Of a stretch of DNA of 32,329 bases, positions 1-32,329 are shown piece by piece. Origin of the DNA: an uncultured Verrucomicrobiales bacterium. GTDB lineage: Bacteria > Verrucomicrobiota > Verrucomicrobiia > Verrucomicrobiales > Akkermansiaceae. Made by a program: the position numbers and the translations under genes. Where the stretch lies: NCBI GenBank assembly GCA_913060685.1, contig CAJXVQ010000011.1, forward strand, positions 1 through 32,329, in the 5' to 3' direction. Positions within the stretch are counted from its first letter, which is position 1, and each line of letters begins with the position of its first letter. Below the pieces are notes generated by a model. It was not told where the DNA came from. It worked only from the letters and a program-made list of their open reading frames with translations, and ran no database searches.

Positions 1-49
1 ACGAGATCAGCCTCGGTCTCGTGGGCTCGGAGATGTGTATAAGAGACAG
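1..49. other. Untrimmed Nextera sequencing adapter (left contig end)
   Basis: This is not genomic DNA. Bases 1-7 match the end of the Illumina P7 primer, bases 8-15 (CAGCCTCG) match a Nextera i7 index (N710 as I recall it), bases 16-30 are the i7-side read primer and bases 31-49 are the 19-bp Tn5 mosaic end. The first genomic base is therefore about 50. Reading across the adapter on the minus strand gives the peptide LLYTSPSPRDRG, a known database contaminant, so no protein should be called here. Confidence 0.98.
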
Positions 50-1482
50 CTCAAATTCTCGTTGTAGACGTCTCGGATCCTACTACTCCTGAGCTGCTGC
101 TGGATTATCGAGTTGATGTGGAAACAAACGGTCCTGTCAATGATGACGAGGAAGTGACGATGGATGGGACTTCGACAATTTCGGGAATCGTTGAGCAGGG
201 TGGGAAGGTCTTCCTTTCGTTCCGTCAGAACAAGCTTGTGACGGGCGAAGACGGGGAAGGAAGTTTCTATAAAAACGAGCACAAGCTTCGTGTCGCGACC
301 TTCGCGAACGATGGCGCCATTTCGGTGGCTCCTTCCGTGAGTGTTCCGGGCACGGTTAAAGGTGTCAGGAAGGTGGGCGACGGTTCGGGATGGCTCTTGC
401 TATCATCAGCACAGGCCACCCGCACCGGGAACGATGAACAGATCTGGTGGTCGGATGATCTCGTTTTACAAACCTCTGTCTTCGACGGAGTAACGACATT
501 TTTGATCGATGAAGCGACCATTCCCAATGCCTACCATCGTAGCATTCAAGTCACCGGGCACCACTTTGCGGTTCCCTACTCTACGTGGGATGGATCGGAT
601 GCGAGTCAGGGGATCGATTTTTATCCCTTTGATTTGCTAGGGGAGATCGGGGAGCCGAGAATGATGGACTTGGGATTCTATCCCAATGAACTCGTTTACA
701 AGGGAGGCATTCTCTCCACGAGCGGCTGGGGTTACGGTCAGCAAGTTTGGTGGATGCTTAATCCGAATACCATCGACGATTTGGAGCCCGCAGTGGTGGA
801 GGCCGTCAACCAATTTCATGTCGATTTGGATCACGTATCTTTTGACACGAAGCGCTCGCTTGCCTGGGTGCCCGTTGGTGCTTACGGCGTGGAACCGGTA
901 GACCTCGCCCACTTGTTTGAAAGGGCGGCTGCGCCGAGGGCTCTGAAAATCTCCCGTGCGAAGGTGGGTGCCGTTCCGTGGGTGAATTACCAAATGCACT
1001 TTGGGAATCTCTCTCCGGCAGGTGGGGACGATGATCTCGGAGCTTTGGCTTCGGATGAGATTTGGCGATACCGTGCCGTTGAAACTGTGACTTACGCCGA
1101 TTGGATCGCGGGGCGATTGGGTGAGGAAGACAATCCGGGGTTTGTCGTTCCTTCGGAAGATGATGACCTGGACGGAGACGGATTGTCGAATTGGGGCGAG
1201 TTTGCCTTCGGAACGGACCCGACCCGCCGGGATTCGGGCCGGTTGCAAATCAGGCGAAGGGCTGCGGAGGGGGAGGTGGAAGTTGAGTTCGATCTTCCGC
1301 GTGGCCGTCAAGGAGTCGCTTGGGAGGTTCAGACATCCAATGATCTCGCCAACTGGTCGACCTCCACGATGGTGAAAATGTCGGCCCAAGTCGTGGATGA
1401 AAAGACCACAAGAATGATGCTGCGATTTCCGGCAGAAACGAGTCGGGGACCGATTTTCCTGCGGTTGAACTTCGAACGGTAA
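50..1482 (+). CDS. Secreted beta-propeller protein with C-terminal Ca-binding module, 5' truncated
   Basis: The reading frame stays open upstream of the GTG at 118 right up to the adapter (whole codons from 52). It encodes QILVVDVSDPTTPELLLDYR, a blade-like motif of beta-propeller proteins (VVDVSDPxxPELL), so the true start is missing. The middle part has further propeller-like strands. The C-terminus carries an acidic DDDLDGDGLSNWGEFAFGTDP stretch of the thrombospondin type 3/dockerin-like Ca-binding kind, followed by a beta-rich tail (VQTSNDLANWS ... FLRLNFER) often seen at the ends of secreted Verrucomicrobia proteins. It is most likely an exported protein, possibly anchored through the tail. 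The substrate is unknown. The propeller call rests on the blade motif and is moderate; the truncation is certain. Confidence 0.75.
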
Positions 1483-1925
1483 AGCAAGCGCTCCAAGGGT
1501 CAGATTTCCTAGCCTCTGTAGTTTAGGCGCGGAGTGGGAGCTTCGCTGTGCGGGGGAAGTAGCATGAGCGTCCCGCTTGTGTATCCGGTCGACCTGCTGC
1601 AATCAGGATGATTACGCTACGATGTACTTCAGCGACAGAAAGGGTCGTAGCTCAGCATGCGTGGACCATGTGCGAAGGGTGATTCTCGCCGCCATTCTTG
1701 GGCGTCTGCTTCCTTGTAGAACTTTTTAGCCATCCGGATCGAGGCTCCATAGTCCCCAAGTCGCCGTGCGCAATCGCTCCATCCGAGGTGGGCTTGCAGA
1801 CGCTTGGAATTATAAAGCCAATTCCAGCTTTTTGAAACGAACGCAAAAGGTCCTGAAAATCTTAGCTCGATGGTGAAGTTTGTATTTCAGAGTCGACTTC
1901 ATCCTGATTTCGAGCGTGCACCGCC
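1483..1925. other. Intergenic stretch, no convincing gene
   Basis: This 443-bp stretch lies between convergent genes. The only notable feature is a minus-strand frame of 85 codons (1632-1886, stop at 1629-1631) that reads like protein (GWSDCARRLGDYGASIRMAKKF) but has no ATG near its beginning and no family I recognise. It could be the decayed 3' end of a gene or chance. The sequence TCGTAGCTCAG near 1646-1656 resembles a tRNA 5' half, but no T-arm follows. I see no clear terminator hairpin with a T-run. Confidence 0.5.
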
Positions 1926-2648
1926 CTACTCCGGTTGCCCCTTTGAATCAGGCTTCCCACCCTTGATCATCAGCACCGCCTGGCGCGCCAGGCGTTGGCC
2001 AAAGAGATCGTAGCCGGCCTTGGTATAGTGAAGATCGTTGGTCATTTTTCCTTTCTTCTCCTTGTTGTTCGTGTCGTCCGTATCCACCCACGCACCGCGT
2101 GGGTCATCAGTTGCCACCTTCACCTGGGCAGCGCGGACACCCTCCCAATGCTCTGCCGTAGAGTAGTCACTGAGGCGCCCAATCACAAAGGCCATTTCCG
2201 GGGCATCGAGGTCTTTTCGTAGATTGGCAATGAGCGTCTTCATGCTCTCTTCATAAGCCGCCGAGAGTTTCTCTTTGCCATCCCGCTCCCCCTGCATCCA
2301 GAAGAAGGTGATCGTTTTCGGCTTTCCCTCCGCAATGCTCGCCTTCGCCAACTTTACCACCTCTGCGTAAAACGCACCCGGGTCATTCCGCGGCTCAAGA
2401 TCACTCTTCGCGGCAATCTTATCCCAGGTGGGAACCCATTTGCGAATCGGCTGTCCACCCTTCGCAAACTTGATGTGCTGAATGTCGGTATCCGGTAGGA
2501 GCTTCTTCAACTCGGGAAGAAAAGCCGCTTCCGGCTTAAGACCCGCCATGTTCGATTGGCCGGACAAAATGAACAAATGACGCTCCCCGGCTTCAACTAA
2601 CGAAGGCGAGAGAAAAACGACACACAAGAGAGCGATAAGAGTTTTCAT
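1926..2648 (-). CDS. Secreted SGNH/SASA-type carbohydrate acetylesterase
   Basis: This 240-residue protein belongs to the SASA family (sialate O-acetylesterase-like, CE6-type SGNH hydrolases), which removes acetyl groups from sugars or polysaccharides. A signal peptide (MKTLIALLCVVFLSPSLVEA) targets it for export. Block I is FILSGQSNMAG with nucleophile Ser32. The WMQGERDG block around 117-124 supplies oxyanion-hole or stabilising residues. The catalytic Asp/His pair is DLHYT near 205-209. It is shorter than the second SASA protein at 27031-28233 and consists of the single catalytic domain. The natural substrate cannot be read from sequence; acetylated plant or algal polysaccharide is an inference from the sulfatase and second esterase nearby. 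It stands alone on the minus strand. Confidence 0.85.
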   Translation of the reverse strand: MKTLIALLCVVFLSPSLVEAGERHLFILSGQSNMAGLKPEAAFLPELKKLLPDTDIQHIKFAKGGQPIRKWVPTWDKIAAKSDLEPRNDPGAFYAEVVKLAKASIAEGKPKTITFFWMQGERDGKEKLSAAYEESMKTLIANLRKDLDAPEMAFVIGRLSDYSTAEHWEGVRAAQVKVATDDPRGAWVDTDDTNNKEKKGKMTNDLHYTKAGYDLFGQRLARQAVLMIKGGKPDSKGQPE

Positions 2649-2698
2649 CTTCTCTCCCTACGCTGAAAATTCTCCCGCTTGTCAGGAAAGATGCCGCC

Positions 2699-2863
2699 AT
2701 GAGTGGCCGTGCTGTCGATCCTCGTCGCTTTCCGGGTGATGGATACTATAACGATGCGGTTGATCCGGCTGATGAACCACGCCCTTTCGGAAGAATCAGC
2801 GCTCTCCTGAAAACCATCCGACCAGGATTACAAACTGAACTTCGATTCGCAATGGCTCTTTAG
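2699..2863 (+). CDS. Possible small protein, 54 aa, unknown
   Basis: An ATG at 2699 opens a 54-codon frame ending with TAG at 2861. An AGGAAAG-like sequence lies about 8 bases upstream, one of the few Shine-Dalgarno-like sites in this window. The peptide (MSGRAVDPRRFPGDGYYNDA ...) has no signal peptide or membrane segment and matches no family I know. It fills the divergent gap between the esterase at 1926-2648 and the gene at 2949. It may be a real small gene, the remnant of a longer one, or chance. Confidence 0.25.
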   Translation: MSGRAVDPRRFPGDGYYNDAVDPADEPRPFGRISALLKTIRPGLQTELRFAMAL

Positions 2864-2948
2864 CTGCTCCTCATTTTAGCCTTCTTCAATTGCAGCGAGA
2901 TGGACAAGCCACCGCCCTCATTTAGCCAAAAACCAAAAAACTGACCCC

Positions 2949-4106
2949 ATGAAATTACAACTTGCTACCTGTGCCGCGATACTCGCTACCGCCTTTAGCG
3001 CATCCGCCCAGAATGAAAAGAGCCCCGGGTTGCAGGTTCTCGACCGCTTTGTCGGGACGTGGGACATTGTCGGTTCCTACACCCCGGCCGGAGGGGAGAA
3101 GGTCCCAACCCAGTCAATCTCTCTCCGGAAGTGGTCAACGAACGGAACAACGCTCCACTTCGGCGATCCAGGTTCAAGTCCGGACGATCCGGGAGTTCAG
3201 TCGCAACAGTCCTACGATCCGGAGAAGAAAAACTACCCGGGCGTGGTCAAGAGTTCCCTCGGGCGCGGAGAGTTCACGGGGATTTGGGATCAAAAAAACA
3301 AGACGATGTCATTCATAGGGACTTACGAGGGCAGCGCCACTACGTTTAAAGGATCCACTCGCTTTATCGATGCGGATACCGTCGAGTCGAAGATCGCCTT
3401 CAAGAAAGCCGACGGCGAATTAATGTTCGATTTGAAATCGAAGCAAACCCGGCGCAAACCACTGGCGAAGGTGCCCACCGTTGACGAACTGATCGCGAGT
3501 TATCACAAATCCATCGGAGGACTCGAAGCCAACAAGAAGATCACGACCCGCCGGAGGGTGGGAACATTCTCCCTATTCGACAGCCCGCCCTCGAAGATCA
3601 CCGTGATCCAAAAGGCGCCTGACTTGGGACTGACCACGATCGAGATTGACGGCTTCGGCGAAACCCTCGACGGCACCGACGGCAAGGTGGTCTGGAAGAG
3701 CAACCCGGCCGAGGGGACGGTTGAACTGCAGGGCGCGGAACGCGTCCAGAAGCTGCGTGATTACCAGCTCCACAAATATCTCGATCTCAAATCGGACTTC
3801 AAAACGTTGACCTCCAAAGGACGTGAGACAGTGAAGGGAACCACCTACGACGTCCTCGAAGCAGTCCATAAGGATGGGAGCAGCGAGATGCTTTTCTTCC
3901 ATGCATGGAATCACCAACTTGGCCTCGTCAAGCTGGCTGACTTCACGATTGAGATGACCAACTACCGGGAGATCGACGGGATCTTCCTTCCGGCCACAAC
4001 CTCCGTCGTCCTTCCCGGCGGACGGGCGGTCATGACAGCCAAGTTTACCAAGATAGAGCACGGCATTAAGGTGGACGAGGCCCTCTTCAGGAAGCCAACG
4101 GAGTGA
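2949..4106 (+). CDS. Secreted DUF1579-like plus LolA-like two-domain protein
   Basis: This 385-residue protein has a signal peptide (MKLQLATCAAILATAFSASA). Residues about 28-175 resemble the DUF1579 family, with LDRFVGTWDIVGSY at the start of the beta-barrel. The rest, from about 180, looks like the outer-membrane lipoprotein-sorting (LolA/LolB-like) half-barrel fold, with ... DGKVVWKSNPAEGTVELQG ... and a DYQLHKYLDLKSDF segment. The combination suggests a periplasmic protein that binds a hydrophobic ligand or lipid, but no enzymatic residues are evident. The start is preceded by an A/C-rich tract (CCAAAAACCAAAAAACTGACCCC) and no Shine-Dalgarno sequence. It precedes the DJ-1-like gene by 99 bp on the same strand and may or may not share its transcript. 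The domain assignments are by eye. Confidence 0.6.
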   Translation: MKLQLATCAAILATAFSASAQNEKSPGLQVLDRFVGTWDIVGSYTPAGGEKVPTQSISLRKWSTNGTTLHFGDPGSSPDDPGVQSQQSYDPEKKNYPGVVKSSLGRGEFTGIWDQKNKTMSFIGTYEGSATTFKGSTRFIDADTVESKIAFKKADGELMFDLKSKQTRRKPLAKVPTVDELIASYHKSIGGLEANKKITTRRRVGTFSLFDSPPSKITVIQKAPDLGLTTIEIDGFGETLDGTDGKVVWKSNPAEGTVELQGAERVQKLRDYQLHKYLDLKSDFKTLTSKGRETVKGTTYDVLEAVHKDGSSEMLFFHAWNHQLGLVKLADFTIEMTNYREIDGIFLPATTSVVLPGGRAVMTAKFTKIEHGIKVDEALFRKPTE

Positions 4107-4205
4107 GGATGAAGAGGTCAGCTTGATCATTGGTGGCAAAAATCGCGACCGGCTAAACGAGAGATTCTGTACAGACAAAGAGATCAACCTCGATACTCTC
4201 GCAGC

Positions 4206-4778
4206 ATGTCAGATTACATTGGAAAGGCACTCATTGTCATTGGTGATGCCACAGAGACCGTCGATACCCTCTATCCTTTCTACCGTCTCCAGGAGGCCAA
4301 AATTCAGCCGGTCGTGATTGCGCCGGAAAAGCGACTCTACCAAATGGTGCTGCACGAAGTCCGTCCGGGGTGGACCATCACCAAGGAATGGGAGGGGTAT
4401 CAAATCCAAGCCGACCTTGCCTTCTCCGAGGTTAATCCGGAAGAGTATCTGGGGATTCTCTATTCCGGTGGTCGTGCTCCGGAATACATCCGCGAAGACG
4501 AGGATCTCATCAAGATGACGCAATGGTTTTTCGACAACAACAAGCCCATTGCGAGCGTTTGCCATGGCGTGGAAATTCCTGCTCGGGCGGATCGGGTCAA
4601 GGGGCGGCGAATGGCCACCGTTCCGAAGTGCCAATTCGACCTCGAAATCTGTGGAGGAATCTATGTGAACGAGCCCTGCGTCATCGACGGAAACCTCGTT
4701 TCCGGCCGAACCTTCCACGACAACGGGCACTACGTCGGCCCGTGGATCAAAATGCTGGAAGAGGCCGCTGCTTCCTAG
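4206..4778 (+). CDS. DJ-1/PfpI family protein
   Basis: This 190-residue protein has the DJ-1/PfpI (class I glutamine amidotransferase-like) fold. It shows the nucleophile elbow ASVCHGVEIPARAD with the conserved Cys-His pair near 118-119, the preceding GGRAPEYIRED segment, and a C-terminal VSGRTFHDNGHYVGPWIKML. Members act as proteases, glyoxalases, deglycases or chaperones, and the sequence does not say which. No signal peptide is seen, so it is likely cytoplasmic. It lies about 20 bp upstream of the TIM-barrel gene on the same strand and may be co-transcribed with it. A role in removing reactive aldehydes from sugar oxidation would fit the neighbours but is only an inference. Confidence 0.85.
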   Translation: MSDYIGKALIVIGDATETVDTLYPFYRLQEAKIQPVVIAPEKRLYQMVLHEVRPGWTITKEWEGYQIQADLAFSEVNPEEYLGILYSGGRAPEYIREDEDLIKMTQWFFDNNKPIASVCHGVEIPARADRVKGRRMATVPKCQFDLEICGGIYVNEPCVIDGNLVSGRTFHDNGHYVGPWIKMLEEAAAS

Positions 4779-4798
4779 TTCGCTAACACTACTTTGTG

Positions 4799-5710
4799 AT
4801 GAAACGACGAAGCGCAATTCAACTGATGGGGGCTGGAGCCATCCTCCCTACGATGGCTCAAGCGGAGGACGCCTTTACTCTTCGCTATGTTCTATCGTCT
4901 GCAATGTTTGGCGGCTTGCCGCTCGACAGGGTTCTCTCCGAGGCTTCGGTGACGGGTTCGGAGTCAGTCGATATATGGAGAAAGGTCCACGCAACGCATC
5001 GGGAGCAAATAACGGCGATGGGCGATGACGCTTTCCAAGGACTCCTTAAAAAGCACAAAACGAAGATGTCAGTGTCGACCTGCTATCCACTTGGACCGTT
5101 CAAGCAGGATGATGAGTTGAAGTGGGTGAAGAAAAACGGAGGGCTCCTTACTGTTTGCGGATCCGGGAGTATGGGTGAAAAAGACCCGGCCGGGAAAGAG
5201 GCCAAGAGGCAGGTGGAATCCTTTTTTAAAAAGCTCAAACCACACTACGAACTGGCCGGGGAACTCGGGGTGACGATGGCGATTGAGAATCATAAAAACG
5301 CCATGCTTTCATCTCCTGATTCGATTCGCTATTTCGCCGAGTTGAATCCATCAAAGAATGTTGGAATCGCCTTTGCCCCCCACCATCTCTACGACGCGGT
5401 GGAAGAGATTCCAAAGTTGATTCGGGAAATTGGAAAGGACCAGTTGCCGTTTTTCTATTTTCAGGAACACCACTTGTCCTCGAAAAAGAAGATGACGAAA
5501 GAGGATGAACTCAAGCAGATGCCTGGCTTCGGTCCCCTCGACTATCTTCCGATTCTGGCCGCATTGAAGGGAATCAAATTCGATGGCTTGTCGGAGATCT
5601 TCATGCATCCCGTGCCGCGTGGGGTTCCGGTGCTTCCGACGGCGAAAGAGATTTCCAAGGTGATCAACAAGTCGCGTATCTATCTGGAGGACTGTTTGAC
5701 GAAAGCATGA
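4799..5710 (+). CDS. Exported xylose-isomerase-like TIM barrel (sugar phosphate isomerase/epimerase family)
   Basis: This 303-residue protein begins with a Tat-like signal (MKRRSAIQLMGAGAILPTMA). I chose the ATG at 4799 over the GTG three bases earlier. The body fits the AP endonuclease 2/xylose isomerase-like TIM barrel: VTMAIENHKNAML carries a conserved Glu metal ligand, and FDGLSEIFMHPVP is the last strand with another Glu. The usual D-x-x-H metal strand reads VGIAFAPHHLY, so the Asp is replaced. This could mean an altered metal site or loss of isomerase activity. The stop codon overlaps the start of the cytochrome gene (ATGA at 5707-5710), indicating translational coupling. The substrate is unknown; a sugar or keto-sugar in the periplasm is the likely type. 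Confidence 0.75.
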   Translation: MKRRSAIQLMGAGAILPTMAQAEDAFTLRYVLSSAMFGGLPLDRVLSEASVTGSESVDIWRKVHATHREQITAMGDDAFQGLLKKHKTKMSVSTCYPLGPFKQDDELKWVKKNGGLLTVCGSGSMGEKDPAGKEAKRQVESFFKKLKPHYELAGELGVTMAIENHKNAMLSSPDSIRYFAELNPSKNVGIAFAPHHLYDAVEEIPKLIREIGKDQLPFFYFQEHHLSSKKKMTKEDELKQMPGFGPLDYLPILAALKGIKFDGLSEIFMHPVPRGVPVLPTAKEISKVINKSRIYLEDCLTKA

Positions 5711-7809
5711 GATCTCGAGCTTTCAAAGGAGTTGGGGTTGCATTGGCTATCGGTGTTTTTGCTTTCGTGTCCTTTCATCTTTTCGCGGGTCCTCACGTGA
5801 TCGGATACGAGCGCTTTCATTCCGATCAACCTTCGGCAGTGGGCGGCGGGATTCTTTTTTCTGAATTGGGCTGCGCCAATTGCCACAGCGAGTCTCCCGT
5901 CGCGACTCCGCGGAAGGGGCCAAACTTGGTCGATTTGAAACAACGAATCGATCACGATTGGATCAGCTCTTTTCTCAAGAACCCGGAGGTTGGGCGGCCC
6001 GGATCCACGATGCCAAAGATGGTGCACGGTCTGTCCAATGAAGAGGTGGAATCGATCATCGCCTTTCTGGGGACGAAAGGCAAAGGGATCAAATTCAGCA
6101 ATGGGAGGCACGCCAACGCCGAGCGCGGAAGCGCGCTGTATCACGAGAAGGGCTGTGTCGCCTGTCATGTGCCAACGACTGATTTTCACTCGCCGCATGG
6201 CAGCCCCAAGCTTGCTGGCTTTGATCTCGCGATCGCTCATCCCGACTTGAAGAAGAAAACAAGTCTCGAGGCTTTGAACTACTTTCTCTCAGCTCCGGCC
6301 CGCTACCGCCCCGATGGTCGCATGCCGCACATCACTCTCGATCGGCAGGAGGTCATGGATATCGCGGCGCACCTCATGGATTTTCAGGGTTCCGATCCTA
6401 CAGAGGCGAACCCGGTGGAAGCATGGCCAAGCGCTGATGCGCTTGTGATTGGAAAGGGCAAGGACCTCGTGCAAAAAATGAATTGTGCAGCCTGCCACGA
6501 AATTCCTGGCGAGAAGGCGAAGGAAGTCGTGAAGCTTCCCGGCAAGGTTTTTTCGGACGATCTGCATTGTCTTTCGGACGAACCGGTCGATGGACTGCCC
6601 TTCTACGATCTTACGAATGCTCAGCGCAAATCCTTGAAGCTGTATTTGAAGAGCCGTGGCTCCGATGAAGGTAAAAAAGTCTCTACCACTCTCGCTGCAA
6701 TGAATTGCTATGCCTGTCACGAACGCGACGGAATTGGCGGCCCGACGGACGCAAGCGATCCCTGGTTTATTGGTGATGAGGGGTTGGCCGATTCGGGCCG
6801 ACTCCCACCTCCGCTCACGGGTATGGGTTTCAAGCTGAAGCGGGAATGGCTGGAAGGAGTTTTGATCGGCAAGGCGGAAAACCGGGTTCGGCCCTACATG
6901 AAAACACAGATGCCGGCCTATCCGCATCAGGCCGCAATACTTGCGGAGTTGTTGGAAGAAGCCGATGCGAAGGACGCTGGGTTTTCGGTGTCTCATTCGC
7001 CCGAAGTCCTGGAGGCCGGCAGGAAGTTGCTCGGCACCCAAGGTGGCGTGAGTTGCATTACCTGCCACACATGGGGAGGCCAGCCGTCGCTTGGAATTCA
7101 GACTCTTGATATTAGCTCGCTCGACCAGCGTCTCCGACCGGAATGGTTTCAGCAATACTTGCTGAATCCCGCTGCCTACCGACCCGGGACTTTGATGCCG
7201 CCGCTTTGGCCCGGGGGGAAGTCGACGGTGCCCGGAGTTCTCGGAGGGAAAACCGATCAGCAGATCGCGGCGATTTGGGCATTCATCGAAAAAGGCCAAG
7301 GGCTGCCCGAAGGATTCCCTGACCGCAGTGGCGGGCAATTCGAACTGGTTCCGAAAGATCGCCCGATCGTTCAGCGAACGTTTTTCAAGCGGACGGGTTC
7401 CAAGGCGATCCTCGTGGGCTTTCCGGGCGAGATACATATCGCCTACGACGGGCTGGATGCGTATCCGTCACTGGTGTGGAGGGGACGCTTCTTTGATGCC
7501 TACAACACGTGGTTCTCTCGGATGGCACCATTTGAGACGCCACTGAGTGAAGACGTTTTCGAGTTTCCCGAGCCTGAGAGCAAGGGACGTTTTCGTGGCT
7601 ATCGACTCGATGCCTCGGGTAATCCCATTTTTCTACTTCAAGTTGATGGCAGAGATCTGGAGGAAAGCTTCTCAGTCGCTGACGCAAAATTGTATCGAAC
7701 CATTTCCTGGACAGAAGGCCCCAAGCCTCTCGTGACACATCCCAAAGGAGTCGATGTTGCAGAAAAAGCGAAGAAGAACACCCTTACCTTTATCTACTCA
7801 TGGAAGTGA
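5707..7809 (+). CDS. Exported multi-haem cytochrome c (five CxxCH motifs)
   Basis: This 700-residue protein has an N-terminal hydrophobic segment (about 8-28) that is a signal peptide or membrane anchor. It contains five c-type haem-binding motifs in order: CANCH (56-60), CVACH, CAACH, CYACH and CITCH. Downstream of several of them are Met-containing loops typical of class I cytochrome axial ligands (PGSTMPKM, PDGRMPHI, TQMPAYP, RPGTLMPPLWPGG). The last 170 residues have no haem motif and look beta-rich (FPGEIHIAYDGLDAYPSLVW ...). It presumably carries electrons from a periplasmic dehydrogenase to the respiratory chain. It overlaps its upstream neighbour by 4 bp and its downstream neighbour by 10 bp, so the three are almost certainly one operon. 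It is not a standard bc1 or oxidase subunit. Confidence 0.88.
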   Translation: MRSRAFKGVGVALAIGVFAFVSFHLFAGPHVIGYERFHSDQPSAVGGGILFSELGCANCHSESPVATPRKGPNLVDLKQRIDHDWISSFLKNPEVGRPGSTMPKMVHGLSNEEVESIIAFLGTKGKGIKFSNGRHANAERGSALYHEKGCVACHVPTTDFHSPHGSPKLAGFDLAIAHPDLKKKTSLEALNYFLSAPARYRPDGRMPHITLDRQEVMDIAAHLMDFQGSDPTEANPVEAWPSADALVIGKGKDLVQKMNCAACHEIPGEKAKEVVKLPGKVFSDDLHCLSDEPVDGLPFYDLTNAQRKSLKLYLKSRGSDEGKKVSTTLAAMNCYACHERDGIGGPTDASDPWFIGDEGLADSGRLPPPLTGMGFKLKREWLEGVLIGKAENRVRPYMKTQMPAYPHQAAILAELLEEADAKDAGFSVSHSPEVLEAGRKLLGTQGGVSCITCHTWGGQPSLGIQTLDISSLDQRLRPEWFQQYLLNPAAYRPGTLMPPLWPGGKSTVPGVLGGKTDQQIAAIWAFIEKGQGLPEGFPDRSGGQFELVPKDRPIVQRTFFKRTGSKAILVGFPGEIHIAYDGLDAYPSLVWRGRFFDAYNTWFSRMAPFETPLSEDVFEFPEPESKGRFRGYRLDASGNPIFLLQVDGRDLEESFSVADAKLYRTISWTEGPKPLVTHPKGVDVAEKAKKNTLTFIYSWK

Positions 7810-9290
7810 AACGATTGTTATTAGCCCTCGCTGTTTTCTCATCAACGAGTGCGGAAGAGACACCCCCGTACCGCATCGTGGAATTGCTCTCGGCCAGCTC
7901 TCCAAGTGATTCGCGATCGAAAGAGTGGAAGCCGGGGGACGGCATTCCGATGGAGGTGAGTGGGATGGCGTGGATCGGGGACACTCTCGCCGTTGCCATC
8001 CGTAAGGGCGAAGTCTGGATGATCGATAATGCTCTCTCCGAAGACAGGGAGAAAATTGGCTACCGCTTGTTTGCTTCCGGTTTGCATGAGCCGCTCGGGC
8101 TGACCTTGGACGGAAAGGATCTTCTGGTTTCCCAACGGGCGGAAATTACGCGCCTTCAGGATAACGACGGAGACGGAACGGCAGACGCTTATCTGACTGA
8201 GTGCGATGGCTGGAATGTCTCAGGAAATTATCATGCTTACGCCTATGGTCCGGAGCGCGACGGAAAAGGAAATCTCTGGGTGAGCCTGAATCTTGGAATG
8301 GGACCGCTGACAAACAACTCAATCGGTTGGCGCGGCTGGGGCGGAATCATCGGCAAGGACGGGAAGTTTGCTCCCAAGTCGTTTGGGATGCGCTCGCCCT
8401 GTGGCTTGGGTGCGAACCGGGAAGGGGATATGTTCTTCTCAGATCAGCAGGGAACCTGGATTCCCACCACTCCGATCTACCATCTTCGACCGGGCGTTTT
8501 CTATGGGAATCAGGAGTCTTTGGGAACGCTGAAGGCACTCGACACTCCTTTTCAGATGAGCTCGATTCCGAAACCGAATCAGCCGTATCCGAAAGCACTC
8601 CAGAGCTGCCCGGAATTCGTGCCGCCAGCGGTGTGGCTCCCCTATAATAAGATGGGGCGCAGCGCGACGGACATTCAGGTGATTGATCAGGATGGAAAAT
8701 TCGGCCCCTTCGATGGTCAACTTCTGGTGGGAGAATTTACCAACTCATCGGTGAACCGTGTCTTCCTTGAAAAAGTCGATGGCGAATATCAGGGTGCATG
8801 TTTCCCATTTCTCAAAGACTTTCCGGCAGCTGTCATTCGGCTGAGCTTTGCGCCGGACGGGTCGCTCTTTGTCGGGATGACCAACCGCGGTTGGTCTTCG
8901 CTGGGAAACCGATCCTACGGACTCCACCGGGTCGTGCCTTCGGGAGTGACTCCGTTTGCGATCCAGGAAATGCGGGCAAAGCCGGACGGATTCGAATTGC
9001 GCTTCACCGAGCCAGTCGATCCCGACTCAATCACCAAGGCGGGAGCGCTTGAGATGAGTAGCTACACCTACGAGTATTCCAAGCGGTATGGGAGTGCAGA
9101 AATCCTAACCAAGCCACACGAACTTAGTGGGATCGAAGTTTCCGAAGATGGTTTGCAGGTGCGGTTTCGGGTGAAGGCCCTGCGCCCGCTCTATGTGCAT
9201 GAATTGAGGACAAAGGGAGTTCGATCAAGCCGCGGCCGGTCCCTTGATCATCCCGATGCTTTCTACACCTTGAACCGAGTTCCCAGATGA
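7800..9290 (+). CDS. Secreted PQQ-dehydrogenase-like beta-propeller
   Basis: This 496-residue protein has a short signal peptide (MEVKRLLLALAVFSSTSAEE). Its fold resembles the soluble glucose dehydrogenase/PVC membrane-bound dehydrogenase propeller family. It shows SGMAWIGDTLAVAIRKGEVW and LGLTLDGKDLLVSQRAEITRL, an acidic loop DNDGDGTADAY, then SFGMRSPCGLGANREGDMFF and FDGQLLVGEFTNSSVNRVFL. In PVC genomes such propellers are often fused to or encoded beside cytochrome c; here the cytochrome is the preceding overlapping gene. The role inferred is oxidation of a sugar or sugar derivative with electrons passed to the five-haem protein. Whether it actually binds PQQ cannot be judged, and I saw no PQQ biosynthesis gene. 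The C-terminal 100 residues form an extra beta domain (FELRFTEPVDP ...). Confidence 0.75.
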   Translation: MEVKRLLLALAVFSSTSAEETPPYRIVELLSASSPSDSRSKEWKPGDGIPMEVSGMAWIGDTLAVAIRKGEVWMIDNALSEDREKIGYRLFASGLHEPLGLTLDGKDLLVSQRAEITRLQDNDGDGTADAYLTECDGWNVSGNYHAYAYGPERDGKGNLWVSLNLGMGPLTNNSIGWRGWGGIIGKDGKFAPKSFGMRSPCGLGANREGDMFFSDQQGTWIPTTPIYHLRPGVFYGNQESLGTLKALDTPFQMSSIPKPNQPYPKALQSCPEFVPPAVWLPYNKMGRSATDIQVIDQDGKFGPFDGQLLVGEFTNSSVNRVFLEKVDGEYQGACFPFLKDFPAAVIRLSFAPDGSLFVGMTNRGWSSLGNRSYGLHRVVPSGVTPFAIQEMRAKPDGFELRFTEPVDPDSITKAGALEMSSYTYEYSKRYGSAEILTKPHELSGIEVSEDGLQVRFRVKALRPLYVHELRTKGVRSSRGRSLDHPDAFYTLNRVPR

Positions 9291-9349
9291 TAATACGAGG
9301 GGATGCTGGCTGAAGCCCCCGACTCTTCCAGTTTTTTAAGACAGGTGGC

Positions 9350-11002
9350 CTACTGTTTCAAGACGTAGACAAAGAGAGCTCCCATCGGTTTCTCGCCTTT
9401 TCCGAGCCAGGTTTGCAGGTCGTAGTCGCCCGCTTTCAAGTCGAGTTCGAAGCGTGCGGAAGTGGCATCGCCCGCAATATCCATCTCACCGATGATATTG
9501 CCGATCTGGATCTTGGCGTGGGTTTTCTTCATCGCCTTGTCTGCTTCGCGCGGGAAGTGCCGGCACTCGAACTCGTAGCGGCCATCGGCAACGATACTCA
9601 CGGCCCACTTTCCGTTTCCGGGTTTGCCGAAGTGACTGCTCGCCCATGGGGAACCTCCTGCATACCAGTCCATGCCGTTGAGCATGACCTCCGGGCATTC
9701 TTTCGCGCCGATCAAATGTCGGCTCAAGGTCGTGGCCTGATCAGGGAGGCTCGCCCAGTAGGATTCGTAAGTTACGCGGAGCTGTTTGACGACTTCTCGA
9801 TGGGCGGAGGCGACGTCGATCTTCTGGCGCGGATCCGCTTTGATGTCGTAGAGCTTTTCACCGTCAATAAGTCGCCAACGATCGGTCTTCACCGAGGAAT
9901 TTTTCCACTTGCTGGCAAGCCGTCCACGCGGGCATTGGATGATGAGGGTCCGGTCTTGTGGATATTCGGAAGCCTTCCCGAGGACGAGAGGTTTGAGGCT
10001 CACACCATCACTATTTTTAGGCGTCTCGATCCCACAGAAATCGAGCACGGTCGGAAAAAAATCAATCATCCCGGCAAGCCGCTCGCACACCTGGGGCTTG
10101 GCGCCCGGGACGCGAATAAAAAACGGTACGTGTTGCGCCGGGTCATAGGGAATGCCGAGACGGTTTCCACCATGCGGCGCACCGCGGTCGTTCATCCCCT
10201 GATCAGAGGCGTAGATGACTATGGTGTTTTCTGATAGCCCGAGCGCATCGAGTTTGTCCAACATGCGGCCAATGTTGGTATCGAGATTCTGGACTTGCGC
10301 GAACAAGCCGAGGTCACCCTCGATTCCTGCCGACTTGAGCTCTGCCACCAGATCTTTCGGTCCGTGGTGGGGTGAGTGGGTCACCGGAGTTGAGACGAAG
10401 CAGAAAAAGGGCTGGTCCTTTTTTGCTTCCACATAGTCCATGGCTCGATCGAAGAGCGTGTCGGTGCTGAAACCCTTGCTGGGAGTGACCTTGTCATTGT
10501 GGATGAAGGTCGTGTCGTAGTGGCTGTTGCCGTAGTAGTCCTCCATTTGTCCAACGCCACCACCTCGATGGATGAAGACCTCGTCGAAGCCGCGATCTTT
10601 CGGGCGGTGCGGGTAGGAGAAGCCCAGGTGCCACTTGCCGAAGATGCCGGTAGAGTATCCGTGCTTCTTAAGGATATCAGGCAGGGTGGTCCGATCCCGA
10701 TGCATGATCGACCTGCCGGCAATGGTGGTGAAAACTCCGGAACGCATCGCGTGTTGACCTGTCAGGATCACCGAGCGACTCGGGGAGCAATACGGTGGCG
10801 CGTAGAAGTGGGTGAATTCGACGCTCTGTTTCGCGAAGCGGTCGATGTGAGGGGTCATGATCTGTGCGTGCCCGTGGCAGCTCATTTCGTAGTAACTCTG
10901 GTTGTCCGAGAGGATGTAGACCACGTTCGGGGTCCTTGCGGTGGAACTGTGCGGAGTCGCAAGACACAGGGTCAGCAGGAAATGGAAAAACCGAGAATTC
11001 AT
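9350..11002 (-). CDS. Secreted S1-type sulfatase with C-terminal beta domain
   Basis: This 550-residue protein is a formylglycine-dependent sulfatase. A signal peptide (MNSRFFHFLLTLCLATPHSS) supports the start at 11002 rather than a longer frame opening at 11107. The maturation motif is YCSPSRSVILTGQ, with Cys72 as the residue converted to formylglycine. GKWHLGF and YASDQGMNDRGAP supply further active-site and Ca-binding residues. The first metal strand reads ILSDNQSYYEM, so the usual second Asp of the DD pair is Asn. Residues from about 445 form an additional domain (DGRYEFECRHFPRE ... LKAGDYDLQTWLGKGE) often found after PVC sulfatases. It cleaves sulfate esters from a glycan; which glycan cannot be told. 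It follows the rhodanese on the same strand, 91 bp apart. Confidence 0.9.
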   Translation of the reverse strand: MNSRFFHFLLTLCLATPHSSTARTPNVVYILSDNQSYYEMSCHGHAQIMTPHIDRFAKQSVEFTHFYAPPYCSPSRSVILTGQHAMRSGVFTTIAGRSIMHRDRTTLPDILKKHGYSTGIFGKWHLGFSYPHRPKDRGFDEVFIHRGGGVGQMEDYYGNSHYDTTFIHNDKVTPSKGFSTDTLFDRAMDYVEAKKDQPFFCFVSTPVTHSPHHGPKDLVAELKSAGIEGDLGLFAQVQNLDTNIGRMLDKLDALGLSENTIVIYASDQGMNDRGAPHGGNRLGIPYDPAQHVPFFIRVPGAKPQVCERLAGMIDFFPTVLDFCGIETPKNSDGVSLKPLVLGKASEYPQDRTLIIQCPRGRLASKWKNSSVKTDRWRLIDGEKLYDIKADPRQKIDVASAHREVVKQLRVTYESYWASLPDQATTLSRHLIGAKECPEVMLNGMDWYAGGSPWASSHFGKPGNGKWAVSIVADGRYEFECRHFPREADKAMKKTHAKIQIGNIIGEMDIAGDATSARFELDLKAGDYDLQTWLGKGEKPMGALFVYVLKQ

Positions 11003-11093
11003 CCCGACAAGTAAAGCAGTTTGAAATGCGTGTGGGGAGGAAAAGATCATCCGGATTGGGCTGCACAAGGAAGAGCGTGATACCCTGAATAGT

Positions 11094-12131
11094 CTACGAC
11101 GGATCAATTTGTTTGACGATAGGATGGTCCGGATTGTGGGACCAGCCGAAGAATCCGTTGTCGTAATTCCGGGCTTGGAGGCCGAGGAGATGGGCCACTA
11201 AAAAGGCGATGCTGGATCGCCAGCCGGTGCCGCAATAAAAGATCAGGACGGTTGAACCCTCTGCGACTTTTTTATCGATGATTCCCTGGTCCCACCAACG
11301 GCGGGCCACAATGTCGAGATGGGGCGCGAGGCGTTTCGTACGGCCATCCATAAGATTTTCCCAGTCTCCCTGATGGATCGCTCCCGGGATGCGACCGGCG
11401 CGCGAGAAGAAGGAATACTTCATGGGGGCGGTCCCGTTCCATTCGCCTTTGGTGCGCACGTCGATGAGCTTGCCAACTTGGGGAGCCGGTGCGCCCTTGG
11501 AGATTTTTTGAAGGTCTTCGGTGTGGGCGAGAAATTCGGTGCGGAAAGTCCAGGGACGCCCAGGTCCGGTCGGATCGTGGGCATGGTCCCAGACATTTTT
11601 GATCGCGAGAGACGGCTCTTCTCCGTGGTCAATCCAGGCATCGAGTCCACCATCAAGGAGGCGAACGGTTCGAACTCCGGCATGCATCAGGCCCCAGACG
11701 AGTCGCGCGGCAGCCATGACACCATCGGGGTCGCTGCCATAGACCACGACGCGTGAATCGGGAGTGATTCCCAGGTATTCGAGGGCGTGAATGAGCTCGG
11801 CTTGAGGCATGATGTTGGACTCCGAGGGGTGCTCGTAAAAGGGATAGTATTTACTCCGGTTCAGCCCTGCTTCCAAATAGGAAGGGTGGATTTGAATGGC
11901 GCCGGGAATGTGCCCGAAGATGGGCATTTCAGGGTCGAGGGGATGGTCAATTGAGGAAAAGTGGGCCTCGAGCAGGATGAGATTGGCTGCCAGAGCGGGC
12001 TCCTGGCGGGCCTTGATGAGATACTCAGGTCCCACAAGCGCGAATGGAGCTTCAGAATCAGGACACAAGGCACCAGCAATCCCTTGAGGGGCAGTCTGCG
12101 TGGGCTGAATGTTGGCGGTTCGGAGTTTCAT
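11094..12131 (-). CDS. Tandem-rhodanese sulfurtransferase, CGTGWR type (EanB-like)
   Basis: This 345-residue protein has two rhodanese domains. The first (about 45-175) has HIPGAIQI and VVVYGSDPDGVMAAARLVWG; its active-site loop lacks Cys, so it is inactive. The second (about 215-340) has KLIDVRTKGEW, GRIPGAIHQGDW and the loop FYCGTGWRSS with catalytic Cys300, followed by YDNGFFGWSHNPDHPI. From memory, this loop and tail closely resemble EanB, the rhodanese that converts hercynine to ergothioneine in green sulfur bacteria, although CGTGWR sulfurtransferases with other roles are widespread. No signal peptide is seen. It is divergent from the EgtB-type gene at 12276 across 144 bp, which supports but does not prove a shared thiohistidine role. 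It could also serve the sulfatase downstream. Confidence 0.85.
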   Translation of the reverse strand: MKLRTANIQPTQTAPQGIAGALCPDSEAPFALVGPEYLIKARQEPALAANLILLEAHFSSIDHPLDPEMPIFGHIPGAIQIHPSYLEAGLNRSKYYPFYEHPSESNIMPQAELIHALEYLGITPDSRVVVYGSDPDGVMAAARLVWGLMHAGVRTVRLLDGGLDAWIDHGEEPSLAIKNVWDHAHDPTGPGRPWTFRTEFLAHTEDLQKISKGAPAPQVGKLIDVRTKGEWNGTAPMKYSFFSRAGRIPGAIHQGDWENLMDGRTKRLAPHLDIVARRWWDQGIIDKKVAEGSTVLIFYCGTGWRSSIAFLVAHLLGLQARNYDNGFFGWSHNPDHPIVKQIDPS

Positions 12132-12275
12132 CAGAGATATGACTGAAGTCTTGTGTTAGAGTTCTTCTTTCCCGGAATATTGCCAGTTTTTTTGTATTTC
12201 TCATCAGTGTCGCCGATGAACGTTTCAAAGAGGGTGCAATTCAGGAAGGAATCCGTTCGTAACACATAATGATCC
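12132..12275. promoter_or_regulatory. Divergent promoter region between rhodanese and EgtB-type genes
   Basis: These 144 bp separate two divergent starts, so each must be expressed from here. No strong Shine-Dalgarno sequence precedes either ATG. A CATAAT hexamer lies 6 bp upstream of the EgtB-type ATG at 12276 and would imply a nearly leaderless mRNA if it were a -10 box. That reading is weak. I could not find a convincing -35 partner. Confidence 0.35.
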
Positions 12276-13565
12276 ATGAACAGCAGAGAAGAGATTGCCT
12301 TGGAACTTGATGAGGTGGACCGAAGGGCTCGCTCCCTTTTGGACGATCTCGATGAGTCGCAACTCGCGGTGCCCTACTCTCGCGGGATTAATCCTCCCAT
12401 TTGGGAACTCGGTCACGTGGCCTTCTTTTACGAATACTTTCTCCTGCGTCAGTTGGGAGGAAGTGAGGCCCGGATGCCGGGTTATGATGATGTGTGGGAT
12501 TCTTTCGAGATCTCACACCGGCATCGCTGGACTCCCGGGGTCGTTCCTGAAAAAGAAAGGATGTTGGATTACTATTGCGGGGTGCTTGGGGAAACCCGGG
12601 CGAGGCTGGCAAATGAGGAAATCAGTGATCATGAGCGCTATCTTTTCCGCTACGTGATTCATCATCACCACATGCATATCGAATCTCTTTTATGGGGGAG
12701 ACAAACGCTGGGATACGCGCCGCCGATTTTTCCAGGTGCGGAGCGTGAGGTTCCAAAGTCGACCGGGATTTCGGGAGATGCCCGTGTGGACGGGGGCGAG
12801 TATTTCCAGGGAATGCCGCCGCTCTCACCGGGTGTTTTTAGTTTCGACAACGAACGTCCCGGTCATCGTGTCACGGTGGAACCCTTTGCGATTTCGAAAA
12901 CCCTCGTGACCAATGGCGAGTTTCTAAAATTCGTGGATGATGGGGGCTATGGTCAAGAGTCCTTGTGGGATTTCGGCGGGAGATGTTGGTTGGCAGAGGG
13001 ACCGGGAGGGAGTCGGGAGATGCCGGAATATTGGGGTCGCCAGGAAGGCGGGACCTGGCAGCATCGCAAATTTGACCGCTGGGAAGATCTCCCTTTGGAG
13101 GCTCCGATCGTGCATGTGAGCGTATGGGAGGCGGAGGCATTTTGTCGCTGGGCGGGACGTCGCCTTCCGACCGAGCCTGAGTGGGAAGCGGCGGCTCGGG
13201 GCCTTGATCAGAAAAAGTTTCCCTGGGGGGGAGAGGTGATGGATGCAAGCCGCGTGGACATGGATGGGCGGCTCTTTGCCACTGCTCCGGCAGATGCCTT
13301 TATTGAAGGCGCGAGCGGTGCTGGATGTTTGCAGATGATGGGGACGGTGTGGGAGTGGACCTCGACCCAATTTTTGCCATATGCGGGATTTGAAATCGAC
13401 ATGTATCACTACATGTCGGTGCTGCAATTTGGCGACCACCGGGTCACCAAAGGGGGATCCTGTGCGACTTGCTCAAGTTTGATTCGTAACAGTTACCGGC
13501 AAGCCTACCTCCCGGGAAGAACGGATGCCTTTACGGGATTCCGGACCTGTGCTCTCGTTACTTAG
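12276..13565 (+). CDS. EgtB/OvoA/SenA-type nonhaem iron sulfoxide synthase
   Basis: This 429-residue protein has the two-domain layout of the family. The N-terminal DinB-like domain carries the iron ligands: His47 in WELGHVAFFYEYFLLR, then the H-x3-H-x-E motif at His130/His134/Glu136 within IHHHHMHIE. In mycobacterial EgtB the equivalents are, from memory, His51, His134 and His138. The C-terminal FGE-sulfatase-like (C-type lectin) domain has WAGRRLPTEPEWEAAARG, GTVWEWTSTQFLPYAGF and TDAFTGFRTC. Such enzymes join a thiol or selenol to hercynine or histidine with O2. An odd C-x2-C pair occurs at GGSCATC, where EgtB proteins often have Trp. No EgtD methyltransferase is in the window, so ergothioneine, ovothiol and selenoneine are not separable. 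It is divergent from the rhodanese. Confidence 0.85.
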   Translation: MNSREEIALELDEVDRRARSLLDDLDESQLAVPYSRGINPPIWELGHVAFFYEYFLLRQLGGSEARMPGYDDVWDSFEISHRHRWTPGVVPEKERMLDYYCGVLGETRARLANEEISDHERYLFRYVIHHHHMHIESLLWGRQTLGYAPPIFPGAEREVPKSTGISGDARVDGGEYFQGMPPLSPGVFSFDNERPGHRVTVEPFAISKTLVTNGEFLKFVDDGGYGQESLWDFGGRCWLAEGPGGSREMPEYWGRQEGGTWQHRKFDRWEDLPLEAPIVHVSVWEAEAFCRWAGRRLPTEPEWEAAARGLDQKKFPWGGEVMDASRVDMDGRLFATAPADAFIEGASGAGCLQMMGTVWEWTSTQFLPYAGFEIDMYHYMSVLQFGDHRVTKGGSCATCSSLIRNSYRQAYLPGRTDAFTGFRTCALVT

Positions 13566-13604
13566 AGCGATTGGCCGCTCTCATACGTCTTGCGTATTTG
13601 CTTT
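13564..13604. terminator. Candidate terminator hairpins after EgtB-type gene
   Basis: Two short perfect hairpins follow each other. AGAGCG/CGCTCT (13564-13569 and 13576-13581, 6-nt loop) overlaps the stop codon. ATACG/CGTAT (13583-13587 and 13593-13597) is followed by TTGCTTTT. They sit between convergent genes, where termination is expected. The T-run is poor, so this is tentative. Confidence 0.3.
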
Positions 13605-13710
13605 TCCTGGTTGGCTTGGCATTCCGCGTTTGGAGTGGCGTAGGCGCCGAAGGTGTTTTCTCCCTGATTGTTGACAGAGTTTGTGGCATCGATGAGCGAG
13701 ACTGTGGCAA

Positions 13711-14808
13711 TTACTTCACCGGGGTGAGCTTGGAAGGGTAGCGACGGCTGGAATTCCACTCTCCCATGTAGATTGCTCCTGCTTTGTCCACATAGAGATC
13801 ATGGCCGTGGATGAAGGTCTTTGTCGCCTGCGTCATGGGCTGCAGCACACCGTCGATATACTTTGGCTCCGTCCCGCCGGGAGCGGAGATCACTCGTTTG
13901 GTCTTGCGATCCAGAATCAGGATAAAGCCCGATTGATTCATCTTTTTACCCGTGCCGTCCTTCTTTGACCAACAGACCGCAGTGTAGATCTTGTCTCCAC
14001 GGAAAAAGAGCTGACCGGCATAGGCTCCTGGCAGTTCGATTTGATCGACATACTCCCCGTCCAAGGTAAAGGCCTTCACCTTGCACTCACTGCGGGAAGG
14101 AACCCAGACGAGAGGATTTTCCGGATCCGACATATCGATGGAAATCCCGTGGGCATTGCTCAAGGATCCAGGCTCGGTGCTTTTCCCTCCCCAGTATTTC
14201 AGGAGCTTACCCTCGACCGTAACCTCATAGATGATGTCGGTCGCATAACCATCGGCGATCAAAAGGGTGCCCTTCGGCGTGATGGCCACGTCACAAGGTT
14301 TGAACTTTTTGGCCTCGGGAAGCGACACGCCCAACTCCACGGGAGTCGGGAGCGTCCTCACGATCGTTCCGTCTGTCTTCAAAATTGTCACTTTGCCATT
14401 TAGCGATTTCGGCTTCCAGCCCTCGGCCTCGAAATGCCAGCCACAATCAACGTGGATCAGAAACTCCTCCCCGTCCTTTTCGAAAAACTCCAGACCGTGC
14501 CCTCCGTAAAGACCCTGGCCAAATGATCTCACATAAGTCCCGTCTTTTTTGAAGACGACAAAGGCGTTCTTGGGATGATCTGTCACCACATAGATCAAGC
14601 CGTCCTTCCCCTCGGCAATGGCGTGTGAGTTGATCACAGGGGCCACCTTCGGGTCGGCTTTGGCCCACTTCATATCAACGCGGTATTTCGCGTTTGCGTG
14701 ACCTAGTACAAGATCATGAGCTTCGTCGCTTGCGGCGGCTCCGGTCTCATGCTCGTGTCCGAACGCCAGTCCTGTGAAAATCAGAAGCGATAAAAATGTG
14801 TGTTTCAC
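13711..14808 (-). CDS. Exported NHL-repeat (six-bladed) beta-propeller protein
   Basis: This 365-residue protein consists of NHL-type repeats, for example NSHAIAEGKDGLIYVVTDHP, CDVAITPKGTLLIADGYATD and NAHGISIDMSDPENPLVWVP. It resembles peptidylglycine amidating lyase-like and SMP-30-like propellers found in PVC bacteria. A GTG at 14808 gives a clean signal peptide (KHTFLSLLIFTGLAFG) and is preceded by AAGGTGG, so I prefer it to the longer frame from 14901, whose extra residues do not look like protein. A His-rich segment (GHEHE) follows the signal. The function is unknown; propellers of this kind bind ligands or metals or act as lyases. It ends convergently with the EgtB-type gene and is divergent from the helicase. 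Confidence 0.8.
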   Translation of the reverse strand: MKHTFLSLLIFTGLAFGHEHETGAAASDEAHDLVLGHANAKYRVDMKWAKADPKVAPVINSHAIAEGKDGLIYVVTDHPKNAFVVFKKDGTYVRSFGQGLYGGHGLEFFEKDGEEFLIHVDCGWHFEAEGWKPKSLNGKVTILKTDGTIVRTLPTPVELGVSLPEAKKFKPCDVAITPKGTLLIADGYATDIIYEVTVEGKLLKYWGGKSTEPGSLSNAHGISIDMSDPENPLVWVPSRSECKVKAFTLDGEYVDQIELPGAYAGQLFFRGDKIYTAVCWSKKDGTGKKMNQSGFILILDRKTKRVISAPGGTEPKYIDGVLQPMTQATKTFIHGHDLYVDKAGAIYMGEWNSSRRYPSKLTPVK

Positions 14809-14929
14809 AACCACCTTACTAAGGATCTCCGGTTTGCCTTTCAAGAGCGGCCTCAAGGGCCCGCATCTTAATTCCCGGGCTCCGAAAAGATCACTTCTCA
14901 AATCCTTCCCGGCTTTCTAGGATTCCTCC

Positions 14930-17725
14930 ATGGCCAAAGCTGCACGGAAAGGCAAAAAACCACTTACAAAATTGGAACAATTGATCGTCGACTTGAAGAA
15001 GTCGCTTCCGGTGAAGCAGGATTGGCGCTCGACCGATGAACAAGAAATCGCGCGTCGTCAACTCCGTGCGTTGGAGCAGCCGCCCGCCATTCGGAATCTC
15101 ACTCCGAAGCACCGAATTTTTTCCAATTTCGAGGTGACCTCGCCCGAGAGCGAACTCACTTATTTTGTCGAAATTCGCGACCTCGCGGGCCGTGATTTTC
15201 ACTCAAGCTCGCCCGATTTTTCCCACAATGGACTGGGCACCTGCAAGCACACCGAGGCCGTCCTCTTTCATCTTCAAAATCGCTTCCCGGGACTCTACAA
15301 AAAAGCTCTCAAGGACAGAAGCGGACGATGCGATCTCATCGAGGACACTGCCACCAATACCCTCCGTCTCGTCAATCCAGCCAACGCAGATCTATCTCGC
15401 GACTTTCGCTTGAACTTCGACAAAAAGGGCTTTCTTAAGCCCGCCAAGGATCCCCTCAAAGTCCTCGCCAAGGCCGGCGAAATCGAGGATCCCAACTTCC
15501 GCATCTGCCAGTCCGTGGTGCCCTTCCTGGAATCACTTGCGAATGAACGCGAAGCCCTCCAGCTCCGGCGCGATTACGAGCAGCGCGTCCAGTCCGGGGA
15601 GTATCCTCCTCACGAAACCAAGCTTCCTCTTTTTCCCTATCAACGCGAGGGCATGCTCCATCTCGCTTTCGGTGAGCGGGCCATGGTCGCTGATGAAATG
15701 GGCCTTGGGAAAACCCCGCAAGGCATCGCAGCTGCCGCCCTTCTCCATCGCATGGGGAAGGCGACCCGTTGCCTCGTCGTTACTCCCGCTTCGCTCAAAA
15801 CCGAGTGGGAGGAACAGATCGCCAAATTCACCGACCTCCCGTGCGAGGTCGTCTACGGCTCACGGCAACAGCGCGTCGCGATCTATCAAAATCCCTCCGC
15901 CTTTTTCACCATTGTTAATTACGAGCAGGTCCGCAGCGACACCCTCGATATTAATGCCGCCTTCGCCGCCGATATCGTGATTCTCGATGAAGCCCAACGC
16001 ATTAAAAACTGGGCCTCCAAGACCGCGCGCGCCATCAAGCGACTTGAGAGTCGCTACGCCTTCGTCCTGACCGGCACGCCGATCGAGAACCGGATCGATG
16101 AGATTTATTCCATTACCGAGTTCCTCAATCCGGCCATTTTCGGTCCGCTTTTCCGCTTCAATCGTGATCACTATTCCTTTGATGAAGAGGGCAGGCCGGA
16201 AGGTTATCGGAACCTCGATCAGATGCGCAAAAAGCTCAAGTCCATCATGCTCCGTCGCCGCAAGCATGACGTCGAAACCGAGCTTCCCGAGCGCACCGAT
16301 GAGATTCGTTTTGTGGAACTCACCGAGGGCCAACGGGCGGAGCACGATGAAAATGCCCAAAAAGTCAGGCAGCTTCTCGCCCGTGCAAAAAAACGGGCTC
16401 TCCGTAAAGAAGAGCACGAATTCCTCATGATCCTCCTCGGGAAAATGCGCATGCTTTGCGACACCCAGTTCATCCTCGACAAGGAAACCCGGGTCTCTCC
16501 CAAGCTCGATGAATTGGTAGAGATTTTTGACACCGCCCTTGCCGATCCCGATACCAAAATCATCGTTTTTTCCGAGTGGATTGGCATGCTGACGCTCATT
16601 CGGGATCATCTCGAAGCACAGAAAATCGGCTTCGCCTGGCACACCGGAAGCGTCCCGCAAATCAAGCGACGGAAGGAGATTTCCGCTTTTAAGCAAGATC
16701 CCGATTGTCGCATTTTCCTCTGCACCGAGTCCGGTGGCTCCGGCCTCAATTTGCAAAATGCCAGCGTCGTCATCAATGTCGATCTTCCTTGGAATCCCGC
16801 CAAGCTCGAGCAACGGATCGCACGGGCGTGGCGCAAAGGTCAAAGCCGCCCTGTCACTGTCATCAATCTGATTGCCCGCCAAACCATCGAGCACGGAATG
16901 CTCGAAACCCTCGCCGTCAAACAAGGTCTGTCTGATGGCGTCCTCGATGGCATGGGGGAACTCAGCGAAGTCAAACTAAAGCGTGGCGGTCAGTCCTTCC
17001 TCACCCGGCTCCAGCAAACGCTCATGACCGGCGAGAATTTCGTCATTAAAAAATTCCCGGCCCGTAAAAAGCTCTCCAAAGACCCCGGAGCCGACTTCGC
17101 GGCGGCACTCAAGGATACTCTCAAGAACACGATGATTTCCTGCGAAGAGCAATTCATCACCGACACCGAGGCTCCCCCTAAGATTGTTCTCATACTCCAG
17201 AAAGACACCCCGAAAACGAGAGAGAGAATCATTGCCCAACTCAGGGAGGCGATGCCCCACCTGGGTGAAGCATCTACAGAGGAAATTGAGGAACGTCTCC
17301 TCATCCTCGATGAATCGCAAGCGAGTGCCCTGGAGAAACTGCAACGCCTCGGTCTCGTTCAAACGAGAGTCCGCGCCCGCCGGAATCTCCTTGGGAAAAC
17401 CGAACCCGCCCCCAAGAACGAACTCTCCGAAGAAGATCAGAAGCGTCTCGAGGACCTCGAAGCTGATCTCGTCAAAAAGCTCAAAACAGTGTCCCTCCTT
17501 CTCCCCGCTGATCTCTGGGAAGAAGCCGTCCCGGCCCTCACCGCCGCCCTCCTTGGGCGAGCCCGGATCAGCGCAATCAAGGAAGGGAGCCACGGGCCGA
17601 AGAAAGCGGAAGACCTCGCCGACCCCGCCTTCGCCCATCTCCTGGTAGATGCCGAACTCACGGAGAAATTTCTCACCGATCCCGATGCTGAAATTGTCGG
17701 GAATTTGGCCAATGCCCTAAACTAA
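14930..17725 (+). CDS. SNF2-family DEAD/DEAH-box helicase with degenerate SWIM finger
   Basis: This 931-residue protein is a Snf2/Rad54-like ATP-dependent translocase. Motif I is ADEMGLGKT (about 254-262), motif II is DEAQ (about 353-356), motif III is LTGTPIEN, and motifs V and VI are GGSGLNLQ and QRIARAWRKGQ. Near residues 78-114 there is a SWIM-like element: YFVEIRDLAGRDFHSSSPDF followed by GTCKHTEAVLFHL. The C-x-H half is kept (C105, H107), but the first C-x-C is replaced. Residues 700-931 form a charged helical tail of unknown role. Such proteins remodel protein-DNA complexes or help repair. An AGGA lies 8 bp before the ATG. The GNAT-type gene follows 12 bp downstream and is probably co-transcribed. 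Confidence 0.9.
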   Translation: MAKAARKGKKPLTKLEQLIVDLKKSLPVKQDWRSTDEQEIARRQLRALEQPPAIRNLTPKHRIFSNFEVTSPESELTYFVEIRDLAGRDFHSSSPDFSHNGLGTCKHTEAVLFHLQNRFPGLYKKALKDRSGRCDLIEDTATNTLRLVNPANADLSRDFRLNFDKKGFLKPAKDPLKVLAKAGEIEDPNFRICQSVVPFLESLANEREALQLRRDYEQRVQSGEYPPHETKLPLFPYQREGMLHLAFGERAMVADEMGLGKTPQGIAAAALLHRMGKATRCLVVTPASLKTEWEEQIAKFTDLPCEVVYGSRQQRVAIYQNPSAFFTIVNYEQVRSDTLDINAAFAADIVILDEAQRIKNWASKTARAIKRLESRYAFVLTGTPIENRIDEIYSITEFLNPAIFGPLFRFNRDHYSFDEEGRPEGYRNLDQMRKKLKSIMLRRRKHDVETELPERTDEIRFVELTEGQRAEHDENAQKVRQLLARAKKRALRKEEHEFLMILLGKMRMLCDTQFILDKETRVSPKLDELVEIFDTALADPDTKIIVFSEWIGMLTLIRDHLEAQKIGFAWHTGSVPQIKRRKEISAFKQDPDCRIFLCTESGGSGLNLQNASVVINVDLPWNPAKLEQRIARAWRKGQSRPVTVINLIARQTIEHGMLETLAVKQGLSDGVLDGMGELSEVKLKRGGQSFLTRLQQTLMTGENFVIKKFPARKKLSKDPGADFAAALKDTLKNTMISCEEQFITDTEAPPKIVLILQKDTPKTRERIIAQLREAMPHLGEASTEEIEERLLILDESQASALEKLQRLGLVQTRVRARRNLLGKTEPAPKNELSEEDQKRLEDLEADLVKKLKTVSLLLPADLWEEAVPALTAALLGRARISAIKEGSHGPKKAEDLADPAFAHLLVDAELTEKFLTDPDAEIVGNLANALN

Positions 17726-17737
17726 GTTTCCCAATTT

Positions 17738-18496
17738 ATGATGAAGAACCATCCCCTTGACGATCCCCGGAGCAGGGAAGCCTCCATCTCTCTGCGCACG
17801 GAAATCAGGCACGATTATCACGAGGCTTCCGACGGGGCGGAAGAGTATATCCTCGATCTCACCTTCAAGGTATTCGGCGAGTGGGCTCCCGAAGGCTCAT
17901 TTGAAAATTGTTATGAAATCGAGGCGGGCGAGGTTCATCTCAGAATCGTCCGACTGAGTGTGGCCATGGAAGAGGAGATCCCTCTCGCCGAACTCTTCGA
18001 CTACGATCAGGCACTGTACGACCTCAGTGTCCTCTACGACTGGAAGGCCCTCAATTTCGAATTTGCACCCTCTGTTCTCAAGGTCTGCGAGATCGCCAAT
18101 TCCTTCTCCGACATTTTAAGTATTGAGAAAATGATTCTACATCCGTGGGCAAGGCGGCAGGGCCTTGGTCTTCGCCTTGTCCAGCGCCTCCTCCGCCACT
18201 GGCAATCCGGTTGCAGCCTCGCGATCATCAAGCCATTCCCACTGCCCAGAGGAGCGCCTGATGCCGAGGGATATGATCTCATAGATCTGTCGCAAGATGT
18301 GGCGGAAGGCACCCGCAAGCTCACTCGTTACTATTCCCAACTGGGCTTCAAATCAGTCCCCGGCTGTCCCTACCTTGTGCGATCTATCGAAATGATGCCT
18401 CCCAACACCACTGAAGTGGACCTCCCGGATTTCCTGCTGGTTCCGTCGGGATTGGCTGAGGAGATTGAGGGGAGCAGCGGGAGTGAAGATGCGTAA
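17738..18496 (+). CDS. GNAT-like acetyltransferase
   Basis: This 252-residue protein has a GNAT acetyl-CoA-binding motif near residues 129-152 (IEKMILHPWARRQGLGLRLV), with the R/Q-x-x-G-x-G pyrophosphate loop RRQGLG at about 139-144, and the later YYSQLGFKSVPGCPYLV typical of the GNAT C-terminal strand. The N-terminal 110 residues are not a recognised domain. It starts 12 bp after the SNF2 gene without a Shine-Dalgarno sequence; ATG codons at 17738 and 17741 are both possible. Its acceptor is unknown. Its place behind the helicase suggests a nucleic-acid or protein modification role, but this is guesswork. Confidence 0.65.
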   Translation: MMKNHPLDDPRSREASISLRTEIRHDYHEASDGAEEYILDLTFKVFGEWAPEGSFENCYEIEAGEVHLRIVRLSVAMEEEIPLAELFDYDQALYDLSVLYDWKALNFEFAPSVLKVCEIANSFSDILSIEKMILHPWARRQGLGLRLVQRLLRHWQSGCSLAIIKPFPLPRGAPDAEGYDLIDLSQDVAEGTRKLTRYYSQLGFKSVPGCPYLVRSIEMMPPNTTEVDLPDFLLVPSGLAEEIEGSSGSEDA

Positions 18497-18515
18497 AGGA
18501 GGTCAGACTCCTCCT
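18497..18515. terminator. Hairpin between convergent genes
   Basis: A perfect 6-bp stem AGGAGG/CCTCCT with a 7-nt loop begins right after the GNAT stop codon. There is no T-run on the plus strand and only TTT on the minus strand, so it could be a weak bidirectional terminator between the GNAT gene and vapC. Confidence 0.3.
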
Positions 18516-18539
18516 GTTGTCCTTGGTTCTCTTCATCAT

Positions 18540-18590
18540 GTGCTGACGAGGGCGGCGACTCCGGGGGAGGTGATCGCGGTGCTGAGGAGG
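18540..18590. repeat. Direct repeat copy 1: relic of SDR gene 3' part
   Basis: These 51 bp match 19409-19459 at 49 positions. On the minus strand they would encode LLSTAITSPGVAALVS, nearly the same as the SDR protein segment LLSTEITSPGVAALVS, but no SDR gene is present here. The copy begins just after the vapC stop codon on the minus strand. Together with copy 2 it brackets the vapBC module. Confidence 0.9.
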
Positions 18591-18595
18591 GATGT

Positions 18596-19027
18596 TTAGG
18601 GAGAGACCAGGGTCGGGCCTTCAGGATTGAGCCGTTTGAAGTCACGCAGGTTGAAGGTGTAGAGCTGATCGCATTTCGCTGACTCGGCACAGGCGAGATG
18701 GAGGGCGTCATAGATGATGCCGCTGCGAAGCCCGAGTTGGCTGACTCGTTTGAGGGTTTTGAGGTAAAGGGGGCGTTTGAGATCAACGATGGTGAGGTTC
18801 TTCGTAAAGTTTTCTTCGATGATTTGCCAGGCCTCATGGGGTTGAATGCGGCGGGGAAGAGGCATCGCCGTGAGGGTGGAGTAGCACTCGGCGAGGCAAT
18901 GAGTGCTGCAGATTCCTTCGTGATCACTCTCACAGAAATTGGCAAATACCTCGAGGGCCCGTGTGTGTTGCGGGAGCTGATCAACGACGGCTGCAATGAG
19001 GACCGAAGTGTCGAAGCAGATCTTCAT
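18596..19027 (-). CDS. vapC: VapC-like PIN-domain toxin
   Basis: This 143-residue protein is a PIN-domain ribonuclease. The acidic metal-binding residues are in place: Asp6 in ICFDTSVL, Glu47 in CLAECYST, Asp107 in GIIYDALHLACA, and a fourth position at TFNLRDF. VapC toxins cut specific RNAs, often initiator tRNA or rRNA, and halt translation. The start overlaps the antitoxin stop by 4 bp (ATGA), the usual antitoxin-first layout. The target cannot be predicted from sequence. The gene ends 5 bp from the SDR-derived repeat. Confidence 0.9.
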   Translation of the reverse strand: MKICFDTSVLIAAVVDQLPQHTRALEVFANFCESDHEGICSTHCLAECYSTLTAMPLPRRIQPHEAWQIIEENFTKNLTIVDLKRPLYLKTLKRVSQLGLRSGIIYDALHLACAESAKCDQLYTFNLRDFKRLNPEGPTLVSP

Positions 19028-19293
19028 TTGGAGGGAGACCCGGTGATCGAGGTCGAGCGGTTTTCTCTCTCGTTCCGAAGGAAGTCAGTGATGTCCAAGT
19101 CGGCTTGCTTTGTGCCATGGTGGACGAGGAGACCCCGCTTCTGGATCAAGCTGGGTTCCAAGTCGGCGACGCGAAGGCGGATTTCGTTGTCAGAGGTATC
19201 CACTTCCAATTCGCTTCCGGAGACGAGATGGAACTGGTCTCTGATGGCTTTTGGAATCACCACTCGCCCGGCTTGATCAATGGTAATTGACAT
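19024..19293 (-). CDS. vapB: AbrB/MazE-type antitoxin (VapB-like)
   Basis: This 89-residue protein starts with a swapped-hairpin AbrB DNA-binding domain: MSITIDQAGRVVIPKAIRDQF ... GSELEVDTSDNEIRLRV. The C-terminal 40 residues (LLVHHGTKQADLDITDFLRN) would wrap the toxin. It is expected to neutralise the VapC protein encoded next and to repress its own promoter. An inverted repeat lies about 24 bp upstream at 19317-19330. It begins 39 bp after the SDR stop codon on the same strand. Confidence 0.9.
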   Translation of the reverse strand: MSITIDQAGRVVIPKAIRDQFHLVSGSELEVDTSDNEIRLRVADLEPSLIQKRGLLVHHGTKQADLDITDFLRNERENRSTSITGSPSK

Positions 19294-19316
19294 GGCGGAA
19301 TGGTAATTCTTCTGCC

Positions 19317-19330
19317 ATTTGATGTCAAAT
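19317..19330. promoter_or_regulatory. Palindrome upstream of vapB, candidate operator
   Basis: ATTTGA-TG-TCAAAT is a perfect inverted repeat 24 bp before the vapB start. A 10-bp direct repeat AATGGTAATT also occurs at 19279-19288 (inside the start of vapB) and at 19299-19308. Either could be the site for VapB autoregulation. This is inference from position. Confidence 0.35.
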
Positions 19331-19332
19331 GA

Positions 19333-20097
19333 TCAAATCACGCGGTCGTTGCCGCCGTCGATGGGGATCTGGGCACCGGTGGTGGCGGAGAAGACGGGGC
19401 CGGCGACGGTGCTTACGAGGGCGGCGACTCCGGGGGAGGTGATCTCGGTGCTGAGGAGGTTTTTGGTTTTATACTCCTGGACGGTCATGTTGTAGCGCTT
19501 GGCCGATTTCTCCAAGGCTTCGTCTGACCAGATCTCAGTGTCGAAGACGGCATCGGGATGAAGCACGTTGACACGGACACCGAAGGGGGCGAGTTCGAGG
19601 GCCGCGACGCGGGCGAGTTGGGTGACGCCGGCTTTGGTGACGGAGTAGGCGGAAGCTCCTGGTCCTGGCGCGGCGTAGTTGCGCGAGCCGATGATGATGA
19701 TGGAGGCGTCGGTTCCTTCCTTAAGATAGGGGATGGAGAACTTGAGGAAGCGCTGGGTGGCGGTGAGATTGATCTTGAGGTGGAGGTCCCAGCTGTCTTC
19801 GAGGGCGTCGATGTATTCGCCTGATTTGAAGATGCCGGCGTTGGCGACAATGATGTCGAGGCTGCCGTATTTGGCGGCGGTTTCATCAATGATCTTTTTC
19901 ATGGCGGCGTCATCGGTGATGTCGCAGACGACTCCGGTGAGGCGCTCGCCGGTGAGGTTTGTGACGACGTCGGGGTTGATGTCGAGGCCAACGACGGTGG
20001 CCCCGTCATTGCGCAGTCTTTCGGCAGTGGCACGGCCGATTCCTCCGCAGGCTCCGGTGACAATGGCGATCTTATTGGCGTGGATTTGTTCGGACAT
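19333..20097 (-). CDS. SDR-family NAD(P)-dependent oxidoreductase
   Basis: This 254-residue protein is a classical short-chain dehydrogenase. The cofactor loop is TGACGGIG (14-21), and Asp39 at the end of the second strand (VVGLDI) favours NAD. NAG is at about 86-88. The catalytic Ser138 lies in IIIIGSRN, and Tyr151 and Lys155 in SAYSVTK. The C-terminal IDGG motif is present. Its neighbours (epimerase-like, LsrF-like and Tm-1-like proteins) suggest that it oxidises or reduces a polyol, sugar or sugar acid in the same pathway. The 3' part of the gene (19409-19459) is duplicated beyond vapBC. It lies 56 bp after the epimerase-like gene, and the spacer carries an A/C-rich leader and no Shine-Dalgarno sequence. 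Confidence 0.92.
   Translation of the reverse strand: MSEQIHANKIAIVTGACGGIGRATAERLRNDGATVVGLDINPDVVTNLTGERLTGVVCDITDDAAMKKIIDETAAKYGSLDIIVANAGIFKSGEYIDALEDSWDLHLKINLTATQRFLKFSIPYLKEGTDASIIIIGSRNYAAPGPGASAYSVTKAGVTQLARVAALELAPFGVRVNVLHPDAVFDTEIWSDEALEKSAKRYNMTVQEYKTKNLLSTEITSPGVAALVSTVAGPVFSATTGAQIPIDGGNDRVI
19409..19459. repeat. Direct repeat copy 2, inside the SDR gene
   Basis: This is the functional copy: on the minus strand it encodes LLSTEITSPGVAALVS of the SDR protein. It differs from copy 1 (18540-18590) at two positions, one silent and one giving Glu instead of Ala. The two copies stand in the same orientation 818 bp apart. Confidence 0.9.
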
Positions 20098-20137
20098 GAT
20101 TTTGAAAGTTTGAAGTCTTCAGTTGGAAGTTTGAAGG
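20098..20137 (-). repeat. A/C-rich leader repeat upstream of the SDR gene
   Basis: Read on the plus strand, this spacer holds AGTTTGAAGT (20107-20116), three bases, then CAGTTGGAAGT (20120-20130). The same two blocks occur at 20841-20871 upstream of the epimerase-like gene. On the coding strand they form an unstructured A/C-rich 5' leader without a Shine-Dalgarno sequence. Confidence 0.6.
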
Positions 20138-20153
20138 GCCTGGGTGGTGGTGC

Positions 20154-20831
20154 CTAGGAAGAGAGGGTTTGGTTGAAGAAGGCGAGGTTTTCGACGGGAT
20201 CTTCGTTGTTGAAGATGGCGGAGCCGGAGACCACGAAGTGGGGTTTCATGGCCGCGATTTGGGGGATGGTGGATTTGTTGACGCCGCCATCGATGCAGAT
20301 GAGGAGCTCGGGTTTCCACTCGAGGAGGGTTTTGATTTTCGCGGGGAGGTCGTCGAGGAAGAGCTCCTTGCCGGAGTAAGGGCCGACGCCGAGGAGGAGG
20401 ACGTAGTCGATTTGATCGAGGTATTTTTTGATGAAATTGACAGAGGTTCCGGGGTTTATGGATACGCCGCGGACGATGTCTTCGTGCGCGGAAATGCGCG
20501 CGAGGGTATCATCGATGTGGGCGGTGTATTCGACAGAGAAAGAGATGAGATCTGCTCCGGCTTTCGCGAAGGCGTCGATGTGTTGTTTCGGTTTGTTGAT
20601 GAGGAGGTGGACGTCTTTGAGGAGGTCCGTTTTAAGGCCGGCAACGAAGGGGGATCCGACGGTGATGTTGGGCCAAATATTGCCGTCCATGACATCGAAG
20701 TGGAGGAGGTTGACGTCGTTCTCCTTGAGGATTTGGAGGGCGGCGTTTTGGTTGCCCATATCGGCGCTGAGAGTGGCGACGGAGAGTTGGGGACGGGAGC
20801 GGATGAGTTCGATTTTTTCGGCGCGTGTCAT
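20154..20831 (-). CDS. Ribulose-phosphate 3-epimerase-like protein with altered phosphate loop
   Basis: This 225-residue protein has the Rpe TIM barrel: LSVATLSADM at the first strand, LLHFDVMDGNIWPNITVG with metal ligands His44 and Asp46, DVHLLI with His75, and ICIDGGV with catalytic Asp181. The normal VNPGFGGQ phosphate-binding loop is instead GVGPYSGK, and the usual H-x-E strand reads SVEYTAHID. These changes suggest a substrate other than ribulose 5-phosphate, for example a tetrulose, branched or hexulose phosphate. I start it at 20831 (MTRAEKIEL); the longer frame from 20876 reads through the leader repeat. The gene lies beyond an intrinsic terminator that follows the LsrF-type gene, and upstream of the SDR gene. 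Confidence 0.85.
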   Translation of the reverse strand: MTRAEKIELIRSRPQLSVATLSADMGNQNAALQILKENDVNLLHFDVMDGNIWPNITVGSPFVAGLKTDLLKDVHLLINKPKQHIDAFAKAGADLISFSVEYTAHIDDTLARISAHEDIVRGVSINPGTSVNFIKKYLDQIDYVLLLGVGPYSGKELFLDDLPAKIKTLLEWKPELLICIDGGVNKSTIPQIAAMKPHFVVSGSAIFNNEDPVENLAFFNQTLSS

Positions 20832-20840
20832 GGGGAAAGG

Positions 20841-20871
20841 AGTTTGAAGTTTGAAGTGATCAGTTGGAAGT
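20841..20871 (-). repeat. A/C-rich leader repeat upstream of the epimerase-like gene
   Basis: AGTTTGAAGT (20841-20850) and CAGTTGGAAGT (20861-20871) recur here with a 10-base spacer, matching the leader of the SDR gene. The repeat ends about 10 bp upstream of the start codon at 20831 and lacks a Shine-Dalgarno sequence. Confidence 0.6.
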
Positions 20872-20875
20872 CGCA

Positions 20876-20912
20876 AAATTAAAAACCCCGGGCCTGCGGT
20901 GAAGCCCGGGGT
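20876..20912 (-). terminator. Intrinsic terminator after the LsrF-type gene
   Basis: A perfect 9-bp stem (ACCCCGGGC pairing with GCCCGGGGT, 20885-20893 and 20904-20912) has a 10-nt loop. On the minus strand it is followed by TTTTTAATTTT. It lies about 40 bp after the LsrF-type stop codon. The epimerase and SDR genes downstream must therefore have their own promoter or depend on read-through. Confidence 0.85.
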
Positions 20913-20951
20913 GTTGATGATTGATTGTGCGCCTGAAAAGCGCCGCTACCC

Positions 20952-21818
20952 TTAGCCAGCGTTGTAGATCTCGATCGCTTCGGCGGGCTTGGCACCGTTG
21001 TGGACGACTTCCTTGACGGCTCTCATCATGGCGAGAGGTTTGTCGGACTGGAAGACGTTGCGGCCCATGTCGACTCCGGAAGCGCCACACTGGATGGCGT
21101 TGTAGCAGAGTTCGAGTGCCTCGAGCTCAGGGAGCTTTTTACCACCGGCGATGACGACGGGGACGGGGCAGGCGGCGACGACGTTCTCGAAGCCTTCGGT
21201 GTAGTAGGTCTTCACGATAGATGCACCGTTTTCAGCACAAACGCGGGAAGCGAGGCCAAAGTAGCGGGAGTCGCGAGCCATGTCCTTGCCGACAGCGGTG
21301 ACACCCATGACGGGGATGCTGTATTTGTTGCCGATGTCGACGAGGCGACTGAAGTTGGCGACGGTGGTGGCTTCGGTGTCGGCGTCACCGATGGCGAGCA
21401 TGGCTGCCATGGCGGAGACGTTCATGGAGATGGCGTCGATCTCGGAGATGAGAACGTTGTGGTTCATCTCGGTGAGGATGGTGGTGCCGGAATCAGTGCG
21501 GAGACAGATGGGCTTGGTGTTTTCCGCCGGGATGGAGGTGCGGATCATGCCGCGGCAGCCCATGAGGCAGTCTGCTTCTTCGGCAAGCGGAGCGATATTG
21601 AGATCGATACGCTCAAGACCGGAAGTGGGTCCCATGAGGAAGCCGTGGTCGAATGCAAGCATGACGGTGCGTCCGGACTTGCGGTTGAAGATGCGGGACA
21701 TGCGGTTTTTGATGCCCCATGATGCGCTGTTCATTCCCTTGAGGTAAAATGAAGAGGTGTCGGCGGGTGTGTTGAGACCGAAGTTGTCTCCGTCTCTGAT
21801 GTCGTCTAAGTCAGCCAT
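20952..21818 (-). CDS. lsrF: LsrF-type 3-hydroxy-5-phosphonooxypentane-2,4-dione thiolase/class I aldolase
   Basis: This 288-residue protein closely follows E. coli LsrF as I remember it, beginning with MADLDDI and including LKGMNSASWG, SRIFNRKSGRTVMLAFDHGF, GPTSGLERID, VGKDMARDSRYF, VIAGGKKLPE and GASGVDMGRNVFQSD. Lys203 in IVKTYY falls at the number of the Schiff-base lysine of LsrF. LsrF ends the autoinducer-2 degradation route by transferring an acetyl group from the phosphorylated dione to CoA, giving acetyl-CoA and dihydroxyacetone phosphate. No lsrK, lsrG, lsrR or transporter gene is in the window, so the substrate here may be a related phosphorylated sugar or dione. It lies 39 bp after the Tm-1-like gene and is followed by a terminator. 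Confidence 0.88.
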   Translation of the reverse strand: MADLDDIRDGDNFGLNTPADTSSFYLKGMNSASWGIKNRMSRIFNRKSGRTVMLAFDHGFLMGPTSGLERIDLNIAPLAEEADCLMGCRGMIRTSIPAENTKPICLRTDSGTTILTEMNHNVLISEIDAISMNVSAMAAMLAIGDADTEATTVANFSRLVDIGNKYSIPVMGVTAVGKDMARDSRYFGLASRVCAENGASIVKTYYTEGFENVVAACPVPVVIAGGKKLPELEALELCYNAIQCGASGVDMGRNVFQSDKPLAMMRAVKEVVHNGAKPAEAIEIYNAG

Positions 21819-21857
21819 GGTATTAGTTGGTTGGTGGGTTGGTTTGTAAGAAAGTGA

Positions 21858-23075
21858 TTATTTTTCGAGCTTGTCGATGAGGTAGGAAACGGCGCGCTCG
21901 ACGAGGGCGGGGTCCTGGGCGGTGACGTCCATGGATTCGATCTCGATGGTGTCGGGGAGTTCTTTTTGGAGGGACTCCCAGTAGGCGGCATCGAGCGCAG
22001 GATTGTAGAGTTCGCCACCTTCGGCGGAGTAACTGGAAACGCCCTTGAGGGGCATGAGAAAGAGGGTGTCCTTGGTGGAGTATTTGAGTTTTTCTCCGAT
22101 GACTTTGGCGACGCGGCCTTGTTCTTCGGCATTGAGGCGAGGAACGAAGACGTAGGGTGAGTGCCAGGTGATCTGGTGATCTTCATACCCGGCGGGGACC
22201 TTGCTGGGCTCGTTGACGAGGATGCCGAGGTGCTCGGATCCTCCCGGGACGATGACCTGGGGGAGGCCGAGTTTTCCGGCGACGGTGAGTCGGTCGGGGC
22301 CGCCAGCGCGGAGGACGCCCCAGACACCGTCGGCGATTTCTCCGAGGCCATAGTCGAAGACGGCGTTGATGATGCCTTCTTTCATCATCTGCTCCATGGC
22401 GTCGCCACCGGCACCGATGGCGTGGAAGGTGATGACTTCGTAGCCCGCTTTTTCAAAGAGGTCGATGGCGTGCATCGCCCCTTGGGTCAGGACACCGAGA
22501 TTGGACATGCCAATGACGCCCTTGGCGACGGACTTGGTGATGCACTGCTCGGATTGAGCCATGCCCCAAGCGGCGGCGGCGGCATTGGCGAGGATCTTGC
22601 GGGAGAAAACGTTGAGCCCGAGGATGTCTGATACGGCAAACATCATGGTGATGTCCTTGATGCCTACAAAGGGAGAGGTGTCACCGGAGGCGGCGGTGGA
22701 GAGCATGACCTTCGGGAAGCCATAGGGAAGGGCCTGGAGGATGGGGGCGCAGGTCGAGGTGCCCTGGGTGCCACCGAGGGTGACGACGGCGTCAATTTTT
22801 CCAGCTTCCTGGAGTTCCAGGAGGAGCTTGGTGGCGCCGGCGACGATGAAGGGGTTGGATTGCTCGCGGTTGGGTTTGACGAGGAGTTCGTCGAGATTGC
22901 CTCCGCCAGCGGAGATGACTTCCTGCTTGGTAATATCCGCCTTGAGGTCGGAGTCACCAACGAGGGAGAGGTCAATGAGGAAGGCCTTGCCGCCGAGGGT
23001 CTCGATTTCGGTGCGCATGAAGTCGGCCTCGGCCGCTTTGGTGTCGAGGGTAGCGAGAATGGCGACTGTTTTCAT
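21858..23075 (-). CDS. Tm-1-like ATP-binding domain protein (UPF0261)
   Basis: This 405-residue protein matches the full-length Tm-1-like/UPF0261 family, whose N-terminal domain binds ATP in the tomato antiviral protein Tm-1. Conserved blocks are ILATLDTKAAEADFMRTEI (7-25), VVTLGGTQGTST, VMLSTAASGDTSPFVG, the Ala-rich NAAAAAWGMA, IGMSNLGVLTQGAM, ITFHAIGAGGDAMEQM and FVPRLNAEEQGRV. The biochemical role of the bacterial proteins is not established to my knowledge. In this operon it stands directly upstream of the LsrF-type gene and could supply the ATP-using step of that pathway, but this is inference. The gene is preceded by a 159-bp region holding candidate AraC sites. Confidence 0.9.
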   Translation of the reverse strand: MKTVAILATLDTKAAEADFMRTEIETLGGKAFLIDLSLVGDSDLKADITKQEVISAGGGNLDELLVKPNREQSNPFIVAGATKLLLELQEAGKIDAVVTLGGTQGTSTCAPILQALPYGFPKVMLSTAASGDTSPFVGIKDITMMFAVSDILGLNVFSRKILANAAAAAWGMAQSEQCITKSVAKGVIGMSNLGVLTQGAMHAIDLFEKAGYEVITFHAIGAGGDAMEQMMKEGIINAVFDYGLGEIADGVWGVLRAGGPDRLTVAGKLGLPQVIVPGGSEHLGILVNEPSKVPAGYEDHQITWHSPYVFVPRLNAEEQGRVAKVIGEKLKYSTKDTLFLMPLKGVSSYSAEGGELYNPALDAAYWESLQKELPDTIEIESMDVTAQDPALVERAVSYLIDKLEK

Positions 23076-23170
23076 CGGAACAAGGAATACAGCAGGATGA
23101 ACGGAGAGTCTTGAAGAAAATAGGGTGTTTTTTGAACGAAATCGTCAGAGCTGACTTGGGTTGTGAAGGG

Positions 23171-23211
23171 GAGTTTGTTCCGGGAATCCGGATGGAGATG
23201 AGTTTGTCCGG
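23171..23211 (-). promoter_or_regulatory. Candidate AraC-type direct-repeat operator
   Basis: GAGTTTGTTCCGG (23171-23183) and GAGTTTGTCCGG (23200-23211) are direct repeats 29 bp apart, in the 159-bp gap between the AraC/PAS gene and the Tm-1-like gene. AraC-family proteins bind as two monomers on direct half-sites, so this is a plausible site for control of the Tm-1/lsrF unit. I found no clear -35/-10 pair. Confidence 0.35.
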
Positions 23212-23234
23212 AGGGGTTCCTTCTTTTTTGGTGT

Positions 23235-23957
23235 CTAGAGCCGGTAGCGGGAACGGTAGGCGCTCGGAGGCTCCTTGAGAATGCGCGAGAACTCACGTGA
23301 GAAGTGGGCTTGATCTGAGAAGCCGCAGTGGTGGCTGATTTGGGCGAAGGTCTGGGTGGTTCGAACAATGAGATGACAGGCTTCCTGAACGCGAAGATGA
23401 CGGAGGTATTCCTTTGGCGTCATGCTAAAGGTGGCCTTGAATTTTCGAAGGAAGCTGGAGGGCGAAAGGTTGGCAGTCCGGGCGAGCTCGGTGATGGCAA
23501 TGTTGTCCCGGTAGTGGAGGTGAAGGAGTTCAAGAGCGGCTCCGAGTTCTTCGTTCTTGCGGAGCGAGGTGGTGCCTTGATCGAATGGTCGGGTGATGCC
23601 GATGATGCCACAAATCTCCCCCTTATGGTTTAAGAGAGGTTTTTTAGTGGTGGTGGACCAGTCGACAAATCCATTGCCGCGGGGGACGAGTTCGACCCTA
23701 TTGATAATGGATTGCCCGGTTTCGAGGATACGGAGGTCATCCTTGCGGATTTCATCCAGAATGTGCGGCGGGATGAAGTCATCATCGCATTTCCCCATGA
23801 CATCATCGGTTTCGAAAATCTCACACAGGCGCTGATTGTAGGCCACATAGCGCCGGTCGCGATCTTTGACGAAGTAGATGAAGCCGGGGAGATCGTCAAA
23901 GATCGTGGCAAGATGGTTCTCGACGTGGTTCTTTTGAAAGAATCGATCATCCTGCAT
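23235..23957 (-). CDS. AraC-family regulator with N-terminal PAS domain
   Basis: This 240-residue protein has a PAS sensor domain at about 12-130 (DDLPGFIYFVKDRDRRYVAYNQ ... GICGIIGITRPFDQ) and an AraC DNA-binding domain at about 140-240. The latter has two helix-turn-helix units, NIAITELARTANLSPSSFLR and FAQISHHCGFSDQAHFSREF. PAS-AraC regulators of this kind are common in PVC bacteria next to carbohydrate genes. It lies directly upstream of the Tm-1-like/lsrF unit on the same strand and is the likely regulator of it. The signal bound by the PAS domain is unknown. Confidence 0.92.
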   Translation of the reverse strand: MQDDRFFQKNHVENHLATIFDDLPGFIYFVKDRDRRYVAYNQRLCEIFETDDVMGKCDDDFIPPHILDEIRKDDLRILETGQSIINRVELVPRGNGFVDWSTTTKKPLLNHKGEICGIIGITRPFDQGTTSLRKNEELGAALELLHLHYRDNIAITELARTANLSPSSFLRKFKATFSMTPKEYLRHLRVQEACHLIVRTTQTFAQISHHCGFSDQAHFSREFSRILKEPPSAYRSRYRL

Positions 23958-24039
23958 GCCGGGAGTGAAACAGAGCAGGGCTCTCAGATCGAGGATGGGA
24001 TGAGATCAAAAGCGGACCGGCCCAGAGAGGGCGGCACTC

Positions 24040-25116
24040 CTATTCTAAGAGGGCGGGATAGTCGTTGTAGCCCTCCGGTCCGGGTGCGTAGAACTTCGAG
24101 GGATCGGGCTCATTGAGATCGGCCCCTTTGGCGAAACGTTCCGGAAGGTCGGGGTTGGCGAGATAGGGGACCCCAAAGGCAACGGCGTCAATCTTGCCCG
24201 CTGCGATTTCGTGATCTGCTTCCCCGGCAGTGTATCCCATGTTGGTGACCAAGGTGCCCTCGTAGGCCTTCCTGATGGGGGTGATGACATCGCCTTCGAG
24301 TTCGCCGAGGACATCTCCGCGCATAAGGTGGAGGTAGGCAAGGTCGCGTTTGTTGAGCTGTTCCGAAAGATAGGAGTAAAGGGCCACGGGGTCGGTATCG
24401 CCCATGCTGTTGAAGCTGTTAAGCGGGGAGATCCGGACCCCGACGCGATCGCTGCCCCAGACCTCGCTGACGGAATCGATCACTTCGAGTAGGAGTCGCG
24501 AGCGGTTTTCGAATGAGCCCCCATAGGGGGCGGTCCGTTTGTTGGCGGAGTCGCGGAGGAAGCTGTCGAGCAGGTAGCCATTGGCCCCGTGGATTTCGAT
24601 TCCGTCGAAGCCGGCGGCCTTGGCATTCCCGGCGGCCTTGCGAAAGCCGGCTACGATGCCGGGGAGTTCTTCGTCTCCGAGTTCGCGAGGGATTTCATAA
24701 GGTTTTTTCCCCTCGGGCGTGTGGGTTTCGTCATTCGTGATCGCAATGGGACTGGGGCCAACCGGCTGTCTTCCGTTGTTGAGGAGGGAATGACAGGCTC
24801 GTCCGCCGTGCCAAATTTGCAGAAAGATACGTCCACCCTTTTCGTGGACTGCGTCCGTGACTTTCCGCCAGCCCTTGATCTGGTCCTCCGAGTAGATGCC
24901 TGGCTCGCTGATGAAAGCGCAGTTGCCTTCCATTGCCATGGTGGCTTCCGCGATGATGAGTCCGGCACCGGCGCGATCGGAGTAGTGCTTTGCCATCATG
25001 TCATTGGGGACGTGGCCTTCATCGGCGCGAGCCCGGGTCAGAGGTGCCATGATGATTCGATTTGGAAGAGCAAGCGCTCCGAGTTGGAGAGGCTTAAAAA
25101 GTGCCGGGTGCTTCAT
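24040..25116 (-). CDS. Old-yellow-enzyme family alkene reductase
   Basis: This 358-residue protein is an FMN-dependent NADH:flavin oxidoreductase of the OYE/NemA class. Signature parts are PLQLGALALPNRIIMAPLTRAR, LIIAEATM, LQIWHGGRA and IEIHGANGYLLDSFLRDSAN, with substrate-binding His176 and Asn179, then TAPYGGSFENRSRLLLE and VAFGVPYLANPDLPER. It reduces activated C=C bonds of enones or nitro compounds with NAD(P)H. It lies 82 bp upstream of the AraC gene on the same strand. A shared role with the LsrF-type pathway is possible but not shown. No signal peptide is seen. Confidence 0.93.
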   Translation of the reverse strand: MKHPALFKPLQLGALALPNRIIMAPLTRARADEGHVPNDMMAKHYSDRAGAGLIIAEATMAMEGNCAFISEPGIYSEDQIKGWRKVTDAVHEKGGRIFLQIWHGGRACHSLLNNGRQPVGPSPIAITNDETHTPEGKKPYEIPRELGDEELPGIVAGFRKAAGNAKAAGFDGIEIHGANGYLLDSFLRDSANKRTAPYGGSFENRSRLLLEVIDSVSEVWGSDRVGVRISPLNSFNSMGDTDPVALYSYLSEQLNKRDLAYLHLMRGDVLGELEGDVITPIRKAYEGTLVTNMGYTAGEADHEIAAGKIDAVAFGVPYLANPDLPERFAKGADLNEPDPSKFYAPGPEGYNDYPALLE

Positions 25117-25194
25117 GAGGAGGAAGATGGCACGCTCTTCTGATATCGCACCGTATTAATTTGGGTCAATGGGAATGGAGTCGCCTGTCGTTCG

Positions 25195-26499
25195 TTACGG
25201 TGCTTTCCAGCTTGCGGAGAGCTCCTGCAATGTCAGGCCGGTATGAGTCTTCCAAAGGGATCCCTCGTAGCGGCCGTTACGGGCGGCCTCGTTGATGAGG
25301 CGGGTAATATCGGCCTTGTGATTCTTCGATACCCAGTTGATGAAGTTCGCCGAGATGCGGTAGCTCGCGTCGTGCTTCATCTTTCGAATTTGCGCGGGTG
25401 CATAGTGGGCTCCTCTTGACTCCGGTTCATAGAGGAACCAGCGGATGTAGTCGGCGATTCCCTCCGTGATCCAGCTCGGAGTTGGTTTTGGGTTGGGATT
25501 GAGTCGCGGAGCGAGCCAGTAGTTCTGCACGACGTGGACGAGTTCGTGGATGACACACCCTTTGGCTTCGCGATCGAGCTGATTTTTGAACCAGGGGGCG
25601 TTCATGGTGATTTGCGAGCCGGTCGCATAAGCCGGAACTCCTGCTGGCACGTCGTTTTTGAAGGTGAAGGTCACTGTCGCAGGAGCCTGATAGTCTTGCC
25701 CCGGAAGGAGCTCGACGAGTTTGGGATACCACTCGATGATGACAGGTTTGAGTTTCTTCTCTACCCAGTCGGTATATTGAGGGGCCTCGGTGGCATCCAC
25801 GATGAAGGAGTGTTTTTGGTCCTTGGTAGCAAAGCGAATGATCCTGGGTCGCGGGCCGGTGGGGACGAACTTGAGCTCAGGTCCGTTGGTCTTAACGAGG
25901 TCGATCTCACTGAAAAATGTCAGGCCAAACGGGGTCCGGGTTTCAGTCGGTTTGACGTCAAAGATGAGCTGTCTGAAACTGCCAATCTTGCCCGTGATGG
26001 AAGCGGCATGACGACCTCCCATCGGGATCTTCGGATTCCGCGTGTCGATTGAAGCAATCTTGACCCAGGACGTCTCCTTAAGGTCGATTTCTGCATCGGC
26101 GGGCTTGTCCGACTTGCTTCCATAAAGGTCGTAGATTTGCGGGCCTCGGTTCTCAAAATGGCGTGAGTAGCTCGTGATTCTCTCCAATTCCTCAATCTTG
26201 CTCAGGTCAACATGCACGAGGCCGCCATTGGTGCTGGATGCGAAGAAGAAATTGCTGCGCGGTTTATCGTCTCCGACGGGAACCTTGCCATCATGCAGGG
26301 CGGAGAGGCTCGCGCCATTGCGGTCGGGGTTCCCTTTTAGGATCTGCCACTTTGCAGTGGCTCCCAGATCGTTCGTTGCCGGGGAGGCGATCTTTTCAAA
26401 GACGAATCCGTTGCCGAAGGTTTGTTGCTCGATGGTGACCTTGGGTGCGGCGGTCAGCGGAGCGACTGCAGCGAGGATGATGAAAAGGGATCTGATCAC
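25195..26499 (-). CDS. Secreted basic-secretory-protein-like metalloprotease
   Basis: This 434-residue protein has a signal peptide (MIRSLFIILAAVAPLTA). Residues about 20-215 form a beta-rich discoidin-like region (AKWQILKGNPDRNGASL ... FGLTFFSEID). Residues about 215-430 match the plant basic secretory protein (BSP) family, with zinc motif HELVHVVQNYW (His318, Glu319, His322) and PSWITEGIADYIRWFLYEP carrying the downstream acidic residues. It is expected to be an exported zinc peptidase of unknown substrate. Its ATG overlaps the stop of the FKBP gene by 4 bp, so the two are translationally coupled. Confidence 0.85.
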   Translation of the reverse strand: MIRSLFIILAAVAPLTAAPKVTIEQQTFGNGFVFEKIASPATNDLGATAKWQILKGNPDRNGASLSALHDGKVPVGDDKPRSNFFFASSTNGGLVHVDLSKIEELERITSYSRHFENRGPQIYDLYGSKSDKPADAEIDLKETSWVKIASIDTRNPKIPMGGRHAASITGKIGSFRQLIFDVKPTETRTPFGLTFFSEIDLVKTNGPELKFVPTGPRPRIIRFATKDQKHSFIVDATEAPQYTDWVEKKLKPVIIEWYPKLVELLPGQDYQAPATVTFTFKNDVPAGVPAYATGSQITMNAPWFKNQLDREAKGCVIHELVHVVQNYWLAPRLNPNPKPTPSWITEGIADYIRWFLYEPESRGAHYAPAQIRKMKHDASYRISANFINWVSKNHKADITRLINEAARNGRYEGSLWKTHTGLTLQELSASWKAP

Positions 26500-26930
26500 T
26501 GGTGGAAGCTGACGAGTTCGACGTCAAAGATCAAGTCGCCTGCGGGCTTGCCTGGTTCGGGGTTTTCGCCGTAGGCGAGGCGGGCCGGAATCCAGAAGCG
26601 GCGTTTTTCGCCACGGGTCATGAGTTGAAGGCCTTCAGTCCAGCCCGGGATGACTTGGTCGAGAGGGAATTCGGAGGGCTTTCCGCGTTCGTAGGAGCTA
26701 TCGAAGACCTTGCCGTCCATGGTCATTCCCTTGTAATGGGCTGTAACCGTGCTAAGGGAATTTGGAGTGGGGCCTCCTTTTCCTGGTCGTAAGACTTTGT
26801 GCTTCAGTCCGGAGTAGGTTTTTTGCACGCCGGGAGCGAGAACTTCGGGGGCAGGAGGTTCTTTCATCTGCTGGCTGCAGGAGGAGAGACCGAGGGCGGC
26901 CAGAAGGGCGAGGGGTTTTAGAAAAGTCAT
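26496..26930 (-). CDS. FKBP-type peptidyl-prolyl isomerase lipoprotein
   Basis: This 144-residue protein begins at the ATG at 26930 with a lipoprotein signal ending in LSSC (Cys18 to be acylated); the longer frame upstream to 27092 does not look like protein. The FKBP domain shows VTAHYKGMTMDGKVFDSSYERG, FPLDQVIPGWTEGLQLM and RRFWIPARLAYGENP. It catalyses proline isomerisation, presumably at the outer or inner membrane. Its stop overlaps the protease start (ATGA), which suggests it may fold that protease or work beside it. Confidence 0.92.
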   Translation of the reverse strand: MTFLKPLALLAALGLSSCSQQMKEPPAPEVLAPGVQKTYSGLKHKVLRPGKGGPTPNSLSTVTAHYKGMTMDGKVFDSSYERGKPSEFPLDQVIPGWTEGLQLMTRGEKRRFWIPARLAYGENPEPGKPAGDLIFDVELVSFHQ

Positions 26931-27030
26931 GTGGAAATCATGAGGAATGATCGCGCCGCGTCGAGTGGAATCATGGAGTTCTGCGCTCGATAATGATTGG
27001 TTTCGAAATGATGCTGTGCATCTTGACGGC

Positions 27031-28233
27031 ATGAAACGATCAATGCTGAGTCTTTGTTTTGCGGTTGTGAGTGCCTCATCTTTGACCGCCAAGCCGATGA
27101 AGGTCTATATTCTGTCGGGACAGTCCAATATGGAGGGGCACGCCAAGATTTCGTCCTTTGACCACATTGGGATGGATCCCGGGACGGTGCCTCTTTTAAA
27201 GGAAATGCGGGGGAAGAACGGATCGCCGACGGTCCTCGATGATGTTTGGATCACTTATCGGACCGGGAAGGCAGAGGACAAACCCGGCGTGGGGAAATTG
27301 ACGGCGGGGTTTGGATCCCGGAGGGTATCGACAGAGGCTGGCGAGAAAATCGGGCCGGAGTTTACTTTTGGAATTTATACGCGGAAGTTGGTCAACGAGC
27401 CGATCCTGATCATCAAGACGGCGTGGGGAGGCAAGTCGATCAATACGGATTTCCGTCCGCCGAGTGCCGGGCCGTATGAGTTTAACGAGAAGCAGCTGGA
27501 GACCTTTAAAAAGCAGGGGAAGGATTTGGCTGCGCTGAAAGCGGCGAAGGTTGAAGCGACAGGTTATTACTACCGCATGATGATGGATCATGTGAAGGCG
27601 GTTCTTGCTGATCCGGGTAAGGTTCACCCAGACTACAATGCCAAGGATGGATACGAGATCGCCGGTTTTGTTTGGTTTCAGGGTTGGAATGACATGGTCG
27701 ATAGCGGGACCTATCCGAATCGTGGTCAAGCCGGTGGCTATGATCAATACAGTGAGGTGATGGCTCACTTCATCCGTGACGTGCGTAAGGATTTGGACGC
27801 ACCCAAGTTGCCTTTCGTCATCGGAGTGATGGGTGCAGGTGGCCCAACCGATCTTTATGGTAAGAATCAGCAGCGCTATAAAGGGACCCACCAAGGTTTC
27901 AGAGATGCCATGGCTGCTCCGGCTTCGATGCCTGAGTTTAAGGGGAATGTGACTGCTGTTTTGACGGAGAAGTATTGGGACCCCGAGCTGGATGCCGTCG
28001 ATCAGAAGCGTTCCCAGGTAAGAGCCAAGGAGAAGGAATTGAAGAAAGAGGGGCTTTCGAAGAAGGCGCTTTCTGATGCCATGGAGAAATTCTCGGCCGA
28101 TCTCTACACCGCTCGTGATCTCGAGTTATTGAAGGGCATCACCAATGCTGACTACCACTACAAAGGATCTGCCAAGATTATGGCTGGAATTGGCAAGGCC
28201 TTTGCCGAGGCTGTCTATGAGCTTGGGAAGTGA
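27031..28233 (+). CDS. Secreted SASA-type carbohydrate acetylesterase, long form
   Basis: This 400-residue protein starts at 27031 with a signal peptide (MKRSMLSLCFAVVSASSLTA); a longer frame to 26947 has no signal and is less likely. Block I is VYILSGQSNMEGHAK with Ser32. WFQGWNDMVDSG is the second conserved block, and NADYHYKGSA near the C-terminus supplies the Asp-x-His pair. It is the long SASA (sialate O-acetylesterase-like) type common in Planctomycetes and Verrucomicrobia. It likely deacetylates an exported glycan substrate alongside the sulfatase and the short SASA. Residues 340-370 are charged and helical. Confidence 0.88.
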   Translation: MKRSMLSLCFAVVSASSLTAKPMKVYILSGQSNMEGHAKISSFDHIGMDPGTVPLLKEMRGKNGSPTVLDDVWITYRTGKAEDKPGVGKLTAGFGSRRVSTEAGEKIGPEFTFGIYTRKLVNEPILIIKTAWGGKSINTDFRPPSAGPYEFNEKQLETFKKQGKDLAALKAAKVEATGYYYRMMMDHVKAVLADPGKVHPDYNAKDGYEIAGFVWFQGWNDMVDSGTYPNRGQAGGYDQYSEVMAHFIRDVRKDLDAPKLPFVIGVMGAGGPTDLYGKNQQRYKGTHQGFRDAMAAPASMPEFKGNVTAVLTEKYWDPELDAVDQKRSQVRAKEKELKKEGLSKKALSDAMEKFSADLYTARDLELLKGITNADYHYKGSAKIMAGIGKAFAEAVYELGK

Positions 28234-28426
28234 GAAGAATGAGAAGATTCAATTCATTTGAGAAGCATGAGGGGGCCGCCGTTGATGAATATTTGGTATA
28301 AGCTGGGTTCAGGCATTGCTTGAAAAAGTGTGCTTCGGTCCGGCTGAGGAAATGGCAGGTGACGGGAGGGAGGCTGGAGAGGAGAGTTGAGGCTTTTGAT
28401 CCGCTGGCAGAGCCCAAGTGTTTCTA

Positions 28427-29458
28427 CTACGTCGCGGCGGGTTTGCTCGAAATTTCGTCGACGGCCCATTGGGCGTGTTCGGCGATGAGGGGCGATTCGT
28501 GGGAGGTGAGTTCACGGAGTTGGGGGAGGTCTTCGCGGGTTCCGGTGTTGCCGAGGGCGACGCAGACGTTTCTCAGGAAGCGGTCATGCTTGATTCGCTT
28601 AATGGGAGATTTGGCGAAGGTGAGGCGGAAGTCTTCGACCGTCATCTCGAGGAAATCGCGGAGGGAATGGGTGAAGATTTCTTCGCGGGCGTGGAAGGAA
28701 GCTTCGCGCGAGGTTTGGGCAAAGCGATTCCAGGGGCAGGCATCGAGGCAGTCATCGCAGCCGTAGATACGATCGCCGATGGCGCGGCGGAATTCGAGAG
28801 GGATGGAGCCTTTGTGCTCGATGGTGAGGTATGAGATACAGCGCGTGGCGGCGAGTTTACGCGGGGCGGTGATGGCCTGGGTGGGGCAGGCCGTGATACA
28901 GGCGGTGCATTTGCCACAGTGGTCGGCGGAAGGAGAGTCCGGCTCCATTTCGAGGGTGGTGAGGAGCTCGGCGAGGAAGAACCAGGTGCCAAGTTTGCGG
29001 TGGATTTGCACGGTGGACTTGCCATTCCAGCCGAGTCCGGAGGCGGAGGCGAAGTCGCGCTCAAGAACGGGGCCGGTATCGACGTAGTAGCGCTGGATTC
29101 CACCCATGTCCTGCAGGGCGAGATCGAGATCCTTGAGCCTATCCTCGATGAGGTCGTGGTAGTCGTCATTCCACGAGTAGCGGGCGATACGGTAATCGGA
29201 GCGGGGTTGCTCCTTTGCGGGGAAGTAGTTGAGGGCGAGGGAAACGACGGAGCGGCAACCGGGGAGGACTTCACGCGGATCACAGCGGCGGTCGGTGTTG
29301 CGTTCGAGCCAGCCCATGTCACCGGCGTGACCTTCCTCGACCCACTGCAGGTATTGGTCCGCGTGCGGTGCCCGGGTGGCGGGGGAAATGCGGCAGTCGT
29401 CGAAGCCGAGCTGTCGGGCGACGAAGCTTACGTTCGCTTTGACGATGGCGGGGGTCAT
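28427..29458 (-). CDS. queG: Epoxyqueuosine reductase
   Basis: This 343-residue protein is QueG, the cobalamin- and Fe-S-dependent enzyme that reduces epoxyqueuosine to queuosine at tRNA position 34. The 4Fe-4S motifs are CGKCTACITACP (C181, C184, C187, C191) and CDDCLDACPWN (C234, C237, C241), with a further Cys207. The VDTGPVLERDFA motif (128-138) holds the catalytic Asp128, and GLGWNGKST is conserved. The C-terminus has short HEAT-like helices. The start overlaps the stop of aroK by 4 bp (ATGA). Confidence 0.95.
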   Translation of the reverse strand: MTPAIVKANVSFVARQLGFDDCRISPATRAPHADQYLQWVEEGHAGDMGWLERNTDRRCDPREVLPGCRSVVSLALNYFPAKEQPRSDYRIARYSWNDDYHDLIEDRLKDLDLALQDMGGIQRYYVDTGPVLERDFASASGLGWNGKSTVQIHRKLGTWFFLAELLTTLEMEPDSPSADHCGKCTACITACPTQAITAPRKLAATRCISYLTIEHKGSIPLEFRRAIGDRIYGCDDCLDACPWNRFAQTSREASFHAREEIFTHSLRDFLEMTVEDFRLTFAKSPIKRIKHDRFLRNVCVALGNTGTREDLPQLRELTSHESPLIAEHAQWAVDEISSKPAAT

Positions 29459-29982
29459 TTTTGGGAGCCGAAATGGTAGCGGGCGGACTCGATGATGCCG
29501 GTGGCGACTTCGTCAAAGGAGAGGTTATCGGTCTCGATGCCGAGGTGGGCGGTGTCGCGGTAGAGGGGAGTGCGCACCTCTAAAAGCTCCCGAATGGTGC
29601 GCTCGGGGTCGTCGTTGTTCAGGAGGGGACGGTTGGAGTTCCGGGAGGTGCGTTCGAAAATTTCGGAGGGCCGGGCGATGAGCCAGACGACATAGCCGAG
29701 TTCGCGGAGAAGTTCGCGGTTAATGGGGCGGTTGATGATGCCGCCGCCGGTAGCGATGATGTGGCCGGAATGTTTCCGGAGGGAACGGAGGAGTTCGGTT
29801 TCGAGATCCCGGAAGGCTTCTTCGCCTTCAGATTCGAAGATCTCGGGGATGGGGCGGCCTTGTTGCTCAACGATGAGCTGGTCGGTATCGATGAGCGGGT
29901 AGCCGAAGGTCTGGGAGAGGTTGCGCCCAATCGTGGACTTCCCCGTTCCCATAAATCCGATGAGGATAATGTTCCGCTGCAT
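29455..29982 (-). CDS. aroK: Shikimate kinase
   Basis: This 175-residue protein has the P-loop GFMGTGKS (8-15), DTDQLIVEQQGRPIPEIF, EEAFRDLE and IATGGGII, all typical of shikimate kinase, which phosphorylates shikimate in aromatic amino acid synthesis. The lid RNSNRPLL and RTPLYRDTA are present. It is coupled to queG by a 4-bp overlap. It is divergent from the TsaC gene across 64 bp. Confidence 0.95.
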   Translation of the reverse strand: MQRNIILIGFMGTGKSTIGRNLSQTFGYPLIDTDQLIVEQQGRPIPEIFESEGEEAFRDLETELLRSLRKHSGHIIATGGGIINRPINRELLRELGYVVWLIARPSEIFERTSRNSNRPLLNNDDPERTIRELLEVRTPLYRDTAHLGIETDNLSFDEVATGIIESARYHFGSQK

Positions 29983-30046
29983 TGTCTTGGAAAAACTCTA
30001 CCTTTCTGAATTCGATTCATGAAGCCGTATCTGCTAAAGATCTGCC

Positions 30047-31072
30047 GTGGACACAAAAAGAGTGGTTGCTGACTTTGAAGATTGGCGGGAAGTCGTGGCG
30101 GAAGCTGTGGCGGTTTTGGAGGATGGCGGGCTGGTGGCATTGCCGACGGAGACCGTTTACGGCCTTGCGGCGGATGCCTTCAATGCCGAAGCGGTGGCGA
30201 AGGTTTTCGAGGTGAAAGAGAGGCCCTCCTTTGACCCGCTTATCGTGCATATCGGGCACAAGCGCGATCTTGAAATCGTGGCGGATGTCCCGGAGGAGCT
30301 TGAGGAGATCGTGGATGAGCTGATTGCGACGTATTGGCCGGGGCCTTTGACCTTGGTTTTGCCAAAGAAGGCATCCGTGCCAGATTTGGTCACGAGCGGT
30401 TTGGATACCGTGGCGGTAAGGTTGAGTGCGCACGAGGTGATGCGGGCGGTGGCGAGGGAGATGCCGATCGCAGCTCCGAGTGCCAATCGATTTGGAAGAA
30501 TTAGTCCGACTTCGGCAGATGCCGTGATGGCGGAACTTGATGGCAAGATCCCCATGGTGGTGGATGGCGGGGCGTGCCGAGATGGACTGGAGAGCACGAT
30601 CGTGGCTCCGGAGATGACGGAAAAAGGACCCGTGTTGCGGCTTTTGAGGCCCGGACCGGTATCGCGCGAAGATTTACGAAAAATTGCCAAAGTTATTAAG
30701 CCGAAGAAGACCAAGGCGGACCACATTGAAGCACCCGGGCAGGTCGAAAGTCATTATGCTCCGGAGACTCCTTTGATCTTGATCGACAAGCCTGCTGATT
30801 TTGTCCCGGAAGCGGGGGTGAAATACGGCCTCCTCAGTTATCGGGGCGAGGGGAATAGCTCGCTGATGGAGGCAACCGAGTGGGCGCACATTGAGATCAT
30901 GAGTCAGGGCAAGGGAAAGTTGGCAGAAGGTGCGGTGAGGTTGTTTTTCTGCCTGCGTAATCTCGATGCGGCAGGAGTGGATGTCATTGTATCGGAGTCG
31001 GTTTCTGAGACGGGAATCGGGGTCGCAATCATGGACCGGCTGCGTCGGGCAGCGGCAGCTACGAAAAAATGA
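30047..31072 (+). CDS. tsaC: L-threonylcarbamoyladenylate synthase, long Sua5 type
   Basis: This 341-residue protein makes threonylcarbamoyl-AMP for the t6A37 modification of tRNAs. The YrdC domain shows ALPTETVYGLAADA, KERPSFDPLIVHI, YWPGPLTLVLPKK, VAVRLSAHEV and IAAPSANRFGRISPT. After residue about 215 it has the C-terminal Sua5 domain (GQVESHYAPETPLILID ...), so it is the long form. It begins with GTG at 30047, and no ATG alternative looks better. It overlaps the M23 peptidase start by 4 bp. Confidence 0.93.
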   Translation: MDTKRVVADFEDWREVVAEAVAVLEDGGLVALPTETVYGLAADAFNAEAVAKVFEVKERPSFDPLIVHIGHKRDLEIVADVPEELEEIVDELIATYWPGPLTLVLPKKASVPDLVTSGLDTVAVRLSAHEVMRAVAREMPIAAPSANRFGRISPTSADAVMAELDGKIPMVVDGGACRDGLESTIVAPEMTEKGPVLRLLRPGPVSREDLRKIAKVIKPKKTKADHIEAPGQVESHYAPETPLILIDKPADFVPEAGVKYGLLSYRGEGNSSLMEATEWAHIEIMSQGKGKLAEGAVRLFFCLRNLDAAGVDVIVSESVSETGIGVAIMDRLRRAAAATKK

Positions 31073-31701
31073 TCTTAAGAGCATTTATTTTACTCGGGGC
31101 GTTTGTCGGATTGGTTTCCGGCGATGTCTTGCGGATGAAACTGGCGGATGGTTTTGACTATCCGGTGGGCAAGCCCGATGCCAAAGGCTATTACAAAGCC
31201 CGCGGGATGAGGCTGACGCGACCGGTGCATTTTGGGGAGGATTGGAATGGGCTTGGTGGTGGCGATTCGGATTTGAATGATCCCATTTATGCCTGTGGCG
31301 ATGGTGTGGTGACTTTTGCGGCTGATGTCAAAGTGGGCTGGGGACGGGTCGTTTTAATCCGACATGCCTACCGCGAACCGGCGACCGGGCAGGTGAAGTA
31401 TGTCGATTCCCAGTATGGCCATTTGCGGTCAATTTTGGTGAAGAAGGGGGACCTTGTGAAGCGGGGGCAGAAGATCGGGACGATGGGGAATAATCGCGGG
31501 ATGTATGCCGCGCATTTACACTTTGAGATTCGCTATAATCTGATGATTGGGATGTTTCGGGAGAGCGTGTCGAAGTCGACCAAGAACTGGGCCGATCCCA
31601 CGAAGTTTATCAAAGCTCATCGCCGGTTGAAGAAGGAATGGCGACCGGTGGTGGTGCCGACGGGAACCTATAAGGTTTACCGCGGGCACGAGGGGCTTTA
31701 G
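31069..31701 (+). CDS. M23-family metallopeptidase
   Basis: This 210-residue protein has a signal peptide (MILRAFILLGAFVGLVSG) and an LytM/M23 zinc endopeptidase fold. Metal ligands are His54 and Asp58 in HFGEDWNG and His151 in AAHLHFEIR (with His149); His118 in SQYGHLR is also conserved. DPIYACGDGVVTFAADVKVGWGRVV is the core. It likely cuts peptide cross-links in peptidoglycan outside the cytoplasm. It overlaps tsaC by 4 bp, so the two are co-translated. Confidence 0.9.
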   Translation: MILRAFILLGAFVGLVSGDVLRMKLADGFDYPVGKPDAKGYYKARGMRLTRPVHFGEDWNGLGGGDSDLNDPIYACGDGVVTFAADVKVGWGRVVLIRHAYREPATGQVKYVDSQYGHLRSILVKKGDLVKRGQKIGTMGNNRGMYAAHLHFEIRYNLMIGMFRESVSKSTKNWADPTKFIKAHRRLKKEWRPVVVPTGTYKVYRGHEGL

Positions 31702-31712
31702 TCATTCGCATC

Positions 31713-32284
31713 ATGAGTCACAAAATAAAAACGATTTTTGGAGTCGTCCTTGTGTTGGTGGCGATCGCCAGCAAGCTGTATCAGGGGTGGAGTGATCACC
31801 AAATCCCGGAGAGTGATGGCTTGATCACGAGAATGGCCGAGGGGCAGTTTGCTGAAAAATTTACGAAAGTGAAGACGAGCGGGGCAGGTCTGGAGTTGCT
31901 GGAGGGGTGTCGTCTCATCACGGGGAGAAACAGCGATGGCGATAGTTTTCACGTGAAGCACAGCAAGGGCGAAAATCAGTTTCGGCTCTACTTCGTGGAT
32001 ACGCCGGAGAACGGGTATAAGGAATATGGCGGGGGTGAAAATAACGGGAAGCGTTTGGATGACCAAGGGAAGTACTTCAACGGACTGGATCGCGATGAAA
32101 CGGCGGAGGTGGGTAAAGACGCCAAGGCTTTTGTCCTTGGGCTTTTGAAGAAGGAAAAATTCAAAGTGCTGACGAAGTGGGAGGATGTGGTGCGACCGGG
32201 TCGGGAGTATTGTTTTGTGATCGTGAATTGGGAAGGGAGAGAGGTCTACTTGCATGAGCTTCTCGTCGCGCAGGGGTTGGTGAG
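31713..32284 (+). CDS. Thermonuclease-like (SNase) protein, 3' truncated
   Basis: The frame runs to the contig end; the last genomic base is about 32284 and the following residues are adapter. An N-terminal transmembrane or signal segment (IFGVVLVLVAIAS) is present. The SNase-like part shows GRNSDGDSFHV, FRLYFVDTPENG (an Arg with Asp and Glu near, as in staphylococcal nuclease R35/D40/E43) and VGKDAKAFVLGLL. The C-terminus is missing. It is probably an exported or membrane-attached nuclease, 11 bp after the M23 gene and likely in the same operon. Confidence 0.8.
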
Positions 32285-32329
32285 CTGTCTCTTATACACA
32301 TCTCCGAGCCCACGAGACCGAGGCTGATC
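32285..32329. other. Untrimmed Nextera sequencing adapter (right contig end)
   Basis: The sequence begins with the Tn5 mosaic end CTGTCTCTTATACACATCT, continues through the i7-side adapter and reads index CGAGGCTG (32319-32326), the reverse complement of the left-end index, then ATC. It is read-through adapter, not genomic. Confidence 0.98.

Follow-up and report, generated by a model that had tools for sequence, protein, structure and literature searches.

Gene content and conservation of the locus

In the window, the whole 32,329-nucleotide stretch of Verrucomicrobiales DNA that was analysed, two genes with divergent starts encode a rhodanese and a member of the EgtB superfamily. The features of the locus are as follows.

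11094–12131, minus strand: gene for a two-domain rhodanese of a rare subfamily (345 amino acids; Pfam Rhodanese twice; loop FYCGTGWRSS)
11217–11234, minus strand: active loop CGTGWR, C300–R305, matching EanB C412–R417; invariant in the subfamily, also present in EanB and YnjE
11415–11417, minus strand: Y239, aligned with the catalytic Tyr353 of EanB; invariant in the subfamily, Tyr in YnjE, too
12132–12275, no strand: intergenic region of 144 bp between the divergent starts
12276–13565, plus strand: gene for a very probable OvsA-type selenoxide synthase (EgtB superfamily; 429 amino acids; Pfam DinB_2 and FGE-sulfatase)
12414–12677, plus strand (first and last base): codons of the iron ligands H47, H130 and H134, assigned by alignment
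13413–13415, plus strand: M380, OvsA signature residue; Tyr in EgtB, SenA and the engineered OvsA chain 8ux5
13500–13505, plus strand: Q409-A410, OvsA signature; N-W in EgtB, N-F in SenA and 8ux5

A preliminary description of this DNA had placed a rhodanese with the EanB-type loop FYCGTGWRSS divergent from an EgtB-superfamily gene, and this arrangement was confirmed for both the ORFs and their domains. The DinB_2 and FGE-sulfatase domains of the plus-strand product represent the architecture of EgtB, OvoA, SenA and OvsA; in the window rhodanese, no signal peptide was seen. Counterparts of the two proteins from a genome of the same genus (G253) showed 75% and 64–65% identity, with dN values of 0.18 and 0.28 for the two genes and synonymous sites near or beyond saturation. 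Both genes are under purifying selection relative to G253, and their retention in this genome with low dN at saturated synonymous sites excludes an origin as chance ORFs. Neither a sigma-70-like promoter nor a terminator was found in the 144-bp intergenic region. A block in this region (TGTTAGAGTTCT...CCAGTTTTTT) is common to the window and G253; as it is also partly present in a genome without the rhodanese (G291), it may belong to ovsA.

A sulfatase ORF (9350–11107) shares the minus strand with the rhodanese gene, and its first possible start overlaps the end of the latter by 14 bp; the two are perhaps co-transcribed. On the other side, approximately 6 kb, including an SNF2 helicase gene (14930–17725), lie between ovsA and a block of SDR/epimerase/aldolase-like genes (19336–23075, minus strand). 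This block directly adjoins ovsA in locus L056, and its first gene is also found beside ovsA in L050.

The plus-strand gene very probably encodes an OvsA-type enzyme

The best solved relative of the 12276–13565 product was OvsA (8u41/8u42, 427 bits), compared with 198 bits for EgtB and 178 bits for SenA. OvsA is the selenoxide synthase of ovoselenol biosynthesis from Vreelandella/Halomonas utahensis (PDB 8u41/8u42; reported by Kayrouz et al. in 2024); enzymes of this type attach selenium to histidine, which yields an antioxidant. The equivalents of the iron ligands H47, H130 and H134 were invariant across all relatives, OvsA, SenA and EgtB. A residue motif for OvsA was derived by comparing 8u41 with the engineered chain 8ux5, in which three residues of the aligned part are replaced (Met by Tyr and Gln-Ala by Asn-Phe). 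At these positions the window protein has M/Q/A, EgtB Y/N/W and SenA Y/N/F; M/Q/A was found in all 70 close relatives having those residues (one of them with M-Q-S), and Y/N/F in seven SenA-like relatives. In an IQ-TREE phylogeny, the window protein and V. utahensis OvsA (L109) fell into one clade supported at 100/100; in the part compared, the L109 product does not differ from the crystallised protein 8u41. The NCBIfam SenA model gave a score of 411.9, below the cut-off of 420; the name of this model is not decisive, because true OvsA is also caught by it (428). Judged from these sequence comparisons, 12276–13565 very probably encodes an OvsA-type enzyme, and the bit scores, the M/Q/A signature and the 100/100 clade show that the earlier label of an EgtB-type sulfoxide synthase referred to the wrong subfamily.

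Two other identities were considered for this gene product. EgtB was rejected because of Met and Gln-Ala at the positions where EgtB has Tyr and Asn-Trp, and because of the missing EgtD (see below); SenA was rejected on the basis of the NCBIfam score under the cut-off and of M/Q/A instead of Y/N/F.

Selenium metabolism in the window's genome

EgtB and EanB both act on hercynine. A search of the assembly, which is 93.6% complete, gave no match to the EgtD/EanA-type methyltransferase family PF10017, with positive controls from E. coli and Methanosarcina; hercynine should therefore be missing from this genome. Thus, no egtD turned up elsewhere in the genome, and the link between two ergothioneine chemistries that the preliminary description had envisaged is not supported in view of this result, of M/Q/A in place of Y/N/W, and of the grouping of EanB with YnjE (see below).

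A SenB homologue is encoded on another contig than ovsA (G000:C125:1301–2227). It scored 234 bits with the cut-off at 300, matched solved SenB structures with 128 bits, and retains the N/T, K and EGG residues found important in SenB (PMC10891094). The gene is part of a tight cysS-senB-kinase operon, the kinase of which matches N-acetylhexosamine 1-kinase (E 7e-78). This cysS-senB-nahK operon is kept in four genomes of the window's clade (L013/L049, G000:C125 159–3669; L199, L201, L202), and we infer that the nahK-like kinase could recycle GlcNAc freed when the selenosugar adduct breaks.

SelU, the tRNA 2-selenouridine synthase MnmH (415 bits, L003 823–1881, G000:C72), and SelB (307 bits) were both identified, whereas SelD gave no match in the window's own assembly (93.6% complete, 840 contigs). 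SelB and SelU both depend on selenophosphate metabolism, and the absence of SelD is therefore likely an assembly gap rather than a loss. Among the 32 OvsA genomes searched, SenB was present in all 32 and SelD in 31, the sole exception being the window's assembly. Most of the Verrucomicrobiota SelD matches (L169–L187) contain one in-frame TGA, consistent with a selenoprotein.

ovsA neighbourhoods in other genomes

A scan of 84,980 species yielded 80 loci. In PVC loci with upstream sequence, senB was located directly before the ovsA-type gene in 25 of 27 cases, and several of these senB-ovsA loci additionally contain selD and selA facing away. The two exceptions without an adjoining senB (L051 and L056) are members of the window's own small clade, and there senB is found in the cysS-senB-nahK operon. 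A TIGR04345 methyltransferase is encoded after ovsA in 16 proteobacterial loci; within 10 kb of ovsA, no match to this family was obtained in any PVC locus, including that of the window. The senB-ovsA layout without the TIGR04345 N-methyltransferase was observed in the PVC loci L050–L073, L093 and L123. The product of the PVC genomes may be unmethylated, or another methyltransferase may be used.

Sequence and predicted structure of the rhodanese

The best solved-structure match of the window rhodanese was EanB (78 bits), followed by YnjE (65 bits). The EanB likeness proposed initially is thus real; it is not diagnostic. Roles of Cys412, Tyr353 and Arg417 in EanB have been described (PMC10903977), and the equivalents of these three residues and of Thr414 are all invariant in the rhodanese subfamily (alignment A3), the Cys of the C-terminal loop being its sole conserved cysteine. 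E. coli YnjE also has the CGTGWR loop and the catalytic Tyr, neither of which is therefore specific for EanB. In the phylogenetic tree, EanB and YnjE (45% identity) formed a group with 100/98 support, apart from the subfamily of the window rhodanese (90/93). The latter did not fall among general thiosulfate sulfurtransferases (TST), and forms a subfamily of its own. An AlphaFold model of the rhodanese (pLDDT 84) was nearest to EanB (Z 32), with YnjE and MST/TST both at 30 (range 32 to 29); such a predicted structure cannot discriminate among EanB, YnjE and TST/MST.

Membership of the window rhodanese in EanB was considered separately and is rejected on the basis of the tree, which places EanB with YnjE.

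Distribution of the rhodanese subfamily and of the gene pair

In samples drawn from the class (384 genomes) and the phylum (387 genomes), the rhodanese subfamily was detected in 3–4 class genomes, the fourth (G125) being weak and YnjE-like, and in two phylum genomes. It was present in nine of the 25 PVC genomes with OvsA and absent from the remaining 16 as well as from all seven proteobacterial OvsA genomes tested, which shows that the OvsA pathway does not require it. The nine of 25 compare with one of 58 SelB-positive, OvsA-negative class genomes, a count of strong members that leaves out G125, and the resulting enrichment (Fisher p 5e-5) ignores phylogeny; the hypergeometric values likewise make no correction for common descent, and most of the carriers are MAGs. 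Two carriers (G287 and G297; L190, L191) originate from one sample and have near-identical rhodaneses with more divergent ovsA genes, which points to a possible binning error.

All four class carriers are SelB-positive, compared with 60 of 384 genomes overall. In G340 (L197, G340:C97, 527–4958), selA (494 bits) and selB (307 bits) adjoin a rhodanese gene of the subfamily in divergent orientation, and no OvsA match was obtained in this genome at E 1e-60. As the class carriers are SelB-positive, and as the G340 gene stands beside selA-selB without an OvsA match, the common thread is selenium rather than OvsA alone. The remaining carriers have the rhodanese among unrelated genes.

Two congeneric species, those of the window and of G253, retain the rhodanese-ovsA pair. 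Hence, the pairing is conserved in so far as it is not unique to one genome, but this conservation does not extend to the two sister species G286 and G291, which both have ovsA and gave no rhodanese homologue. A PVC-type dehydrogenase gene adjoins ovsA in G291, whereas in G253 a similar gene is followed by the rhodanese and then ovsA, indicating that the rhodanese was gained or lost at that spot; the 'empty' G291 locus contained no rhodanese remnant. Since both outer flanks of the pair differ between the window and G253, the two genes stayed together through rearrangement.

Proposed function of the locus and alternatives

We propose a selenium-metabolite pathway, with the rhodanese carrying or delivering selenium, and consider the chances of this whole reading to be evenly balanced. 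SenB would make a selenosugar from selenophosphate and a UDP-sugar, the OvsA-type iron enzyme would use O2 to join the selenosugar to histidine, and collapse of the selenoxide would leave a selenol, namely a 5-selenohistidine of the ovoselenol type; the use of histidine and selenosugar by the window enzyme is a prediction. The rhodanese would most likely bind selenium at Cys300 in perselenide form and pass it on to selenophosphate synthesis, or, alternatively, it might maintain reactive selenium or sulfur in the state that the OvsA/SenB and Sec pathways require. The putative carrier role, to which we assign slightly less than even weight, is based on the genomic association and on the precedent of bovine rhodanese; the latter forms a perselenide that has been suggested as a selenium source for making selenophosphate (Ogasawara 2001, cited in PMC9369223). 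Of the initial idea that the rhodanese supplies sulfur or selenium, the selenium direction fits the association, and carrying as such stays a candidate function. A dedicated bacterial selenium-transfer rhodanese serving both selenometabolite and Sec synthesis is conceivable and put forward more tentatively still.

A doubtful yet serious explanation takes the rhodanese for an ordinary sulfurtransferase of the thiosulfate/mercaptopyruvate type that stands incidentally beside ovsA, which alone would do the selenium work. Such a chance neighbour agrees with the occurrence of the pair in two species only, with ovsA but no rhodanese homologue in the sister species, with the location of most homologues amid unrelated genes, and with the closeness of the fold scores for EanB, YnjE and MST/TST. 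However, the subfamily is distinct, rare in the class and phylum samples and enriched in OvsA genomes, and its position beside selA-selB in an unrelated genus would require a second selenium neighbour by chance, which is unlikely.

An activity after OvsA is improbable; the rhodanese would remove or reduce the selenium product or sugar adduct as an EgtE-like stand-in, or strip sulfane sulfur from the selenol. The selenoxide made by SenA breaks down to the selenol of its own accord, with no lyase involved (PMC10903977), so a lyase should be superfluous after OvsA as well. Moreover, most OvsA genomes lack the rhodanese, and G340 has it with no OvsA match; these points stand against the direct vicinity to ovsA and the conserved cysteine, which is predicted to form a persulfide or perselenide.

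We give very little credence to an EanB-like rhodanese that puts sulfur or selenium directly onto the imidazole as the O2-free twin of the O2-dependent OvsA route. If true, this imidazole-modifying rhodanese would unite O2-dependent and O2-free routes to chalcogen-histidine in one locus, and both the best solved match and the invariant equivalents of Cys412, Thr414, Arg417 and Tyr353 are in line with it. YnjE, however, shares these residues and clusters with EanB, no EgtD/EanA homologue was found in the window's genome, two domains and 345 amino acids contrast with the longer EanB chains (441–460 amino acids), and the partner genes are selenium genes; ergothioneine synthesis of the EanB type is not supported. 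Finally, the Pfam FGE-sulfatase domain and the nearby sulfatase gene (9350–11107) could suggest that the plus-strand product generates formylglycine in that sulfatase; this is ruled out by the DinB_2 domain, the three-His iron site and the end-to-end OvsA alignment, and a single sulfatase neighbour says little because sulfatases recur around ovsA loci.

With the selenium-metabolite pathway as the preferred reading, the locus shifts from ergothioneine to selenium metabolism. The OvsA/SenB selenometabolite pathway is present across genomes of Verrucomicrobiota and Planctomycetota, in which ovsA is not accompanied by a neighbouring gene for an OvsM-type methyltransferase. To our knowledge, the route of reactive selenium to SelD in bacteria is still unsettled, and the rhodanese subfamily is a specific candidate for this delivery. 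A CGTGWR loop alone does not imply EanB, nor does an FGE/EgtB match alone imply ergothioneine. As far as the literature examined shows, two points are new, the gene layouts in PVC genomes and the subfamily's association with both OvsA and selA-selB; the accessible parts of the selenium bioinformatics literature mention rhodanese-like selenoproteins and SelU, and the window subfamily was not met in them.

Comparison with known systems

The window protein is 48% identical to V. utahensis OvsA end to end and shares with it the three His, M/Q/A and the clade. The OvsA locus of V. utahensis has the order senB-ovsA-methyltransferase (TIGR04345, 277 bits) with selD nearby, whereas the window's genome has senB on another contig, the rhodanese as ovsA neighbour, and no TIGR04345 gene within 10 kb. 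The SenA/SenB selenoneine pathway of Variovorax paradoxus has in common with the window's genome a SenB homologue and the logic of selenosugar and iron selenoxide synthase; SenA, however, has Y/N/F and uses hercynine from EgtD, in contrast to M/Q/A and no EgtD homologue found.

EanB from Chlorobium limicola (PDB 6h98, 6ktv) resembles the window rhodanese in the CGTGWR loop, the catalytic Tyr and the fold. At 35% identity, the window protein falls outside the EanB and YnjE clade, is without a visible hercynine supply, and comprises only two rhodanese domains in 345 amino acids, compared with crystal chains of 441–460 amino acids for EanB. The E. coli sulfurtransferase YnjE has the same loop and Tyr (Z 30), but is only 28–30% identical to the window rhodanese and nearer to EanB. 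Bovine rhodanese is distant in sequence from the window protein, a candidate selenium carrier; the two share a two-domain fold with one active cysteine, and the role proposed for both would be the same.
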